A program made the translations under genes and the position numbers. Of a stretch of 64,000 bases of DNA, positions 1-64,000 are shown in pieces. The notes below the pieces were generated by a model. That model searched no databases. It was not told the origin of the DNA and saw only the letters and a list, made by a program, of their open reading frames with translations. The stretch comes from Hymenobacter sp. GOD-10R (GTDB lineage: Bacteria; Bacteroidota; Bacteroidia; Cytophagales; Hymenobacteraceae). The first letter of the stretch is position 1. The number at the start of each line of letters is the position of its first letter. The stretch is taken from contig NZ_CP141184.1 in the NCBI RefSeq assembly GCF_035609205.1, positions 5,401,001 to 5,465,000 on the forward strand, written 5' to 3'.

Positions 1-165
1 CCCGGTGCTGCTGGCGAAGATCCCCGCCGAGTTTACCTGAACTTCTCCTATCAACCGTTTCGCGAGAATGGGCAAGTAGCGGGCGTCACCGCCTTCGCCT
101 ATGACGTCACGGATTTGGTACATGCCCGCCAAGCCCTAGAGCAGCGCCGCCACGATGTGGCCTAG
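1..165 (+). CDS. PAS domain protein, C-terminal end (partial)
   Basis: The window opens inside an open frame that reads through to a TAG at 163-165. The 54 visible residues include YLNFSYQPFRENG and TAFAYDVTDLV, which is the last strand pair of a PAS domain followed by the start of a connecting helix. The protein ends directly after the PAS domain, so no kinase domain follows it. PAS domains bind small ligands or cofactors in signalling proteins. The next gene is a CZB-like protein, a partner commonly found with PAS domains in Bacteroidota. The beginning of the gene lies outside the window, so its overall architecture is unknown. Confidence 0.75.
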   Translation, partial: PGAAGEDPRRVYLNFSYQPFRENGQVAGVTAFAYDVTDLVHARQALEQRRHDVA

Positions 166-211
166 CCCATCTTTTACTTTCTGTTTTCTGGCGCTAGCGC
201 TTTTCTCCTAG

Positions 212-574
212 ATGGATCTTACGACCCTAGATTTTCAACAAGCGAAGATCAAGCAGGTACTGTTCAAGTCGCGGCTACGCTCCGTGCTGTATGGCGTGCG
301 CGAGGCCGATGCTACGCTATTTACCGTGCGCGACAACCCGCTTGGGCAATGGCTAGAAGCGGTGCTCAAACCAAAGTACGGGGCCACGCCCGAGGTACGT
401 ACCGTGGAGCGCCTGCTCCAGGACACGCTCAGCACGGGCCAGTCGCTAGTACGGCAATACCAACGCGGCCAGATTGAAGAAGCTCGCCAGGGTTTAGCCC
501 AAGTTGAGCGCTGCACCGAGCAGATTGACGAACTGCTGCTACACCTCTCCCAGCGAACGGTAGAGGCAGCCTAG
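212..574 (+). CDS. CZB-like domain protein lacking zinc ligands
   Basis: This 120-residue protein has the helical layout and signature of the chemoreceptor zinc-binding (CZB) domain: an N-terminal DFQQAKIK helix, FKSRLRSVLYG, then the LGQW motif. In CZB proteins a His in the first helix, a Cys two residues before LGxW and two further His residues bind zinc. Here the first-helix position is Gln, the Cys position is Asn (DNPLGQW), and no His occurs anywhere later except near the end of the last helix. It therefore keeps the scaffold but apparently not the metal site. It follows the PAS gene by 46 bases, suggesting a shared signalling role. The fold call is by motif only. Confidence 0.6.
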   Translation: MDLTTLDFQQAKIKQVLFKSRLRSVLYGVREADATLFTVRDNPLGQWLEAVLKPKYGATPEVRTVERLLQDTLSTGQSLVRQYQRGQIEEARQGLAQVERCTEQIDELLLHLSQRTVEAA

Positions 575-641
575 GTCACTTTCACCACAGCTGCCTCTAG
601 CATTAATCATTATCTATTTCAGCTCTAAGGCTACTCATGAG

Positions 642-1376
642 CTATTCTAGGCTCGAAATAGCCGGCTTTTCAGGTGCTGTATTTCTGAAAGTCAACTTGG
701 CTTTGTAGTAGCGCACTGTCCGCGCAATCAGAATGCTGCCTAGGATGGTAGGGGCCATCCAGCCTAAGAGGTTAATCCAACTAGGTGCACCTGCTGGCAG
801 CCACCGCCCTAGGTTTACGACGATAAATGCTGTGGTGGCCGAGATGTAAGAGCCACCCATGCGGGTCAGGTGCCGCAGGAGCCAGGGCATTGGAGCGGCA
901 GCCGTTCCGCGTAGTGCTACCCAGGTATCCTGCCCGGCAAAAAGACAAATCAGCCCGCCGAAAAAGGCAAATAGCACTGCGTGCAGCGCAATCCCAATGC
1001 CTACCATCCCGAGGCCAACCAGCGTAGCTACCGTGCTCAGCACCAAGTCGGAGCTAGCTGGTTTGGCGCTGCGTTGGCGCGCCGCGCGCCAACCAGTGAA
1101 GCTCAGGTAGAAGCTCAGCACGGCTATACCCGTCAGAAAAAGGCGACTTAGGGTGAGCGGTTGCAGCAGACACAGCAGCACTGCGGTAGCCGCTACCACG
1201 AGCATACTATAGACATACACGCGCCCGGCTCGCACGTGCACTGGGCCCCCTTTACGACCAAGCATGGGTATTAATCCCGCCAGCAAGGCTAGGCTCCCGG
1301 CGGCAATGTGCAGCCCCAATAACGCGCGTACGGTGGTAGTGGTAGGCGGCAGCGAAAACAGGATGGCATACAGCAT
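642..1376 (-). CDS. DUF2306-like integral membrane protein
   Basis: A 244-residue protein with about seven hydrophobic segments. The N-terminal block LLGLHIAAGSLALLAGLIP followed by GRKGGPVHVRAGRVYVY matches the pattern of DUF2306-type membrane proteins, in which a His on the first helix and a His-x-x-x-Gly-Arg loop recur. No enzymatic function is known for the family. It reads leftward and converges on the CZB-like gene. The C-terminal 20 residues are polar and probably cytoplasmic. The start at 1376 places the first transmembrane segment at residues 15-38. Family assignment is from motif recall. Confidence 0.7.
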   Translation of the reverse strand: MLYAILFSLPPTTTTVRALLGLHIAAGSLALLAGLIPMLGRKGGPVHVRAGRVYVYSMLVVAATAVLLCLLQPLTLSRLFLTGIAVLSFYLSFTGWRAARQRSAKPASSDLVLSTVATLVGLGMVGIGIALHAVLFAFFGGLICLFAGQDTWVALRGTAAAPMPWLLRHLTRMGGSYISATTAFIVVNLGRWLPAGAPSWINLLGWMAPTILGSILIARTVRYYKAKLTFRNTAPEKPAISSLE

Positions 1377-1667
1377 GGCGTGACAGCGGAAGCGTGTGGT
1401 TGACTGTGAATAGGCTAAAGCTCATCACCTAGCTATCCTTGCGCAACTAAACATAGCCGAAGCGTCGAATGAGGAAGACGAACCGGCACCAGCGGCGGGC
1501 CATCCGTACGCGGGGCGTAAGGTACGCTTTGGCACGATACATAGGCTAGCTTCTGCCGCGGCGTGCAGCTAGCTGGATGAAGCCTCGTCTCTTCCAGTAC
1601 TACCTTCCTATCGTGGTGCCGCCAGAAATTCTTTTCTTTGAGGTTCACTCCCTAGTTCGCTTGCACT

Positions 1668-2687
1668 ATGCCTACTCGCCGAAAGTTCCTCGCTTCTTCC
1701 ACCAGTCTGGCCTTGCTCGCCGTCGGTAGCCCACTTGAGGCGGCTAGCTTGCCGCCGCTGCCCGCCAAGAAGCCGCTCGTCATTTCCACCTGGGATACGG
1801 GCTTGGCGGCCAACCTAGGTGCCTGGAAGGTGCTGAGTAAAGGTGGCCGCGCCCTCGACGCCGTAGAAGCCGGCGTGATGGTGACGGAGGATTCGCAGAA
1901 TTGCTGTGTGGGGCTAGGTGGCAACCCCGACCGGGAAGGCATCGTGACCCTCGACGCCTGCATCATGGACGATCAATTCAACTGTGGCAGCGTGGCAGCC
2001 CTAGAGCGCATCAAGCACCCCATCAGCGTGGCGCGACGCATTATGGAACGGACGCCCCACGTGATGCTGGTGGGAGAAGGCGCGCAGCAGTTTGCTGTGG
2101 CGCAAGGCTTTCCGCTCGAATCTCCGAAGCTCAGCCCCGACGCCGAAAAAGCGTACCGGGAATGGCTCAAAACTAGCGAGTACAAGCCTGTTGTCAACAT
2201 CGAGAATACGGGCAACAAGAAGGCGGTAGGCCCCGTGGGCGGTGCCAATAATCACGATACCATTGCAATGCTTGCCCAGGATGCGCAGGGCAACCTCAGC
2301 GGCAGCTGCACCACCAGCGGCATGGGTTTCAAGATGCGCGGCCGCCTCGGCGACTCTCCCCTCATTGGCTCGGGCTTGTTCGTCGATAATGCCGTGGGAG
2401 CCGCGGCTGCCACCGGGCAGGGCGAAGACGTTATCCGCATTGCTGGCTCACACACCGTAGTGGAACTCATGCGCCAAGGCCTTTCCCCCAAAGCCGCCTG
2501 CAAAGCCGCCGTAGAGCGCATCGCTAAGGTCAAAGGGGCCAAAGCTCGCGACATCCAAGTGTGCTTCATTGCGGTAAATACCCAGGGTCAGCATGGCGCC
2601 TATGCTCTGCAAAAGGGCTTCAGCTATGCCGTGTGCGATCAAACCAACCAGCAGCAACTCATCCAAAGCGAATACTTGCTCTCGTGA
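1668..2687 (+). CDS. Glycosylasparaginase (N4-GlcNAc-asparaginase), Tat-exported
   Basis: The product (339 residues) is an Ntn-hydrolase of the glycosylasparaginase family, which cleaves the GlcNAc-asparagine bond of N-linked glycopeptides. The precursor autoprocesses at a Thr that becomes the N-terminal nucleophile; here this is Thr198 in NNHDTIAM. Downstream substrate-pocket motifs GSCTTSGMGFK and GRLGDSPLIGSG are intact. The N-terminus carries a twin-arginine signal (RRKFLAS) and a hydrophobic stretch ending near Ala26, so the enzyme should be folded before export to the periplasm. Its stop codon overlaps the GTG start of cutC, so the two are co-transcribed and probably translationally coupled. 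Confidence 0.92.
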   Translation: MPTRRKFLASSTSLALLAVGSPLEAASLPPLPAKKPLVISTWDTGLAANLGAWKVLSKGGRALDAVEAGVMVTEDSQNCCVGLGGNPDREGIVTLDACIMDDQFNCGSVAALERIKHPISVARRIMERTPHVMLVGEGAQQFAVAQGFPLESPKLSPDAEKAYREWLKTSEYKPVVNIENTGNKKAVGPVGGANNHDTIAMLAQDAQGNLSGSCTTSGMGFKMRGRLGDSPLIGSGLFVDNAVGAAAATGQGEDVIRIAGSHTVVELMRQGLSPKAACKAAVERIAKVKGAKARDIQVCFIAVNTQGQHGAYALQKGFSYAVCDQTNQQQLIQSEYLLS

Positions 2688-3400
2688 AGCGCGTCCTGGA
2701 AATCTGCGCCAACTCGGTGCAGTCGGCCCGAGCGGCGCAGACGGGCGGCGCCCAACGGATTGAACTATGCCAAAACCTGGAACAGGGAGGCATCACGCCT
2801 TCTCATGGTCTGATTCAGCGGGTGCAGGAGGCGCTTTCCATCCCGGCATTCGTCCTGATTCGGCCGCGGCCCGGCAGCTTCTGCTATGATGCCGATGAGC
2901 AAGCCATTATGCTGGCCGACATTACGGCGTGCCGCAACCTAGGCTGCGCGGGCGTGGTACTCGGCGCCCTCGATGCAGCCGGGCAGGTGGACGTGGCGTG
3001 CTGCCAGATGCTTATGGCGGCGGCGGGCTCCATGCAGGTTACTTTTCACCGCGCTTTCGATGCCTGCGCCGACCAGGCGCTTGCCTTGGAAACCATCATT
3101 GCCCTAGGTTGCCACCGTCTTCTTACTTCGGGGGGGCAGCCCTCGGCCGTGGCCGGGCAAGAGCAGCTAGCCCTACTCGTCCGGCAGGCCGCCGGCCGTA
3201 TTAGTATCATGCCCGGCGCAGGAATTACCCCTAACAACATCCGACCACTGGCCGAGTACACGGGGGCCACCGAGTTTCATACCAGTGCGAAGCGGCAAGT
3301 CGTAAGTACGGCCGCAGCCGTGCCCACTGAGTTCGACACGACACTACCTGTATCGGACGCTACTATCGTGGCAGAGCTAGTGGCGCAGCTGCATTTTTAG
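2684..3400 (+). CDS. cutC: CutC family protein
   Basis: A TIM-barrel protein of the CutC family, historically linked to copper homeostasis though the enzymatic activity is unsettled. Visible family motifs are LEICANSVQSA at the N-terminus, GGAQRIELC, IPAFVLIRPRPGSFCY, FHRAFD, LLTSGGQ and IMPGAGITPNN. A longer open frame extends upstream to 2561 but runs inside the glycosylasparaginase gene and encodes no CutC-like sequence; the GTG at 2684, overlapping the previous stop as GTGA, gives 238 residues, the usual family length. The tight overlap implies translational coupling with the upstream gene. Confidence 0.92.
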   Translation: MKRVLEICANSVQSARAAQTGGAQRIELCQNLEQGGITPSHGLIQRVQEALSIPAFVLIRPRPGSFCYDADEQAIMLADITACRNLGCAGVVLGALDAAGQVDVACCQMLMAAAGSMQVTFHRAFDACADQALALETIIALGCHRLLTSGGQPSAVAGQEQLALLVRQAAGRISIMPGAGITPNNIRPLAEYTGATEFHTSAKRQVVSTAAAVPTEFDTTLPVSDATIVAELVAQLHF

Positions 3401-3561
3401 CCATCCGATAGGGCAGCTTTTCCCGACGGCAGCTAGATAGCATCTGGTTCGTTCTCACCTGCCGCTATCGATTAGCTGGTCTCCTATTTCTGCTGGCCGG
3501 AGCAGGCTATTAGCCAATCTATTATCTTTTGCGCAGCACCCGTCCAGACCGCCTTCTCGCC

Positions 3562-4671
3562 ATGCCCTTCCCTACCACTTTCGTTGAGCACTTTCTGCAG
3601 CAAACGCCTTTTGTTTTCTTCGTGTATGATGTGGCCTCGCAGCGCGTGACGTACATCAACTCGGCTTACGAACGCTTGCTCAACGGACACAGCGACCAGG
3701 TGAATGAAGAACTTGCGGACCTAATTGCCCGGGTGCACCCCGATGACTACGAGCATGCCGCTGACTGCTGGCAGCGCTGGCAGGCCGGACGCCTACACGA
3801 AGCTTTCGAATTACACTTGCTCACGCTCGATGGCTCTGACCAGTGGCTCTCCATCACCCCTTACTTATTCACTGATGCCGAACCGGGCTTGCAACTAGGT
3901 GGCTTGGTCCAGGACATCACCGTCACCAAAGTCGCCATGTGGCATGCGGATAAGTACAACTCTAAGAAAAACACAACCTTAGAAATTCTTTCCCACGACC
4001 TAGCTGGTCCGCTGGCGATGCTGCAGCAGATGAGTGATTATATTCAGGAGGCCGCGGCGCCGTTGCAAAACGCTGAACTGACGAGCATGATTGAGCACAT
4101 GCGGGTGCTTTGTAGGGATAGTGTTAACCTGATTCATGACTTTGTAGATCATGAATTTCTGGATTCTGTCAACGTCGAGCTCAAGCGTGAACGGGTCGAC
4201 CTCGTAGAGAAGCTGCGCTTGATTATGGAGGAGTACCAGGCATCGGCGCCAGCGCTGCACAAGCACTTTGTCTTTGAGGCCAAGGTAGCCCCCCTTTACC
4301 TCGAAATTGATCAGAACAAGCTCATGCAGGCCATCGGTAATCTGCTTTCTAACTCACTAAAATTCACTCCTGATGGGGGTACCATCACGTTGCGTGTGGA
4401 GCAGCAGCAAGGGCTAGCTATTGTGACAGTGGCTGACACGGGTATTGGCATCCCGCAATCCGTACAGGCAGGGTTATTTGAGAAATTTACCCACGCTCGG
4501 CGCCCCGGTTTGCGCGGAGAACGTAGCACCGGCCTCGGCATGTCCATCATCAAATCTATTGTGGAACTACACCAAGGTCGCATCTACTTCCATAGCCAAG
4601 AAGGAGAAGGAACCGTTTTTACCGTTGAGCTACCGCTACTCGATGAGCAAGTGAATACACCACTTGGATAG
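3562..4671 (+). CDS. PAS sensor histidine kinase
   Basis: A soluble two-domain sensor kinase of about 369 residues. The first 125 residues form a PAS domain (FVYDVASQRVTYIN, then a HPDD motif). The kinase core has the H box LEILSHDLAGPL with the phospho-acceptor His145, the N box NLLSNSLKF, the G1 box DTGIGIP and the G2 region TGLGMS. No transmembrane segments are visible, so the input is cytoplasmic. The frame could start at a TTG at 3529, but the ATG at 3562 sits directly before the PAS domain and is preferred. No response regulator gene is adjacent; the nearest CheY-like gene is at 7.8-8.2 kb. Confidence 0.9.
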   Translation: MPFPTTFVEHFLQQTPFVFFVYDVASQRVTYINSAYERLLNGHSDQVNEELADLIARVHPDDYEHAADCWQRWQAGRLHEAFELHLLTLDGSDQWLSITPYLFTDAEPGLQLGGLVQDITVTKVAMWHADKYNSKKNTTLEILSHDLAGPLAMLQQMSDYIQEAAAPLQNAELTSMIEHMRVLCRDSVNLIHDFVDHEFLDSVNVELKRERVDLVEKLRLIMEEYQASAPALHKHFVFEAKVAPLYLEIDQNKLMQAIGNLLSNSLKFTPDGGTITLRVEQQQGLAIVTVADTGIGIPQSVQAGLFEKFTHARRPGLRGERSTGLGMSIIKSIVELHQGRIYFHSQEGEGTVFTVELPLLDEQVNTPLG

Positions 4672-4783
4672 AAGAAGCATAATAGCTAGTCATAGCTGAG
4701 CCTGAAATTAGATAGGCCGTTTAGTAATCACCCCCTCCATTCTGCCTTAGGCTCGATTGCTAAGTCTAAGCGATTAGCCGTGA

Positions 4784-5011
4784 CTAGGCCTCTGGGTTGC
4801 CGGTTCGCAAAGCCAATGGCTCGGCAGCAAAGCGCATAGCCTGCACCTGGGTCCAACTTAGCTCACCTGCTACGTAGCGTGCAAATAGCCTAGTTACGTA
4901 AGCTGATATCTTGTTGTAGCGCGCTGGGTTAGCCGCCTGCATCTGCTGCAACACGTAAGCCCGCTGCTCCGAAGTTTGAGCATTAGGACCATACTTAGGA
5001 TCGTAATTCAT
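4784..5011 (-). CDS. Small hypothetical protein
   Basis: A 75-residue polar protein beginning MNYDPKYGPN, with an alternative upstream ATG at 5056 that would add 15 residues with no clear signal. The sequence (AYVLQQMQAANPARYNKISAYV) looks like a helical soluble protein rather than a shadow frame, and no better reading exists on the opposite strand. I do not recognise a family. Neither start has a visible ribosome binding site, which is normal in this phylum. Confidence 0.45.
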   Translation of the reverse strand: MNYDPKYGPNAQTSEQRAYVLQQMQAANPARYNKISAYVTRLFARYVAGELSWTQVQAMRFAAEPLALRTGNPEA

Positions 5012-5134
5012 CGATTCACGAGCTAGAGGAACCACAATCAGAGTTTTTAATAACATTAAATATGTAATATATATGGCATCGTATTTGTCTTACCTAGCCC
5101 AGAAGCACGATCTCAGGTGCTTGGTATGGTAAGT

Positions 5135-5164
5135 AAAAGCCTCAGCTTCTTGGCTGAGGCTTTT
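5135..5164 (-). terminator. Rho-independent terminator
   Basis: A perfect 12-bp stem (AAAAGCCTCAGC against GCTGAGGCTTTT) with a 6-base loop, ending in a T run on both strands. It lies just downstream of the small leftward gene at 5182-5388. Confidence 0.8.
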
Positions 5165-5181
5165 CTGCTGTTTGGCTACAG

Positions 5182-5388
5182 CTAAAAGCTAGGCAAGCGT
5201 AACATAGTAGGCAATGCAGCGAATGCAGAACCCAAATCACCTACTAGCAGACCACCTACCAGGACAGCTGCTCCAGTCAACAAAGCGTATTGTCCTACCT
5301 CCCCAGAGATGAACTCGCCATCAATGGTATAATAGCCACAGGGACTCTCGAACGAATAATTCAACTTGGCAGGTACAATCTGGTTCAT
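5182..5388 (-). CDS. Small hypothetical membrane protein
   Basis: Sixty-eight residues: a polar N-terminal third with a Cys (FESPCGYYTIDGEF) and a hydrophobic C-terminal helix (ALLTGAAVLVGGLLVG) that should span the membrane. A strong terminator follows it, supporting it as a real transcription unit. The Gly-rich membrane helix resembles those of small membrane peptides or bacteriocin-like peptides, but no leader, immunity or transport gene is nearby and I cannot assign a function. Confidence 0.5.
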   Translation of the reverse strand: MNQIVPAKLNYSFESPCGYYTIDGEFISGEVGQYALLTGAAVLVGGLLVGDLGSAFAALPTMLRLPSF

Positions 5389-6470
5389 GGCTGATGGGCA
5401 ACGTAGGCGGTTCCACTATCTAAAAGTACTATTCTGCGTAGCTGAGTGAAAGGCGATAAACCTCAGAAATGTGACTAGCAGCTTTGAAGGATATTATAAC
5501 ATATTACTTATTATATATTATCTAAATAGCCGCCCTACCCACTTTGCACAAAAAAAGCGTGCATAAAACAAAGCCGATTGTGACTAGCTATCTAGAGCAG
5601 CAATGGCCTTGATAAGTGATAAACGAAGCTATTGCTTACCATACTATCAGATTCCTAGACGATTGAAGCGGGTGGCTCGCTGAATAATTCACTGGCTAGG
5701 GGTATCTATTAAGGCGTAGCAAACTAGCTTGTGTGTCGCCTTCAGCTCAACACTGTCTGATGTAGCCAAAAGTAGTTCCCTTCATAAAAACCGTCGCTCG
5801 AGAAGGATATTCCGAAAGGCGAGGTAAATCTTCAGCGTCTGGACTACTGAGAAGAGCCATAACTAACGTTTGTTAGCTAGTGTTTTACAACATTTGACAT
5901 ACAAATAGTCTTTGTATATTAAGTAACAATGGTGTCCACTTCGGTTATCATTACAAGTACCAACGCTTATCTTGATATTGGCTAGGCAGTTGAAATGACC
6001 AGACTTCTTTGTTCGCTAAAGTGCTTCTCTTCCTCAAAAGTCTATAAAAAGCTGAGCTAGGTTGCCTAAAAATAGAGTTGTGCTTTGTGGCGCGACTAGC
6101 ACCTCTGCCCACGTTGGCTTTATAGTGTGTTACTGGGCAAAAGAGCTGAAAATTACAACCAGCTGACCAGGACTTTCCAGACCATGATCGGAGATACTTC
6201 ATCCACAGTTAACAACAAGTAGTATACTTACAACATATTTTAGTGCTTGCTTTACCAAAGCGCTGCCCCTTGGCTCACAGCTGAGCCAGGCGCTTCAGCA
6301 AGTGCCGTCTTCATAACCGCTGGTTATTTTCAAGGCGCAGCGTCGACAAGCAAAGTACCTTTTGCGCTTGTCTGCCTTCATTTCCGCCGCTCTTTCCCTC
6401 CCTCACGAATAAGCAGTCGTACTACTTGCTCGCGATTACCGAATCTTTCTCACTTCGAACGGGACTCATT
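5389..6470. other. Intergenic region of 1.1 kb with no convincing gene
   Basis: No reading frame here looks protein-like over its length; an 83-codon frame on the minus strand has an implausible composition. The DNA has more A+T than its surroundings and carries scattered CTAG sites. It separates the small membrane protein from the glycosyltransferase and may contain degraded genes I cannot recognise. Confidence 0.5.
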
Positions 6471-7331
6471 ATGAATCAGACGTCTGCTCCTACCATACCC
6501 ATCAGTAGCCTTCTACAATCGCGGCCTTCGGCTACCGAACCAGGGATTCCCCGCATCATTCACCAGACGTTTATGTCCAAAAAGTTGCCGGCTGAATTGC
6601 AGGAAAACGTGGACAATCTCAAGCGACTGAATCCGGGATGGGCGCACCGCCTCTACGATGATGACGATATCACAGCTTTCATCCTCGACCAGTATGGGCC
6701 AGAAGTTTTGCGCTACTACGAACGAATCAACCCGCACTACGGAGCGGCCCGGGCCGATTTGTTTCGCTACTTGCTGGTGTATCGCTACGGCGGAGTATAC
6801 CTAGACATCAAGAGCACTTGCACGGCTCCACTCGATAAGTTCCTGCAGCCTGACGATCAGTATGTTTTGGCGCACTGGCGCAACAAGCCGGGAGAATCGC
6901 ACGATGGGTTTGGCAAATCGGATGAAGTAGCTCATATCGATGGGGGTGAATACCAGCAGTGGCATGTTGTAGCAGCACCCGGCCATCCTTTCCTGAAAGC
7001 GGTGCTCGAAACAGTACTGCACAACATCGACCAATACCGTCCTTGGCGGCAGGGCACCGGCGGAATTGGTGTGCTACGGCTCACCGGACCGCTGGCTTAC
7101 ACGCTGGCTATTCATCCACTGTTGGCAACGGCACCTCACCGCATCGTTTCCAACGAAGCAGACCTAGGTTTGCAGTACTCCGTTTATAAAAACGGGTCGC
7201 ACCGGACCGTGTATAAAAAGAACTATGGCCGACTAACAGAATCCATCGTGTACTTAGATCGGACCGATAAGGTATGGGCTAGCCTGTATAGTGTAGCGAA
7301 GAGAAGCAAACATCTGCTGTTTGGGCAATAA
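6471..7331 (+). CDS. Glycosyltransferase with DXD-type sugar-binding region (GT32-like)
   Basis: A 286-residue glycosyltransferase. The N-terminal IPRIIHQTF motif and the core YGAARADLFRYLLVYRYGG followed by VYLDIKS match the sugar-binding DXD family of alpha-mannosyl- or galactosyltransferases (GT32, Gly_transf_sug). The LDIKS segment holds the metal- and nucleotide-sugar-binding acidic residue. The frame opens at a TTG at 6426, but the ATG at 6471 directly precedes the conserved protein. It is isolated from other polysaccharide genes, so the acceptor is unknown. Confidence 0.85.
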   Translation: MNQTSAPTIPISSLLQSRPSATEPGIPRIIHQTFMSKKLPAELQENVDNLKRLNPGWAHRLYDDDDITAFILDQYGPEVLRYYERINPHYGAARADLFRYLLVYRYGGVYLDIKSTCTAPLDKFLQPDDQYVLAHWRNKPGESHDGFGKSDEVAHIDGGEYQQWHVVAAPGHPFLKAVLETVLHNIDQYRPWRQGTGGIGVLRLTGPLAYTLAIHPLLATAPHRIVSNEADLGLQYSVYKNGSHRTVYKKNYGRLTESIVYLDRTDKVWASLYSVAKRSKHLLFGQ

Positions 7332-7535
7332 CCTCTAGTTTCCCTTTCTCCTACTTCCTTAAAGAGTAAGAAATCTCGCTGCACAGTTAGTGGAGAGGGT
7401 TTTTCTGTGGCGCTGTAGAACTTACGCTCTATAGTCGATTGAGGTAATGTCGCCCGGGGTAGGCGACAACAAAGCCGGGCTAGGGTCAAGAAGCTAGGCT
7501 GTCTTACCGAGCCGCGCGCTTTCTGAAGTGACTTC

Positions 7536-7565
7536 AAAAAAGCCCCGGCATCGTCGGGGCCTTTT
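7536..7565 (+). terminator. Rho-independent terminator
   Basis: Stem GCCCCG/CGGGGC with a 7-base loop, flanked by an A run on the left and a T run on the right. It lies about 200 bases after the glycosyltransferase. Confidence 0.7.
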
Positions 7566-7722
7566 CACGAAATAGTTCGCTTTAAAACGTTACCTCTACT
7601 TCGGAAAAGCCTATATACTGTCATCCGCATCAGAAAACACAATGGTCGAGACCGTCGAAGAAAACGCCATTCTTTCTGACTACCCATTATCGTCACTGAT
7701 TCAGGTGCCGGTATACGTGGTA

Positions 7723-7749
7723 AAAGCCCTAACCTTTTGGTAGGGCTTT
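7723..7749 (-). terminator. Rho-independent terminator of the response regulator gene
   Basis: Stem AAAGCCCTA/TAGGGCTTT with further partial pairing across the loop. It lies 36 bases beyond the stop of the leftward CheY-like gene. Confidence 0.75.
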
Positions 7750-7785
7750 CCTGTTTCTTGACTGTGTGGTGAACCGCTCGCCCAA

Positions 7786-8196
7786 CTACGAAAGTGCAAG
7801 TTGTTGCCGAAAGTGCAGCTGCAGTACGTGATTAATCTTCTCTTCCGTCAAGGGCTTACTAACCAGCCCATCAATTTGTAGCTCATCCAATCGCAATAAG
7901 TCCCGACTGTCCATAGCCGTGGTCAACATGATTACCACGGTGGGCTGCGCCTGTTCTTGTCGCTGCGGCTGATAGGCCTCTAAAAATTGCATTCCGCTCA
8001 TCCCAGGCATACGCACATCCAGCAACAGTAAGGAAGGAGACGTCATATTCTCCTGGCCTAGCCACGTCAGTGCTTCGTAACCCGATTCCGCCGTGTGCAA
8101 GTGTTCAGCCACGCGCATACGCTCTAGTAGGCGTCTGTTGAGGAAGTTACCGGCTACGTCATCGTCGACGAGCAGCACACTGGGTAGTTTTTTCAT
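7786..8196 (-). CDS. CheY-like response regulator
   Basis: A stand-alone receiver domain of 136 residues. Visible elements are the acidic triad start LLVDDD, the phospho-acceptor Asp in LLLLDVRMPGMSG, the conserved Thr in IMLTTA and the Lys in GLVSKPLT. There is no output domain. The ATG at 8196 gives MKKLPSVLLVDDD, typical for this group; an upstream ATG at 8226 would add ten unlikely residues. No kinase is adjacent, so it may take phosphate from a hybrid or distant kinase. Confidence 0.9.
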   Translation of the reverse strand: MKKLPSVLLVDDDVAGNFLNRRLLERMRVAEHLHTAESGYEALTWLGQENMTSPSLLLLDVRMPGMSGMQFLEAYQPQRQEQAQPTVVIMLTTAMDSRDLLRLDELQIDGLVSKPLTEEKINHVLQLHFRQQLALS

Positions 8197-8226
8197 GCGG
8201 GAAAGAATAGACTTTTCTGCAGTCAT

Positions 8227-8712
8227 TATGGATCATACGACTGCAGTAGGATGACAAAGGCCATGCCAGCCGCCAAGAAATTACATGCGCGTATAGAGGT
8301 ACTCCCTGCTACCTCCGCTTTAGATTACACCGAAAGCAGCAGTTCCCATCCTAGATCCTGCATTCACCAGGACCGGTTGAAAGCGAACGGACCTATGAAG
8401 CCTTGCTTCTCCAAGACGCGCAGTAGTACCATTAAGAAATGGGTCTACCTATCCGCTCTGTTTCGGCGGGGTATATGCGCAAATAGGCTCCCACTAAGGT
8501 TTGTGCGTACCTGAACTGCCGTGCTGACGCAAGTGCGTTGGGTATAGTAGAACCTGCCATCAGTCTGCCTGTTTGCGCTAGGCAAGACTTAATGGAGCTT
8601 ATGGCGCTCAACGAAAGCCACAATCATTAAGGGCTACGCGCACGGTTACAGCCGCGGCCCTAACCGAGGGACGGCACAGAAAAACCAGGAATACTGAAGT
8701 ACTTTTCCGTTG
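8227..8712. other. Intergenic region without recognisable gene
   Basis: Short frames occur on both strands, but none has a convincing composition or a recognisable motif. It may be decayed coding sequence like that found further right. Confidence 0.4.
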
Positions 8713-8889
8713 TTAGCAGACCACCGGAGGCTCAGATACATGCTCCACCATGACAGGCGAAGAAAACTTCTGCTCGTGCGCTAAGCCATGCTTTTCTATG
8801 CGTAATGGAGCTTCTTCCCAGGCGATAATCCAACAAACAGCCACTAAGCCTATGGCTGGTACAAGAAATGAGAGTAGAGAAACAGGCAT
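8713..8889 (-). CDS. Small single-span membrane protein (58 aa)
   Basis: An ATG at 8889 opens a 58-residue frame that begins MPVSLLSFLVPAIG and continues through a hydrophobic helix to VCWIIAWEE, then a polar tail ending PPVVC. One transmembrane segment (residues 4-24) followed by an acidic, then basic junction is characteristic of genuine small membrane proteins. A TATTTTTG promoter box lies about 70 bases upstream on the same strand. I do not recognise a family. Confidence 0.55.
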   Translation of the reverse strand: MPVSLLSFLVPAIGLVAVCWIIAWEEAPLRIEKHGLAHEQKFSSPVMVEHVSEPPVVC

Positions 8890-8957
8890 GCAGAAGACGA
8901 ATAGGTGTGTTTTTGCGATAATATAAAGAATAGAATAGATTATTCTTACCTATAGCG

Positions 8958-8965
8958 CAAAAATA
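8958..8965 (-). promoter_or_regulatory. Bacteroidota -7 promoter box
   Basis: TATTTTTG on the minus strand fits the TAnnTTTG -7 consensus and precedes the small membrane protein gene. No clear -33 element was seen. Confidence 0.35.
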
Positions 8966-9190
8966 CAGGACACAGAGTCTTAAGTAGCTCGCATGCTATT
9001 TTAGCTTTTGGTACTTCACACCCAAGTCCTACCGAAAACGCTAGTATTGCTCCTCTATAGAATAAGAGAGCCTATCGCCTCTACCTAGCTTTCTTACCTA
9101 GTGAGACTATTAGACTCTTAGTAAATGCTGGCGGCAAACGCACCAAGTGTACTGCGGTTTGAGCATCCCAAAACTCCGGTTAAAGGCTGA

Positions 9191-9358
9191 GCAGCACGCC
9201 CGAAAGCGCGGCGTACCTCAAAACGGTATTCTCGAAATGATATGCTAGACCTCATGCAAGAACGTGTCTTTGCCTACTGTGATGAGCAGCGCGCTCTTGG
9301 GTTGCTTACGATGGCACCCAAGCAGACGTTTGCTGACTATTTCCGCGAGAGGTTATAG
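9191..9358 (+). pseudogene. Possible frameshifted gene fragment
   Basis: Two adjacent frames each look like protein: ARKRGVPQNGILEMI in one, then MLDLMQERVFAYCDEQRALG up to FADYFRERL and a TAG at 9356-9358 in the other. Joining them needs one indel near 9237. No intact start is present. The family is not recognised. Confidence 0.3.
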
Positions 9359-9418
9359 CTAGCTGTCCATGGCCAAGGGCAAAGTCACCGCGGCCGAAGC
9401 TAGACAAACGACGCTGCA

Positions 9419-9859
9419 TTACTGGCGCGGCTTTCGGGCTGACACATGCGAAGCCGCAGGAGTGCTGACCGATGTAGGCACCGGCACAGCGGTTACCCCA
9501 GTGTAATCGGTGCCACCAAAAGACTGCACCATGTCCCAATCGATGGTCTCGGCCGTGACTTCCTGTTGGCCGTCGACTAGGTAGCTTGACTTGACGTAAC
9601 CTGTGTAGTTATGGGCCTGAATCTCACTCCAACCATCGGTGCATACATCTCGGATCTGCACGCGACTGGCGCCGGCGAGCTTGGCCAAGGCAGAGCTAGT
9701 AGCACTAGGTTGGGCTCGTAAGATCAAGGAAGAAGCATTGACGTAGCGGTAAGGCAGCGAGGACTGCGAGGCTAGTACCAAGGCCGTCTGATCGGCTCGC
9801 TGAGCCGGGGCAATAAAGGGCAGTAGGCACAGCAGCCAGAAGAGAAAGGAAGGTTTCAT
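9419..9859 (-). CDS. Secreted SH3b-domain protein
   Basis: A 146-residue protein with a Sec signal peptide (MKPSFLFWLLCLLPFIAPAQ). Residues 38-95 form a bacterial SH3 fold: YVNASSLILRAQPS, then VQIRDVCTDGWSEIQ and TGYVKSSYL. SH3b domains generally bind cell-wall peptides or serve as targeting modules. The C-terminal 50 residues are Ser/Thr/Val-rich and probably disordered. No catalytic domain is attached, so the protein likely acts as a binding module in the periplasm. Confidence 0.8.
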   Translation of the reverse strand: MKPSFLFWLLCLLPFIAPAQRADQTALVLASQSSLPYRYVNASSLILRAQPSATSSALAKLAGASRVQIRDVCTDGWSEIQAHNYTGYVKSSYLVDGQQEVTAETIDWDMVQSFGGTDYTGVTAVPVPTSVSTPAASHVSARKPRQ

Positions 9860-10159
9860 CAGCAGGAATACTATTTCGTTACTATATAGCCCAACTGTTG
9901 TGCCAATAGGACAGACTTCTGACTAGAAAGCTGTCGAATTAGAAAGCGAGCTGGACGATCAGCATGTGCTAGACTCGTGTTGTTAACTCCTTTTCCTATA
10001 CCAGACCTACTCTGTTTAGCACTATGAGCAGAGGCCTCAAAAGCGACTTAAACCCATACCTACTGTGCTTGAGCTTGGTGAAAATGAAGTGAAGTATATC
10101 TGATCCAAAATCTTGTTTGACAACAGCCTGAAGGCGAATAGCCAGAGAGACTGAACCGT
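9860..10159. other. Intergenic region, nothing recognised
   Basis: About 300 bases between two leftward genes with no protein-like frame or strong hairpin. Confidence 0.5.
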
Positions 10160-10618
10160 TCAAGCTTGTAAAAACGCTTTCATCTGCTGAGGTAACGGAT
10201 AGCTGCCTTTCAGCCTCCTTATCAGTACCACTTCTCCTAGGTGGAAGGCTAGATGCAAGGCTACTTCCTGCAGGATCTGCTGCTTGGCTAGCTCTTGCTC
10301 ATCGATGGCTGCGGTCTGGGTTAAGGCCGCTTGAAAAGCGGCCAACTGTCCGTGAAACGCCTGCACGGCTGTTCGCAGGACTGCCTCACTGGGCGGTACT
10401 CTTTCCCGGACCCACGTCGCGTCTTCCTGGAATGACTCTGCCGGCACGAGGCCCTGCACCAGACGTAACTGAAAGGCTTGCCAGGTAATCAGGTGCTGTA
10501 GGATCTGCCAGATACTAGTCGGGAACTCGTCTTGGTCCAGGCCACTGCGCGCAACGGTCAGGTCATCGAATGCTTTGAAGGTGTCCCAGGCATGGTCAAA
10601 AAGGCGTTGGCTGTTCAT
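10160..10618 (-). CDS. DinB-like four-helix protein
   Basis: A 152-residue protein of the DinB/YfiT superfamily, four-helix-bundle proteins that usually bind a divalent metal through three His residues. The candidates are the His in ILQHLITWQ and two in HLAFHLGEV, and the C-terminal helix RRLKGSYP matches the group. Members act as thiol-dependent transferases or have unknown roles. The start ATG at 10618 is followed by a normal first helix (SQRLFDHAWDTF). It is not clearly in an operon. Confidence 0.75.
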   Translation of the reverse strand: MNSQRLFDHAWDTFKAFDDLTVARSGLDQDEFPTSIWQILQHLITWQAFQLRLVQGLVPAESFQEDATWVRERVPPSEAVLRTAVQAFHGQLAAFQAALTQTAAIDEQELAKQQILQEVALHLAFHLGEVVLIRRLKGSYPLPQQMKAFLQA

Positions 10619-10683
10619 CGTGTCGTACGTTGTGTTCGTAGCTGTTCGATTGAAAATCGATTTTCAATCTATGTGTGTGGGCG

Positions 10684-11346
10684 TTACTGTTTCGGCATTT
10701 TGGCGACGTCTTCTAAGGTTATTACCCGGTACGTAACGTCCAGGGCCGCGGCATTCTCCTCCACGGTGGTAGTAAATCCGGCCTGTTGGCGGCGTTGATT
10801 TACCTACGCTGGGTTCTGGATAGGCCATACAAAAGGCGGCTGCCCATTGTAGCCTAGCACCTGCGTGCCATACAACTGCTCCTTACCTTCATTCATCAGG
10901 CGGCGGTCCAGCATCATGGCGTAGCGATAAAAAGGCAACTCCCCCTTGTCGGCAGCTCCTTTCAGTAAAGGCAAGTATTGAGGGATTTGCTTCGGGTTAT
11001 GCTGAATGACATGCCACACGGCCTCGTTCGTGGGCACGCCCACCAGCGATCGGCCCGGGTAGCCATACTGCGTGATTAGGGCCTGCACGCGTTCCATATT
11101 AGCGGCGTCTGCCCGCCGCATCCGCTCGTTGATCAACCCGTTCAACCCGGATTTCGACACCCCAAGCGCAGTGGCCAGTGAATCCGGGTTGCGATTAATG
11201 CGCGGGTCAAACAGCATCGCCCGGTACCGCTGGTCTACCTCGTAGAGACTGTCCAACTCGTGCTTAAGTCGGAGATTAAGCTTCGTTTGCGCAGTCGCGG
11301 ATAGGGTGAGCGTGCTGAGAATAGCCACGCAAAGGAAGTGCTTCAT
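10684..11346 (-). pseudogene. DUF6624-like secreted protein interrupted by an amber stop
   Basis: The reading frame starts MKHFLCVAILSTLTLS (signal peptide, cleavage near TAQ) and runs through LATALGVSKSGL, YGYPGRSLVG and GKEQLYGTQVLG to PIQNPA, where a TAG at 10804-10806 stops it. Directly after this codon the same frame continues for 39 codons (VNQRRQQAGFTTTVEENAAA and on to MPKQ, TAA at 10684-10686). In related proteins the segment is continuous, with residues such as DPA-x-VN-x-RR-x-x-AGF. A single CAG-to-TAG change explains the break. The truncated product would lack the conserved C-terminus. An ATG at 11373 is an alternative start. Confidence 0.7.
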
Positions 11347-11373
11347 AGCAGTAAGATACATCGTCCTAGACAA

Positions 11374-11731
11374 AGGAAGATTTCAAGCTATCCGGCCGGC
11401 TTCTGCTCACTTTTGGCAGGTATTTTCGGCTGGATGATAGGCGTCTTTCTTGCGGAGGCAGATAACAGACAGATAGTTGCAGGACCGTAGGAAACATGCC
11501 TAACACGACACGCACTAAGCGCCTACCCGCGAGACCTAGTGAAGCCGCTAGCACATTTAGCCGACTTCTTTCCCCTGTGTCGTCCTGCCCCTAGCCCCCT
11601 AATTTCTTTTCAGCTCACTGTTCTTAGTGCAAACAGAATAATGCTCCCCGTGTATACCACTTCTATAGCTACAATAGCTTTCTTTGATAGTACGGCCCCA
11701 CTATTCTCCTATACCTTCTTCTTCCGCTAGG
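11374..11731. other. Intergenic region, nothing recognised
   Basis: No protein-like frame. It precedes the glycosyltransferase relic. Confidence 0.4.
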
Positions 11732-12276
11732 ATGCCGCTCCAGCGCTGGCTGCCGCTTTTAGTTGTGTCATTAGCCACTGTACTACCCTTTTTTGGTAGC
11801 TAGCCAGTCACCCCGTTCAGCAATACAATGAAGCCCGCATGGGTATCAATGGCCTTAATATTCTGCGCAGCGGTAACTGGCTCGTTATGTAGGAAGGCGA
11901 TCTGCACACCGATTTGTGGAACCTCAAGCCCCCACTCTGGCCTTGGCTGCTCGCGCTTACGCTGGTTGGGTGGCTGGGAAAGTGGCCTACTGGCTGCCCT
12001 GATCCTACTGACGGCTCCGGGCTATGTGTCGGCCCGCACGTAGCACGCTCCGGCGACTACGACGCTTTGCTGACTCTCTGGAAGACCTTAGGCGCCTTAA
12101 GTTGGGCGCGCTTCCTACTCGATGGCCGACCCGGTTCCCGGCTGGATGTTATACTCTTTCTTCTAGTTTTCTATCACTTACCAGCATCATTAACACGGCT
12201 GGCTCGTTTGCCAAACACTCGCTACCTACAGATTTACGCCTACCGCTATTTCCTTCGTCACTCTTGCAGGAGCTAG
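11732..12276 (+). pseudogene. Relic of an ArnT/PMT-like membrane glycosyltransferase
   Basis: An ATG at 11732 opens a hydrophobic first helix (RWLPLLVVSLATVLPFF) that ends in a stop. The next frame, with in-frame TAG codons at 11797 and 11890, reads SHPVQQYNEARMGIN, LNILRSGNWLV and WNLKPPLWPWLLAL. These match the periplasmic signature of ArnT-type dolichyl/undecaprenyl-phosphate sugar transferases (a D/N-E-x-R loop, then W-N-x-KPPLW). Further on, LLAALILLTAPGYVSA in one frame joins VARSGDYDALLTLWKTL in another, again as in that family. Only about the N-terminal third remains. At least two stops and two frameshifts make this non-functional. Confidence 0.7.
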
Positions 12277-12293
12277 TGAATTGTTTCAAGTAG

Positions 12294-12656
12294 CATACGT
12301 AAAAGCCGCTCCCCTGCCCTAGTATTTTAAAGGTTACAAAGATGGGCTAGCAGAATAGGCGGAAGTAGCCGAACGCAGCTCGGAGTTAATCGAAGCAAGA
12401 AAAGAATGCGGCTCGTAGTCCACCGAGGGGTCACCTAGCTCGAAAAGCACGATATAGTATATACGGCGGGAAAGGCGCGGGAAATTTCACGCACCGCTGA
12501 GATTTAAGAGTCTTCCCGGTTAAATAAGAAAGACTCAGGATCGAGCTTGCTTCTCTCATTCATACCTCCGGGCAAAGCAGACTAATCCATACATAGGAAT
12601 ACACTGCCGGACGACATGGTAATCTTCTGCCTTATTTGACAGCCCCCAGACGCCCA
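12294..12656. other. Intergenic region, nothing recognised
   Basis: Follows the glycosyltransferase relic and may be the rest of it, but no motif is readable. Confidence 0.4.
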
Positions 12657-13685
12657 TTATGCAGGTGTCTTCCCACCTAGGGCATTAGGGTGCGCTGTAA
12701 AATAGGCTTCGGCTTGCGCGTACCCTTTGCGCAGCATGCCTTGCATAGCAGCTGGCTGAAAGGTCAAGCCGCCGGGTCCACCCTCCTCTAATTTGGTTTG
12801 AGGACGAATCTCGTGAATTGTAGTCACGGCCGTGCCGGCGAAGGGATTACTGGGTTGGGCGAGCGCCTGCTCGATGATGCCAGCAGCCACGCCCCGCGCC
12901 AGCAGGGCGCGGCGAATAGCCTGCAAGTACTGGTTCCCTTGTGCATAGAGCTCGGCCACGCGGTAGTCATTCGCGCCAACATCTTCGCTGAACAAGTCAA
13001 TGGTGCGCTCTAGCACTTGGATGGCTTTGGTTTTGGGCGTATTGTCCGCCGGGGTCTGGTAGGGGTTGAGCGTAATAGCGATAATCGTTTCGGCCCCTTG
13101 GTCCACTACCGCTTGCAAGGGGGTAGCTTCCCGCACGCCGCCATCCACGTATTGCCGGATAGGAACGGCACCCGGCCGGACTTCCACGGGCTGCAGCAGC
13201 ACGGGCTGGCAGCAGGACGCCAACATCGCCCGGCGTAAGTCCGTCACGCTTCGGATTTGCTCTACGTCGTAGTGTGCTGTGCTAGCGACAGTCTGCGTAC
13301 TCCAGTATACTAGCCGCTGAGTTTGCAAGCACACGGTCGCCAGAAAGATGGGAATGGCGCGCAGGCGTTCATAGTGGGCAGGGGTAATTACCGTATCTAG
13401 CTGCTGCTTCAGCGGCGTGGCATCGTGCACGGAAATGCCCGTGACCAGATTTGCAATACCTCCTAACTTAACCAAATCTTGCTGCCGGAGCGTGGTGTAG
13501 AGTCGCTCTAATAGAGCGAGTTCCCCACAGGCTGCTAAGGGGGCGATGAGTGAACCCGTGCTAGTCCCACCGTACAGCGTAAAGGACGTCAGGGGCTGTA
13601 CGTGCTGCTGAATGTACTGCAGCACCCCAACGGCAAACGCGCCTTTTGAGCCGCCGCCACTAATCACTAAAGCTGTTTTTGCCAT
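12657..13685 (-). CDS. Patatin-like phospholipase
   Basis: A 342-residue patatin-family lipid acyl hydrolase. The oxyanion-hole glycine loop GGGSKG is at residues 10-15, the nucleophile elbow GTSTG has Ser42, and the catalytic dyad Asp181 sits in VDGGVRE. No signal peptide is present, so it acts in the cytoplasm or on the inner membrane face. The stop of the upstream outer-membrane-like gene is only 7 bases before its ATG, so the two form an operon. The product of that gene might be its membrane partner. Confidence 0.9.
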   Translation of the reverse strand: MAKTALVISGGGSKGAFAVGVLQYIQQHVQPLTSFTLYGGTSTGSLIAPLAACGELALLERLYTTLRQQDLVKLGGIANLVTGISVHDATPLKQQLDTVITPAHYERLRAIPIFLATVCLQTQRLVYWSTQTVASTAHYDVEQIRSVTDLRRAMLASCCQPVLLQPVEVRPGAVPIRQYVDGGVREATPLQAVVDQGAETIIAITLNPYQTPADNTPKTKAIQVLERTIDLFSEDVGANDYRVAELYAQGNQYLQAIRRALLARGVAAGIIEQALAQPSNPFAGTAVTTIHEIRPQTKLEEGGPGGLTFQPAAMQGMLRKGYAQAEAYFTAHPNALGGKTPA

Positions 13686-13692
13686 GACACGG

Positions 13693-14211
13693 TTATAGGG
13701 GCGGTGGGGCTTGATGAAACAGGTTGTACGTCAACATCAGTTGCCCGTAGATGGCAGGCGTGCGTACGTCCCGATGAAGTTTCAAGGTAATTCCGAGTAA
13801 ATTACTAGTCTCCAAGCCCACACCTGCTCCTACGAGTTGCCGCCAATGCATTGTGGGAGAATAGACTAGCGGCAAATACTCGGCTAGTATGTGCAATTGG
13901 AAGGAGCTGGCGAGCAGCACTGGCGCGCCTTGCAGCACGTTGAGCGTTAGCCGGCTACCGGCCAGACCGCCGAGTTGATAGCCGGGGTGAAAAAGACCTA
14001 CTGGCAAGCCGACCCGCAGCCGTCCGGGGACGAGGCTCCACTGCGGCACTGCTTGCGCCGTTGCTAGGTAAAGTTCTGGTCCGCCGCGCGGCCGATAGAA
14101 GCCTTGCCCAATTTCCACTAGTAATGCGGCCTCTTTCGACCGATCTTGTCCCATGACAGATGCCGGAGACAGAAGCATGCTCAACAAGCCAAAGAGCAGA
14201 ATATAGCGCAT
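13693..14211 (-). CDS. Outer-membrane-like protein in operon with patatin
   Basis: A 172-residue protein with signal peptide MRYILLFGLLSMLLSPASVMGQ and alternating hydrophobic/polar strands (LRVGLPVGLFHPGY, QLVGAGVGLETS, AIYGQLMLTYNLF), consistent with a small beta-barrel or periplasmic lipid-binding fold. An upstream ATG at 14283 would place 24 charged residues before the signal peptide; the ATG at 14211 is preferred. The family is not recognised. Co-transcription with patatin suggests a role in envelope lipid handling. Confidence 0.65.
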   Translation of the reverse strand: MRYILLFGLLSMLLSPASVMGQDRSKEAALLVEIGQGFYRPRGGPELYLATAQAVPQWSLVPGRLRVGLPVGLFHPGYQLGGLAGSRLTLNVLQGAPVLLASSFQLHILAEYLPLVYSPTMHWRQLVGAGVGLETSNLLGITLKLHRDVRTPAIYGQLMLTYNLFHQAPPPL

Positions 14212-14337
14212 GCGGAGGCTTCTTCGGGGGAGTAATTGCGTATCGTTCACAACATGATCTAGTCTACTTTGAAAAGGTAACATAGGCTGGCAAGTTAGAG
14301 AGCCGCCGCAACGCGTGGTGCTGGATAAAGTAGTGCG

Positions 14338-14487
14338 CTATCTGGCGGGGCCTTGTTCCAACATGCAGCTAGGCACCTGTAATTCAACGGACTTCAACGG
14401 AGCGTTATCGACCGTAATGATACCCAAAGTCACGTGGGCTGGACCTGCCGCTAGCAGTGCCTCGACCGTCCAATAACCAAGTGTCAT
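14338..14487 (-). pseudogene. C-terminal gene fragment of unknown family
   Basis: A frame reading SYAARYMTLGYWTVEALLAA, then HVTLGIITVDNAP and VELQVPSCMLEQG, ends at TAG 14338-14340. It looks like genuine protein sequence but is only about 57 residues long before running into a TAG upstream. A start at the ATG at 14487 would give 49 residues. It is probably a remnant. Confidence 0.35.
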
Positions 14488-14569
14488 ATAACGAGCTGCG
14501 TAAGAGTTGATGCTGTTCTACGTGTGCAGGCCGTTCTGCGGTCAACCAATTAGAACGACTGGTTTGAAC

Positions 14570-14701
14570 TCATTTGTGACCAGGGACGGCGCGTAGGTGA
14601 ATGGTCGACTCTTCGCCCTGCTTTAGCAGGCGTCGGATGGACATGGGAAAGAAAGTCTTCTCGGTTCGATAGCTAGCTTCGTTAAGTTCCTGGGCAATCA
14701 T
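14570..14701 (-). pseudogene. Short fragment resembling a recombinase-type domain
   Basis: Forty-three codons beginning MIAQELNEASYRTEKT and including PMSIRRLLKQG. The pattern (I-A-x-x-LN-x-x-x-x-R-T, then S-I-R-R-L-L) resembles the helix-turn-helix part of serine-recombinase 'Recombinase' domains. There is no catalytic domain, so at best it is a scrap of one. Confidence 0.28.
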
Positions 14702-14823
14702 TCGCTAAGTTGGTGATTGCGCACCTCCTTCCCGCTGATTCAACACCATCTTGCTTACTGTAGCTACTTAACCGTATTGGTTTGTCTTGCTACCCCTCTT
14801 ATCTTTCCAAACATCCTTGATCT

Positions 14824-15606
14824 ATGCCTAGCACTAACCATCCAGACGCCACGCGGCGAGACTTTCTAAAAAAAGCTTCCATCGCCAGTTTCGCAGCCGT
14901 CGGTAGCCCGGCACTCCTCTTTGCTGCGGAGCCTACTACCACAGCGGCGAAGATCTCGCTCGCCCCCAACGAGATCATCCTCTTTCAGGGTGATTCCATT
15001 ACGGATGCGGGCCGCAAAAAGGACCCAAAAGATGCTGATGTACCCAATACGTCAGGCACGCTCGGTAGCGGGTACGCGTACTTGGCTGCCGCGGAGCTGC
15101 TATTGCGCCACGCCGAGAAGAAACCCTTAATCTACAACCGCGGCATCAGCGGCAACAAAGTGTACCAGTTAGCCGAGCGTTGGGATCATGACTGCTTGGA
15201 CCTGAAGCCTACCGTACTCAGCATCCTGATTGGCGTCAACGACTTCTGGCACACATTAACCAGTAATTACCAGGGCACGGTAAAAACGTACACTGACGAC
15301 TATAAGGCCCTACTCGACCGCACTCGCCAGCGCCTGCCAAGTGTAAAGCTTATTATTGGGGAACCCTTCGCAGTAACCAGCGTGAAAGCCGTGGATGAGA
15401 AATGGTACCCGGCCTTTCAAGATTATCAGGCCGCTGCACGCAGCCTAGCCGCACAGTACAATGCCACGCTAATTCCTTACCAGCACATCTTCGACCAGGC
15501 GCAGAAGAGGGCACCTGGTGCCTACTGGACTGGCGACGGAGTACACCCCAGTGTCGCAGGCAATCAGCTGATGGCACGCGCCTGGTTAGATACGTTCAAG
15601 AGCTAG
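14824..15606 (+). CDS. SGNH/GDSL esterase, Tat-exported
   Basis: A 260-residue SGNH hydrolase. Block I is FQGDSITDAG with the nucleophile Ser, block II NRGISGN supplies the Gly, block III GVNDFW the Asn, and block V DGVHPS the catalytic Asp and His. The N-terminus carries a twin-arginine signal (RRDFLKK) and a hydrophobic region ending near AEP. Such enzymes usually deacetylate plant or microbial polysaccharides. A GH2 glycosidase gene follows in the same direction after 286 bases, so the pair may act on the same glycan, although the GH2 gene has a different composition. Confidence 0.92.
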   Translation: MPSTNHPDATRRDFLKKASIASFAAVGSPALLFAAEPTTTAAKISLAPNEIILFQGDSITDAGRKKDPKDADVPNTSGTLGSGYAYLAAAELLLRHAEKKPLIYNRGISGNKVYQLAERWDHDCLDLKPTVLSILIGVNDFWHTLTSNYQGTVKTYTDDYKALLDRTRQRLPSVKLIIGEPFAVTSVKAVDEKWYPAFQDYQAAARSLAAQYNATLIPYQHIFDQAQKRAPGAYWTGDGVHPSVAGNQLMARAWLDTFKS

Positions 15607-15845
15607 ATCCTAGCTCACCTTTACCAGCAACGGCTTCACCTGCCGCGTGCTCATCGCTTACTCGAAATGGTCCTTTCGTAGCTGAAAGCTAGCGTCTCTA
15701 TTTTCCACGCTTTTGCTACTCTTCACATTTTTCAAGCGATCAGCTATTCGATAAGTCGCCCAAGCTACTTACCCAAGCTTCGGCTTAACGATTCTAAAAA
15801 TTCAGGGTCGTATCCACCATGATAGAACAGGACAGTTGACTATTG

Positions 15846-15888
15846 GGACTTATTTAATTTTAAGATGCACTAAAATCCTAATAAGTCC
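15846..15888 (+). repeat. Inverted repeat just upstream of the GH2 start
   Basis: GGACTTATT (15846-15854) is repeated inverted as AATAAGTCC (15880-15888), ending five bases before the GH2 ATG. It may be an operator or an mRNA hairpin near the start codon. Confidence 0.35.
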
Positions 15889-15892
15889 ACTA

Positions 15893-18346
15893 ATGATTAA
15901 CCAGGCTTACTCGCGCCTTATCCTATTTTTATTAGGTAGTTTATGCGCTGTTCAATCAGTAAAAGGCCAAACTCAACAAGGCCGCACTATCCGCAATTTT
16001 GATAAAAGCTGGCGCTTCCTTAAAGAAGACGCTCCTGGAGCCGAACAGCCATCTTTTGATGATTCCAAATGGCGGACGCTGAATGTGCCGCACGACTGGA
16101 GCATTGAAGGGCCAATAGCCCAAACCAATCCAACCGGCAGCGGGGGGGGTTATATGCCCGCGGGTATAGGCTGGTACCGCAAAACGTTTACCGTTGCTGC
16201 TGCTGATGCTAAACGCAAAGTAAGTGTTGAGTTTGACGGCGTAATGGCCAATAGCGAAGTTTTTGTGAATGGTGTTTCGGTAGGCAAACGCCCTTATGGT
16301 TATGTCAGCTTCACGTACGATATCACATCTCATCTAAATTTCGGCGGCAAACCCAATATCATCGCCGTTCGGGTTGATAACAGTGCTCAGCCATCATCAC
16401 GCTGGTATACCGGCGCTGGTATTTACCGCCATGTGCATTTAGTATCGACAGGAACTACCCATTTCGACCAGTGGGGGGTATTTATCCGGCCTATGCAGGT
16501 TACTGCGCAAAAGGCATTCGTAAATGTGCAGGCTAAAGTGACGAATGAATCGGCCGCGGCGGGTAGCTATACCTTGCAAACCACCCTAATTGACCCAAAG
16601 GGCAAGACCGTAAAAACAAGCGAAAGCAAACAAACCATTGCGGCCGGCAAAACAGTTGACTATACCCAAACTATTGAGGTGGCTAACCCTGCCTTGTGGG
16701 ATACAGAACACCCGCAGCTGTACAAAGCCATTACCAAATTGGTAAGCGGCGCTGTTACTACCGATGCGATAACCACGCCTGTAGGCATTCGCGAAGCTAA
16801 ATTTTTGGCAGCTACTGGCTTTTGGTTGAATGGGAAGAACCTCAAAATGTATGGGGTTTGCTTACACGAAGATGGCGGCGCGGTTGGTTCGGCTATTCCA
16901 CTTGCCGTATGGGAACGCCGGTTTAAGCAACTGAAAGCTATTGGTGCTAATGCCATCCGTACTGCGCATAACGAAGTTGCTCCCGAGTTTTTAGACCTGT
17001 GCGACCGAATGGGCATGCTGGTAATGGATGAGACATTTGATACCTGGGAAGCAAACAAAGTAAGCCGTGGCAAAGAGGGCAGCAGCGGTGGTTACCACTT
17101 GTATTTCAAGCAATGGTGGGATAAAGATACCCGCAACCAGGTGCTGCGTGACCGCAATCACCCAAGTATCGTGATTTATAGCGTGGGCAACGAGATACAC
17201 GATAACCTGAAAGATTCTACGGGCTTTAGAAAATATAAAATGCAGCAGGACCTGATCCACTCGTTGGACCCAAGCCGTCCTGTTACCATGGCCTTGCTGC
17301 AACCCAACGGTACATCACAGGTATATAAAACAGGATTTGCCGAACAAATGGATATTGTTGGCCAAAACTACCGGGAGAATGAATTAGTGGCCTATCACAA
17401 TGAACATCCCGACAGAATAGTTATCGGCACGGAGAATACCCATGTGCTTAATCAATGGCTGGCGCTGCGGGATAATGCCTTTATGTCGGGCCAGTTTTTA
17501 TGGACGGGTGTTGATTACCTAGGCGAGGACGTTTGGCCAAGCCGCGGCGCCACCTTTGGGCTGCTAGACCGTACCGGCGGCTGGCATACCAATGGTTTGC
17601 AACGAGCAGCCTGGTGGTCGGCTAAACCGGTAGTTTTTATCCAGCGCAGTTCACCAACTCCTCCGCGACCGGCGCGTGTACCGGCAGGGGGTGCCCCTGC
17701 TGCAACCCCTGCTGGTACTCCTGCTGTGCTGGACGGACCTACCGCGGCAGCGTCCCGTGGCGGCATCGAGTACCTATCGGACTGGACACCGGCCGACCTG
17801 GCCACCTATACGCAGGCCAGGGTACAGGTTTTTAGCAATGCTGATGAAACAGAGCTGTTCCTGAACGGAAAGTCTTTGGGGGTTAAACACAAGTCGCCAC
17901 TCGATTCAGCGCTGTTCTGGAAGGTGCCTTTTGAAAAAGGCACCTTGAAAGCCGTTGCCCGCAACAAAGGCAAAGAAGTTGCCACCGACGAGCTAAAAAC
18001 GGCCGGCGAACCAGCAAAAATCATCCTGACTGCCGATAAATCTAAGATTGGCAATAACTGGGATGATGTCTCATTTGTGACTGCTACCATTGTTGATGCC
18101 AATGGCGTCGTATGCCCGAATAGCAATAAGCTTATCCAGTTCAGTGTTAGCGGCGGCGGTGGGATAGCGGCGGTGGATAACGCCGACCGCAATGATCACG
18201 ATCCTTATCAGGCAACGGAACGCAAAACGTATAAAGGCACCTGTATTGCTTTGATTAAAACGAAAGTATCAACTGGTAAAATCACAATTAAGGCCAGTGC
18301 CCAGGGCTTAACCGGCGGAGTAGTAACCATTGACGCTATGCCTTAA
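15893..18346 (+). CDS. Glycoside hydrolase family 2 (beta-galactosidase-like)
   Basis: An 817-residue secreted GH2 enzyme. The Sec signal peptide ends near VKGQ. A jelly-roll sugar-binding domain follows (WRTLNVPHDWSIEGP, GIGWYRKTF), then an Ig-like domain, then the TIM barrel with NAIRTAHNE, acid/base Glu434 in YSVGNEIHD and likely nucleophile Glu514 in VIGTENTH. A Pro/Ala/Thr-rich linker (about residues 586-625) leads to DUF4982-like and C-terminal GH2 Ig-like domains. The frame extends upstream to a TTG at 15836, but the ATG at 15893 gives a clean signal peptide. By eye it has only two CTAG sites in 2.45 kb and a different codon style from its neighbours, which suggests horizontal acquisition from another Bacteroidota. 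The substrate is not known. Confidence 0.92.
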   Translation: MINQAYSRLILFLLGSLCAVQSVKGQTQQGRTIRNFDKSWRFLKEDAPGAEQPSFDDSKWRTLNVPHDWSIEGPIAQTNPTGSGGGYMPAGIGWYRKTFTVAAADAKRKVSVEFDGVMANSEVFVNGVSVGKRPYGYVSFTYDITSHLNFGGKPNIIAVRVDNSAQPSSRWYTGAGIYRHVHLVSTGTTHFDQWGVFIRPMQVTAQKAFVNVQAKVTNESAAAGSYTLQTTLIDPKGKTVKTSESKQTIAAGKTVDYTQTIEVANPALWDTEHPQLYKAITKLVSGAVTTDAITTPVGIREAKFLAATGFWLNGKNLKMYGVCLHEDGGAVGSAIPLAVWERRFKQLKAIGANAIRTAHNEVAPEFLDLCDRMGMLVMDETFDTWEANKVSRGKEGSSGGYHLYFKQWWDKDTRNQVLRDRNHPSIVIYSVGNEIHDNLKDSTGFRKYKMQQDLIHSLDPSRPVTMALLQPNGTSQVYKTGFAEQMDIVGQNYRENELVAYHNEHPDRIVIGTENTHVLNQWLALRDNAFMSGQFLWTGVDYLGEDVWPSRGATFGLLDRTGGWHTNGLQRAAWWSAKPVVFIQRSSPTPPRPARVPAGGAPAATPAGTPAVLDGPTAAASRGGIEYLSDWTPADLATYTQARVQVFSNADETELFLNGKSLGVKHKSPLDSALFWKVPFEKGTLKAVARNKGKEVATDELKTAGEPAKIILTADKSKIGNNWDDVSFVTATIVDANGVVCPNSNKLIQFSVSGGGGIAAVDNADRNDHDPYQATERKTYKGTCIALIKTKVSTGKITIKASAQGLTGGVVTIDAMP

Positions 18347-18383
18347 AAAGTAGGCGGTGGTCTAAGCGTTAGTTTGCTAGCCT

Positions 18384-18654
18384 ATGTACGTAGTTAGCGC
18401 GTGGTGCGAAGCGCCTTTCACAGCGAACAGGAATAGGCCGCCTTGCTGTGGGCTGAGTCGTTGACGCAGTTGACAGGTCAACCGGTGTCTGAGGAGCTTT
18501 TCAAGCGGTTACCCCGCACTTTTCCGACGACGCGCTAGTAGAGTTGACGTTAGCCGTTAAGGTTATTACTAATTACAATCGTCTTACTTTGGCCTTTGGC
18601 GCAGAAGACAAGAGTCTACCGAGTATAGACCAACCTGCGCGAGCAAGCACTTGA
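18384..18654 (+). pseudogene. Relic of a carboxymuconolactone decarboxylase (AhpD-like) gene
   Basis: Three frames each carry a piece of this family. YVVSAWCEAPF comes first, then AALLWAESLTQLTGQPVSEE preceded by a TAG at 18434, then FSDDALVELTLAVKVITNYN followed by RLTLAFGAEDKSLP. The order matches the C-terminal half of AhpD-like proteins (W-x-E-S/A-P-F, ERAALLWAE, VSDELF, LT-x-A-x-x-x-N-x-x-NRL). The Cys-x-x-Cys active-site half is missing. At least two frameshifts and one stop make it non-functional. Confidence 0.65.
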
Positions 18655-18673
18655 AAGTGCTTGCTCGCGTTTT
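18638..18673 (+). terminator. Strong Rho-independent terminator
   Basis: A perfect 14-bp stem (CGCGAGCAAGCACT against AGTGCTTGCTCGCG), a 4-base TGAA loop and a TTTT tail. It overlaps the end of the AhpD-like relic and would have been that gene's terminator. Confidence 0.85.
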
Positions 18674-18674
18674 G

Positions 18675-18702
18675 AAGGCCTTGCCCTCCTGGAGGCCTTT
18701 TT
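18675..18702 (+). terminator. Second, weaker terminator hairpin
   Basis: AAGGCC/GGCCTT stem followed by a T run, directly behind the first terminator. Confidence 0.5.
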
Positions 18703-19006
18703 CAGATTCGCTTCTTACTTGGCTAGCGCTGCCGGTTCCGGTGCTCAAGTAGCCGTCACTGCGCAGTTCACGCTTCTCCTACTCAGCGCGCGGCAAGCCT
18801 GCCTTTCCAGTTGGCACCAGCTCTTTTACCTAGCTAGTGGCTAAACCGAATCGTGGTCTTCCGGCAACCGCTAGCAGCTTCGTCTTGGAGGGATGGCGGC
18901 GCTTACCCGTGTTACGGCGTTGTAACTAACAGTCTGGTTCATCGTAACACCAGAGCAGTACGCGTGCTCGCCCTCATCCGCATCCCACCCCGTAGTAGTA
19001 TCTCTC
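18703..19006. other. Intergenic region, nothing recognised
   Basis: About 300 bases between the tandem terminators and the next rightward gene; no motif seen. Confidence 0.4.
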
Positions 19007-19429
19007 ATGGCCATGCTTGCTACTGAGCCGGTCTGCTGTTTTGTTAACCAGGCCGCTCACCTCTGGCTTCATCCACAAGGCTTTCTGCAACTACGCTGGT
19101 TACCGGCTGGTGGCTCCAGTCGTGCCTTTCGCATAGCCCTAGAGCAACTCTTGTGGCACTTGCACCAGCAACACTGGCACAAGGTATTCGTGGACCAGCG
19201 CCACATGGCGGCGCTTTCGGCGACAGATACGGCCTGGTACCTGCTGGACTGGCTGCCTCGGGCTACGCAGCACCACTACCGCTATGCGGCCGTGCTCCGC
19301 CCCTGCCACGTAGCCACACGCCTGAGCACGCACACCATTCGCCAGCAGGCCATGGATCGGTTCCCCTTGTGCTATCAGCTCTTCGAACAGGAAGCCCGAG
19401 CCGTCGCCTGGCTCCTAGCGCAGCCCTAA
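19007..19429 (+). CDS. Hypothetical protein, STAS/SpoIIAA-like
   Basis: A 140-residue soluble protein. The arrangement FRIALEQLLWHLHQQHWHKV, then VFVDQRHMAALSATDTAWY, DWLPRA and a C-terminal ELFEQEARAVAWL-like end (here QLFEQEARAVAWL) resembles Bacteroidota-specific STAS-like proteins, in which a strand ending in 'vDqR' precedes the central helix. The gene at 48663-49100 shares the layout (WIVDVRQLDTLP, then WQPRAY). No function is established. Start choice is the first ATG; one codon later (Met3) is possible. Confidence 0.6.
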   Translation: MAMLATEPVCCFVNQAAHLWLHPQGFLQLRWLPAGGSSRAFRIALEQLLWHLHQQHWHKVFVDQRHMAALSATDTAWYLLDWLPRATQHHYRYAAVLRPCHVATRLSTHTIRQQAMDRFPLCYQLFEQEARAVAWLLAQP

Positions 19430-19558
19430 TAGGTGGTGCTACCCGACTAGCCGCTTTAGGTGCTCGGAGCTCAGAGCAGGTGTTCTAGGATGGTCTGACA
19501 GCTATATGAGATGCTAAAAGATGCCTCTCAATAGCCGACCTGTTGGCAGTTAAGGGGC

Positions 19559-19940
19559 CTATAGTGCCGCCAGCACCTTCATGTCGTCCATTCCTAATAT
19601 CTGCTTGGGAGTGCCGCGGCGAATGCTGTGAATCATGGCCTGTCCAATCTGTTGCATAGTGATAGTCTGGCCGGGCAGCGCCCATAGCAGCGATTAGAGC
19701 AGGGTGGGAAGCGGGTAGAACAGCTTGACGTTTTGCTGCCCGTCGCGAGGCTTAATAATATCCGGCCGCATGATGTAGACGTGCTGAAACGGCAGTTAGC
19801 AAGGGCTTATGATCATCCTTGCAGTACTTTACCAATTCCACTGTAGCAATAAATTAATAGAGCACAGTGGGCGGCGTATTTTGGGCTGTAGCGTCAGTAA
19901 GGCTGGCGAGTGCCAGCAACAGGAGTTCATTTACAAACTG
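19559..19940 (-). pseudogene. Relic of an NAD(P)-dependent epimerase/dehydratase-like gene
   Basis: Read leftward, one frame gives ELLLLALASLTDATAQ and, after a TAA, VELVKYCKDDHKPLL. A frameshift leads to LPFQHVYIMRPDIIKPRDGQ, then YPLPTLL, a TAA at 19694-19696, LPGQTITMQQIGQAMIHSIR and a terminal ILGMDDMKVLAAL. The order (T-x-x-A...NP, K-x-x-x-E...L-P-F, Y-x-x-RP-x-x-I-x-P, then T-T-x-x-x-G-x-AMI) matches the C-terminal half of extended SDR/NmrA-type oxidoreductases. The Rossmann N-terminus is absent. Non-functional. Confidence 0.6.
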
Positions 19941-20080
19941 TGCTAGGTAGCGTCTGGACCAGAACGTAGATCCTTGCAGGTAAGAAACTTAACTTATTAG
20001 AAAGCAGCTTGTAAACAGGGCTTTTAACGCCATCCTTTTTAAAGTAACTTGTCTATACCTAACGTCTATCCTTCCCGCCC

Positions 20081-21160
20081 ATGCAACCATTTTACGCTCC
20101 TTACCGCTCGGTAACTGCCCGCCCTCATGCCGCGCGTTATGCTTGCCTCAAACGACATTGCTTCGCCTTGCTATTGACGCTCGCTCCGACTGAAGCGCTG
20201 CTAGCGCAAACGACCACCTTTTCCTACTCAGGCGACACACGCAGCTATACCGTCCCCCTAGGGGTTACCTCCCTTCAGGTGGTAGCCACCGGCGCGGCGG
20301 GCGGCCGCTACGACGCGAGCACGGCGTCTAGCCCCGGTGCTCAAGTGAGCGCTACCTTGACGGTAACTCCGGGGGAGATTCTCTTTGTTGTAGTAGGCGG
20401 ACAAGGTACAGGTGGCAGCAGCGTGAATGCCGGCGGCTACAATGGCGGCGGTACGGGCAGTGGCGGGGCCGGCGCCGGCGGCGGCGCCACCGAGTTGCGC
20501 CGGGCCATAGTTGTGGGTCCCACGTACGACTATCTCAGCGCTCGGAACGCCTTGCTGGTGGCGGGCGGCGGTGGGGGCAGTGACGGGGGCGGCGCAGTGG
20601 GTGGAACTGGAGGTACCCCGACGGGGGGCGACGGCGTAAAAAATAATGCAGGCATCGCCGGCGGCGGGGCGACCCAGACTGCGGCGGGTGGAACAGGTAC
20701 TCTGGCCGGAACCAATAACCAGGGAGGCAAAGGCAGTTCCGGCGGCGGCGGGGGTGGCGGCTATTATGGCGGGGGCGGTGGGGCGCCTTCCAGCGGCTCG
20801 GCGGGGGGAGGGGGCGGTTCTTCGTGGGTAACCACGATGGGCAGCAGCACCGTCACCTACCGCACGGCCGCGACGAGCGGCGATGGCTCGCTCAGCATCA
20901 CGCCCGTACTCACCCCACTGCCCGTGCGCTCCGCCGTTGCGCCCGGCAACCTAAGCGTGTTCCCGAACCCGACGGCGACGGGCGCTACTCTCACAGGGGC
21001 GGCCGCTGGTAGCCCCGTGCACGTGCTAGACGCGCTCGGCCGGGACGTGTTCACCACAACGACCGATGCGTCAGGCACCGCCAGGCTCCCAGCTATGCTA
21101 CCAAGCGGTGTGTACCTAGTGTGGGTGGGGCCGCACGCGACGCGCCTGCGGGTAGAATAA
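20081..21160 (+). CDS. Glycine-rich secreted protein with T9SS sorting tail
   Basis: A 359-residue exported protein. After a signal sequence (LLLTLAPTEALLAQ) come a beta-rich segment (FSYSGDTRSYTVPLGVTSLQ) and about 170 residues dominated by Gly with Ser/Asn/Thr, the Gly_rich type of adhesive or surface repeat. The last 80 residues form a type IX secretion C-terminal domain: LSVFPNPTATG, VHVLDALGRDVF, LPSGVYLVWV and the basic end TRLRVE. The protein should therefore cross the outer membrane through the T9SS and be anchored or released. The N-terminal 25 residues before the hydrophobic stretch are unusually long; a later start is possible but no ATG is available in frame there. Confidence 0.85.
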   Translation: MQPFYAPYRSVTARPHAARYACLKRHCFALLLTLAPTEALLAQTTTFSYSGDTRSYTVPLGVTSLQVVATGAAGGRYDASTASSPGAQVSATLTVTPGEILFVVVGGQGTGGSSVNAGGYNGGGTGSGGAGAGGGATELRRAIVVGPTYDYLSARNALLVAGGGGGSDGGGAVGGTGGTPTGGDGVKNNAGIAGGGATQTAAGGTGTLAGTNNQGGKGSSGGGGGGGYYGGGGGAPSSGSAGGGGGSSWVTTMGSSTVTYRTAATSGDGSLSITPVLTPLPVRSAVAPGNLSVFPNPTATGATLTGAAAGSPVHVLDALGRDVFTTTTDASGTARLPAMLPSGVYLVWVGPHATRLRVE

Positions 21161-21161
21161 A

Positions 21162-21437
21162 GAAGGCACGAGGCCACCCCGAATCGCTCAGCCAGGCGCT
21201 ACTCAGGTGCCAACTCACCCAGTTCGGAATACCCCGGTCGTGGTGGTGGCGCAGCGTGTACTGCGGTTTTACCAGTAGATAGTTCGTGAAGTTACTGGCA
21301 TCCGTCGTGGCGCCATTGGAGTTGCTCAGCGCTACGTTCTCATCCCGTATAGGGGTAGTTGTCGCAGGTATAGGAGACTCTTTCTTCTCAGAACAACTTG
21401 CTGCAAGCAGACCAATAAATAGAAAAAGCTGCCGTGG
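21162..21437 (-). pseudogene. 5' remnant of a NUC1-type DNA/RNA non-specific endonuclease lipoprotein
   Basis: The minus strand reads LFLFIGLLAASCSEKKES, a lipoprotein signal with its Cys, then RDENVALSNSNGATT, NYLLVKPQYTLRHHHDRG and IPNWVSWHLSSAWL. This is the start of secreted NUC1-family nucleases, where 'NYLxxKPQY-x-L-x-Y...G-x-PNWVSWHL' precedes the DRGH catalytic motif. The sequence breaks off before DRGH and no in-frame ATG precedes the signal peptide, so both ends have been lost. It abuts the end of the glycine-rich gene. Confidence 0.65.
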
Positions 21438-21758
21438 CCCGAGAGAAGGGCATCAGTACCGTGCAGCTGCGCCACTCACTGCGCAAGGCGGCTGAGCGAG
21501 CACCGCAGCTTGATAGTGCATTTAGTGTAGATGGTGCACCTGGAAAAACGACTTAATTTTTCAATTGCAAGTCTACTGTTCATCAAAAAGCTTTAGTCTA
21601 AACAACTAAGTCTTTTTCACTTCCAGTTATATCGATCCTGAACAAATAATATAGTTAGTATTTCGTACTTATGCTTTCTTATCAATACTGCCTTCATCCT
21701 CGTCTAGCAGACTGCGGGATACATAGTTTTACCTATTCCTTATTTTTCTCCTACCATC
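21438..21758. other. Intergenic region with a possible orphan frame
   Basis: An open frame without ATG (21419-21556, plus strand) reads VAREKGISTVQLRHSLRKAA and could be another gene scrap; it meets the NUC1 remnant at a shared edge. The remaining 200 bases are AT-rich and probably hold the promoter of the barrel protein gene that follows. Confidence 0.3.
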
Positions 21759-22346
21759 ATGCTTACGTTATGCTATAGCGGCGCTTTCCTACTAGCGCTT
21801 TCGCCGGGGAGTGCAGCGCACTCTGCCGCTCCTGACTCGACGGCAGCTACCCACCGCCACCTGCTCACACTGCACACGTTGCGCGTTAACGCGCCATTTC
21901 TGCCGGCCCTAGGCTATGAATCGCAGGTGCATCCCCGCTGGAGTGTGCGCACCAGCCTAAGCGGTCAACGCAACAGCCTCAACTACAGCTATAACACTAT
22001 AGACGAAACAGGGACGATCCACGGCCCGATCTCTAGAAGGTACCGTTCTACCACGCTAATTACTGACGTTTCGCTCAACTACTACTTGCAAGGCTCCAAA
22101 CCAGCCTTGGTCGGTTGGTTTGTCGGGGCCGGCCTAAGGAGTGGCCTGCAACGTACTCGCATTACGGATGACGGCGCCGTAGCTTTCTCCCCAACGTTTC
22201 GTGCCTTATCGGTACGACCCTTGCTGCGAGCGGGTCGTCATTGGGCACTAGGGCAGCGCTGGCTGGTAGACACCCACGTGGGCATTTTGGTGTCAAGTTC
22301 ATCCCTGGAGAGAGTGATCGGCGTGGGAGTAGGTTACCGGTTGTAA
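21759..22346 (+). CDS. Outer-membrane beta-barrel-like protein
   Basis: A 195-residue protein with a short signal peptide (LCYSGAFLLALSPGSAAHS). Amphipathic strands follow (WSVRTSLSGQRNSLNYSYN, RSTTLITDVSLNYYLQG, GWFVGAGLRSGLQRTR), and the C-terminal strand VIGVGVGYRL ends close to the stop. A terminal strand with an aromatic residue near the end is typical of outer-membrane insertion signals. It resembles DUF3575/OmpW-sized barrels in Bacteroidota; the ligand or function is unknown. Confidence 0.7.
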   Translation: MLTLCYSGAFLLALSPGSAAHSAAPDSTAATHRHLLTLHTLRVNAPFLPALGYESQVHPRWSVRTSLSGQRNSLNYSYNTIDETGTIHGPISRRYRSTTLITDVSLNYYLQGSKPALVGWFVGAGLRSGLQRTRITDDGAVAFSPTFRALSVRPLLRAGRHWALGQRWLVDTHVGILVSSSSLERVIGVGVGYRL

Positions 22347-22521
22347 CCAGTGCAGGTAGTTCGACCTATCCGAAACGTTGGATTGGCTTCTTTGCAGTCA
22401 CTTTCAACTACCAAAGTGCCCCGGCAAAATTGCCGTAGACGCTGCAAATGCACTTAGCGGGTGCATGAGGTGTACCGCTAATTTCTTTCTCTCGGTTTAA
22501 GCAGACCGTGACACCAACGAA

Positions 22522-22559
22522 AAAGGCCCGCTCTGTCGAACGACGAAGCAGGCCTTATA
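22522..22559 (+). terminator. Hairpin, probable terminator
   Basis: AAGGCC..GCT pairs with AGC..GGCCTT around a 14-base loop, with an A run on the left. It probably terminates the outer-membrane gene or acts bidirectionally. Confidence 0.5.
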
Positions 22560-22682
22560 CCTTCCTGAAGCAAGCTGGCAACTATTTCCGGTTGGCTACT
22601 TCAAAAGATAAGCAGGCAACCTATATGGTGCACAAGTAATCAATCAGCTAGGTTTGTACCCCTACTTGTACCCCAGAAAGAT

Positions 22683-22716
22683 AAAAACCTCGCTCCTGTA
22701 TTAGAAGCAAGGTTTT
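22683..22716 (-). terminator. Terminator of ssrA
   Basis: On the minus strand AAAACCTTGCT pairs with AGCGAGGTTTT (one G-T pair) and ends in TTTT. It begins right after the tmRNA 3' end. Confidence 0.8.
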
Positions 22717-22719
22717 CGG

Positions 22720-23088
22720 TGGAGCTGCAGGGATTCGAACCCTGGTCCAGACAAGGAAGCCGTCGAGCTTTCTACGTGTGTATCTATGCTTGAATTTTCG
22801 TGGCAACCCGGGCGCACATCAGGCCTATAGGTTACCCTTATCTGCTTGAGTTTCGCCTTGATGTCGCAGTGCCATCAAGACTATCCTCTTACTTACGACG
22901 CCCCGTACTCACCCGTGAAAAGGAAGACGGATGCGGGACGATGGCATTACTTAGTACCTAGACTAAGCAGCCATGGCGTAGCTATACTCGCCATTTATTG
23001 TTTGGGCGATTTTTTCACAGGAGAGCTTCGTCCAACTCCTGACACGCTTACTCGCGACCTGCACAAGCTGTCAATTCCGGTCAGCCCC
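22720..23088 (-). ncRNA. ssrA: tmRNA (transfer-messenger RNA)
   Basis: tmRNA rescues stalled ribosomes and tags the nascent peptide for degradation. The minus strand begins GGGGCTGACCGG, the standard tmRNA 5' end, and finishes with the T arm GGTTCGAATCCC and CAGCTCC, which pairs with the 5' GGGGCTG to form the tRNA-like acceptor stem. The discriminator A is at 22720. The next genomic bases are CCG, so the terminal CCA is not fully encoded and must be completed after transcription. The tag frame visible near 22970 ends NGEYSYAMAA followed by TAG, the Bacteroidota tag type. Frames drawn across this gene (for example 22846-23190 plus) are spurious. Confidence 0.95.
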
Positions 23089-23127
23089 AAATTTAAAAGA
23101 ACGATTCCCGCCGCATTCGACGGGGTG

Positions 23128-23135
23128 CAAATGTA
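23128..23135 (-). promoter_or_regulatory. -7 box of the ssrA promoter
   Basis: TACATTTG on the minus strand fits TAnnTTTG and lies 40 bases before the mature tmRNA 5' end, implying a short leader removed by RNase P. Confidence 0.5.
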
Positions 23136-23200
23136 CGCAACTGTTCTGAAAACGTTGCGTGGAAGTCGGAAGTTCCGCTTGCACTGCTAGTCCGTTGAGC

Positions 23201-23362
23201 ATGCTGGAACTACGCCAAGGTACGGGAGGTCAGCACCAAGTTCTGCATGATGGAAACGAATGGCTCTCGCCAGAACCTAGCTCCGGCGTGGTCTTTATAA
23301 GCCGCTTCAATAATAAATACGATAGTTCGGTAGCTCGACTGTACAGGTACAGAAGACCCTAG
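23201..23362 (+). pseudogene. Possible gene relic
   Basis: A 53-codon frame from ATG 23201 (containing WLSPEPSSGVVFISRFNNKY) looks protein-like. A second frame just beyond it continues with KTLGVWQEWLPKGVMEHSRM to a TAG near 23452, so one indel near 23335 could join them. The family is not recognised. It lies between the ssrA promoter and the next gene's terminus. Confidence 0.3.
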
Positions 23363-23496
23363 GTGTGTGGCAGGAGTGGCTGCCGAAAGGCGTCATGGAA
23401 CACAGCAGAATGCCTACTTATACAAGAAGTCTGGCGCGGCACGATGGGCGAGAGGTATCTTAGACTTAAATTTCAACGGTCCGCGCTGGACCCACC

Positions 23497-24225
23497 CTAG
23501 CCCGGGCAAGTTGTTGTTGCGGTGTTACTCCAGAGTGTACCGGTCGAATCGTGCGAATCGCTGCGGCCGTCGTTGGCGGAGAAAAACACCTGACCGGCTC
23601 GTTGGCAGATCTTGCCGGTCGGATATTCCAGGGTGCCCTGCGCGGTAGCCGTCTGGTTGACCCAGAAGGTGTTCAGGGTGGCGTCTACAATCCGAATGTG
23701 CACCGTGGCGCTCGCCGAAAAGCCGGAGCCGCTCACCACAAAGCTCCCGTCGCCGTTCGACTTCACCGAAATAACAGGCTTGCTAGGTTGTGGTGGCGGC
23801 ACGACTTTGGCGCGCGCCGAAATCGGGAAGCTCTTGGTCAGTTGGGTACGCCCGGTACTGATAATGCCAGTACGCGTGATGTTGAAGAAGTAAGAACCAG
23901 GCACGGCGAAGTTATAAGCGGCGTAGTCGCTTCCACTCCAGGTCCACGTTGCTACTACCTCCCCATTTGGCCGGAGGACGTTGGCTCGTGTTTCCAGCAC
24001 TACACCCACACTGGGCTGCACGTGCACCGCTACCGACAGTGGCACTTCGCCGCTGGTGGTTTCCGGCTGTGCCTCCAGGGTGATGGGCGGCAAGCTCTGG
24101 AGGCGCTGAATTACGGCGCGCATGGAGATGGGCTCACCGCGTTTGGTGACGTAATTGCCAATAGGCCGCAGGCTGATCGGTGGACCTAGCCCGGTAAATT
24201 TTCCTAATTCTCGCAGTGTTCTCAT
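23497..24225 (-). CDS. Hypothetical protein with Ig/PKD-like regions
   Basis: A 242-residue protein without a signal peptide. The middle (SGEVPLSVAVHVQPS, TWTWSGSDYAAYNF, VPGSYFFNITRTG) looks like a PKD- or Ig-type beta sandwich. The C-terminal part (PVISVKSNGDGSFVVSGSGF, SATVHIRIVDA) looks like a second one, similar to IPT-type domains. It ends with a Cys-containing tail. It is the last gene of a leftward cluster with 24347-24703 and 24792-25877. Function unknown; the cluster suggests a common extracellular or phage-tail-like theme, but this is inference. Confidence 0.6.
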   Translation of the reverse strand: MRTLRELGKFTGLGPPISLRPIGNYVTKRGEPISMRAVIQRLQSLPPITLEAQPETTSGEVPLSVAVHVQPSVGVVLETRANVLRPNGEVVATWTWSGSDYAAYNFAVPGSYFFNITRTGIISTGRTQLTKSFPISARAKVVPPPQPSKPVISVKSNGDGSFVVSGSGFSASATVHIRIVDATLNTFWVNQTATAQGTLEYPTGKICQRAGQVFFSANDGRSDSHDSTGTLWSNTATTTCPG

Positions 24226-24346
24226 GGTCTTTCGTTCGGGAGTGCATACCTGCTGCGGGGCAGATAGCTAGGTTGCCGTTGCACGGACTACGGTGCCGCA
24301 CCTAGCTTTCGATGAAAAACCTAGGTCGCACCGAGCAGGGATATGG

Positions 24347-24703
24347 CTAGTCTTCGGCCGCAGTTTTCGTCCCAGCTTCCTCGTGCCAGTGCCAGGCAGC
24401 CGCTTTGTTATAAGAGCCAAGCCGCCGAATATCCGGCTCGAAAGCTTCAAGCTTGCGGGCCACGACCGCATCGTCTACCCGCACGTTCTCGATGGAAATA
24501 CCACTCCAGTCCACTTGCCATATAAACTCGTGCGCGACATCATTGCTGGTTACCTCGTTTTCGCGTGCCAACAACAAGAGGCCTAGTACCTGCCCTACTC
24601 GGGTTGGCCCTTTGTGCACCGCCGGAAAGTATTCTTCCCGCATGAAGGTGGCGAATGCCTTGGCATCTTGCTTCTTTGGCAGTCTTATGTGGTAGATAAG
24701 CAT
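24347..24703 (-). CDS. Small hypothetical protein of a three-gene cluster
   Basis: A 118-residue protein, MLIYHIRLPKKQDAKAFATF at its start, with alternating strands and helices (FMREEYFPAVHKG, HEFIWQVDWSG). The layout resembles ferredoxin-like dimeric alpha/beta-barrel monomers such as ABM or EthD-type proteins, but no catalytic residues can be named. The gap to the upstream gene is 88 bases and to the downstream gene 121 bases, all on one strand, so they are probably co-transcribed. Confidence 0.6.
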   Translation of the reverse strand: MLIYHIRLPKKQDAKAFATFMREEYFPAVHKGPTRVGQVLGLLLLARENEVTSNDVAHEFIWQVDWSGISIENVRVDDAVVARKLEAFEPDIRRLGSYNKAAAWHWHEEAGTKTAAED

Positions 24704-24791
24704 GAGTTCTACTTGATTTAAAAGATAGAACGATTTGCTCGCGGCGCGCTACACTGTTGAGAGTCTATTGCGTGTTGTAGCCTAGGTCCGC

Positions 24792-25877
24792 TCACTGCAA
24801 GGCAATCAAGATGGGAATTAAGCCTTGGCCTTCTTTCAGCGGGCGTAGCGCTTTGCCAATCACCGCACCGAAGGCTTTTTGCGGCTCTGAGGCTTTCATG
24901 GCGTGGCCGGGAGAGGCCGAGGTCGTGAGCAAATCACCGACCTCAATAGCCGCGTAGCGCGCATCTACTTTGCAGAACACCTTACCCATGAGGGCAATAG
25001 GCTTTCGGTCACTGCGCGTGGCTTGCCGATCCAGCACGAGCCCCGGCTTGTAAGTACCGGCTCCGGAAACGACGCCAGCCACGCGCTTATCGTAGGGCTG
25101 CTGGCTTTCGCGCAAAGCGCCTTCGTCGCCGAGCACCATCACAGTGCCTGGCTCACTGGAGCTAGCCTCGGCAATGTCAAAATCTTCGGCGCAGTCGGCA
25201 TTCGAGAGGCGAATATCGCCGGTCACTTCCACGTCGCCTTCAAAAAAGCCCGCAAGCCGGCCTCCTTTCCCATAGACAGCAACACCGCTCGAAGTTGTCG
25301 CAAATACGCCCGTGCCTGTGGTGCTCCAGCCTTCTATGCCATTGCCCTGCACCGAAGTACCGCGCACGCCTGCTGAGGCCCGGCTGTCGCCCGAGGCGCC
25401 GTAGCTGGTGTCGCTCCACCCTTCCATGCCGCGGCCACTTTTGGAGCGCCCAACCACTCCAGAGTTCGTTTCACTCGTTCCGGCCACGCCCGCGCCGCCT
25501 TTGCTGGTGCCTAGCACACCCACGCCGTTGCCATCTGTCTGGCCCCAAACGCCGTTGCCATTAGTGCTGATGCCTACCACTCCTTCTGCCTTCGTAGCCC
25601 AACCCTCCACACCTCTGCCCTCAACTGAGCTGGCGCGCAGCCCGGCCGACGTACGGCTAGCGGCGCGTAGACCGTAGTCCGTGTCACTGGTGGCAACCAC
25701 GCCACGGCCACTGGTGGATTCGCCTAGCACGCCAAACGACGTTACGCTTTTGCCGTGCACCCCATTACCGGCGTTGCTTGTTCCCAGTACGCCATCTGCC
25801 CCAGGTGCTCCACTTGTGTTTTCACCTTTCACGGCCGCCACTGTAGGGTCGGCAGAGTCACCACTTACGTTTGCCAT
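24792..25877 (-). CDS. Repeat protein with about 15-residue G-V-x-G-x-S units and a conserved C-terminal domain
   Basis: A 361-residue protein. Residues 20-215 are a run of units of about 15 residues of the type GVLGTSNAGNGVHGKS, GVLGESTSGRGV, GVWGQTDGNGVG and GVRGTSVQGNGIEG, which should form an elongated beta-helix or fibre. Then comes FFEGDVEVTGDIRL with a non-repeat domain (NADCAEDFDIAE, KRVAGVVSGAG, LMGKVFCKVDARY, LLTTSASPGHAMKA). This combination of fibre and end domain is found in many bacterial phyla and resembles the tip of phage tail fibres. There is no signal peptide. It is the first gene of a three-gene leftward cluster. Confidence 0.7.
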   Translation of the reverse strand: MANVSGDSADPTVAAVKGENTSGAPGADGVLGTSNAGNGVHGKSVTSFGVLGESTSGRGVVATSDTDYGLRAASRTSAGLRASSVEGRGVEGWATKAEGVVGISTNGNGVWGQTDGNGVGVLGTSKGGAGVAGTSETNSGVVGRSKSGRGMEGWSDTSYGASGDSRASAGVRGTSVQGNGIEGWSTTGTGVFATTSSGVAVYGKGGRLAGFFEGDVEVTGDIRLSNADCAEDFDIAEASSSEPGTVMVLGDEGALRESQQPYDKRVAGVVSGAGTYKPGLVLDRQATRSDRKPIALMGKVFCKVDARYAAIEVGDLLTTSASPGHAMKASEPQKAFGAVIGKALRPLKEGQGLIPILIALQ

Positions 25878-26065
25878 TGGAGAGTATCTTAAAGTTTGAA
25901 GGTTTATTCACCTAGGTCCGCCGATAAGAGGGAGCTGGGTCGGGGGCGCCAGACAAGCGCATTCATGCCGAGTCATGCTGCAGCTTGATCACCCTGAATT
26001 AGTTAAGCTCAGGTGTTGCTAAAGCCCTCAAAATATAGGCAACCCCCTAGCCCCAAACAAGCAAA

Positions 26066-26081
26066 CCACATGATCATGTGG
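26066..26081. repeat. 16-bp perfect palindrome
   Basis: CCACATGATCATGTGG reads the same on both strands and sits in the divergent intergenic region next to an AT-rich tract. It could be an operator for a dimeric regulator. Confidence 0.5.
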
Positions 26082-26228
26082 CTCATTATCAGTTATTTAT
26101 AATATATTATCGTTTAAGTTATTATGGCATAAACCTAGGTACTCCGGCTCGCAGGGACTAGCCATTGGCTCTTGGGTGTTTCTTGCCTGATTCCGGAGGC
26201 GAGGCTTCCGAACCCCGTCTTTTCGGGG

Positions 26229-26236
26229 TATCTTTG
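26229..26236 (+). promoter_or_regulatory. dnaX -7 promoter box
   Basis: TATCTTTG matches TAnnTTTG exactly and lies 11 bases before the dnaX ATG, so the transcript would have a very short leader. Confidence 0.6.
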
Positions 26237-26247
26237 TAGGAAGAACT

Positions 26248-28308
26248 ATGGAGAATTTCGTCGTTTCGGCCCGTAAGTATCGTCCCGCCACCTTCCGCAG
26301 CGTGGTTGGGCAGCAGCACGTGACTACCACGTTGCAGAACGCTATTGTCAGTCATCACCTAGCCCAAGCTTTCCTTTTTTGTGGTCCGCGCGGCGTGGGC
26401 AAAACCACCTGCGCACGTATTCTGGCCAAGACCATCAACTGCACGAATCTGACGCCGGAAGCCGAGGCGTGCAACGAGTGCGAGTCGTGCCGGGCGTTCA
26501 ACCAGAACGCCTCCTTCAACGTGCACGAGTTAGACGCGGCTTCCAACAACTCGGTCGAAGATATTCGCTCGCTGGTGGAGCAGGTGCGCTACGCCCCGCA
26601 GGCTGGTCGCTACAAGATCTACATCATCGACGAGGTGCACATGCTCTCCAACGCGGCCTTCAACGCCTTTCTGAAGACCCTGGAAGAGCCGCCGAGCTAC
26701 GCCATTTTTATCCTGGCTACCACCGAGCGCCACAAGATCATCCCCACGATTTTGTCGCGCTGCCAGATCTTCGATTTCAACCGCATTCGCGTCGAAGACA
26801 TCCGCAAGCACTTGCGCTATGTAGCCACGCAAGAGCACATTGCCGCCGAAGACGACGCCCTGCACCTGCTCGCTCAGAAAGCCGACGGTGGTCTGCGCGA
26901 CGCCCTGTCTATGTTCGACCAGATGGTGACCTTCTCAGGCCATAATCTGACCTACAAGGACGTGGTGCAGAACCTGCACGTGCTTGACTACGAGTACTAC
27001 TTCCGGCTGGTCGATGCGCTGCTGACGGAGAACCTCTCGGCGGCGCTGCTGCTGCTGGATGAGGTGATGCAGAACGGCTTCGATCTGCACAACTTTGTGG
27101 TGGGCGCGGCTGAGCACTTGCGCGGCTTGCTGGTGTGCAAAGACGCCGTGACGGTGCAGTTGCTGGAAGTTTCGGAAGGCATTCGGGCGCGCTACGTGCA
27201 GCAGGCGCAAGCCTCTCCCCTTGCCTTCCTGCTCTCGGCCCTAAACCTAGTAAGCCAGTGCGACCGGGAGTTTAAGCAAGCCAAAAACCAGCGCCTCCAC
27301 GTGGAGCTCACGCTGATGAAGCTAGCCTACCTGAACGGTGCCGTGCAATTTGCCCGCGACCTAGGTTCCGGCAACGGCCACGCTGCAAACGGCGAGGCTA
27401 AAAAAAAAACTAGCATAGGGACAGATACGCCCGGAGCGAGTGCGCCCGTACCCGCTCCGGCACCTAGCATCCCTGCCGCTACGGCTGCGCCGGTCGTTGA
27501 AGCGGCTCCTAGAGTTTCGGCGCCGGCTCCGCGCCCGATGGCGCCGCCCGTTGCCGCTCAGCCGGTTGCTACCGTTTCCGCACCGGCGGCGCCGGAAGAA
27601 ATCGTGCCAGTAGAAAGCGGCGTTGATGAGTTGCACACAACCCCTAGCATCGAGGATGAGGTAGCCGATATACCGACGGTTCATCACCAGGTGATGGACT
27701 CAAACCCGCACGTGGACATTGGCGCACCGAGCGTAGCAGGCCACGAGCCGGCCGCCATCCGGATGCCACCACCGCAAACGGCCGCGAATAAGCCCTTGCC
27801 AACAACGGCCAAGCTGCCGGGCCTAGCTTCCAAGATTCCGAGTCTGAAGAACCTGAAGGAACAGGTGGCACAGCAGATGACGGCGACCAAAGCCGCGCCA
27901 GTAACAGACGACGAGCCGAGCGGCCCCGTAACGGGCTTGCCGGTTATCGACGAGGAAGTCTTGCAAAAAGCGTGGAACGACATTAAGGAGGACCGACGCG
28001 CCCAGGACCGCATGAGCGAGTACATCGTACTGAACCGGCCCGTGTCGGTGGATGATCAGCACGTTATTCGTCTGGCCGTGGACAACCCGATCCAGATTGA
28101 CCAGTTCAACGCCTTCCGCAGCGAGTTCCTGACCGAGTTGCGCCAGCGAACCGGCTACCCCCGCCTGAACGTGCATCCGGTGCTCGTGGAGCAGGCGCCA
28201 ACGGCCCGTAAGCTCTACACCTCGGCCGATAAGTTTGAGTACCTGGCCGACAAGTTTCCCATCCTGCTGGATATGAAACAGAAGCTAGGTCTGGACACGG
28301 ACTTTTAA
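26248..28308 (+). CDS. dnaX: DNA polymerase III subunit gamma/tau
   Basis: The 686-residue clamp-loader ATPase subunit. Walker A GPRGVGKTT is at residues 46-54, the zinc-knuckle cysteines at 65, 75, 78 and 81 (CNECESC), Walker B IIDEVH at 127-132, then the sensor/arginine-finger region ILSRCQIF. The collar domain III ends near residue 370, followed by a Pro/Ala-rich linker and a C-terminal domain that would bind the polymerase. At codons 385-387 there is a run of ten A (27400-27409); slippage there would end the protein within a few codons, giving a gamma-sized product (see findings). A strong long hairpin follows the stop. Confidence 0.97.
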   Translation: MENFVVSARKYRPATFRSVVGQQHVTTTLQNAIVSHHLAQAFLFCGPRGVGKTTCARILAKTINCTNLTPEAEACNECESCRAFNQNASFNVHELDAASNNSVEDIRSLVEQVRYAPQAGRYKIYIIDEVHMLSNAAFNAFLKTLEEPPSYAIFILATTERHKIIPTILSRCQIFDFNRIRVEDIRKHLRYVATQEHIAAEDDALHLLAQKADGGLRDALSMFDQMVTFSGHNLTYKDVVQNLHVLDYEYYFRLVDALLTENLSAALLLLDEVMQNGFDLHNFVVGAAEHLRGLLVCKDAVTVQLLEVSEGIRARYVQQAQASPLAFLLSALNLVSQCDREFKQAKNQRLHVELTLMKLAYLNGAVQFARDLGSGNGHAANGEAKKKTSIGTDTPGASAPVPAPAPSIPAATAAPVVEAAPRVSAPAPRPMAPPVAAQPVATVSAPAAPEEIVPVESGVDELHTTPSIEDEVADIPTVHHQVMDSNPHVDIGAPSVAGHEPAAIRMPPPQTAANKPLPTTAKLPGLASKIPSLKNLKEQVAQQMTATKAAPVTDDEPSGPVTGLPVIDEEVLQKAWNDIKEDRRAQDRMSEYIVLNRPVSVDDQHVIRLAVDNPIQIDQFNAFRSEFLTELRQRTGYPRLNVHPVLVEQAPTARKLYTSADKFEYLADKFPILLDMKQKLGLDTDF
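27400..27409 (+). promoter_or_regulatory. Ten-A slippery run in dnaX
   Basis: The zero frame reads AAA AAA AAA ACT AGC ATA GGG. Adding one A gives AAA AAA AAA AAC TAG; removing one gives AAA AAA AAA CTA GCA TAG. Stops thus lie immediately in both shifted frames, at the boundary between clamp-loader domain III and the linker. Confidence 0.6.
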
Positions 28309-28309
28309 A

Positions 28310-28392
28310 GCAAAGAATGACGGAGCGGCTGAGCACCTGAGTGATGTTGAACAACGTACACTCAGGTGCTCAGCCGCTCCGTCATTCTTTGC
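28310..28392. repeat. Perfect 34-bp inverted repeat (dnaX terminator region)
   Basis: The arm 28310-28343 (GCAAAGAATGACGGAG...) is perfectly complementary to 28359-28392 around a 15-base loop. It starts two bases after the dnaX stop codon. It may act as a bidirectional terminator or RNA-stabilising hairpin. The arm carries GAATGAC/GTCATTC, also present in the repeat at 49955-50035. Confidence 0.85.
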
Positions 28393-28427
28393 CTAGCCCT
28401 CAGCTTTTAATTCCAAGGCCTACCCAG

Positions 28428-28435
28428 TATCTTTG
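28428..28435 (+). promoter_or_regulatory. -7 box of the M16 peptidase gene
   Basis: TATCTTTG, identical to the dnaX box, about 41 bases before the GTG start. Confidence 0.55.
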
Positions 28436-28476
28436 ATTTCTCATTGCCCTGCCCTATTTTCTGCTCCGGAACTTCC

Positions 28477-31400
28477 GTGAAAAAACCCTTTCGACTTCTC
28501 TTTCCAGCCATTGCGGCGCTTGGGCTAACCACCCAGTGCCAGACCAGCAAGCCGGCCGTCACTACCACCTCGACAGCTCCAACAGCCGCTCCGCAAGCGC
28601 CGGTTCTGAAAGAGAAGGAATACAAATACGAAACCGTTGCGAACGACCCGCTTAAGGCGCGCATCTATACCCTCGACAACGGGCTGACGGTTTACCTCTC
28701 CGACTACGAAGACGCCCCACGCATCCAGACTTACCTGGCGGTGCGCGCCGGTTCTAAGAACGACCCTAGCACCGCCACCGGCCTAGCGCACTACCTGGAG
28801 CACATGGTGTTCAAAGGTACTTCGAAGCTAGGTACGCAGAACTGGCAGGCCGAAAAACCGGAGCTCGATAAGATCGAAGCGCTCTACGAGCAATACCGTG
28901 CCCAGACGGATCCGGCCGTTCGCAAGAAGCTTTACCACCAAATCGATTCGGTATCGAGCGTGGCGGCCAAGTACGCCGTAGCCAACGAGTACGACAAGGT
29001 GATGGGCGCCATTGGGGCGAAAGGCTCGAATGCTTACACCTCGGTGGAGCAAACGGTGTATCAGGAAGATATTCCGTCGAACCAGATTGAGAAGTGGGCT
29101 GCTATCCAGAGTGAGCGGATGCACGAAATGGTGCCGCGCCTTTTCCACACCGAACTAGAAGCGGTGTACGAAGAGAAAAACCGCGGGCTCGACAACGACT
29201 TCTCGAAAGAGTACGAAGCACTGAACGCCAGCCTGTACCGCAAGCACCAATACGGCACCCAGACCACCATCGGCACGATTCAGCACTTACAGAATCCGTC
29301 GATTACGGAGATCAAGAAGTACTACGGCCAGTACTACGTGCCCAACAACGTAGCGCTCTGCCTGAGCGGCGACCTGGATTACGACCAGACCATCCGCATC
29401 ATCGACAAGTACTTTGGGCAGCTGCCGAACAAGCCGGTACCTAGCTTCACCGTTGCGAAGGAAGAGCCGATTACGGCGCCCATCGTGAAGGAAGTGGTGG
29501 GACCTAGCTCCGAGAACGTGATGATCGGCTTCCGCTTTCCCGGCACGGCTTCGAAGGATGCCAACGTGCTGCGCATGATCGACAAGATCCTGACCAACGG
29601 ACAAGCCGGCCTGATCGACTTGAACCTGAACCAGAAGCAGCTCGTGTTACAAGCCGCGTCGTTCACGGACCTGAATAATGACTATTCCTCGCACATCCTG
29701 TACGCCACGCCGCGCCAGGGTCAGAAGCTGGAAGCGGTCCGCGACTTGCTGCTAGCCCAGCTCGATCAGGTAAAGAAAGGCAACTTCCCCGAATGGCTGA
29801 TTCCAGCCATCATCAACAACGAGCAGCTACAGCGCACCAAGAGCTACGAGAGCAACGAAGCCCGCGCCGGTGCTTTCGTGTCGGCGTTCATTGCCCGCGA
29901 GGACTGGAAGGAATATCTGAAGCAGATTGATGACTTCGCGGAAATCAAGAAGGCCGATGTATTGCGTGTGGCCAACGAGTACTACGGCAACAACTACGCC
30001 CTTGTGTACAAGCGCACGGGCAAAGACACCAGCACGCCCAAGGTTATCAAGCCGGCCATCACGCCCGTGCCGGTAAATCGCGAAGTATCGTCGGCGTTCT
30101 ACAAGGAAGTGACTGCGCTGCCTACGCCGCCATTGGAACCGGTGTTTTTGGATTACAAAAAGGATATTCAGGAGCTAGCGCTCAAGCCGGGCTTGCCGGT
30201 GTTCTACACCAAGAACACGGAGAACAATCTGTTCAACCTGTTTTACGTGCTGGATATCGGCACGAACAACGACCCCAAGCTAGGGCTGGCCGCCGACTAC
30301 CTGCAATACCTAGGTACCGACAAGTACACCGCCGCCCAGCTTCAGCAGGAGTTCTATAAGCTAGGCTGCTCCTTCGGCGTGTCGAGCGGCCAGGACCGCG
30401 TATTCGTGAGCCTGAGCGGACTCGATAGCAACTTTGAGCCGGCCTTGCAGCTGTTCGAAACGCTGCTAGCTAGCCCTAAGCCCGACGCTAAGGCCCTGCA
30501 AGACATGGTAGCCGGTGTGCTGAAGGCTCGCCAGGATGCCAAGCTCAACAAGCAGGTAATTCTGAGCCAAGCACTCGTGAACTACGCTAAGTATGGCCCG
30601 AAGAACCCATTCACGAGCCAACTTTCGGAGAAAGAGTTGAAGGCGCTGAAACCTGCTGATCTGACGGCGCTGACCAAGAAGCTCACCAGCTACCAGCACC
30701 GCATCCTCTACTACGGACCGCGTCCCGTTGTCGAACTGAACAGTGAGACTTTACCGCCAGGAAAAATTGACAACCAAGGAAGGAAAACTGTGCAGTTAGG
30801 TGCCGTGGCAAAGCGCCCGGGTGATGGCATAATCGAAACTCTTGCCCAACTCCACCACACGCCCACCAAGCTCACCCCCACGCCACCCCAGAAAGATTTC
30901 GCTGAGCAGCCCATGAAGGACCGCAAGGTGTACTGGGTGGATTACAACATGGTGCAGGCCGAAATCTTGTTCTTAACCAGAGGCGACGTCTACGACAAGA
31001 ACTTGGTGCCGACGGTGAGCCTCTACAACGAGTACTTCGGCGGCGGCATGGGCAGCATCGTGTTTCAGGAGCTGCGCGAGAGCAAGGCCCTCGCCTACTC
31101 GGCTACCTCGCGCTACGCCAACGCCGACAAGCAAGGCCGCTCCAATTACCTGCTCTCCTACATCGGCACGCAGAACGACAAGTTGCCCGAAGCCATGGCC
31201 GGCATGGAAGCCCTGCTTACCGATATGCCGATGGCAGAAGCCAACTTGCAAATCGCCAAGAACGCCATTCGTAACAGTATTGCTACGGAGCGCATCACCA
31301 AGTCGGACGTACTCTTCAGCTACGAGCGCGCCAAGCGCCTCGGCCTCGACTACGACGTGCGCCGCGACGTGTACGAGAAGACCCAAAACATGAGCTTCGA

Positions 31401-31548
31401 CGACCTGAAGAAGTTTCAGCAAGCCAAAGTGAAGGGCCAAAGCCAAACGATTCTGGTGATTGGCTCGAAAGATCGTTTAAACTTTAAAGAGCTGGCCAAG
31501 TATGGTCAGGTACAACAACTTACCCTGAAAGAGATTTTTGGGTATTAA
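28477..31548 (+). CDS. M16 family metallopeptidase, lipoprotein
   Basis: A 1023-residue pitrilysin/insulinase-type protease. The inverted zinc motif HYLEH is at residues 105-109 with the downstream helix VEQTVYQEDIP. The protein has two tandem halves; the second (from about residue 555) keeps the fold (YLQYLGTDKYTAAQLQQ) but lacks HxxEH, as usual for the C-terminal half. The start GTG at 28477 gives VKKPFRLLFPAIAAL with lipobox LTTQC (Cys21), so the protein is anchored to a membrane facing the periplasm. A TTG at 28444 would put 11 extra residues before this signal. Such enzymes degrade peptides of 10-70 residues. A TATCTTTG box lies just upstream. Confidence 0.93.
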   Translation: MKKPFRLLFPAIAALGLTTQCQTSKPAVTTTSTAPTAAPQAPVLKEKEYKYETVANDPLKARIYTLDNGLTVYLSDYEDAPRIQTYLAVRAGSKNDPSTATGLAHYLEHMVFKGTSKLGTQNWQAEKPELDKIEALYEQYRAQTDPAVRKKLYHQIDSVSSVAAKYAVANEYDKVMGAIGAKGSNAYTSVEQTVYQEDIPSNQIEKWAAIQSERMHEMVPRLFHTELEAVYEEKNRGLDNDFSKEYEALNASLYRKHQYGTQTTIGTIQHLQNPSITEIKKYYGQYYVPNNVALCLSGDLDYDQTIRIIDKYFGQLPNKPVPSFTVAKEEPITAPIVKEVVGPSSENVMIGFRFPGTASKDANVLRMIDKILTNGQAGLIDLNLNQKQLVLQAASFTDLNNDYSSHILYATPRQGQKLEAVRDLLLAQLDQVKKGNFPEWLIPAIINNEQLQRTKSYESNEARAGAFVSAFIAREDWKEYLKQIDDFAEIKKADVLRVANEYYGNNYALVYKRTGKDTSTPKVIKPAITPVPVNREVSSAFYKEVTALPTPPLEPVFLDYKKDIQELALKPGLPVFYTKNTENNLFNLFYVLDIGTNNDPKLGLAADYLQYLGTDKYTAAQLQQEFYKLGCSFGVSSGQDRVFVSLSGLDSNFEPALQLFETLLASPKPDAKALQDMVAGVLKARQDAKLNKQVILSQALVNYAKYGPKNPFTSQLSEKELKALKPADLTALTKKLTSYQHRILYYGPRPVVELNSETLPPGKIDNQGRKTVQLGAVAKRPGDGIIETLAQLHHTPTKLTPTPPQKDFAEQPMKDRKVYWVDYNMVQAEILFLTRGDVYDKNLVPTVSLYNEYFGGGMGSIVFQELRESKALAYSATSRYANADKQGRSNYLLSYIGTQNDKLPEAMAGMEALLTDMPMAEANLQIAKNAIRNSIATERITKSDVLFSYERAKRLGLDYDVRRDVYEKTQNMSFDDLKKFQQAKVKGQSQTILVIGSKDRLNFKELAKYGQVQQLTLKEIFGY

Positions 31549-31559
31549 TCCAGACGGTC

Positions 31560-31606
31560 GCCTCACCCCTAGCTTCTCCCTTCGAGGCGAAAGCTAGGGG
31601 TGAGGC
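31560..31606 (+). terminator. Long hairpin after the M16 gene
   Basis: A 16-bp perfect stem (GCCTCACCCCTAGCTT against AAGCTAGGGGTGAGGC) with a 15-base loop. There is no T run, so it may be an RNA-stabilising element rather than a classical terminator. Confidence 0.6.
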
Positions 31607-31677
31607 CCACTGTTGAACATAACTTAATTCATCACTCTATTAATACTGTCACCTAATCACTGACGTACCTTTTTAAA

Positions 31678-32943
31678 ATGGCAGGACAGAAGATCACCAT
31701 CAAAGACGGAAAGCTGACCGTACCCGACCAACCTATCATTCCCTTTATCGAGGGTGACGGCACGGGGCCAGATATTTGGGCAGCTTCCGTACGCGTACTG
31801 GATGCCGCAGTAGAGAAAGCCTACGGTGATACGCGTAAGTTGGTGTGGAAAGAGGTGTTGGCTGGCGAAAAGGCATTTAAGCAAGTCAACAACTGGCTGC
31901 CAAATGATACATTGGATGCGTTCCGCGAGTACCTGGTGGGGATCAAAGGCCCACTGACGACTCCGGTAGGTGGTGGTATTCGTTCGCTGAACGTAGCGCT
32001 GCGCCAGGAGCTAGATTTGTACGCGTGCGTACGTCCGGTGCGTTGGTTTGAGGGTGTGCCTTCGCCGGTGAAGCGCCCCGAGCTGACGGACATGGTGATC
32101 TTCCGCGAAAACACGGAAGATATCTACGCGGGTATCGAGTACATGAACGGCACCCCGCAGGCGCAGAAAATGCTCGAATTCCTGCAAGACGAGATGAGTG
32201 TGAAGAAAATCCGCTTCCCCGAAACCTCGTCGTTCGGCATCAAGCCGGTATCGAAAGAAGGCACTGAGCGGCTGGTGCGCGCGGCCATCGAGTACGCCAT
32301 TGAGCATAAGAAACCATCGGTGACGATCGTGCACAAGGGCAACATTATGAAGTTCACGGAGGGCGCCTTCAAGACGTGGGGCTACGAGCTGGCTGAGCGC
32401 GAGTTTGGCGACAAAGTGTACACGTGGGCCCAATACGATAAAGTGTTGGCCAAGCAAGGCCAGGAAGTAGCCGACGCCCAGCAGAAAGCAGCCCTCGACG
32501 GCGGCAAAATCCTCATCAAGGACAGCATTGCTGATGCTTTCCTCCAGCAGATTCTGCTCCGCCCTTCCGAGTACTCAGTAGTAGCTACCCTGAACCTGAA
32601 CGGCGACTACATCTCCGACGCCCTAGCGGCCATCGTGGGTGGTATCGGCATTGCACCGGGAGCCAACATCAACTACGCCACCGGCCACGCCATCTTCGAA
32701 GCAACCCACGGCACTGCGCCCAAGTACGCCAACCAAGACAAGGTAAACCCCGGCTCGGTGATTCTGTCGGGCGCCATGATGCTGGAATACCTAGGTTGGC
32801 AGGAAGCCGCCGACCTCATCTACAAAGGCCTCGAAGCCGCTATTGCGTCGAAGCGCGTCACCTACGATTTCGAACGTCTGATGGAAGGCGCTACCCTGCT
32901 CAAGACCTCGGAGTTTGGCGATGAGATTATCAAGGACATGTAA
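31678..32943 (+). CDS. icd: Isocitrate dehydrogenase, NADP-dependent, E. coli-type
   Basis: A 421-residue isocitrate dehydrogenase of the bacterial (type I) subfamily, converting isocitrate to 2-oxoglutarate in the TCA cycle. Characteristic are [14 protein letters not shown] at the start, the substrate/phosphorylation loop [13 protein letters not shown] and [13 protein letters not shown]. The cofactor motif [17 protein letters not shown] carries the Lys-Tyr pair specific for NADP. All residues look intact. A terminator follows. A second isocitrate dehydrogenase from a different subfamily lies 1.7 kb away on the other strand. Confidence 0.96.
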
Positions 32944-32968
32944 TACATTGGCTTAGGCCAAGTGACAC

Positions 32969-33008
32969 AAAACCCCGTGTTGGCTGTGAGGCTGGCGCGG
33001 GGTTCTTT
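32969..33008 (+). terminator. icd terminator
   Basis: AACCCCG/CGGGGTT stem followed by CTTT, 28 bases after the icd stop. Confidence 0.65.
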
Positions 33009-33070
33009 ATTAATACCGGTTTAGTTTACACTTAGAAAATGACAGATAGTGCAGTTAATTACACAGCTCC

Positions 33071-33592
33071 ATGAAAATCTATACAAAAGTTACTCTAGCA
33101 TATTTGTCGCTATTCATTCCGAACCTTTTAGGGGTATACAGTACATCTATATTAATTAATCAACTATTCAGCGTTTATAAATTATTTATCGTGTTTATTC
33201 CGCTGCTGTTCATTTTCTCTATTTCACGTACTAAGCTTAAAATAGTCCTTTCAGCCCTGTACTCAGCATTGCTAATTCTAGTTAGTCCTGCCCTGCTCCT
33301 CGCTAGCGCATTCATCATAGGAGACTTAGGAACTAATAATGGGCTCAGAAAAGTATACGAATATAAACTTTCCGATGGGTATTTATTCTCTATATACCGT
33401 ACCCGTAATGAAGGAGCTCTAGGCGGAAATGATTTGATAATTTATAAAGAGAAAAAACTAACTCCTGGTATTATATACCGCACTAAATTTAAGAGTAAAA
33501 ATATTTATAGACCATATGGGCAAACTATAGAATTAGAAGGAAACATTATCAATGTTCCTTCTGAAAGAGAGTTAAGAATTACCACCTATTGA
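33071..33592 (+). CDS. Hypothetical membrane protein, AT-rich
   Basis: A 173-residue protein whose first 90 residues hold three hydrophobic segments (TLAYLSLFIPNLLGVY, LFIVFIPLLFIFSIS, ALYSALLILVSPALLLA), followed by a polar beta-rich tail (YKLSDGYLFSIYRTRNEG). The base composition is far more AT-rich than the genes on either side, suggesting recent import. No family recognised. Confidence 0.65.
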   Translation: MKIYTKVTLAYLSLFIPNLLGVYSTSILINQLFSVYKLFIVFIPLLFIFSISRTKLKIVLSALYSALLILVSPALLLASAFIIGDLGTNNGLRKVYEYKLSDGYLFSIYRTRNEGALGGNDLIIYKEKKLTPGIIYRTKFKSKNIYRPYGQTIELEGNIINVPSERELRITTY

Positions 33593-33624
33593 AGCCTATA
33601 GTTTTAGCTAGGTTAGCGTAAGGA

Positions 33625-34569
33625 ATGCACAATTTCTCACGGCCCTTTAATATCGAATCTTTGATGGTCACCGATGAAATACAAGCTGACCTTGAGGCTA
33701 TCGAGCGAAACGTTGTGCTTTATGAAGAAGCAAGCTTTGATAGCCGGGTAGAAGCCCTTGATTACCTAGAGTTCCACATCCTTGATCGGATTGAGGGCCT
33801 ACTTCAAGCGCCAAATAGCGCAACGGGACTGCTGTCTCTACAACAACGCGCAGAGAACGTAAAGCGCCGACTAGGAGCCATTGATGCGGTCTTGTTTCAG
33901 CGGCTGCGGGCAGACATTCGAACGGACCGTTTCCGAGGAACCTCCCTCCTAGCTTTGGTTACAAGCTGTATCGGGCGCGGTGCAAACGGCAAGCAAGCGC
34001 AGCAGGAAGTTGGGTATGATACCCTTGATGTGTTTACCAATAACTTATTTCCCGACCTAGCTTTTCCGTCAGAGACGCAAGAGCGGGAGCCAGAAATGGT
34101 GTTTTATCAAAAGACACCGGCTAGAGTCATTTTCGAGCTGGTAGAGAAAGCCCAGTTTACCACCACCGACGTTTTGTATGACCTAGGGTCCGGCTTGGGC
34201 CACGTTCCTATCCTAGTGAATCTGCTCAGTGGCGTTACTGCCAAAGGCATCGAAGTGGAACCTGCTTACTGCGCGTATGCAAGCGCCTGCGCGGCCGATT
34301 TAAACCTGCCGCTGGTAACGTTCATCCAAACCGATGCCCGCACCGCCGACTACTCCGACGGCACCGTCTTCTTTCTGTATACGCCCTTCGAGGGTCGTAT
34401 GCTGCAAGAGGTGTTAGAGCGGCTGCGGACAGAGGCACAACACAGAAGCATCAGGCTCTTCACCTACGGGCCTTGTACGCTCCACCTAGCTCAACAAGGT
34501 TGGCTGCGGTGCGTAGATCCAACGGCTATGGACCTCTACAAACTGGCTGAGTTTAGAAGTTTTCACTAA
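33625..34569 (+). CDS. SAM-dependent methyltransferase (DOT1-like class I)
   Basis: A 314-residue protein with a helical N-terminus of about 160 residues and a class I Rossmann methyltransferase domain. Motif I is VLYDLGSGLGHVPI, then GIEVEPAYCAYA (acidic ribose-binding end of strand 2), motif IV FFLYTPFEG and a C-terminal strand pair. The entry (K-x-x-FxTTDVLYDLGSG) resembles DOT1-like bacterial methyltransferases. The target is unknown. An in-frame ATG at 33664 is an alternative start. A bidirectional terminator separates it from the convergent isocitrate dehydrogenase gene. Confidence 0.82.
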   Translation: MHNFSRPFNIESLMVTDEIQADLEAIERNVVLYEEASFDSRVEALDYLEFHILDRIEGLLQAPNSATGLLSLQQRAENVKRRLGAIDAVLFQRLRADIRTDRFRGTSLLALVTSCIGRGANGKQAQQEVGYDTLDVFTNNLFPDLAFPSETQEREPEMVFYQKTPARVIFELVEKAQFTTTDVLYDLGSGLGHVPILVNLLSGVTAKGIEVEPAYCAYASACAADLNLPLVTFIQTDARTADYSDGTVFFLYTPFEGRMLQEVLERLRTEAQHRSIRLFTYGPCTLHLAQQGWLRCVDPTAMDLYKLAEFRSFH

Positions 34570-34591
34570 AATCAGCCAACGAAGGAACAAG

Positions 34592-34626
34592 AAAAAAGCC
34601 CATCTGGCGACCAGATGGGCTTTTTT
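34592..34626. terminator. Bidirectional terminator
   Basis: AAAAAAGCCCATCTGG/CCAGATGGGCTTTTTT, a 16-bp perfect stem with a 3-base loop and T runs on both strands, between convergent genes. Confidence 0.9.
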
Positions 34627-34644
34627 ATTACAGACGTTTAACGC

Positions 34645-35877
34645 TTACTGACCTAGCTTGGCCTTCAGGTTTTGGTCAAGAGCTTCTAGGAATTCCTCGG
34701 TGTAGAGGTAATCCCGGCCGTGCTCCACTTTGTTGCCGTGGATACAAACGGCGAGGTCTTTCGTCATCTTGCCGCTTTCTACGGTTTCAACGCACACCTG
34801 CTCGAGGGCGTGGCAGAAGTCGATCAACTCCTGGTTGCCGTCGAGCTTGCCGCGGAACTCTAGGCCGCGGGTCCAAGCGAAGATGGAGGCGATAGGGTTC
34901 GTCGAGGTCGGCTTGCCTTTCTGGTGGTCGCGGTAGTGGCGCGTCACGGTGCCGTGGGCAGCTTCCGCTTCCATCACCGTGCCGTCAGGCGTTACCAGCG
35001 TCGAGGTCATCAGACCCAGCGAGCCGAAACCTTGGGCTACCGTGTCGCTTTGTACGTCGCCGTCGTAGTTCTTACAAGCCCACACGAAGTTACCGTTCCA
35101 CTTCAGCGCCGAGGCTACCATGTCGTCGATCAGACGGTGCTCGTAGGTGATGCCAGCGGCTTTGAACTTCTCTTGGTAGTCTTGCTCGTAGATCTCTTGG
35201 AAGATGTCTTTGAAGCGACCATCGTACTTCTTCAAGATGGTGTTCTTCGTGGACAGGTACAGGGGCCAGCCTTTCATCAGGGCCTGGTTGAAGCACGAGT
35301 GCGCGAAGCCGCGGATCGACTCGTCGGTGTTGTACATGGCCAGGGCCACGCCGTCGTTCTTGAAGTTGAACACTTCAAACGACTGCACGTCGCCACCATC
35401 TTCGGGGGTGAAGGTAATGGTGAGTTTGCCTTTGCCTTTGGTTACGAAGTCGGTAGCGCGGTACTGGTCGCCAAACGCGTGACGACCGATGCAGATCGGG
35501 GCCGTCCAGTTGGGCACCAAGCGGGGCACGTTGTTCGTCACGATTGGCTCGCGGAACACCGTACCGTCCAGGATATTGCGGATCGTGCCGTTAGGCGACT
35601 TCCACATTTGCTTCAGGCCGAACTCTTCTACGCGCTGCTCATCGGGAGTGATGGTAGCGCACTTGATGCCCACGCCGTACTGCTTCACTGCGTTGGCCGC
35701 GTCGATGGTTACCTGGTCGTTGGTTTCGTCCCGGTACTCCATGCCCAAATCATAGTACTTGATATCCAGTTCCAGATAGGGGGTAATCAACTTGTCCTTG
35801 ATGAATTTCCAGATGATGCGCGTCATCTCGTCGCCATCCATCTCCACAACGGGATTCGCTACTTTAATTTTTGCCAT
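34645..35877 (-). CDS. Isocitrate dehydrogenase, NADP-dependent, eukaryote-like type
   Basis: A 410-residue isocitrate dehydrogenase of the homodimeric eukaryote-like (type II) subfamily: [18 protein letters not shown] at the start, [20 protein letters not shown] for isocitrate binding, [20 protein letters not shown], and [16 protein letters not shown] for NADP. It shares little sequence with the type I enzyme at 31678-32943 but catalyses the same step. The promoter is on the opposite strand to icd, so the two can be regulated separately. Having both in one locus is unusual. Confidence 0.95.
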
Positions 35878-35945
35878 TGTCCTCTAGGGGTTGTTTGTAC
35901 TGACTACTGTTCACGCCTAGGCCGCTGCTGGCCGGGCGCGTGCGC

Positions 35946-35953
35946 CAAAGATA
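35946..35953 (-). promoter_or_regulatory. -7 box of the type II isocitrate dehydrogenase gene
   Basis: TATCTTTG on the minus strand, 69 bases before the ATG, identical to the dnaX and M16 boxes. Confidence 0.55.
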
Positions 35954-36063
35954 GAAGGTCGCAGATAAAATGCCTTGTCTAGTTTATCGGTTGTGTAACC
36001 TTTGCCACCTCATACCCGCAGCACGGACGACAGAGTCTGCGCACCTACTTCTCCTAGGTTCCA

Positions 36064-36900
36064 TTAACCAATCTGGTGGCCCGGCAGTACGGATTCTTCA
36101 GACACGCGTTCTTCCAACAGCTTTTTAGCAGCTAGGTACAGCACGGCGGCAACGCCTACCTTATTGATAATATCGGCGATGGTGAACGAGATATGAATCC
36201 AGTTTAGATTCAGGTCCGTCAGGGTGAGCAGGTAGCCGATGGGGTACACGCCCCAGGTAGTCACGGTGGTGAGAGCCATCCATTTGTAGGCGCGGCGTTC
36301 GGGTTTTTTGGCCCGATCCTTAAAGCGCTTCCACAGCCCAAACAAGATGAGTGGCACCAGCACGTAACCAGCAGTAGAAATAGCGCCCCACAGCAGCTTC
36401 TGGCCCGCAATGATTTCGCCGGCAGCCGTAAGCTGTTGCTCGCCAATGTAGCCGGTAAACACCATAAAAAAATCAGCTGCCAACAGCGTGAAAATAGCCC
36501 GTGGCGCTTCGGAGGGCTTAATCCGAAGCGCGCCCACCATTTTGAGTAGCAACAGCGGCGTGGTCACGGCCCAGTCCATATAGCGATACTGGCCGATGGC
36601 GTTGTAGCTGCGGTTAATCAATTGGTGACGGCTAGCTTCATCGGTGAGTTTGGCTAGGTCCTCCAACATGTGGTGGTAGTCACTCAGGATCAAGAAGTAC
36701 GAAATACCCGCCACCGCCGCAATAATGGCCTCGAAGGTGCGGGAGATGCGGTGCTCAGGCACTACGCTACTGTGAGTAGCAAGCGAGAAAATCAGGTTGC
36801 CCAAGAAAGCGTAAGCGGCCACCGACAAGAAGAAGTAGGTAGCCATACACAGTGTCCCGACCTCACCTGCAGTGGGGATATACGTACTACTCAAATGCAT
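36064..36900 (-). CDS. Microbial (type I) rhodopsin, probable light-driven proton pump with D-T-K motif
   Basis: A 278-residue seven-helix protein. Helix C reads RYMDWAVTTPLLLLK: Arg106, proton acceptor Asp109, Thr113, and Lys120 where bacteriorhodopsin has Asp96. Helix G reads FTIADIINKVGV with the retinal Lys247 and counter-ion Asp243; helix F has WGVYPIGY. Asp at the acceptor site indicates outward proton transport. Lys at the donor position (D-T-K) is known from the Exiguobacterium rhodopsin. Helix E WGAISTAG puts Gly172 where bacteriorhodopsin has Trp138; that Gly makes the carotenoid antenna site in xanthorhodopsin. No retinal- or carotenoid-synthesis gene is seen nearby. Light-driven transport would supplement respiration. 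Confidence 0.93.
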   Translation of the reverse strand: MHLSSTYIPTAGEVGTLCMATYFFLSVAAYAFLGNLIFSLATHSSVVPEHRISRTFEAIIAAVAGISYFLILSDYHHMLEDLAKLTDEASRHQLINRSYNAIGQYRYMDWAVTTPLLLLKMVGALRIKPSEAPRAIFTLLAADFFMVFTGYIGEQQLTAAGEIIAGQKLLWGAISTAGYVLVPLILFGLWKRFKDRAKKPERRAYKWMALTTVTTWGVYPIGYLLTLTDLNLNWIHISFTIADIINKVGVAAVLYLAAKKLLEERVSEESVLPGHQIG

Positions 36901-37104
36901 AACATAAGCTTATCGTTTGCAGATGAATACCTTACTGCACTAGGCCGGCCTGGGTTTAAAAGATTTACACTTCCGTAATGCTTACCACGCCTTTCGCTAG
37001 CTTATCTACTAAAAGACTGACTGGTGTATGAGGGAAGCTTTTGAACTAGGCGGTACGCTATTCCGCGTATCCTAGCTTTCTAGTAGCCCTTGCCACCCCT
37101 CTAA

Positions 37105-38067
37105 TCAATCGGCCTGTGCCGCTTGTTCTTGTCCCGCCCGCATAGCTTCCGCCCGCGGCTTTGGTACTTCGCCTTTGCCGGCGGGCCAGCCTTCGCGCTG
37201 GCGCTTCCGGTCGCCATCGGTTTCTTCGGTTTGGTCGTGGAAGAGAATCTGCTGGGTTGGGAAAGGCAGATCGATACCGTTCTCGGTGAGTTTGTTGCGG
37301 ATGGCTTCTAACACTTGATCTTGGGCGTGCATCACGTCGGTGCGGCGGGGCGGATTGATCCACCATCGAACCTGAACGTTGACCGTACTTTCGGCTAGGT
37401 CGACTACCAAGGCTTCCGGCGCAGGGTCGGTGAGTACGCCATCTACTTCGCGCATCGCCTCTATCATTATTTTTTTGGCGCGTGCGACGTCGTCGCCATA
37501 GCCAATGCCGATTTCGTATTGCAAACGGCGTTTGTCGTAGGCGGTATTCACCGTCACGGCGTTCGTAAACAGCTCGGCGTTCGGGATAACGACGCGCCGG
37601 CCGTCGTATGTTTTGATGGCTGTAGCCCGCGTCTGGATAGATTCGACAGTACCTTCAAAATCCTTGTACTTAATCTGGTCGTTGATCTTAAACGGCTCGG
37701 TGAGCAACAGCAGAATGCCCGCCAGAAAGTTCTGGAAGATGTCTTTGAAAGCAAAGCCGATGGCAATGCCACCCACGCCGAGTGCGCTGATCAAGCTAGC
37801 TGGCGTGAAGCTAGGTACCACAATGGTGGTGGTAACGAGTATGCCTAGAATAAGCACGGCTACGTAAGCCAAGCGGCTAATCAGCAGCTTTAGACTCTCA
37901 CTACCGTGCTCCCGATGACTAATAAGCCGCTCTACAATCGACCGAATGCCCTTGGCAATAAGTAGAAATCCAATGAACACGAGCAGCCCAAACAATAGGT
38001 TGGGCAACGCGGCCATGGTGTCGTGGGCTATTTGGTTGATCTTCTGCCAGGCAATCGAGAAATCCAT
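37105..38067 (-). CDS. Small-conductance mechanosensitive channel (MscS family)
   Basis: A 320-residue MscS-type channel that opens under membrane tension to release solutes. Three N-terminal membrane helices are visible; the pore helix region is SALGVGGIAIGFAFKDIFQNF, then the beta domain with FKINDQIKYKDFEGTVESI and RRVVIPNAELF, as expected. The C-terminal 45 residues are charged and variable. No conserved residue is missing by eye. Confidence 0.92.
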   Translation of the reverse strand: MDFSIAWQKINQIAHDTMAALPNLLFGLLVFIGFLLIAKGIRSIVERLISHREHGSESLKLLISRLAYVAVLILGILVTTTIVVPSFTPASLISALGVGGIAIGFAFKDIFQNFLAGILLLLTEPFKINDQIKYKDFEGTVESIQTRATAIKTYDGRRVVIPNAELFTNAVTVNTAYDKRRLQYEIGIGYGDDVARAKKIMIEAMREVDGVLTDPAPEALVVDLAESTVNVQVRWWINPPRRTDVMHAQDQVLEAIRNKLTENGIDLPFPTQQILFHDQTEETDGDRKRQREGWPAGKGEVPKPRAEAMRAGQEQAAQAD

Positions 38068-38181
38068 AAGCTAGGTAGTAGGCTAGGTGTGCGGAACTAC
38101 TAGACACGTAGCGCGCTTTCGAATGGTTGTGTCGGCTAGCTTTGCGCAGGCAGAACAAGCTCTTAGCCGACCTTCCCTACC

Positions 38182-38209
38182 AAAAAAGGCATCCTAATGG
38201 GTGCCTTTT
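38182..38209 (-). terminator. Terminator hairpin
   Basis: AAAAGGCA/TGCCTTTT stem between the MscS promoter side and the next leftward gene's end, terminating the PNPOx-like gene. Confidence 0.65.
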
Positions 38210-38234
38210 CTTCGTGTCACGTTGGAGTAGCAAC

Positions 38235-38741
38235 CTAGCTTGGTTGTTCGCCAAATTTCTCGTTGCGCTGGCTGTTGTCGGGCGCGCCGGTAAGGGCTCC
38301 TTTGGCCATTTGGAACAGGCTATTGATTTTGCCGCCGGGCTTGTCCCAGTACTCGCCTTGGTGTGGCTGAATTTTGAGCAGCGTAACGTTCGGGTCGTTT
38401 TTGCCTTTCGGGAACCAAGCCTTTAGGCCGTCCACCCAGAGTTCATCTATCTTGGCCTCGTCGCGGGTTACTTCGGCGGTGCCGGCTAGGGTCACGTAGG
38501 TTTGCGCGTCGTTTTCGGCGTAGCTGATGCCCACACGATTGTTGCGGTGAATTTCCTCCACCTTGCGGGAGTCGTTGTACGTAAAAAACCACAGGGTGCC
38601 GTTATCATCCACGCCGTGCGTGTACATGGGGCGGGTGTGGAAGTCGCCATCCTGCTCCTGGGTGGTGAGCATGGCATAGCTGATGTCCTTGATCTTCTCT
38701 TTAAGCAGGTCGAGTTCTTGGGGTTGGATGGCGCTGGGCAT
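38235..38741 (-). CDS. Pyridoxamine 5'-phosphate oxidase-like general stress protein
   Basis: A 168-residue split-barrel flavin-binding protein of the PNPOx-like general-stress group. The pattern MLTTQEQDGDFHTRPM, LWFFTYNDSRKV, VGISYAENDAQTYVTLAGTA and AWFPKGKNDPNVTLLKI matches this group, which binds FMN or F420-type cofactors. It lacks the residues specific to true PdxH. Cytoplasmic. Single gene, terminator downstream. Confidence 0.88.
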   Translation of the reverse strand: MPSAIQPQELDLLKEKIKDISYAMLTTQEQDGDFHTRPMYTHGVDDNGTLWFFTYNDSRKVEEIHRNNRVGISYAENDAQTYVTLAGTAEVTRDEAKIDELWVDGLKAWFPKGKNDPNVTLLKIQPHQGEYWDKPGGKINSLFQMAKGALTGAPDNSQRNEKFGEQPS

Positions 38742-38861
38742 AGTGTTGAGGTTATGGCTAGAAGCTCCTCCTAAAACGGCAAGATTTTCAGGAGGTTAAC
38801 CCCACAAGCACATTGGCCCGAATGCTACACATACCCACCTGCACCTAGCTTTTATAAGCAG

Positions 38862-39647
38862 CTAAACCGATCTTACCTGCGCTTTCCAGCTAGCAAACTC
38901 CGTCGCGACGATTCGTTCTCCCGTGATGCCGTTGCTCTCATCGGAGGCCAGAAAGACGATCGGCTCCGCCATTACCTCCGGACTCAACAGTTTGAAATGG
39001 CTCGCAACCGCTGCTTTCGCCTCCTCCGGGATCATGCCGGTTTCGGTAGCGCCGCCGGGCAGCAGCATGTTCACGTCGATGTGGTGCTCGCGCAGGTCTT
39101 CGGCCATGATGAGCGACAACGACTCGGCGCCCGCTCGCGACGGACCATACGGCACAAAGCCGCGACGGCGCATGGTTTCGTGGTTCATGGAGATGTTTAC
39201 GATCTTGCCCTTCCCCTGCTCTACCAACATCGGTGCGAAGGCCTTTGCCACTAGAAAGTAGCCGGTCAAGTTCGTGTCAATCAGGTCGCGAAAGCCATCG
39301 GCAGTTACTGCATAAAACGGCTGCGGCTTGGTCAGAAAGTCTGGGTTCACGGTGCGCATGCCGATGCCGGCGTTATTCACCAGCAGATCCAGCGTACCCC
39401 AGTGTGCTGTCACCCATTGTACCGCCGCGGCAATCGACTGCTCATCGCGCACGTCCATCTCCAAGGCAAACACTTCCAGTTGTTGCGCCTGCAACTGAGC
39501 CACTACATCAGCTAGCTTTTCGCTGCTGCGGGCAGTAAGCGCCACAGTGGCGCCTGCTTGGGCCAAGGCTTTGGCCATTGCCAACCCTAGTCCACTTGAT
39601 GCGCCTGTAACTAGGGCTTTCTTTCCAGTTAAGATTTGTTCGCTCAT
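38862..39647 (-). CDS. Short-chain dehydrogenase/reductase with YxxxR active site
   Basis: A 261-residue classical-type SDR. The nucleotide motif is TGASSGLGLA (residues 14-23), the structural motif NNAG is at 91-94 and the catalytic Tyr167 is in VPYGPSRAG. The usual Tyr-x-x-x-Lys is Tyr-x-x-x-Arg here (Arg171), and the catalytic Ser region is NISMN (Ser153). Arg may still lower the Tyr pKa, but activity could be altered. The AraC regulator 290 bases upstream on the same strand may control it. Confidence 0.88.
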   Translation of the reverse strand: MSEQILTGKKALVTGASSGLGLAMAKALAQAGATVALTARSSEKLADVVAQLQAQQLEVFALEMDVRDEQSIAAAVQWVTAHWGTLDLLVNNAGIGMRTVNPDFLTKPQPFYAVTADGFRDLIDTNLTGYFLVAKAFAPMLVEQGKGKIVNISMNHETMRRRGFVPYGPSRAGAESLSLIMAEDLREHHIDVNMLLPGGATETGMIPEEAKAAVASHFKLLSPEVMAEPIVFLASDESNGITGERIVATEFASWKAQVRSV

Positions 39648-39933
39648 GTAGCTAGGCTACGGCTTCAAGGGTTGCCCTGTTGCTGGCACAGCCTCTATCC
39701 CCTAGGGTAGAAAACTCAGCTGCATCGTATGATGAGGCAGTAGCTGGTGCAGAGCGTATCCCTAGGTATTGCCTCTGGCACTGACCCTCCCGCGGGTCAT
39801 CTTCATTCTCCTCAGCCTTTGATATTTGCACCCTAGCGTGGCATATACAGCACAGATAAAAATTACTATCGCAGCCTACATGAGCAACAGCCGGAATTTG
39901 GAAAGTCAATGCTAAATACGCTGCACTAGATAA

Positions 39934-40977
39934 TCAGGCGGCGTGTAGCGGCTCTTTTGCGCGTTTCAGCCACGCATCCACCGACACTTTGGTGTAGCGG
40001 TTTCGCTTGGGAAGGCGCCGAATTTGGGAGGGCGTTACCCCAAACTTGCGCCGAAATGCCGTGGTAAAATGCGCCGGATTGGTGAAGCCCACCGACTCGG
40101 CAATTTCCTGGATCGATTGCTCCGTGAGCGTCAGCAGCTGCTCAGCTACGCGCAGGCGCTGCTCGGCGATGTAGCCAAACACGGTGGTGCCGAACAGCTG
40201 TCGGAAGCCCTTCTTGAGCTTGAAGTCGTTAGTACCAAACATGCGCGCTAGCTCCAGCAAGCTAGGTGGATCTGCATAATTGCTATCTAGGAAGTCGCGG
40301 ATGCGAAAGAGCAAGTCTCGTTCGCGGGCGTTGAGGCGCGGCACGAGGCGACCTAGCTCTGCTTGTTGCTCCACAAACAGATCCATGATGCGCGCCTCCA
40401 AAAAGGCCTTCTTCAGCGTGCCTGTGTAAGGGCACTGCACAATCTGCTGGATAATCAGGCGCTGCGTGGGGCTAATCGTGGTTCCGGGCGGCAGCATCAC
40501 GAACGGCTCTCCCCGACCTAAGTGTTTTTCGTGCATCGACACCCACTCCAAATTGTTGGCTATCATGTCCGTAAAAAGTTTAGGTGTTAGGTGCAGGCAA
40601 AAGCTGCTGAAGTGTTCCTGCTGCCCTCGAAACGTGTATGTATTAACCGGCGCTTCATCGCCCATCACGTTTTGGTGCCCTACGCCCACGTGCAAAGGTC
40701 GCAGGGCGCACCGGCGTGATGCCATATCGCCTTGTAGCTGGTAGTAAAACGCCACCCAGGGCTGCTCCACCGCTAGCTCTACCCGCAGTGACCGGTCGAG
40801 GCAACCGCTCATGTGGGTCATCTGCAAGCCGTCCATGAGATAGTCGGTGAAAACTAGCTCGCCGCCACCTGAGCTGTGCCAGATGGTATCGGCCTGCAAC
40901 AAGCCTGCTTGTGCTCGGATGTCTGTTTGGCAATTATCAACCAACTCCGCGCTACGAAACTGAAAAAAGGGCTTCAT
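39934..40977 (-). CDS. AraC family transcriptional regulator
   Basis: A 347-residue regulator. The N-terminal 200 residues form a sensor domain similar to siderophore-responsive PchR-type regulators. Two C-terminal helix-turn-helix motifs follow: LLELARMFGTNDFKLKKGF and IQEIAESVGFTNPAHFTTAF with RKFGVTPSQIR. It likely binds DNA as an activator; the SDR gene downstream is a candidate target. Confidence 0.9.
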   Translation of the reverse strand: MKPFFQFRSAELVDNCQTDIRAQAGLLQADTIWHSSGGGELVFTDYLMDGLQMTHMSGCLDRSLRVELAVEQPWVAFYYQLQGDMASRRCALRPLHVGVGHQNVMGDEAPVNTYTFRGQQEHFSSFCLHLTPKLFTDMIANNLEWVSMHEKHLGRGEPFVMLPPGTTISPTQRLIIQQIVQCPYTGTLKKAFLEARIMDLFVEQQAELGRLVPRLNARERDLLFRIRDFLDSNYADPPSLLELARMFGTNDFKLKKGFRQLFGTTVFGYIAEQRLRVAEQLLTLTEQSIQEIAESVGFTNPAHFTTAFRRKFGVTPSQIRRLPKRNRYTKVSVDAWLKRAKEPLHAA

Positions 40978-41160
40978 GCAGACAGGAAAGATAACTCGTT
41001 GACCAGCAACGAGGTCATAAACATCTGCATTCTTTGGGGAGAAACAAAGAGCTGGCGTGGGAAAAAATAAAATCCGTTTCGCGAAAGTAGTTCATCGTGC
41101 GAATTCCGACTTTTATCGAGCGAATCCGACCTACTAACCTGCCATACCGCTCATATAGCT

Positions 41161-41400
41161 ATGAACCTCACGAGTCCCCCTCCCGTTTCTCGTAACCAGT
41201 CGATGGCAACGCTGCTGCGCCTGCTGAGCGCGTGCCGTATTGCGTTGCAAAATGCGTGGGAGCCGCAAATTACAAACCGTTTACACTACTCCCCTTACTC
41301 GACGAAGCTCCGACAGCAGTTGATCCGAGTGACACGACTTTTCTGGCTGACAACGGGCCTTTTGGCTGTTGCGATGCTAGTAAGTTGGGCCCTGCAATAA
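41161..41400 (+). CDS. Small hypothetical protein with C-terminal membrane helix
   Basis: Seventy-nine residues with a polar N-terminus and a terminal hydrophobic helix (FWLTTGLLAVAMLVSWAL). It is followed by a large hairpin. Composition is acceptable, but no homologue is recognised and it could be a chance frame. Confidence 0.4.
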   Translation: MNLTSPPPVSRNQSMATLLRLLSACRIALQNAWEPQITNRLHYSPYSTKLRQQLIRVTRLFWLTTGLLAVAMLVSWALQ

Positions 41401-41440
41401 TAGCTTGCCCTTAGAGCTTTAATCTAACAGAGCCCAACAG

Positions 41441-41500
41441 AAAAAGAGCGCCCTTTCCACCAGCAGGATTTCTCCTGCTGGTGGAAAGGGCGCTCTTTTT
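41441..41500. repeat. 28-bp perfect hairpin between convergent genes
   Basis: AAAAAGAGCGCCCTTTCCAC... (41441-41468) pairs with 41473-41500 around a 4-base loop, with A and T runs at the outer ends. It acts as a bidirectional terminator. The core (CCTTTCCACCAGCAGG) is shared, with one change, by the hairpin at 49139-49231. Confidence 0.9.
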
Positions 41501-41559
41501 TAATTTACCCTGCGCAGCTAGCTTCATGTAATGTGTAAAGCCGCTTCGTTACGGAGCGC

Positions 41560-43062
41560 TTATCCTGCTACTTGTCTGCCGTTATCTAGCTGCAACACTT
41601 GAGTCACGCTGGCCGGAATTTCCTGGGCATAGTGGCTCACATAAATCAAGGTAGCGTTGCTGACCTGGCAAATGGTATCTAGCACGTGCTTGAAGTGCTG
41701 CTGCTGCTCGGCATCTAGCCCCTGACAGGGTTCATCGAAGATGAACAAAGGTGGGTTCTTTGCCATAGCGCGCGCCAGCAAGCACAGGCGCTGCACGCTA
41801 GCAGCTACTTTCCGGAAAGGCGTAGCCGCGTATTGCTCTAGGGCTAGCACGCGCATCCAGCGCAAGGCCACCGCAGCATTTGCCGCTTGGCTTTTCCGGA
41901 AGAGACCTAGGGTGTCGTAGAAACCTGACTCGATAACCTGCTGACAAGTGTTCTGGGCCGGGAAGTACTGAAACAGCTCCGGTGATACAAACCCGATCTT
42001 CTTCTTGATATCCCAGATGCTCTCACCGCTGCCCCGCTTGCGGTCAAACAGCGTTATCTTCTTGCCGTAAGCCTGCGGATTATCGCCGTTGAGCAAGCTC
42101 AACAACGTTGATTTGCCGGCGCCATTGGGACCCACCAAGGCCCACCGCTCGCCCTGCCGCACCTCCCAACTGATCTGGTCGAGCACGCGCTTGCCGCCGT
42201 AGGAAATAGATACGTCTTCGAGCCGCGCTATCACGTCAAACGCGGGCGGGGTGGTCAGCGCAAGTAGGGCACGCAGTTCTTCTTCATCCAAAGGCGGCAG
42301 TTCCGTGGTGGCAGCTTTGTGAGTTTCAAATTCCTCACGGGTGCTTGTTCTCACCATGCGCCCCGCCTCTAGCTCGGCTACATGGGTGATGCTCGCCGGA
42401 ATTTCTCCCGGTGAAGTTGCCATGATAATGGTGATGCCGGAAGCCGTAATGGCACCTAGGATGTCGTTGAAGGTGGCGCGGGTTTGCTTGTCTAGGCCAG
42501 CCAGCGGGTTGTCGAGCAGCAGCAACAGCGGATTTTTGAGCAGGGCGCCGGCAATGAGCAACCGCTTAGTTTCGCCGTTCGATAGCTTGATGAGTTGTTG
42601 CTCTTGCAGATGAGCTAGGTGCAGCGTGTCGATGGTGCGCTCATACGCCCAGAAAGGCTGCTCGGCGTACGACTTAATGGTGGCTAAATAGTGGCGCACC
42701 GTGAGGGCATCTTCCGAGTCGTGGGCGTTGAAGCGCTGCTGGTAGTAGAACTCCGTGGTGTTGGAGAGGGTCCGGAAAGCATACTTTGCTCCTACTTTTC
42801 CGATGAGCTTGCGCGGCGTCAGGAACGGGTCGGCCCCTAGGTGCTGCTGCACCTCTTCTTCCAGCAGCGGGAAGCTAGCGTTGCCCCCCATGATGTTGAA
42901 GTTGCCAGCGATGGCTTCCAGCAAAGCACTTTTCCCAGAGCCGCTTTTCCCGACCAACGCCCAGTTCTGCCCCTGCTCAACCCGAAAGGTGAGGTCGGCA
43001 AATAGCGTTTGTTGTAGGTAACGCACGGTGATGTGCTCGAAGGAAAGAACCGTATTATTCAT
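41560..43062 (-). CDS. Tandem ATP-binding protein (ModF-like ABC ATPase)
   Basis: A 500-residue protein with two ABC ATPase domains and no membrane segment, as in ModF/PhrA-type soluble ABC proteins. Domain 1 has Walker A GKSGSGKS, signature LSNGETKR and Walker B LLLLLDNP. Domain 2 has Walker A GPNGAGKS, a degenerate signature (VAASVQRL) and Walker B LFIFDEPCQG. The start at 43062 (MNNTVLSFEHIT) matches the family; an ATG at 43101 adds 13 residues. ModF is linked to molybdate uptake, but no molybdate permease is adjacent. Confidence 0.85.
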   Translation of the reverse strand: MNNTVLSFEHITVRYLQQTLFADLTFRVEQGQNWALVGKSGSGKSALLEAIAGNFNIMGGNASFPLLEEEVQQHLGADPFLTPRKLIGKVGAKYAFRTLSNTTEFYYQQRFNAHDSEDALTVRHYLATIKSYAEQPFWAYERTIDTLHLAHLQEQQLIKLSNGETKRLLIAGALLKNPLLLLLDNPLAGLDKQTRATFNDILGAITASGITIIMATSPGEIPASITHVAELEAGRMVRTSTREEFETHKAATTELPPLDEEELRALLALTTPPAFDVIARLEDVSISYGGKRVLDQISWEVRQGERWALVGPNGAGKSTLLSLLNGDNPQAYGKKITLFDRKRGSGESIWDIKKKIGFVSPELFQYFPAQNTCQQVIESGFYDTLGLFRKSQAANAAVALRWMRVLALEQYAATPFRKVAASVQRLCLLARAMAKNPPLFIFDEPCQGLDAEQQQHFKHVLDTICQVSNATLIYVSHYAQEIPASVTQVLQLDNGRQVAG

Positions 43063-43220
43063 AAGCGAACGTAGCAGGCTGACACTGGCAGGAGGGCGCA
43101 AAGCTAGGTATCGATTTGGAGGAACGCGTCACTGCGTGCCGAAACGTTGCACCTAGGTACCAGCCCAGCTAGCTTCTGCTCATGCTATTGACAGGCGTGA
43201 ACCATAAGGCTCAAAAGCAA

Positions 43221-43251
43221 AAAAGCTCTTCCAGATGTTGGAAGAGCTTTT
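43221..43251. terminator. Terminator hairpin
   Basis: AAAAGCTCTTCCA/TGGAAGAGCTTTT, 13-bp stem with A/T flanks; it terminates the leftward gene at 43272-44054. Confidence 0.85.
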
Positions 43252-43271
43252 AAGAAGTAGGAACCTAGTGC

Positions 43272-44054
43272 TTAGCGGATACGGCCCCGGCCCCGGTCGC
43301 CGCCATCGTTGCCGCCCCGGTTTTCATTACCACCGCGGTTGTCATTGCCACCCCGATTATCGTTTCCTCCACGGTTTTCGTAGCCGCGATTGTCATTACC
43401 GCCGCGGTTATCATTACCACCCCGATTGTCGTTGTTGCGGTTGTCGTTGTTACGATTATCGTAACCGTTGCCACGGTTCTCATAGCCGCCGCCCCGGTTA
43501 TCGTTGCCGCGGTTATTGTAGTAGCCACCGTTGTTGTACCCACGGGTATCGACGTAGCCACCGCGGTTGTTGCCACGACCATAGCCGTAGCCAGGGCCTG
43601 GATTGTAGCCCGAGTAAGGACGATTCACAATGACCGGCTGGCGGTAGTTGCCATACACACGCGACGGAACTGGGTAGCGCCAGCCGGGTCCGGCGGCATA
43701 GCCGTAGCGTGAGTAGTACACCGACCGGTGATTGCCGATGTAGTTCCACGGATTGCGACCCACGTAATCAATCACGACGGGGTGGAAGAAGCGAGGGTCG
43801 TAACCCGCGTAGACCTGGGGCAGGTAAGGCGAGCTTACCCAGTAGCCGTTGTCGAGGTACACATACTGCTGCGAGTACAGATCGTAGTAGCCGTCGATTT
43901 CAGGGATGTAGTAGTACTCTACATTAGGACCAACAGATGGCCCCCAGACGGGAGCCCCAATATTCACATTCACTCGCACTTGGGCCTCCGCGGCGCTGCT
44001 AGCTAGCAGCACACCCAGCGTGAGTCCTAAGAACGATTTTATGAGCGATTTCAT
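43272..44054 (-). CDS. Secreted protein with RGG/N-rich repeat tail
   Basis: A 260-residue exported protein. Signal peptide ends SSAAEA. The middle (residues 25-150) is rich in Tyr, Pro and Gly (YYYIPEIDGYYDLYS, YGYAAGPGWRYP). The C-terminal 100 residues are low-complexity, mainly Asn, Arg and Gly, with units such as RGGNDN and RGGNEN repeated. The DNA shows the corresponding repeat. Such Arg/Gly/Asn tails are flexible and may bind nucleic acids or polysaccharides; function unknown. Confidence 0.75.
   Translation of the reverse strand: MKSLIKSFLGLTLGVLLASSAAEAQVRVNVNIGAPVWGPSVGPNVEYYYIPEIDGYYDLYSQQYVYLDNGYWVSSPYLPQVYAGYDPRFFHPVVIDYVGRNPWNYIGNHRSVYYSRYGYAAGPGWRYPVPSRVYGNYRQPVIVNRPYSGYNPGPGYGYGRGNNRGGYVDTRGYNNGGYYNNRGNDNRGGGYENRGNGYDNRNNDNRNNDNRGGNDNRGGNDNRGYENRGGNDNRGGNDNRGGNENRGGNDGGDRGRGRIR
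43300..43510 (-). repeat. Tandem repeats coding RGGNDN-type units
   Basis: Imperfect 15-18-base units that code for RGGNDN, RGGNEN and related hexapeptides. Such arrays can expand or contract by slipped replication. Confidence 0.6.
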
Positions 44055-44393
44055 GGTTGCAAAAAGTGAGGTGAGAGACGATGATACTAAAGCAACTTAC
44101 GAGCCATATTCCCTTTTTTCGTGGGAATTATCCTATCAGGCTGAGCTACTTGCGTATGGTATACAAACGTGGTTTGGTGAGTGAAGTTGTGCGGCCGCAG
44201 CTAGCGCTGCGGCCCTTTGTTGTATACTGTTTAGACAATTGTACTGCGTAAAGGATTAACGCAGCTGGCCGGATATTTTAGGAGAAATCCTTCTCCTTTT
44301 GCTACCAGCAAGAGCCGAGACCTAGCTGCCGGAAGGCCACCGCTTACGCCAATTGGTTTTTGCTACTTTTACCGCCGACCTTCTCCCTTAACG
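44055..44393. other. Divergent region with one hairpin
   Basis: Lies between two divergent genes and must carry both promoters. A hairpin (GGCCGCAGC/GCTGCGGCC, 44193-44214) sits inside it; no gene is seen. Confidence 0.5.
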
Positions 44394-45530
44394 ATGCGCC
44401 TTACTTTGCTTCTGCTCCTACTCGGCAGTTTTGCTTTGCCGGCCTGGAGCCAACAACGGCAGCGGGCCCGGGCGTATGGCCTAGCTATTGGCGTACTGCC
44501 GACTGGTCCGCTCAACGCCATTACGGATGTGGAAGGCGTGCGCGTGGGTCACACCACGCTCGTGCAGGGCAATGCAGTCCGCACGGGCGTCACAGCCATT
44601 CTGCCGCACCCCGGCAATGTTTTTCAGCAGAAAGTACCGGCGGCTGTATTCGTAGGAAATGGGTTTGGCAAGCTCGCTGGCACGACTCAGGTGCAGGAGC
44701 TAGGTAACCTCGAAACGCCCATCATCCTGACGAATACCCTGGCCGTAGGTACGGCCCTGAATGCGGTGGTCGACTACGTGCTGCACCAGCCCGGCAACGA
44801 GCAAGTGCGCTCGGTGAATGCCGTGGTGGGCGAAACCAACGATGGCTACCTCAACGACATTCGCAGCCGCACGATCACCGAACAGCACGTGCGCGCTGCC
44901 ATTGAGCAGGCGAGCAGCGGCCCAATGGCCGAGGGCAACGTGGGCGCGGGGACGGGTACCGTATGCTTTGGCTTCAAAAGCGGCATCGGCACGGCGTCGA
45001 GGCGGCTCCCGGCGAAGCTAGGGGGCTACACGGTGGGGGTGCTGGTGCAAACCAACTTTGGTGGTGTGTTGCAAGTGAACGGGGTGCGCGTGGGCGAAGC
45101 GCTAGGCCAATTTTACTTAAGCGAGCAGCTTAAAGACAAAGCCGACGGCTCGTGCATGATGGTAGTCGCGACCGACGCGCCCATGGATGCACGCAACCTA
45201 GAGCGACTCGCCAAGCGCGCCTTCCTAGGTCTTGCCAAAACCGGCGGCATTGCCACTAATGGCAGCGGCGACTACGTGCTAGCTTTTTCCACGAATGCTA
45301 GCTTGCGCATTCCGCACACCGCCACCGAACCGACGCAAACGACTACGGTGCTAACCAACGACGCCATGTCGCCGCTGTTTCTGGCCGCCATAGAAGCTAC
45401 GGAAGAAGCTATTATCAATTCGTTGTTTAAAGCAGAAACCACGACCGGCGCCGACAACCATACCGTAGAAGCCTTGCCGCTGGACAAAGTCATTTCCCTC
45501 CTAAAGAAACATCATGCCCTCAAACCCTGA
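44394..45530 (+). CDS. P1 family peptidase (DmpA/BapA-type aminopeptidase)
   Basis: A 378-residue self-processing Ntn-type hydrolase of MEROPS family S58. It has a signal peptide (LLLLLLGSFALPAWS), the start motif ITDVEGVRVGHTTL, the substrate loop FVGNGFGK and the nucleophile Ser253 in ADGSCMMVVATDAPMD, where autocleavage normally occurs. Relatives cut amino-terminal residues, including D-Ala and beta-amino acids, from peptides. Its stop overlaps the next gene by 17 bases, so they form a unit, perhaps for using D-amino acid or unusual peptides. Confidence 0.9.
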   Translation: MRLTLLLLLLGSFALPAWSQQRQRARAYGLAIGVLPTGPLNAITDVEGVRVGHTTLVQGNAVRTGVTAILPHPGNVFQQKVPAAVFVGNGFGKLAGTTQVQELGNLETPIILTNTLAVGTALNAVVDYVLHQPGNEQVRSVNAVVGETNDGYLNDIRSRTITEQHVRAAIEQASSGPMAEGNVGAGTGTVCFGFKSGIGTASRRLPAKLGGYTVGVLVQTNFGGVLQVNGVRVGEALGQFYLSEQLKDKADGSCMMVVATDAPMDARNLERLAKRAFLGLAKTGGIATNGSGDYVLAFSTNASLRIPHTATEPTQTTTVLTNDAMSPLFLAAIEATEEAIINSLFKAETTTGADNHTVEALPLDKVISLLKKHHALKP

Positions 45531-46380
45531 ACTTTACGCATTCGTGCGCGGCGAAATCGTGCCGCTCGCCAGTGCTTCGCTGCACGTGAGCGACCTCTCT
45601 ATTCAGCGGGGCTACGGCATCTTCGACTACTTCCGCATCCACGAAACGCAGCCCCTGTTCGTGGAAGACCACCTCGACCGCTTCTACGAGTCAGCGCGGC
45701 TGATGCAGCTTGCCGTACCGATGTCGCGCGAGGTGTTGCACAACATGATTCTGGAGCTAGCCCAGCGCAACAACCTAGCTTTATCGGGCATTAAGCTACT
45801 ACTCACGGGCGGCTACTCCGACGACGGCTACACGCCCGCGCCGGACGGGGCTAGTCTGGTCATGATTCATCAGCCATTAACTATGGTGGAGCAGGCCCTT
45901 ATCGATCGGGGCATCCGCATCATGAGCCACGAGTACGTGCGTGAGGTAGCGCGGGCCAAAACCATCAATTACACGATGGGCATCCGCCTCATTCAACGCG
46001 TGCGCGAACTCGGGCTAGATGATGTGCTGTATCACCAAGGAGGCGTTGTGAGCGAGTTTCCGCGCAGCAACTTCTTTATCGTGCGTCAAGACAACACCGT
46101 CGTAACGCCTGCCCTGGACATGCTGTTTGGTATCACGCGCAAGAAGGTGTTGCAACTAGCCAGCCAACAGTACCCAATAGAGGAAGGCACAGTGACGCTA
46201 GATGACATCTGGCAAGCCAAAGAAGCCTTTTTGACGAACACCACCAAGCGCCTTCTGCCTGTGGTGGAACTCGATGGCAAACCCATCGGCACCGGCAAGC
46301 CGGGCGAGGTGACGTTGTCACTGCTAGCAGCCTTTCAAGAGCTAGAGCAAGCAGAGTTAGCGAAAGCTAGCGTTGCGTAA
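45514..46380 (+). CDS. Aminotransferase class IV (PLP-dependent)
   Basis: A 288-residue fold-type IV PLP enzyme of the branched-chain/D-amino-acid aminotransferase group. The PLP Lys149 is in ARAKTINYTMG and the conserved loops are SIQRGYGIFDYF and VSEFPRSNFF, with the cofactor loop LFGITRKKVL. Substrate specificity (branched-chain or D-amino acids) cannot be fixed from the sequence. It starts 17 bases inside the end of the P1 peptidase gene, supporting co-expression. A large nested hairpin follows. Confidence 0.87.
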   Translation: MPSNPELYAFVRGEIVPLASASLHVSDLSIQRGYGIFDYFRIHETQPLFVEDHLDRFYESARLMQLAVPMSREVLHNMILELAQRNNLALSGIKLLLTGGYSDDGYTPAPDGASLVMIHQPLTMVEQALIDRGIRIMSHEYVREVARAKTINYTMGIRLIQRVRELGLDDVLYHQGGVVSEFPRSNFFIVRQDNTVVTPALDMLFGITRKKVLQLASQQYPIEEGTVTLDDIWQAKEAFLTNTTKRLLPVVELDGKPIGTGKPGEVTLSLLAAFQELEQAELAKASVA

Positions 46381-46404
46381 AGTCGCTCACGGGTCCGTCG
46401 CCAA

Positions 46405-46543
46405 GGCGTCCGACCGGTTGTTGTCAGAACAAGCTTCGTGCGGTCGTTGCAACCCTGACAGGGCTTGAAGCCCCTGTCAGGGTTGTAGAAGAACGTGCAC
46501 CTAGCTCAGGCAGACGCCCACAGCCGACAACCGGTCGGACGCC
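46405..46543. repeat. Nested inverted repeats (palindromic element)
   Basis: Outer arms GGCGTCCGACCGGTTGT (46405-46421) and its complement (46527-46543); inner arms CAACCCTGACAGGG (46450-46463) and its complement (46472-46485). A further imperfect copy of the outer arm (GGGCGTCGGACTGG) follows at 46547. It resembles composite repeats of the REP/RAYT class, but no transposase is adjacent. Confidence 0.7.
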
Positions 46544-46694
46544 TAGGGCGTCGGACTGGTAGACGACATATCAGGTGATAATCGGTCGAGCGCCATCCAC
46601 ATTGGACTAGGAACAGCACCAAGTTTTGCTTCTCCGAAACACAGCGAATCCCGTATGGTCTGTCTGACTGCTTTCTACCACATACGCTGTTTTT

Positions 46695-47396
46695 ATGTCG
46701 CTTGATCTGCAAACCAACGCTGTTATTGATACCGTGTCGCTGCCGGCGGCTACCGTACGGCGCAGCCTCGACCAGAACATTCCGGATTCCAAGACCGTGA
46801 CGGGTCTGGAAGTGCGCCTCTCGCGGGTGCTCGTGAAAGACAACCGCACGGCCAAAGTGTGGCCCTTCCCCGGCTACGCCGATGTGTACTTGCTGCTCAT
46901 CGTGTTCGACGATCTGCATCCAGAGCCGCAGACGATCAACCTTTCCGGCTTTACCCGCATCGACGACAACGAGGATTTGCCCGTTGATAAAACGGCCTAT
47001 TACTGGAAGCAAAACACCCTCAACGAACGGGCACCCTCGCAAGTGCACTTATTGCTGTCGGTGATGAAGAGCAAAGAGCGCCTGCGCGACACCGGCACTA
47101 TCCTGACCCAAGCCAAAGACTCGGCCGATTACCAAAGCCTAGTGAGTGCCGTAGTGGCTACCATCGCCAATGCGCCCGCCCAAATTGCTACGCTCCTGCT
47201 CCAACTTGGAGCCGTGGTAGGCCAGCAGCTACACGAAGTGGAAGACAAACCGCTGTTCACCCAAGTCATTAGCTTCACCGACATCAACGGCGACTTCGAT
47301 ACGCTCGGCAAAACGCCCATCGTGAAGATGAATCAGTACGTGCAAACGACCCTCACGCTGGTAGTGCGCGACCCAGCGCGCGAGCCAAACACCTAG
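46695..47396 (+). CDS. Hypothetical protein
   Basis: A 233-residue soluble protein beginning MSLDLQTNAVIDTVSLPAAT. It contains VWPFPGYADVYLLLIVFDD, a central helical segment (SADYQSLVSAVVATIANAPA, QIATLLLQLGAVVGQQLH) and a C-terminal KMNQYVQTTLTLVVRD. The reading frame is clearly protein-like, and no signal peptide is visible. No family recognised. Confidence 0.6.
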   Translation: MSLDLQTNAVIDTVSLPAATVRRSLDQNIPDSKTVTGLEVRLSRVLVKDNRTAKVWPFPGYADVYLLLIVFDDLHPEPQTINLSGFTRIDDNEDLPVDKTAYYWKQNTLNERAPSQVHLLLSVMKSKERLRDTGTILTQAKDSADYQSLVSAVVATIANAPAQIATLLLQLGAVVGQQLHEVEDKPLFTQVISFTDINGDFDTLGKTPIVKMNQYVQTTLTLVVRDPAREPNT

Positions 47397-47419
47397 GAAC
47401 GCCACTTCCCGAAAGAACC

Positions 47420-47469
47420 AGCTGTCCTTGTGTTCCCTAGCCTCCGAGCAAGGGAATACAAGGACAGCT
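47420..47469. terminator. Bidirectional hairpin between convergent genes
   Basis: AGCTGTCCTTGTGTTCCCT pairs with AGGGAATACAAGGACAGCT (one mismatch) around a 12-base loop. Confidence 0.6.
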
Positions 47470-47499
47470 AGCTTTGCAGCCATTACACATCGCATTAGC

Positions 47500-48354
47500 C
47501 TAGCTTACAATAGCTTGCTGCTTGCGGTAGTCGGATGGTGTTTGCCCGGCGAGCTTGAGGAATGTGCGGTTGAAGTGCGACAGGTTGTTGAACCCGGCGG
47601 CGTAGCTCACCTCCGTAATGGGCATGTCCTGCAACAGCAGCAACCGAGCTTGACTGATGCGGTACTCCTGCAAAAAGTTGGTGAGCGTCTGGCCGGTCAT
47701 TTTCTTGAAATAGCGGCAGAATGCCGGCACCGTTAGGTGCGTCAGGTCGGCCATTGCCTGCACAGTGATGTTTTCGGCGTAGTGCTGCTCAAGGTGCTGA
47801 TACACTTCGCGCAGCCGCTGCTGCTCCCGGGCTTGCAGCGCCGACATACCCATATCGGCGTGTAGCTCTGTCACGTCGGGGGCCTCGGCAAGTTGGTAGA
47901 GGACCCGCAGCAACGTGAGCAGCCGTGCGGGCCCCGGCTCGGTGAGCATCTGGCGCAACGTAGCCCCCACGGAAGCCCGCGTAGCGGGGCCAAACGACAA
48001 GCCTTGCTGGGAACGAAGAAACAGCTGCTGCACGGCAGCTAGCTCGGGGCGCTGCAAAAATTGCTCACCCATAAAATCTTCGCGCAGCTGCAACACAATC
48101 TGCTCGAAGTCGCCTTGCTGCTCGTAGCTGAAGCTCAGGTGCGGCAAGTTCGGCCCAATAAACACCAGCTCGCCCCCTTTGTAGCGGGAAAAATGCTGCC
48201 CAATGTGCCGCCGGCCGCTCCCCTGCGGAATATAAACCAGCTCGTATTCCGGGTGGTAATGCCACAGAATATCACGCTCCAGTGCATGCGTGAAATGCAA
48301 CAGGGTGAAGGAGCTGCCGGGGGTAGGCTGAATAGGTTCGAACTCCAGCTTCAT
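47500..48354 (-). CDS. AraC family regulator with cupin sensor
   Basis: A 284-residue regulator. The N-terminal half is a cupin-type sensor (DILWHYHPEYELVYIPQGSG, ELVFIGPNLPHLSF); the C-terminal AraC domain has two helix-turn-helices (VQAMADLTHLTVPAFCRYF and ITEVSYAAGFNNLSHFNRTF). The cupin His/Glu set points to a sugar or small-ligand inducer. The neighbouring rightward gene is likely under its control because the promoter region is shared. Confidence 0.9.
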   Translation of the reverse strand: MKLEFEPIQPTPGSSFTLLHFTHALERDILWHYHPEYELVYIPQGSGRRHIGQHFSRYKGGELVFIGPNLPHLSFSYEQQGDFEQIVLQLREDFMGEQFLQRPELAAVQQLFLRSQQGLSFGPATRASVGATLRQMLTEPGPARLLTLLRVLYQLAEAPDVTELHADMGMSALQAREQQRLREVYQHLEQHYAENITVQAMADLTHLTVPAFCRYFKKMTGQTLTNFLQEYRISQARLLLLQDMPITEVSYAAGFNNLSHFNRTFLKLAGQTPSDYRKQQAIVS

Positions 48355-48662
48355 GCACTATTAACGACCACGCAGCCGAAAAGATGCTCAGTAGGATAAC
48401 ACAAAGTTAAAATAGTATCAGAATAGGCAAATGTACAAGTAGCATGATTTAAATAATATTTATAATTTTGCATCTATAAATATTAAAGTTAGGTCGGTCC
48501 ACTTGTCGCAATCCCCACAAGGACAGTATACAAGGGGTTTTTCTATTTGGTGGTGGCAGCTTCTACAAAAGCTGCATTGCACCCTTATAGCAGACCAGCC
48601 AGTTTCTTCTGGACTTGCCAGAACTCACGTGGTGCTCAATGAGCATCCTAATCCGAACTCCA
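48355..48662. other. Divergent promoter region
   Basis: AT-rich, with a TAATTTTG box at 48463-48470; no gene seen. Confidence 0.5.
48463..48470 (+). promoter_or_regulatory. -7 promoter box
   Basis: TAATTTTG matches TAnnTTTG within an AT-rich tract, upstream of the gene at 48663. Confidence 0.5.
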
Positions 48663-49100
48663 ATGCCTCAGTCACTCCTATTTGCGAATTCCTCCGGTTC
48701 AGTTTTGTGGGCACCCGAAGTACCCTGCTTGATGGTACGTTTTCACGGCGCCGTTCATCCGCCCCATTACCAACACCTCATGGACCAGGGCCTAGCCCTT
48801 TACAACCAACATGCGCCCGCTGATACGCCGGCCAGCTGGATTGTGGATGTGCGTCAGCTCGACACCCTACCCAACACCGTACGTCACTGGACGGCAACTA
48901 ATTGGCAGCCACGCGCCTATGCTGCGGGTTTGCGGCATTTGCGCTTCGTCGAGCCCGAGCATAGCTCGCGTCAGCTGGCCTTGCAGCTGCACACCGCTAC
49001 GCAAGAAGCTGCTATTGAGGAGCGTTGCCAGCTCACCCAGCACGAAACACTGAGCGCCGCCATCCAACAAGCGCAGCAAGCCACGGCAGCCACTAGCTAG
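48663..49100 (+). CDS. Hypothetical protein, STAS-like, paralogous in layout to 19007-19429
   Basis: A 145-residue soluble protein starting MPQSLLFANSSGSV. VRFHGAVHPPHYQHLMDQGL, WIVDVRQLDTLP, WQPRAYAAGLRHLRFVEPE and the C-terminal helix give a layout like the gene at 19007-19429. In-frame starts at 48615 (TTG) and 48639 (ATG) exist, but the ATG at 48663 precedes the conserved part. Function unknown. Confidence 0.65.
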   Translation: MPQSLLFANSSGSVLWAPEVPCLMVRFHGAVHPPHYQHLMDQGLALYNQHAPADTPASWIVDVRQLDTLPNTVRHWTATNWQPRAYAAGLRHLRFVEPEHSSRQLALQLHTATQEAAIEERCQLTQHETLSAAIQQAQQATAATS

Positions 49101-49138
49101 GCTCAGATCCTATTCTTAACAAGGCTTAAAGCCAGGAA

Positions 49139-49231
49139 CCGTCCTTTCGACCAGCGAGAGAAATCTCGCGTGCTGATGTGAAGTAGAAATACTGCTGCAC
49201 GCGAGATTCCTCCTGCTGGTCGAAAGGACGG
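49139..49231. repeat. Two-tier hairpin repeat
   Basis: Outer arms CCGTCCTTTCGACCAGC (49139-49155) and complement (49215-49231); inner arms AATCTCGCGTGC (49162-49173) and complement (49197-49208). The segment CTCCTGCTGGT followed by GAAAGG is shared with the hairpin at 41441-41500, showing that both belong to one repeat family. Confidence 0.7.
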
Positions 49232-49366
49232 CCTGTTTGGCACAGACGCTTAGCTAAGCGTTCTTTCGTTTTGAGAAAGAGAAATAGGTTAACTCCGCGA
49301 GACAATCCGCGTTGGGAACAGAGTGGCACCTAGCTTTTGTGTGCTTCTTACCCTAGCTCTGCTTCC

Positions 49367-49953
49367 ATGAACCGCAAGAACTTCTACGCCTAGGCGGCGC
49401 CTCCACCCTAGGTTTGCTGGCCTCGCAGCTGCTGGCCGGCACGGCGGCCCCGGCACCCGAAACGTATCTTTTCCAAGACGACGGCCGCATTCCCAACAGC
49501 CGCTATCCGTTGCTGGTGTACCGCAAGGCCTTTGCCGACACGGGCGCCAAGGGAGCGGCATGGCTGGAGCAGCACTTTGCGACCAACAACTGGACGAACT
49601 CCTGGCGCAACGGGGTCTTTCCGTATCATCACTACCATAGCATTTCGCACGAAGTACTGGGCGTATACAGCGGCTCGGCCCTGCTGCATATGGGCGGCGA
49701 AAAAGGCAAGCAGGTGCGCGTGCAAGCCGGCGACATCCTAGTTATTCCGGCCGGCGTGGGCCACAAGAAAATAGAAGCCTCGTCTGACTTTGGTGTGGTG
49801 GGTGCTTACCCCGATGGGCGCACCTACGACGTGCTACGCGGCGAACCTGGCGAGCGGCCCGGCGCCGATCAGCGCATTGCCGCCCTCCCTCGCCCCGCCA
49901 CCGATCCGCTTACCGGCAGCCAAGGCGGCGTGCAACAACACTGGACGGCATAA
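49367..49953 (+). pseudogene. Cupin protein with a frameshift in its Tat signal
   Basis: The ATG at 49367 reads MNRKNFYA and hits TAG; with one C restored after codon 6 the frame becomes MNRKNFLRLGGASTLGLLAS, a normal exported signal peptide, and runs on into the 180-residue cupin. The cupin has HHYHSISHEVLGVYSG and RVQAGDILVIPAGVGH, so its metal-binding His/Glu set is intact, and a C-terminus with YPDGRTYD and a Gly/Asp-rich tail. Translation could instead start at the TTG at 49414, giving a cytoplasmic cupin. It is thus a real frameshift, or a single-base sequencing error. Confidence 0.6.
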
Positions 49954-49954
49954 C

Positions 49955-50035
49955 TGTCATTCCGAACGAAGTGAGGAATCTGGGGTAGCTCTATCTATAG
50001 GTAAACCCAGATTCCTCACGCTGTTCGGAATGACA
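49955..50035. repeat. Palindromic repeat carrying TGTCATTCCGAACGAAGTGA
   Basis: A 30-base arm (49955-49984) and its near complement (50006-50035), three mismatches, around a 21-base loop. This arm type (GTCATTCC...GAGGAATCT) looks like dispersed palindromic repeats of the phylum. GTCATTC also occurs in the dnaX hairpin. Confidence 0.7.
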
Positions 50036-50082
50036 AGCTGAACGGCATGGCAGAATGAAGGAAACGACAGCTGGTTAGCTAG

Positions 50083-50598
50083 CTATGCCGCTTGCAGTAT
50101 GCGCGCGGTCACGAGCAGCTGGCCTAGGTGGCGCATGGTGTGCTCGGCGGCGTGCACAAGCAAACCTAGCTTGGTAGAAGGCACCTGTGCCCGCCCGACG
50201 CCGCGCGGTTCCGGCAAGGTTGCTTCGTCGGTCGTGCGCAACTCGGCTAGCGCACGGTCTACTTGTTGGTCGAAGGCGCGCACGAGGTCGGCTACGTGGC
50301 AGGGCGGTTGCGGGCATTGGCCTTCGACGGCCAGGGCTTGTAGCTGCGTGGGGCTAAGCGCCTCCTGGCGGGCGTAGGTGAATAACCGGTCGAGCACGCC
50401 GGTGAGGTGTTGCAGGTGAAAACCGACCGAAGCCACACCGGCAGGTCGTTCCCACAGGAGGTCTTCGGGAAAATCTTGTAACAGCGCGTCGAGTTCTTCG
50501 CGGGCTTGCAAAAGTGCGTGCGCCACGGGCTGGAGCAGCGCCGGCATATCGGGCAGTGGGCCGCGCAGCCACACTTCGCGGGAGTCAACAGGTGTCAT
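50083..50598 (-). CDS. DinB-like protein
   Basis: A 171-residue DinB/YfiT-superfamily four-helix protein. Potential metal-binding His residues are in GFHLQHLTGVLDRL, HAAEHTMRHLGQL and the N-terminal region. It is a second member besides 10160-10618 but not a close paralogue. Function is unknown; relatives are thiol-linked detoxification or unknown. Confidence 0.75.
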   Translation of the reverse strand: MTPVDSREVWLRGPLPDMPALLQPVAHALLQAREELDALLQDFPEDLLWERPAGVASVGFHLQHLTGVLDRLFTYARQEALSPTQLQALAVEGQCPQPPCHVADLVRAFDQQVDRALAELRTTDEATLPEPRGVGRAQVPSTKLGLLVHAAEHTMRHLGQLLVTARILQAA

Positions 50599-50767
50599 AA
50601 GCGGTTAACCAGAAAAGCTAGGTCAGGGTTGGCAATGCTGGTATTTACAGCAGCTTTATTACGCAAAAGTTGCCAAATTCAGAGGCAGAAATACGATTCG
50701 CGCCACAGATTAGCAGCAATCCTCGTATTTTTCGGAAATATTTGGCCCTTTGCCTTTTAGTACGAGC

Positions 50768-52003
50768 ATGTTAGAAGTATCCCAGCGCGGCCGCGCCATG
50801 CCGGTGTCGCCTTATCGAAAACTGACTCCCTTCGCCGATGAAGCGAAGACACGGGGAGTTCGAGTGTACCACCTCAACATCGGGCAGCCCGATATTGAAA
50901 CGCCTCCAGCAATGATGGCGGCGGTGCAGCAGGCGGATATCCGGGTGCTGGAATACAGCCCCAGCGCAGGCAGCGTGAGCTACCGCCAGAAGCTAGCCGC
51001 GTACTACCAACGCGCTGGCATGAACGTGGTACCCGAAGACATTCTGGTCACTTCGGGCGGCAGCGAAGCCATTTTCTTTGCTATGATGAGTTGCCTCAAC
51101 CCCGGCGACGAAGTCATTATGCCGGAGCCGTTCTACGGTGCGTACACGGCGTTTGCCATTGCCACGACGGTGAATATTGTGCCGGTTACGTCGACCATGG
51201 ACGAGGGCTTTGCTCTGCCGCCCATCAGCGAGTTTGAGAAAGTAATCACGCCGCGCACGAAGGCCATCCTGATCTGCAACCCCAACAACCCCACGGGGTA
51301 CGTGTACAGCCGCACCGAGCTAGAGCAGATGCGCGACTTGTGCCTGCGCCACAACTTGTACTTCCTTTCTGACGAAGCCTACCGTGAGTTTTGCTACGAC
51401 AGCGAATACTTCAGCGCATTTCAGCTGGAGGGCGCCGAGGAAAACGTAGTGCTGCTCGACACCGTGTCGAAACGCTATAGTGCTTGCGGAGCGCGCCTAG
51501 GTGCCTTGGTTACGAAGAACAAGCAACTCCAGGCGACGGCTTTGAAATTTGCTCAGATGCGCGTGAGCGCGCCGGGCTTGTCGCAGCTCATGGGCGAAGC
51601 CGCTACCGAGTTGCCCGAATCCTATTTCGAGCACACCAAAGCCGAGTACATGGCCCGCCGCGACTTGATGGTGAGCCGCTTGCGCGCAATGCCCGGCGTG
51701 TACTGCCCCGTGCCCGGTGGCGCTTTCTACGTGGTGGCCCGCCTGCCCGTCGATGACAGTGAGCAGTTTTGCCAGTGGTTGCTGGAGTCGTTCACCTACG
51801 ACAACCAGACGGTGATGCTGTCACCCGGCGCCGGTTTCTACGCCACTGCGGGCCTAGGTCACGACGAGGTGCGCTTGGCTTACGTGCTCAACCTCGATGC
51901 TCTCAACGTGGCTCTCACTTGCCTCGAAAAAGGCTTGGAGGCGTATCCTGGTCGCACGCACGCGCCCGAGGAAGCAGCCCTGTTGCAGGAAGTAAAATCC
52001 TAA
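50768..52003 (+). CDS. Pyridoxal phosphate-dependent aminotransferase (class I/II)
   Basis: A 411-residue fold-type I aminotransferase. Visible are NIGQPDIETPPA, ILVTSGGSEAIFFAMM, LICNPNNPTGYVYS, LSDEAYREF and Lys235 in DTVSKRYSACGARLG, which forms the PLP Schiff base. The Arg that binds the alpha-carboxylate is in EVRLAYVLN. Related aminotransferases act on aspartate or aromatic substrates; the specificity is not clear. A start at the TTG 50750 is possible, but the ATG at 50768 (MLEVSQRG) is preferred. Confidence 0.92.
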   Translation: MLEVSQRGRAMPVSPYRKLTPFADEAKTRGVRVYHLNIGQPDIETPPAMMAAVQQADIRVLEYSPSAGSVSYRQKLAAYYQRAGMNVVPEDILVTSGGSEAIFFAMMSCLNPGDEVIMPEPFYGAYTAFAIATTVNIVPVTSTMDEGFALPPISEFEKVITPRTKAILICNPNNPTGYVYSRTELEQMRDLCLRHNLYFLSDEAYREFCYDSEYFSAFQLEGAEENVVLLDTVSKRYSACGARLGALVTKNKQLQATALKFAQMRVSAPGLSQLMGEAATELPESYFEHTKAEYMARRDLMVSRLRAMPGVYCPVPGGAFYVVARLPVDDSEQFCQWLLESFTYDNQTVMLSPGAGFYATAGLGHDEVRLAYVLNLDALNVALTCLEKGLEAYPGRTHAPEEAALLQEVKS

Positions 52004-52054
52004 CTTTAGCTACTCCGTAGGGGTTGTTTAACCTCTTACAAATCTGCTACTTTG

Positions 52055-52088
52055 ATAGGCCGGCCCTTTTGCCGGCCTATTCTTTTTT
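52055..52088 (+). terminator. Terminator
   Basis: ATAGGCCGGC/GCCGGCCTAT stem, 6-base loop, then a T run. Confidence 0.85.
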
Positions 52089-52097
52089 CCTTCGCTT

Positions 52098-52760
52098 ATG
52101 CTTCAGCAAGCCCCGCCCCTCGCGGCTACGCAACGCAAGAATTCGGCAGCCCTACGCTTCTGGCACTGGACGAGCGCGCTACTTATCCTGGCGCTATTGA
52201 CCACGATTTTGTTTCAGTTCGTAATTGTGAAGGCCAGAGAGGCGGCTCCGCTCTTTCAGGAAACGTTGCAGAAGAGCAACATCACCCTCACTACCGATCA
52301 GGCTAGGTCACTCACGCGCATCATCTCGCATCGTATCTGGGACTGGCACATCTACCTAGGTGTCGGGCTTTCCGTGATGCTTTTATTTCGCATCATCACT
52401 GAACTGCGGCAACCCGCTACCCAAAAGTTTTCCTACAAACTGGCGCAAGTGCGCAAGCTTTTCCGCGAAGTCGGCGCTGATAGTCCCGATTACCGCCACT
52501 CGATCTTTGTGAAGTACTCCTACCTGGTTTTTTACATCATGCTGATCGTGATGGTGGTAACGGGGCTAGCGCTAATCTACGCAGATGATGTCCCCTTTCT
52601 GCATTCATTGGAGCACACCATCAAGGAGATACACAACTTTACTATGTACTTGATTCTGAGCTTCACGGCGCTGCATATCATCGGAGTAGTGCGCGCCGAG
52701 CTGACAACGGACAGAGGCATCGTATCGGATATGATCAACGGTGGCGACCAACCAACCTAG
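52098..52760 (+). CDS. Cytochrome b/b6-domain membrane protein
   Basis: A 220-residue protein with four transmembrane helices of the di-haem cytochrome b561/hydrogenase-type group. Candidate haem-ligating His residues are in LRFWHWTSA, WDWHIYLG, EIHNFTMY and TALHIIGVV. It would carry electrons within the membrane, with unknown partners. It starts only 10 bases after the terminator that ends the aminotransferase gene. No adjacent hydrogenase or dehydrogenase is seen. Confidence 0.85.
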   Translation: MLQQAPPLAATQRKNSAALRFWHWTSALLILALLTTILFQFVIVKAREAAPLFQETLQKSNITLTTDQARSLTRIISHRIWDWHIYLGVGLSVMLLFRIITELRQPATQKFSYKLAQVRKLFREVGADSPDYRHSIFVKYSYLVFYIMLIVMVVTGLALIYADDVPFLHSLEHTIKEIHNFTMYLILSFTALHIIGVVRAELTTDRGIVSDMINGGDQPT

Positions 52761-52835
52761 GCTCCTGCTAGTTTGACGGCGGCGCCCCGTTAAGCTAGCA
52801 CACGGGTCTTCAGCTTAATTGATTCACTGCGACTT

Positions 52836-53471
52836 ATGCTATACCAGCTAACTGGATTTCTGCTGTTGTCTATCCTAGGTATTGATCTGTTGCTTGTTGT
52901 TATACTCTATTTTTTACCGAGGATCAGGGAGCAATCCACCAGAACCTTGTGCTACGGCTTCGTGGTCCTCCTTGCACTAGCAACCTCCTTTTTTAAACTG
53001 CTCCGTATCTCTCCTTCTCTACTAGCATCCACGCCGGTGCATGTCACCGTCAAGAGTAAGCACCGCGACCTATTCCGAAGTTTCTACTATATCAAACAAT
53101 ACCACGGACGCACGTTCGCTACTTGGAAAAGCTACATGCCGGGTATGAGCACCGACGCGACACTAGAAGCGGAAGATGTTAAGCTGTTTTTGGCGATACA
53201 GCGGGATCATCAGTGGCTGATTACTCCAATCCGATCCATTTCTCATACGGGTGAAGCCATTGTCGACCTGGACAAAGCTAGCTTCCTACCCGACCGGACC
53301 GGTGCCATCGAAGCAGCAATTGTTGCCCGCTACAAGTGGGAAGCTGGTAACTATCTTTCTAGCTTTCTCACGCTTGTGCTCGTCGTTCTGTTGATTCAGC
53401 GGTTATGGTACCTAGGTTCCGGCATAACCAGAACCAGCCTACATGCACCCGTACACCCGAGCTTGTCCTAA
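52836..53471 (+). CDS. Hypothetical membrane protein
   Basis: A 211-residue protein with two N-terminal hydrophobic helices (GFLLLSILGIDLLLVVILYF, FVVLLALATSFFKLL), a soluble mid-domain of about 110 residues (ITPIRSISHTGEAIVD) and one C-terminal helix (FLTLVLVVLLIQRLWYLG). No family recognised. Confidence 0.6.
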   Translation: MLYQLTGFLLLSILGIDLLLVVILYFLPRIREQSTRTLCYGFVVLLALATSFFKLLRISPSLLASTPVHVTVKSKHRDLFRSFYYIKQYHGRTFATWKSYMPGMSTDATLEAEDVKLFLAIQRDHQWLITPIRSISHTGEAIVDLDKASFLPDRTGAIEAAIVARYKWEAGNYLSSFLTLVLVVLLIQRLWYLGSGITRTSLHAPVHPSLS

Positions 53472-53583
53472 ACACGGCTTGTCGTTAGTCGATGAAGGCT
53501 GACCGTTAGTCTACAAAGCAGGTCAACAGTGCGTTAGCCGCGCCTGAACTGGTATATTCACCTAGGTTCAAGCAGCTAACGGC

Positions 53584-54768
53584 ATGGCACACACAGCAGC
53601 CCAGTGGCCCATCCGGCTTCTACGGGCAATCGACGAGCACTTTTGGCTTCGCCACGGCTTGTTCTGGCTGGTGCGCACCGTGTACATGACGTGGCAATTC
53701 CTGTACGATCTGCACACGACCGCCGATTGGCAAGTGGCCCTGCGCGATTCGCTGATTCTGCTGCCGCCGCAACTAGTCGCTACTTACTCTCTGCTCTACG
53801 GTGTGCTGCCTCTGCTGTGGCGCCCCAAGCGTCGCGGGTTGTTTTTGGCGCTGCTGGCGCTATGGCTCGTGGGTACCCTAGCTCTCACGTTTGCCTATCG
53901 GTTCTTTGTCTTTATTCCCGCCCACCAGGGCGCCCACACCTCCTTCACCGATTATAATGTGGTCTTTGCCCACGGGTCGCACTTGCCGCTCTTGCTGCTC
54001 GCTGGCGTAGCGGCCTGCCTGCACGTGTACCGACAGTGGCATCAAAAAGAGCTGCTCAACGGCCAAATTAAGCAAGAGAATGCCCAAGCCGAGTTGCAAC
54101 TGCTAAAAGCCCAAGTTCACCCGCACTTCCTGTTTAATACGCTCAACAACCTGTACGCCCTCACCCTGCGGCAATCCGACGAGGCGCCGATAGTGGTGGA
54201 GCGGCTAGCTAGCTTGCTCTTTTTTGTGGTGGAGCAGGGCAACGCCTCTTCCATTGCGCTGGCTGACGAAGTAGCGTTGCTGCGCAACTACATCGCGCTG
54301 GAACAACTTCGCTACGGCTCCCGATTGACCGTAGATTTTCAAGTCCAAGACCTGTCCGGTACGGCGCGCATTACGCCCTTGCTATTGCTACCGCTGGTTG
54401 AAAACGCCTTCAAACACGGTTCTGCTGAGCAACTGGGGCAGGCTAGCATTCACTTGACCCTAAATATGGTAGGCGACAATTTATACTTTGTCGTTGCGAA
54501 CACTAAAAACCTAGGTTCCGATACGCACGCCAAGTCAGCGGGGATTGGCTTGCAAAATGTACGCCAGCGCTTGCAGCTGCTCTACCCCCAGCACCATTTT
54601 GAAATAGAAGCTCACGACGAAACATTCACCGTGCGGCTGATGCTGCGGTTATCCACGCACGTTGAGTTAGCCCATCCTCCTAGCGCTGAGCGGAGTGACC
54701 TGCCCGCTGATGACTCCCACACGCCGGACGCAGTTCATCTGCCCCTCGCCACTGCATTACGCTCATGA
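53584..54768 (+). CDS. LytS-like sensor histidine kinase
   Basis: A 394-residue kinase of the His_kinase (LytS/YehU) family. About four membrane helices lie in the first 150 residues. A coiled linker (LNGQIKQENAQAELQLLKAQ) leads to the phospho-acceptor motif PHFLFNTLNNLYAL with His181. The N box LPLVENAFKHGS and the G box GIGLQNVRQRL are conserved. It should phosphorylate the LytTR regulator encoded at 55877-56584. Its stop codon overlaps the next ATG, so the following paralogue is in the same operon. Confidence 0.92.
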   Translation: MAHTAAQWPIRLLRAIDEHFWLRHGLFWLVRTVYMTWQFLYDLHTTADWQVALRDSLILLPPQLVATYSLLYGVLPLLWRPKRRGLFLALLALWLVGTLALTFAYRFFVFIPAHQGAHTSFTDYNVVFAHGSHLPLLLLAGVAACLHVYRQWHQKELLNGQIKQENAQAELQLLKAQVHPHFLFNTLNNLYALTLRQSDEAPIVVERLASLLFFVVEQGNASSIALADEVALLRNYIALEQLRYGSRLTVDFQVQDLSGTARITPLLLLPLVENAFKHGSAEQLGQASIHLTLNMVGDNLYFVVANTKNLGSDTHAKSAGIGLQNVRQRLQLLYPQHHFEIEAHDETFTVRLMLRLSTHVELAHPPSAERSDLPADDSHTPDAVHLPLATALRS

Positions 54769-55870
54769 AGAACTGGCTTCGTCATCGAGTCACCCGGCAC
54801 ATGCTCTTTTGGGTTGCCGTCATGGGTTTCTTTCTCCTGATGCAACTGCCCGCCCACCTGCTCGCGGGCGCTGAGGTGCACGTTTTGGTCATGTTCACTA
54901 ATCAACTTCCGTTGTCGCTGCTGGCCACGTACTCGTTGTTGTATGGCCTTTTGCCCTTGCTGCTGGTACGGCGACGCGTGGCACTTTTTCTCAGTGGGCT
55001 AGGCGTTTGGCTTTTCGTGTGCTGGCTGCTGACTGCGCTGCTTCGGGTGTTTGGGTTCTTGGCAATGTCTGGCCATGCGGGGGCACCCAAGCAGGCATTG
55101 CAGTGGACCGATTACCTGACGTTGCCTTACACGTTCTTCACGGTGCTGGTAACAGCTGGTGTGGCCTGCGCAATTAAAGTCAGCAACGAATGGTACAAAC
55201 AGCGGCAAATCAGCCAGCAGCTACTACAACGCAAGCTCCAAACGGAGCTACAATTGCTAAAAGCGCAGCTTCAACCCACCTTCTTGTTTGACACGTTGCG
55301 CATGCTGCACACGCTCACCTCGCAAAAATCGGCCAGCTCCCCGGCGGCGGTGCTGCACTTATCGGCCCTGTTGCGCTACCTACTGTATGACAGTCAGCAA
55401 GCGATGGTACCCCTAGCCAGCGAGGTAGAGATGATACAGCACTACGTAGCCTTAGAGCAGCTGCGGCTAGGAAATCAGTGGAGGTATCGCTGAACTTTAG
55501 CGGGGCACTAGAAGCACATAACATGGCGCCGCTACTCTTGCTCCCGTTTGTGGAGAATGCTTTTCGGCGCGGCTCCGACGCGCACGCAGAGTGTTCGTGG
55601 GTGAGCCTCGACTTGGTCGTGAAGCAGAATTCACTTACTTTCAAAGTCATTAATAGTCAGAGCAATACCGAGTCTGATGCTTCTCCAGACCTAGGTCTGA
55701 GCAGTATTCGGCAGCGGCTTCAGCTTCTCTACCCCCACCAGCACGAGCTAAAAGTAGTGTCGGAGCCCGATACGCTGCTGCTTGTGCTGCACGTGCAGCT
55801 TACCCATGCTTTGCCGCCGGCACTTACCGAATTGGCGCGCACGTCTTACCCGCTTACCACCACTTTGTAG
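54765..55870 (+). pseudogene. LytS-like kinase paralogue, frameshifted and lacking the phospho-acceptor His
   Basis: The gene reads as 242 residues ending GNQWRYR at a TGA (55491-55493). Restoring one G near 55478 joins it to the frame 55478-55870, which begins VEVSLNFSGALE and contains the rest of the kinase (LLPFVENAFRRG, GLSSIRQRLQLLYP). It is therefore a 367-codon paralogue broken by one deletion. The phospho-acceptor is also lost: the motif that reads PHFLFN in the first kinase is PTFLFDTL here (Thr172), and the His of the N box (FKHG) is Arg. It overlaps the upstream kinase stop by 4 bases. A GTG at 55478 could restart translation of the C-terminal part. Confidence 0.75.
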
Positions 55871-55876
55871 CCCGCT

Positions 55877-56584
55877 ATGAAACTGCACTGCCTACTGGTA
55901 GATGATGAGCCGCCTGCCCTGGAAGTCCTCGAATCGTACGTTCGCGAGGTGGCGCACCTGGAGCTAGTGGCGAAATGTGACAACGCCTTGCAAGCGTTTA
56001 GCCTACTCCAACAGCATCCCGTCGATTTGATGTTTTTGGACATTAAAATGCCGAAGATGCTCGGCACCGACTTTCTGCGCAGCCTACGCCATCCGCCACA
56101 AGTTATTTTCACCACCGCCTACCGCGAGTACGCCTACGAGGGGTTCGAGCTCGATGCCGTGGATTACTTGCTCAAGCCGGTGTCGCTCGAACGGTTCCTG
56201 AAAGCAGTGGCAAAGGCGAGCAAAACCGACCTAGCTTCTCCACCGCCCGTAGAGTCTGCGCCCACCATCCACCCCGATGCTTTCCTGTATTTCCGCATTG
56301 ATCGTAAGATGGTGAAAGTGGTGCTGCGCGACATTCTGTACGTGGAAGGGCTAAAGGATTACGTTAAGATTCATACCCTCGCCGGGCCGCCATTGGTAGT
56401 CAAGCAAACCATCAGCGGAATTGAGGAAAAGCTTTCGGAAAGTAACTTCCTGCGCATTCATCGCTCTTTTATCGTGGCCCTTGATAAGATCCAGACCTAC
56501 AGCGCCCGTCACGTGGAAATCGCGCAGCAAGAGCTTCCTATTGGCCGCCTGTTCCGCCAGCGCGTCGATGCGGTGCTCAATTGA
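55877..56584 (+). CDS. LytTR-type response regulator
   Basis: A 235-residue regulator. The receiver domain starts LHCLLVDDEPPALEV, with the phospho-acceptor Asp in MFLDIKMPK, then the Thr and Lys motifs FTTAY and LLKPVS. The LytTR DNA-binding domain begins FLYFRIDRKMVKVV and ends GRLFRQRV, with NFLRIHRSFIVAL. It completes the LytS/LytTR operon (53584-56584) and probably controls cell-surface or stress genes. A terminator follows. Confidence 0.93.
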   Translation: MKLHCLLVDDEPPALEVLESYVREVAHLELVAKCDNALQAFSLLQQHPVDLMFLDIKMPKMLGTDFLRSLRHPPQVIFTTAYREYAYEGFELDAVDYLLKPVSLERFLKAVAKASKTDLASPPPVESAPTIHPDAFLYFRIDRKMVKVVLRDILYVEGLKDYVKIHTLAGPPLVVKQTISGIEEKLSESNFLRIHRSFIVALDKIQTYSARHVEIAQQELPIGRLFRQRVDAVLN

Positions 56585-56613
56585 CGGGAAGGAATCATAG
56601 GTAATCATAGGCA

Positions 56614-56643
56614 CGTCCCGCTTCTACTAGCAGAAGCGGGACG
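56614..56643 (+). terminator. Terminator of the LytS/LytTR operon
   Basis: CGTCCCGCTTCT/AGAAGCGGGACG stem with a 6-base loop; no T run but perfect pairing. Confidence 0.7.
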
Positions 56644-56668
56644 CGCACTAGGGACTATTCTGGCAACG

Positions 56669-58030
56669 CTACTTTCCTAGGGGCACCTCTTTAAAAAACA
56701 GCTTAGCGTTGATATTCCGCGCTACGGTTTTGCCCTGCACCTGGCCTTTCTCGCAGGAGACGCGGTAGTGAATCCCGCCGTAGAGGCGCGAAATACCACC
56801 TTCAATACCCGCTTGCTCAAACGAGGCATACGACCGGCTACCTAGGCCAAACTGCACATAGTTCTGATCGGTGAAAGCGTAGTTGTCGCCGAATAGTTGC
56901 GTTAGGGCTTCAGCCGCAGAGCCAGATACTACGGCATGGCCAGCACTGTATTCTGGGTATGAGGGCGTCGGAATAAGAGAGTTCCAAGTGGGTTGGCCCA
57001 TTGTGTTGCGGATGTAAGTGATAGGGCGCAGTAGGTTGTAGGTGTACTTTGTTTTAAGCGTGCTAATCAAGGCGTCGTTCAGAGTGATGCCTACTTTAGC
57101 ATAAGCCATCAGGGCTTTGCCTAGGGATGTGTGCTCCTTCTGCAAGACCTGCGCTAAGATCGACATCCAGTGGCCAGGTGGAGTGAAGCTGCGGCCGTTA
57201 GGCACGTCATTCCAGAACAAGGCAGTGGCTTTTTGCTCCGCGGTGCTGGTTTGCGATATATCGTACACTTCCTTGACCATCAAGTAAAACGGCGAGCCTA
57301 CCTGTTCGGAATAGGCCATGGGTGGGCCAGGGTCAGTGTTGTCGATGCTGCTCGCCACAATGGGCCGATTGGAGCCCCAAAAAGGGAAGACGGGTTTGCC
57401 GAAGGTAGGCGGCGTAGGTACCCATAGACCGGGGCCAGTGGGTAGCGTGTAAACCGCGGGGTTGTTGTACCCATCCGTTTGGGCCCACGCCCACACGGAT
57501 GCAGCTACTTGCTTGCCAAACGTGACGGAGCGCTCCACCACTTCTGGTGGTAGCCCTGCTGCACAAGCCGCCTTGTTGGTCGCTTCGAGCGAATCGATGG
57601 CAGCTAGGTTAGCAGCGGAGGTCGTTGAGAAAAAGCTGCGGTTGATGGCTGCCAAGGCTGCGTTGGTGCTCAAAGGTGAGTTGTAAGCTAGCTTCTTATC
57701 GGTCGATGGCAAGCCCGTCAGGCCGTTAAGCTGGCCTTCCAGCGTTCGGTAGCCTAGCAGGCCAGGAACCGCCGCCTCGTAGCCGGCAATACCGGCGTAA
57801 GCGAAAGGCCGCCCGAAAGTATTGGTCGGGTCTACGAACGTGGTTTGCACCAGCCGCAGCTGCAGGTTCAGCCACGAGACCGCCACGTCGGCGCGGTAGT
57901 CTGGCACGGTAGGCAGCGGGTCGTGGTCGGCGCAGGAAGTGCCCAGAAGCAAGCTGCCGCCCATCAGCAGCCACAGCAGAAGGATGCGCGGACCAAAACG
58001 ATACGTATTACGGGTAGTTTTCATGTGCAT
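56669..58030 (-). CDS. Vanadium-dependent haloperoxidase/PAP2-type lipoprotein
   Basis: A 453-residue exported protein of the vanadium-dependent haloperoxidase branch of the PAP2 superfamily. The lipobox is LLLGTSC (Cys33). The vanadate/phosphate site motifs are KTKYTYNLLRPITYIR, YPEYSAGHAVVSGS and GGIHYRVSCEKGQVQG, where the His of SAGH and IHYR are catalytic. Members oxidise halides with peroxide or act as acid phosphatases; which one cannot be told. Two ATG codons (58030 and 58024) are equivalent. Confidence 0.9.
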   Translation of the reverse strand: MHMKTTRNTYRFGPRILLLWLLMGGSLLLGTSCADHDPLPTVPDYRADVAVSWLNLQLRLVQTTFVDPTNTFGRPFAYAGIAGYEAAVPGLLGYRTLEGQLNGLTGLPSTDKKLAYNSPLSTNAALAAINRSFFSTTSAANLAAIDSLEATNKAACAAGLPPEVVERSVTFGKQVAASVWAWAQTDGYNNPAVYTLPTGPGLWVPTPPTFGKPVFPFWGSNRPIVASSIDNTDPGPPMAYSEQVGSPFYLMVKEVYDISQTSTAEQKATALFWNDVPNGRSFTPPGHWMSILAQVLQKEHTSLGKALMAYAKVGITLNDALISTLKTKYTYNLLRPITYIRNTMGQPTWNSLIPTPSYPEYSAGHAVVSGSAAEALTQLFGDNYAFTDQNYVQFGLGSRSYASFEQAGIEGGISRLYGGIHYRVSCEKGQVQGKTVARNINAKLFFKEVPLGK

Positions 58031-58374
58031 AATGAATAGTAGGTCAGCAAATTCAAGTGTTCGACTTCCGAACCTTATTGTCAGTTACCATTCAAAGATG
58101 CCCCATAGGCTAGGCTCTTGCTGGCTTATTCGCCTAGCGGCAATGCTTCATCGACATACAGCAGCAGCATCTTGGCAAACAGCATTTTATGTCGTTCGTC
58201 TACTTGTTTCTGTTGTCTGTCGACAAGCTATTCCTGGAACATTCGCCGTTTTATCATTTATCGAAAAACTAGCCTGCACTGCTGTTTTCGGTCCTAACTC
58301 CACAAAGGCAAACAGCCCGACTTCTGCGTTAGAAGTCGGGCTGTTGTACAGAAAGCTAGCTTTCCTGCTACACC
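58031..58374. other. Intergenic region with terminator
   Basis: Contains the hairpin at 58311-58345; no gene seen. Confidence 0.5.
58311..58345 (-). terminator. Terminator hairpin of the alcohol dehydrogenase gene
   Basis: AACAGCCCGACTTCT/AGAAGTCGGGCTGTT, 15-bp perfect stem with a 5-base loop, about 30 bases after the alcohol dehydrogenase stop. Confidence 0.8.
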
Positions 58375-59421
58375 TTACAGCGTAGCAATGTCAATCACGA
58401 AGCGATACTTCACGTCGCCTTTCAGCATGCGCTCGTAGGCGTCGTTGATGTCGGCAATGTTGATCAGTTCGATGTCCGACATGATGTTGTGCTCGGCGCA
58501 GAAATCCAGCATTTCCTGGGTTTCGGCGATGCCGCCAATCAGCGAGCCGGCAATGCGGCGGCGGTTGCTGATCAGGTTGAAGGCGTGAATGTGCGGCGCC
58601 TCCGTAGGTACGCCCAGCAGAATCATCGTACCATCGCGACGGAGTAGGTTCACGTAAGTAGCGAGGTCCAGCTGCGCCGATACGGTGTTGATGATGAAGT
58701 CGAAGTAGTTCGTTACGCTCTTCAGCTGCTCTTCGTCCTTCGTCACCACAAACTTGTGGGCACCTAGCTCTTTGGCGTCGGCTTCTTTGTTGGGCGAGGT
58801 GCTGAGCACGGTTACTTCAGCGCCCATAGCGGCGGCTAGCTTCACGGCCATGTGACCAAGGCCACCTAGGCCCATCACGCCTACGCGGTGCCCGGGGCTC
58901 ACTTTCCACTCACGCAGGGGCGAGTAGGTCGTGATGCCGGCGCACAGCAGCGGCGCCACGCGAGCGAGGTCGAGCGTATCGGATACTTTCAGCGTGTACT
59001 TTTCATCTACCACGATCTGGTTGGAGTAGCCGCCGTAGGTGGGCGCGCCGCTCTCGATTTCGCGGCTGTTGTAGGTGCCCACCATGCCGGTTGTTTCGCA
59101 ATACTGCTCGAGGCCTTCTTGGCAGCTCGGGCAAGTGCGGCACGAGTCAACCATACAGCCGACGCCAGCTAGGTCACCTACTTTGAACTTGGTAACATGG
59201 TCGCCTACTTTGCTGATGCGGCCCACGATTTCGTGGCCGGGCACCATTGGGAAGATGGAGCCGCCCCACTCGTCGCGCACTTGGTGCAAGTCGGAGTGGC
59301 ACACGCCACAGAACTGAATATCAATGAGTACATCGTGAGGACCTACTTCGCGGCGTTCGAAATTGAAAGGCGCGAGGGGGACTTTCACAGCTTCCGCTGC
59401 ATAGCCTTTTACTGGAATCAT
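58375..59421 (-). CDS. Zinc-dependent NAD(P) alcohol dehydrogenase (YahK/CAD-like)
   Basis: A 348-residue medium-chain dehydrogenase. The catalytic zinc site is in CGVCHSDLH and GHEIVG, the structural zinc Cys cluster in DSCRTCPSCQEGLEQYC, and the Rossmann motif is GLGGLGHMAV. The NADP-preferring layout (STSPNKEADA after strand 2) resembles YahK-type aldehyde reductases. Single gene, terminator downstream. Confidence 0.93.
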   Translation of the reverse strand: MIPVKGYAAEAVKVPLAPFNFERREVGPHDVLIDIQFCGVCHSDLHQVRDEWGGSIFPMVPGHEIVGRISKVGDHVTKFKVGDLAGVGCMVDSCRTCPSCQEGLEQYCETTGMVGTYNSREIESGAPTYGGYSNQIVVDEKYTLKVSDTLDLARVAPLLCAGITTYSPLREWKVSPGHRVGVMGLGGLGHMAVKLAAAMGAEVTVLSTSPNKEADAKELGAHKFVVTKDEEQLKSVTNYFDFIINTVSAQLDLATYVNLLRRDGTMILLGVPTEAPHIHAFNLISNRRRIAGSLIGGIAETQEMLDFCAEHNIMSDIELINIADINDAYERMLKGDVKYRFVIDIATL

Positions 59422-60121
59422 GAATTTAAAATTTGGTTTTGGAGAAGGTAAAGCGCGGTCTTCCTTAACAGCAGGCCGGCTCGGAGGTTTTACTTGTTTA
59501 CGGTAAACCTAGGATTAGTGGCCTAGCTAGTTCCCCTATCGGTGCTTAATTACGTGTAAAACGCGCTCCTGCTTACATCTAGGAACGCACGTCAGCACGT
59601 CACAACCTAAAGCGCTTGGGCTGATGTTGCCTACCGGAGTTTCTCTACTTTTCCAAACCGCTCCATACCAATATAGTGCTACTTAGTAGAGGAATAAGTA
59701 AAACCCAATTAGCCGGAATACTTCCTATAATTTTTTATAATATATCATCAATAAGTTAAATTTATTACGATTAATTATATTTTTTGTAAGAATATTAATA
59801 ACAATATTAGCCTTGTTCTTATGCTTCACACGAGCTTCGCTGTTGCGCTTGTCAACGGGTCAGTTATGCCCGAACAGGCAGAAGAACAAGAGCCATTCAA
59901 CGCTGAGTATCCATCCAATTTTTATAAGTCAGCTTATGAAACTATTTACTCACTCTTTTGCACCAGGTGAAAAAGTGCAGACCTGCAGTGGCTCACTCAC
60001 CTTGCCTCCCAGTCTACTGGGCATCCTCTCCCTAGCTCCGCAAGAGCCTAGGGCTTCGCTGTTTGTGCCGAATCGAATTGCTTTAGAGCAAGCACTAAGC
60101 TAGGCAACCGCCGCAAAGATT
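59422..60121. other. Intergenic region, AT-rich in part
   Basis: About 700 bases. The part from 59710 to 59820 is very AT-rich and probably holds the promoter of the downstream gene. A 55-codon frame at 59936-60103 (MKLFTHSFAPGEKV) is weak and is not annotated as a gene. Confidence 0.5.
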
Positions 60122-63100
60122 ATGAAAACACCTATTACTCCTGCAAGCCTGGAGCGAGCCGGCGTGTGCCTTGCCCGAAACGTTTCCGCTCCAAATTCTA
60201 CCGCGGCAAAAACCAATAACTGGTTTTTCGAATTAGGTTATTCTCTACTAATCAAGCGCTTACTACTACTCGTATTCAGCCTTAGTTTTTCCTCTTTGCT
60301 GGCCCAAAACGCCATCGTGACGGAAAACGCGCAGACGGGTGCGCTAGCTTCTGAGTGGGATGTTAGCGGCGCTGGCGACCTATCCATCCAAGGTTTTGCG
60401 ACCGATATCAGCTACAATGTGGGCGAAACGGCCCGCTTCAAAATTAAGACAAACGCCACCGGCTACACGATAAGGATCTACCGGTTAGGCTATTACCAGG
60501 GCCGTGGGGCTAGGTTTATAACCCAGATAGCGCCATCGGCTCCGCTGCCGCAGACTCAGCCACTCGGCAACTTCGACGCAACCACTGGCTTGCTGGATTG
60601 TGGCAACTGGGCCGAGTCGGCTAGCTGGGCCATACCTAGCTCGGCTGTTTCGGGTATTTACATTGCCAAGCTCACCCGCACCGATACGCAGGGTGCCAGC
60701 CATATCGTCTTTGTGGTGCGCAACGATGCCAGCACCTCCGATCTGCTTTTCCAGACCTCGGATGCTACCTGGCAGGCCTACAACGTGTACGGCGACAACA
60801 ACAATGGCAAAAGCCTCTACACGGGCGCAGGCGGCAAAGCCTCCAAGGTGAGCTACAACCGGCCGTTTCTGACGCGCAGTGGCGGTGGCGGTGGCGGAGC
60901 GGCCGAAGATTGGCTATTCAACTCCGAATACCCGATGCTGCGCTGGCTCGAAGCCAACGGCTACGACATGACCTACAGCACCGACGTGGACACCGACCGG
61001 CGCGGCAATCTGCTACTCCAGCACAAAGTGTTCATGTCGGTCGGGCACGATGAGTATTGGTCGGGCGCTGCCCGGGACAACGTCACGGCGGCCCGCAATG
61101 CAGGCAAGCACCTAGCTTTTTTCGGCGGCAATGAGGTGTACTGGAAAACGCGGTGGGAAAACAACAACCGCACGCTGGTGTGCTACAAAGAAGGCGGCTC
61201 GGGCGAAAACGCCTGTAGTGGCAAGTGCGACCCTAGTCCCGAATGGACCGGGCAGTGGCGCAGCGGCTGCAACTTTCCCACGGCAGGTGGCTGCCGCCCC
61301 GAAAATGAGCTGAGCGGCCAAATCAGCTGGAGCGGGGACATCGGCACGATTCAGGTGCCGGCCACCTACAAGAACCTACGCTTCTGGCGCAACACCAGCG
61401 TGGCAGCCCTAGGTGCCGGTCAAACGGCTACCCTCACGCCCAACACCCTAGGCTACGAGTGGAACCCCTACCAGGAACAGTTTAAATCCACCTACCCTAG
61501 CGGTCGTATCGTGCTGTCGCAGACGACGCTTAACGGGAAAGTTCACCAACTCTCTATCTACAAGCACAGCAGCGGCGCCTTGGTATTCGGCGCCGGCACT
61601 GTGCAGTGGTCTTGGGGCTTAGATAGCAACCACGACCGGGGCAATGATGCCGCGAATCCGGCCATGCAGCAGGCAACGCTGAACCTGTTTGCCGACATGG
61701 GCGTGCAGCCGGCTACTCGGCAGGCTGGCTTGGTGGCCGCCACCGCCTCCACCGACGCCCAAGCGCCAACCGTCGCCATTACCTCCCCCGCTCCTAATGC
61801 TAGCCTGCCCAGCGGCACCGCCGTCACGATTACAGGCACAGCTACCGACGCCAATGCCGTAGCCGGAGTGGAAGTATCTACCGACGGCGGCACAACGTGG
61901 AACGTAGCCACCGGCACCACCAGTTGGACGTTCGCCTGGACTCCTACCACGCAAGGCGCGGCCACCATCCGAAGCCGTGCCTTCGACGACTCGGGCAACA
62001 TGAGTGCCCCGGTTGTAGTAGCGGTTACGGTCACGGGCCCCAACACGCAGGTATGTCCCTGCACGGTATTTCAGCCGACGGAAGCGCCCGCCAATAACCC
62101 CTACAACGACAACCAAGCCATTCAGCTCGGTATGCGGTTCCGGGCTAGCTCCGATGGCTACATCACCGGGGCGCGTTTCTACAAGCAAAGCGGCAACACC
62201 GGCACCCACACTGCCCAACTCTACAACAATGCCGGCGTGCTACTGGCCGAGGCCGTGTTCACCAGCGAATCGGCCTCGGGCTGGCAGGAAGTTCCCTTCC
62301 CTAGCGCTGTGGCCGTCACGGCCAACACCACCTACGTCATTTCTTACCACAGCAGCGCGGGCAATTATTCCGCCACCAATCCGGGCTTCGATGTAGCGAA
62401 AGTCAACGGCCCGTTGCGCGGCTTGGCCAACGGAGAAGATGGGGCAAACGGCGTGTACAAGTACTCGGCCACACCAGCTTTCCCCACCGACAACTACCAA
62501 ACCAGCAACTACTGGGTTGACGTCGTGTTCAACACCACGGGGGGCGGGGCAGATACTACGCCGCCAACGGTTGTTTCGACGTCGCCAATTGCCAACGCTG
62601 GCAACGTCAGCATCACGCCGGCCGTCACGGTCACGTTCAACGAAGCCCTCGACCCGGCCACCGTGAACACCAACACCCTAGGTCTTTTCGGCCCCGGCAA
62701 TGCGCCGGTAAGTGCCTCCGTGAGCTACAACGCCAGCAGCCGCACGGCCACGCTGAGCCCAACGGGCAACCTAGCTTATTCAACTGCTTACACGGTACGT
62801 GTTAAAGGCGGTACCACTGACCCGCGTATTAAAGACGCAGCAGGAAATGCATTGGCCGCGGATTATACCTGGTCGTTTACGACGCGGTCCGCGCCACCGG
62901 CTCCTCTACCCTCGCCTAATGATGGTCCCGGCGGCCCAATCCTGGTGATTAGCTCCACGGCCAACCCGTTCAGCCGCTTTCCAGTTGAAATTCTGCGGGC
63001 GGAAGGCTTCAACGAGTTTGCTGCCAGAGACATCGCGCAGGTAGACAACACCTTGCTGAATGCCTATGACGTGGTGGTGCTGGGTGACATTTCGGTGTCG

Positions 63101-64000
63101 CCAGCCCAAGTCACGATGCTCACCAACTGGGTAACGGCTGGGGGCACCCTGATTGCGCTCCGGCCAAATGCGCAGCTAGCTCCCCTCCTAGGTCTTAACC
63201 CTGCGAACGGAACGCTCAGCGACAAGTACTTGCTGGTCAACACAGCCAGCGGGCCCGGCGTCGGCATTGTCGATCAAACTATGCAATTCCATGGCACCGC
63301 CGACCTGTATACGCTGAACGGGGCCACAGCCCTAGCCACGCTGTACTCGGGGGCAACTGCGGCGACCACCAACCCAGCCGTAACGACCAAAGATGTGGGC
63401 CCCAACGGCGGCAAGGCCATTGCCTTCACCTACGACCTAGCACGGTCCGTGGTGTATACGCGTCAGGGCAATCCGGCCTGGGCTGGGCAAAAGCGAGACG
63501 GCGAAATCAACCCGATTCGCTCGGACGACATGTTCTTCCCCGACTGGATTGACTTCAACAAAGTAACAATTCCGCAGGCTGATGAGCAGCAGCGCTTGCT
63601 AGCTAACATCATCGTGCAAAGCAACTTGCACCGGAAGCCCCTACCTAGGTTCTGGTACTTACCACGCGGCTTGAAGGCAGCAGTAGTAATGACCGGTGAC
63701 GACCACGGCAACGGCGGCACCAAGGGCCGGTTCGATGGCTACATCGCTAAAAGCTCCTCCAACACGGCCCAGGCCGTAGCCGACTGGACGGCCATTCGGG
63801 GCACGTCCTACATCTACCCCGGCACGCCCATCACCGATGCGCAAGCTGCCGCCTACGAGGCGCAAGGCTTTGAAATCGGCCTGCACCTGAACACGGATTG
63901 CAACGTCTGGACGCCGACTTCCCTGCGCAACTACTTCGATACGCAGTTGCCGCAGCTAGCCAGTCAGCTACCTAGCATCTCTGCCACCAGCACGCTGCGG
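60122..64000 (+). CDS. Large secreted multi-domain protein with formamidase-like, DUF4082 and polysaccharide-deacetylase-like regions (partial)
   Basis: An open frame of at least 1293 codons running off the right edge. A hydrophobic segment (LLLLVFSLSFSSLLAQ, residues 58-72) acts as signal sequence. Residues 75-560 resemble the large-subunit domain of N,N-dimethylformamidase-like proteins (YRLGYYQGRG, SVGHDEYWSG, FFGGNEVYWKTRW). Next come an Ig-like domain, a DUF4082 domain (YITGARFYKQSGN, SGWQEVPFP), a Big_5-type domain (STSPIANAGNVSITP) and a glutamine-amidotransferase-like region (PILVISSTANPF). The last part (AAVVMTGDDHGNGG, FEIGLHLNT) resembles polysaccharide deacetylases. Such giant proteins are often T9SS substrates; the tail is not in view. 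Confidence 0.8.
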   Translation, partial: MKTPITPASLERAGVCLARNVSAPNSTAAKTNNWFFELGYSLLIKRLLLLVFSLSFSSLLAQNAIVTENAQTGALASEWDVSGAGDLSIQGFATDISYNVGETARFKIKTNATGYTIRIYRLGYYQGRGARFITQIAPSAPLPQTQPLGNFDATTGLLDCGNWAESASWAIPSSAVSGIYIAKLTRTDTQGASHIVFVVRNDASTSDLLFQTSDATWQAYNVYGDNNNGKSLYTGAGGKASKVSYNRPFLTRSGGGGGGAAEDWLFNSEYPMLRWLEANGYDMTYSTDVDTDRRGNLLLQHKVFMSVGHDEYWSGAARDNVTAARNAGKHLAFFGGNEVYWKTRWENNNRTLVCYKEGGSGENACSGKCDPSPEWTGQWRSGCNFPTAGGCRPENELSGQISWSGDIGTIQVPATYKNLRFWRNTSVAALGAGQTATLTPNTLGYEWNPYQEQFKSTYPSGRIVLSQTTLNGKVHQLSIYKHSSGALVFGAGTVQWSWGLDSNHDRGNDAANPAMQQATLNLFADMGVQPATRQAGLVAATASTDAQAPTVAITSPAPNASLPSGTAVTITGTATDANAVAGVEVSTDGGTTWNVATGTTSWTFAWTPTTQGAATIRSRAFDDSGNMSAPVVVAVTVTGPNTQVCPCTVFQPTEAPANNPYNDNQAIQLGMRFRASSDGYITGARFYKQSGNTGTHTAQLYNNAGVLLAEAVFTSESASGWQEVPFPSAVAVTANTTYVISYHSSAGNYSATNPGFDVAKVNGPLRGLANGEDGANGVYKYSATPAFPTDNYQTSNYWVDVVFNTTGGGADTTPPTVVSTSPIANAGNVSITPAVTVTFNEALDPATVNTNTLGLFGPGNAPVSASVSYNASSRTATLSPTGNLAYSTAYTVRVKGGTTDPRIKDAAGNALAADYTWSFTTRSAPPAPLPSPNDGPGGPILVISSTANPFSRFPVEILRAEGFNEFAARDIAQVDNTLLNAYDVVVLGDISVSPAQVTMLTNWVTAGGTLIALRPNAQLAPLLGLNPANGTLSDKYLLVNTASGPGVGIVDQTMQFHGTADLYTLNGATALATLYSGATAATTNPAVTTKDVGPNGGKAIAFTYDLARSVVYTRQGNPAWAGQKRDGEINPIRSDDMFFPDWIDFNKVTIPQADEQQRLLANIIVQSNLHRKPLPRFWYLPRGLKAAVVMTGDDHGNGGTKGRFDGYIAKSSSNTAQAVADWTAIRGTSYIYPGTPITDAQAAAYEAQGFEIGLHLNTDCNVWTPTSLRNYFDTQLPQLASQLPSISATSTLR

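Follow-up and report, generated by a model that had tools for sequence, protein, structure and literature searches.

The dnaX gene of Hymenobacter sp. GOD-10R carries ten consecutive adenines shortly after the part that codes for the clamp-loader domains, and the question that this locus raises is whether such a run is a quirk of composition or a device by which a single gene supplies both the tau and the gamma subunits of DNA polymerase III. The window (the whole 64-kb stretch of the 7.5-Mb host genome that was analysed) is considered here together with dnaX genes from across the Bacteroidota. The patterns that emerge make it quite probable that the run is a programmed RNA-polymerase slippage site for tau and gamma, of the type known from Thermus.

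The run and its setting in the Hymenobacter gene

The gene (26248–28308, forward strand) is an open reading frame for a protein of 686 aa, with tau as the templated product. It matches the NCBIfam model NF011531 at 795.5 bits (cut-off 685) as well as TIGR02397, and the nearest named protein is that of Hymenobacter crusticola (91%). Comparison by phmmer with E. coli DnaX structures covers residues 4–359 of the query and places the clamp-loader domains I–III in residues 1–359 (26248–27324, forward strand). By translation, the tau-only part (27412–28308, forward strand) consists of a Pro/Ala-rich linker followed by a conserved C-terminal region, the tau frame being open for 302 codons counted from the run. 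Immediately 3′ of the dnaX stop, at 28310–28392, there is a near-perfect 83-nt hairpin (−76.1 kcal/mol, z −16.1), which is long for a plain terminator and has two weaker relatives, 70–76% identical, elsewhere in the same genome.

The candidate slippage site (27400–27409, forward strand), recognised from the sequence and from its comparative conservation, takes up codons 385–387 and the first base of the ACT that forms codon 388. It lies 56% along the gene and begins about 25 codons past residue 359, where the homology to domains I–III of E. coli DnaX ends. The variant with eleven A reads AAA AAA AAA AAC TAG and closes after 388 aa at the TAG of 27411–27413 (forward strand), the same stop that a −1 ribosomal shift would hit. 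The variant with nine A reads AAA AAA AAA CTA GCA TAG and closes after 389 aa at the TAG of 27416–27418 (forward strand), which is also the stop for transcripts with two extra A (390 aa). These stops stand four (one extra A, +1A) and five (one A fewer, −1A) codons beyond the codon at the start of the run, and domains I–III are predicted to stay whole in the gamma product. The first-pass annotation had described ten A just after domain III, with AAC TAG following one extra A, CTA GCA TAG following one fewer, and products of 388–389 residues; the sequence, the end of the homology and both translations agree with it. The GAGG at 27394–27397 (forward strand), just 5′ of the run, is from its sequence a doubtful Shine–Dalgarno-like (SD-like) element.

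That this is the sole A/T run of eight or more in the window is unremarkable by itself; as many or more A8 matches were found in 39 of 100 shuffles of the 64 kb. The two strands of the whole 7.5-Mb genome hold 13 overlapping A9 matches, corresponding to 11 distinct A/T runs of at least nine, and two distinct runs of at least ten. The other run of ten (G000:C1:5151547-5151556, L088) is near the 5′ end of an ORF that we take to resemble an FkbM-type methyltransferase, and two similar ORFs, presumably endoxylanase-like (L086 and L087, position 1501), each have an A9 near the likely start codon.

Spread of the run and of the templated frame

A search for dnaX found matches in 78 of 79 near-relative genomes (the own genome included), 107 of 109 genomes of a class set and 68 of 70 of a phylum set, with no match at the cut-offs used in G011, G087, G143, G199 and G222. 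Once overlaps and unfetched places had been removed, 226 genes were read. Left out of these were G091 (a fragment), 12 phylum-level genomes with a match and, as duplicates, L090/L091; since all 12 omitted matches have long open frames (547–691 aa), the share of split genes at the phylum level is overstated. A run was counted if it started no earlier than 30 nt before and no later than 330 nt past the codon that matches residue 360. On this count, 191 of the 226 genes, from 70 of 93 families, have an A-run of at least eight beyond domain III; by rank, it occurs in the own gene (1/1), 47/47 genes of the genus, 28/31 of the order, 91/108 of the class and 24/39 of the rest of the phylum. Its start lies at a median of 49 nt past the codon matching residue 360 and, in 181 of the 191, no more than 100 nt from domain III. 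A10 is the prevailing length (152 genes), followed by A9 (27), A11 (9), A8 (2) and A12 (1). The site is dispensable, since 35 of the 226 genomes are without it, the longest A-run in these run-less genes being A7. The first-pass annotation had held that its reading would fall if relatives did not conserve the run; with 48 of 48 genes of the genus and 191 overall retaining it, that objection fails.

The surrounding sequence provides a measure of what chance might yield. Domains I–III of these dnaX genes contain three runs of at least nine, all A9, in 238,308 bases, and a further 84,996 bases, taken from the 450 nt that follow the site, contain eight A-runs of at least nine and 22 of A8. At the downstream density, about 31 of 226 stretches would be expected to have A8 or longer and about 8 to have A9 or longer, against 191 and 189 seen. 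The run is therefore more than chance, being conserved at A9 or above in 189 of 226 genes versus about 8 expected. A few runs may nonetheless be chance occurrences, since the linker, too, has A-runs of 8–10, numbering 30 in 85 kb, and for 10 of the 191 the distance to domain III exceeds 100 nt.

Among the 191 genes with the run, tau is in frame in 134, requires one extra A in 52 and one A fewer in 5, which means that in 57 of the 226 genomes (52 + 5) tau is reachable only by a shift at the run. The conserved C-terminus of tau persists in these genes out of frame: its profile is found in the continued frame of 49 of the 52 extra-A and 4 of the 5 fewer-A genes, as it is in 127 of the 134 with tau in frame. 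The misses are in part short or broken records (L050, L051, L097, L169, L225, L337), and others have full-length tails (L189, L209, L216, L221, L232, L238). Parsimony on a FastTree tree of 225 proteins, for which L050 was too short, gives 31 changes between tau- and gamma-templated states, or 27 without the fewer-A rows. On a quick IQ-TREE tree of 107 representatives, which left out the five fewer-A rows, it gives 24, as against a mean of 23.9 (19–29) in 200 label shuffles, the taking of one genome per family and state forcing changes on that tree. It is safer than quoting these flip counts to say that tau-in-frame and extra-A genes occur side by side in 11 families. At close range, L235 templates gamma with an A9 and L236 tau with an A10; 144 of 150 upstream bases match, and the runs differ by one A.

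A named set, comprising the best 80 of at least 592 relatives of the split gene L199, is non-random and may overlap the 226. Among these best 80 loci the run is present in 64, of which 43 have tau in frame, 18 need one extra A and 3 need a shift in the other direction, with the tau C-terminal profile in 43/43, 17/18 and 3/3, respectively. The tau-in-frame loci of this best 80 include those of Hymenobacter polaris, Rufibacter hautae, Dyadobacter, Pedobacter, Mucilaginibacter, Aquimarina and a Maribacter, and the extra-A loci those of Flavobacterium denitrificans, F. psychrotolerans, F. quisquiliarum, Chryseobacterium lathyri and Halpernia humi. Run-less loci among the best 80 belong to Bacteroidaceae (five), Prevotellaceae (four), other Bacteroidales (six) and one unplaced source, so that 15 of the 23 Bacteroidales in the best 80 are without the run and 8 have it. 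The Bacteroidaceae and Prevotellaceae lineages may have lost the dnaX A run; their run-less loci in this set are L304, L310, L316, L320, L322, L324, L339, L347 and L348. A shortening to A7, with stops still near in both shifted frames, is seen in L076 (G054) and L107 (G131), the former reading GAA AAA AAG, an E. coli-type heptamer, which perhaps reflects a change from polymerase to ribosome slippage.

Two more mundane origins of the split genes were considered and set aside. Fission of the gene with a separately translated tau C-terminus is unlikely because an ATG follows the run within 20 codons in just 1 of 70 extra-A genes; an SD-plus-start combination within 30 codons is present in 2 of the 70, and the same counts for tau-in-frame genes are 2/177 and 6/177. 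The 70 are the 52 together with the 18 from the best 80 named loci, the fewer-A genes (5, and 3 named) standing outside the count. Assembly error finds no support as a general cause, since the members of one family concur in several instances (f83, f72). Single split cases may be errors, namely G003 and G010, which have further breaks in dnaX, and the same may be true of the genus A11 genes of G008 and G022 and of the A9 of Flavobacterium sp. YO12.

Selection at the run and the agents that might slip on it

Codon phases 0, 1 and 2 all serve as the starting point of the run (62, 91 and 38 of the 191 genes, respectively), so that the encoded peptide differs. In the 45 tau-in-frame genes of the genus the Lys codons at the site are AAA in 135 instances and AAG in none, as against 384 AAA and 656 AAG elsewhere in dnaX, a comparison confined to the genus. 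These patterns show that it is the nucleotide run rather than the peptide that has been conserved.

The stops offer a second line of evidence. For each of the two non-tau frames, we measured how far beyond the end of the run the first stop lies and ranked this against the same measure taken at positions 30–360 nt downstream in the same gene, in 189 genes (2 of the 191 had too little sequence). A stop comes within 5 codons in 176 of the 189 in the +1A frame and in 149 of the 189 in the −1A frame, where 55.5 and 47.8 would be expected. In families with tau in frame (n = 50) the mean percentile is 0.12 for +1A and 0.27 for −1A (p = 4.5e-10 and 2.5e-7), and in extra-A families (n = 29) it is 0.29 and 0.16 (p = 9.6e-4 and 1.3e-6). 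In the tau-in-frame genes of the genus, the +1A frame closes no more than 5 codons past the run in 45/45, and the −1A frame closes within 9 codons in 45/45 and within 5 in 40/45. The 35 run-less genes have no stop excess at positions 15–75 nt past domain III (mean percentile 0.56/0.52). The claim that stops wait in both shifted frames thus holds far beyond the one gene for which it was made, these stops being far commoner near the run than in the linkers of the same genes.

Programmed polymerase slippage would bring these features together as follows. RNA polymerase would lose register at the A10, producing dnaX mRNAs with A9, A10, A11, A12 and so forth. Messages with A10 (and A13) would be translated into tau, and the others would stop soon past the run, giving a gamma-like protein of some 388–390 residues that keeps domains I–III and is devoid of the tau C-terminus. 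Since slippage would supply every frame, lineages might drift between a tau-templated state, as here, and a gamma-templated one. Heterogeneous mRNA, the two proteins with their ratio and function, and the polymerase as the agent are what we infer from such sequences. The suggestion made at the outset, that slippage in either direction could give a truncated product of gamma size, is supported at the sequence level by the conservation, the stop excess and the 57 of 226 genes that depend on a shift. Bacterial polymerases slip on A/T runs of at least nine, with insertions more frequent than deletions, according to excerpts of two studies (PMC6260861; PMC5009743), the former of which also has the E. 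coli polymerase slipping more easily on poly(T) than on poly(A). The preponderance of insertions fits the 52:5 bias in direction, which a −1 ribosomal shift would fit too.

Such a programmed −1 ribosomal frameshift, in the style of E. coli dnaX, would have the ribosome slip back one base and reach the TAG at 27411, thereby making gamma, and in the split relatives would take it into the tau frame. It is an unlikely account of the site, for which a fair number of observations can still be marshalled. Its direction is right for 52 of the 57 split genes (+1A being equivalent to a −1 ribosomal shift), but the other 5 need the opposite one. Any A10 contains shift-prone heptamers, yet a heptamer needs no 9–11 A's, the range in which run length mostly falls, and both the codon phase and the next base vary. 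A_AAA_AAG is present in many relatives (of 142 genes from outside the genus whose run reaches nine or more, 47 end it on a zero-frame AAG codon), but it is absent in the window, where the codons are AAA AAA AAA ACT. The 40 tRNAs read in the own genome, a list that may be incomplete since 150 of 207 candidates were scored initially, include one tRNA-Lys (UUU) and none with CUU, which is the E. coli situation; the two-tRNA-Lys situation of Thermus is linked to slippage in the available part of PMC5009743. SD-like 4-mers cluster 3–11 nt 5′ of the run (21 of 31, in 70 families) and occur within 15 nt of it in 16 of 70 families versus 4.8 expected from upstream windows. Set against linker windows, they display no overall excess (0.44 vs 0.49 per 43 nt), and the clustering could come from Glu codons. 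In the window a strong fold stands by itself some 20 nt 3′ of the run (z −2.9), and of 79 family samples 10 have a downstream fold with z < −2, but no structure runs through the genus (mean z 0.11, with 2/45 below −2). RNA structure was rejected as a stimulator, the mean z being −0.37 (50 samples) and −0.67 (29) downstream and −0.39 and −0.69 upstream, with z < −2 in 6/50 and 4/29 samples downstream and in 4/50 and 5/29 upstream. A next base G, present in 19/29 families of split genes vs 22/50 of the others (p = 0.10), was not used. Against the ribosomal shift there is, moreover, the early closure of the very frame that it leaves unused; messages with assorted numbers of A fit the two closed frames, because a −1 ribosomal shift uses one alternative frame only. 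Polymerase slippage thus appears to fit better than the ribosomal shift.

It is very improbable that nothing is programmed here, in the sense of a Lys patch or a chance homopolymer with stops nearby by coincidence: the run is indeed missing from 35 of 226 genomes, but against this stand its conservation in three phases, the AAA-only Lys codons of the genus, the stop excess and the conserved tau C-termini that lie out of frame. The least probable account is DNA-level phase variation, whereby replication slippage would alter the run length between cells and so switch dnaX. Species do differ in run length (A8–A12) and close relatives flip frame, but A10 is the commonest length throughout the phylum (152/191). 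The replisome cannot do without a subunit of the tau type, and cells locked in gamma should therefore not grow, which counts against such switching. The conservation of the run across much of the phylum most likely reflects slippage that gives a short and a long protein.

If polymerase slippage is the right reading, the make-up of the replisome in a large part of the phylum would be set by polymerase error at one A run, with some genera depending on that error for tau, and the split dnaX frames at Flavobacterium and Chryseobacterium loci would be accounted for. It would also be a warning not to take the run for a sequencing error that has to be "corrected". More broadly, there is a reasonable case that the dnaX A10 of Bacteroidota is an old, frame-indifferent switch, polymerase slippage being dependable enough to leave the choice of templated subunit nearly neutral, so that it has flipped many times. 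Were this true, the gamma-templated Flavobacterium and Chryseobacterium would make tau only from mis-copied mRNA. The variety of A9, A10 and A11 in three phases, with either product templated, might then serve as a set of natural replicates for testing the need for gamma.

The Hymenobacter site among known dnaX systems

In E. coli, dnaX is subject to a −1 programmed ribosomal frameshift with A_AAA_AAG, an SD-like element and a stem-loop. The Hymenobacter locus resembles it in concerning the same gene and having the same predicted outcome, tau and gamma with a stop soon after the shift, but differs in that the window is without A_AAA_AAG and that a stem-loop is not common to the genus. Slippage of the Thermus type is recognised by, among other things, heterogeneous mRNA lengths and a tau:gamma ratio near 1:1; of its sequence features, a run of at least nine A/T after the clamp-loader domains and stops close in both non-tau frames are found in the window. 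Conservation of the run over the peptide, a criterion added here, is seen in the comparison of the 226 genes. The dnaX of Thermus thermophilus, with A9 and tau in frame, is the experimental precedent for slippage in the available parts of PMC1088944 and PMC5009743. As described there, it is like the Hymenobacter gene in having an A run inside an open tau frame and near stops in both other frames, its gamma arising from slipped messages. The Thermus run, however, is an A9 about seven eighths along its gene, whereas that of Hymenobacter is an A10 at 56%, soon after domain III, and expression of the two products has been demonstrated in Thermus, whereas for Hymenobacter it is predicted. A still different route is that of Caulobacter, where, in an excerpt of PMC5009743, the short form of DnaX is derived from the full protein by a protease, with no slippery run.

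A further parallel is provided by Antonov et al. 2013, who, in the portion of that paper available (PMC3711429), reported 17 two-ORF dnaX genes from 12 genera in which tau needs recoding, and proposed slippage. The sites described in that portion are A10 in nine genes and A7–A9 in three, and the genera named for such genes are Chlorobium and Chloroherpeton. A10 is likewise the run in the Hymenobacter window, but gamma is templated in the genes of that portion and tau in the window. The templated frame, which ends at the run in the two-ORF type, continues past it in the window and ends there in 52 (+1A) and 5 (−1A) of the 226 genes. Titles and the starts of abstracts in the open-licence literature yielded no description of such a site in Hymenobacter or of its spread over the Bacteroidota. 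The first-pass annotation had regarded it as undescribed in Hymenobacter-like bacteria, which stands for Hymenobacter itself within that literature, but split-frame A10 dnaX genes had been reported in 2013, in the part of PMC3711429 at hand. Because that part already presents A10 dnaX genes needing recoding, the Hymenobacter site joins a known kind. Slippage in Thermus and A10 dnaX genes that need recoding are already on record; the phylum-wide spread with repeated switching may be new, and both the spread and the flipping of the frame among relatives appear to have been under-appreciated.
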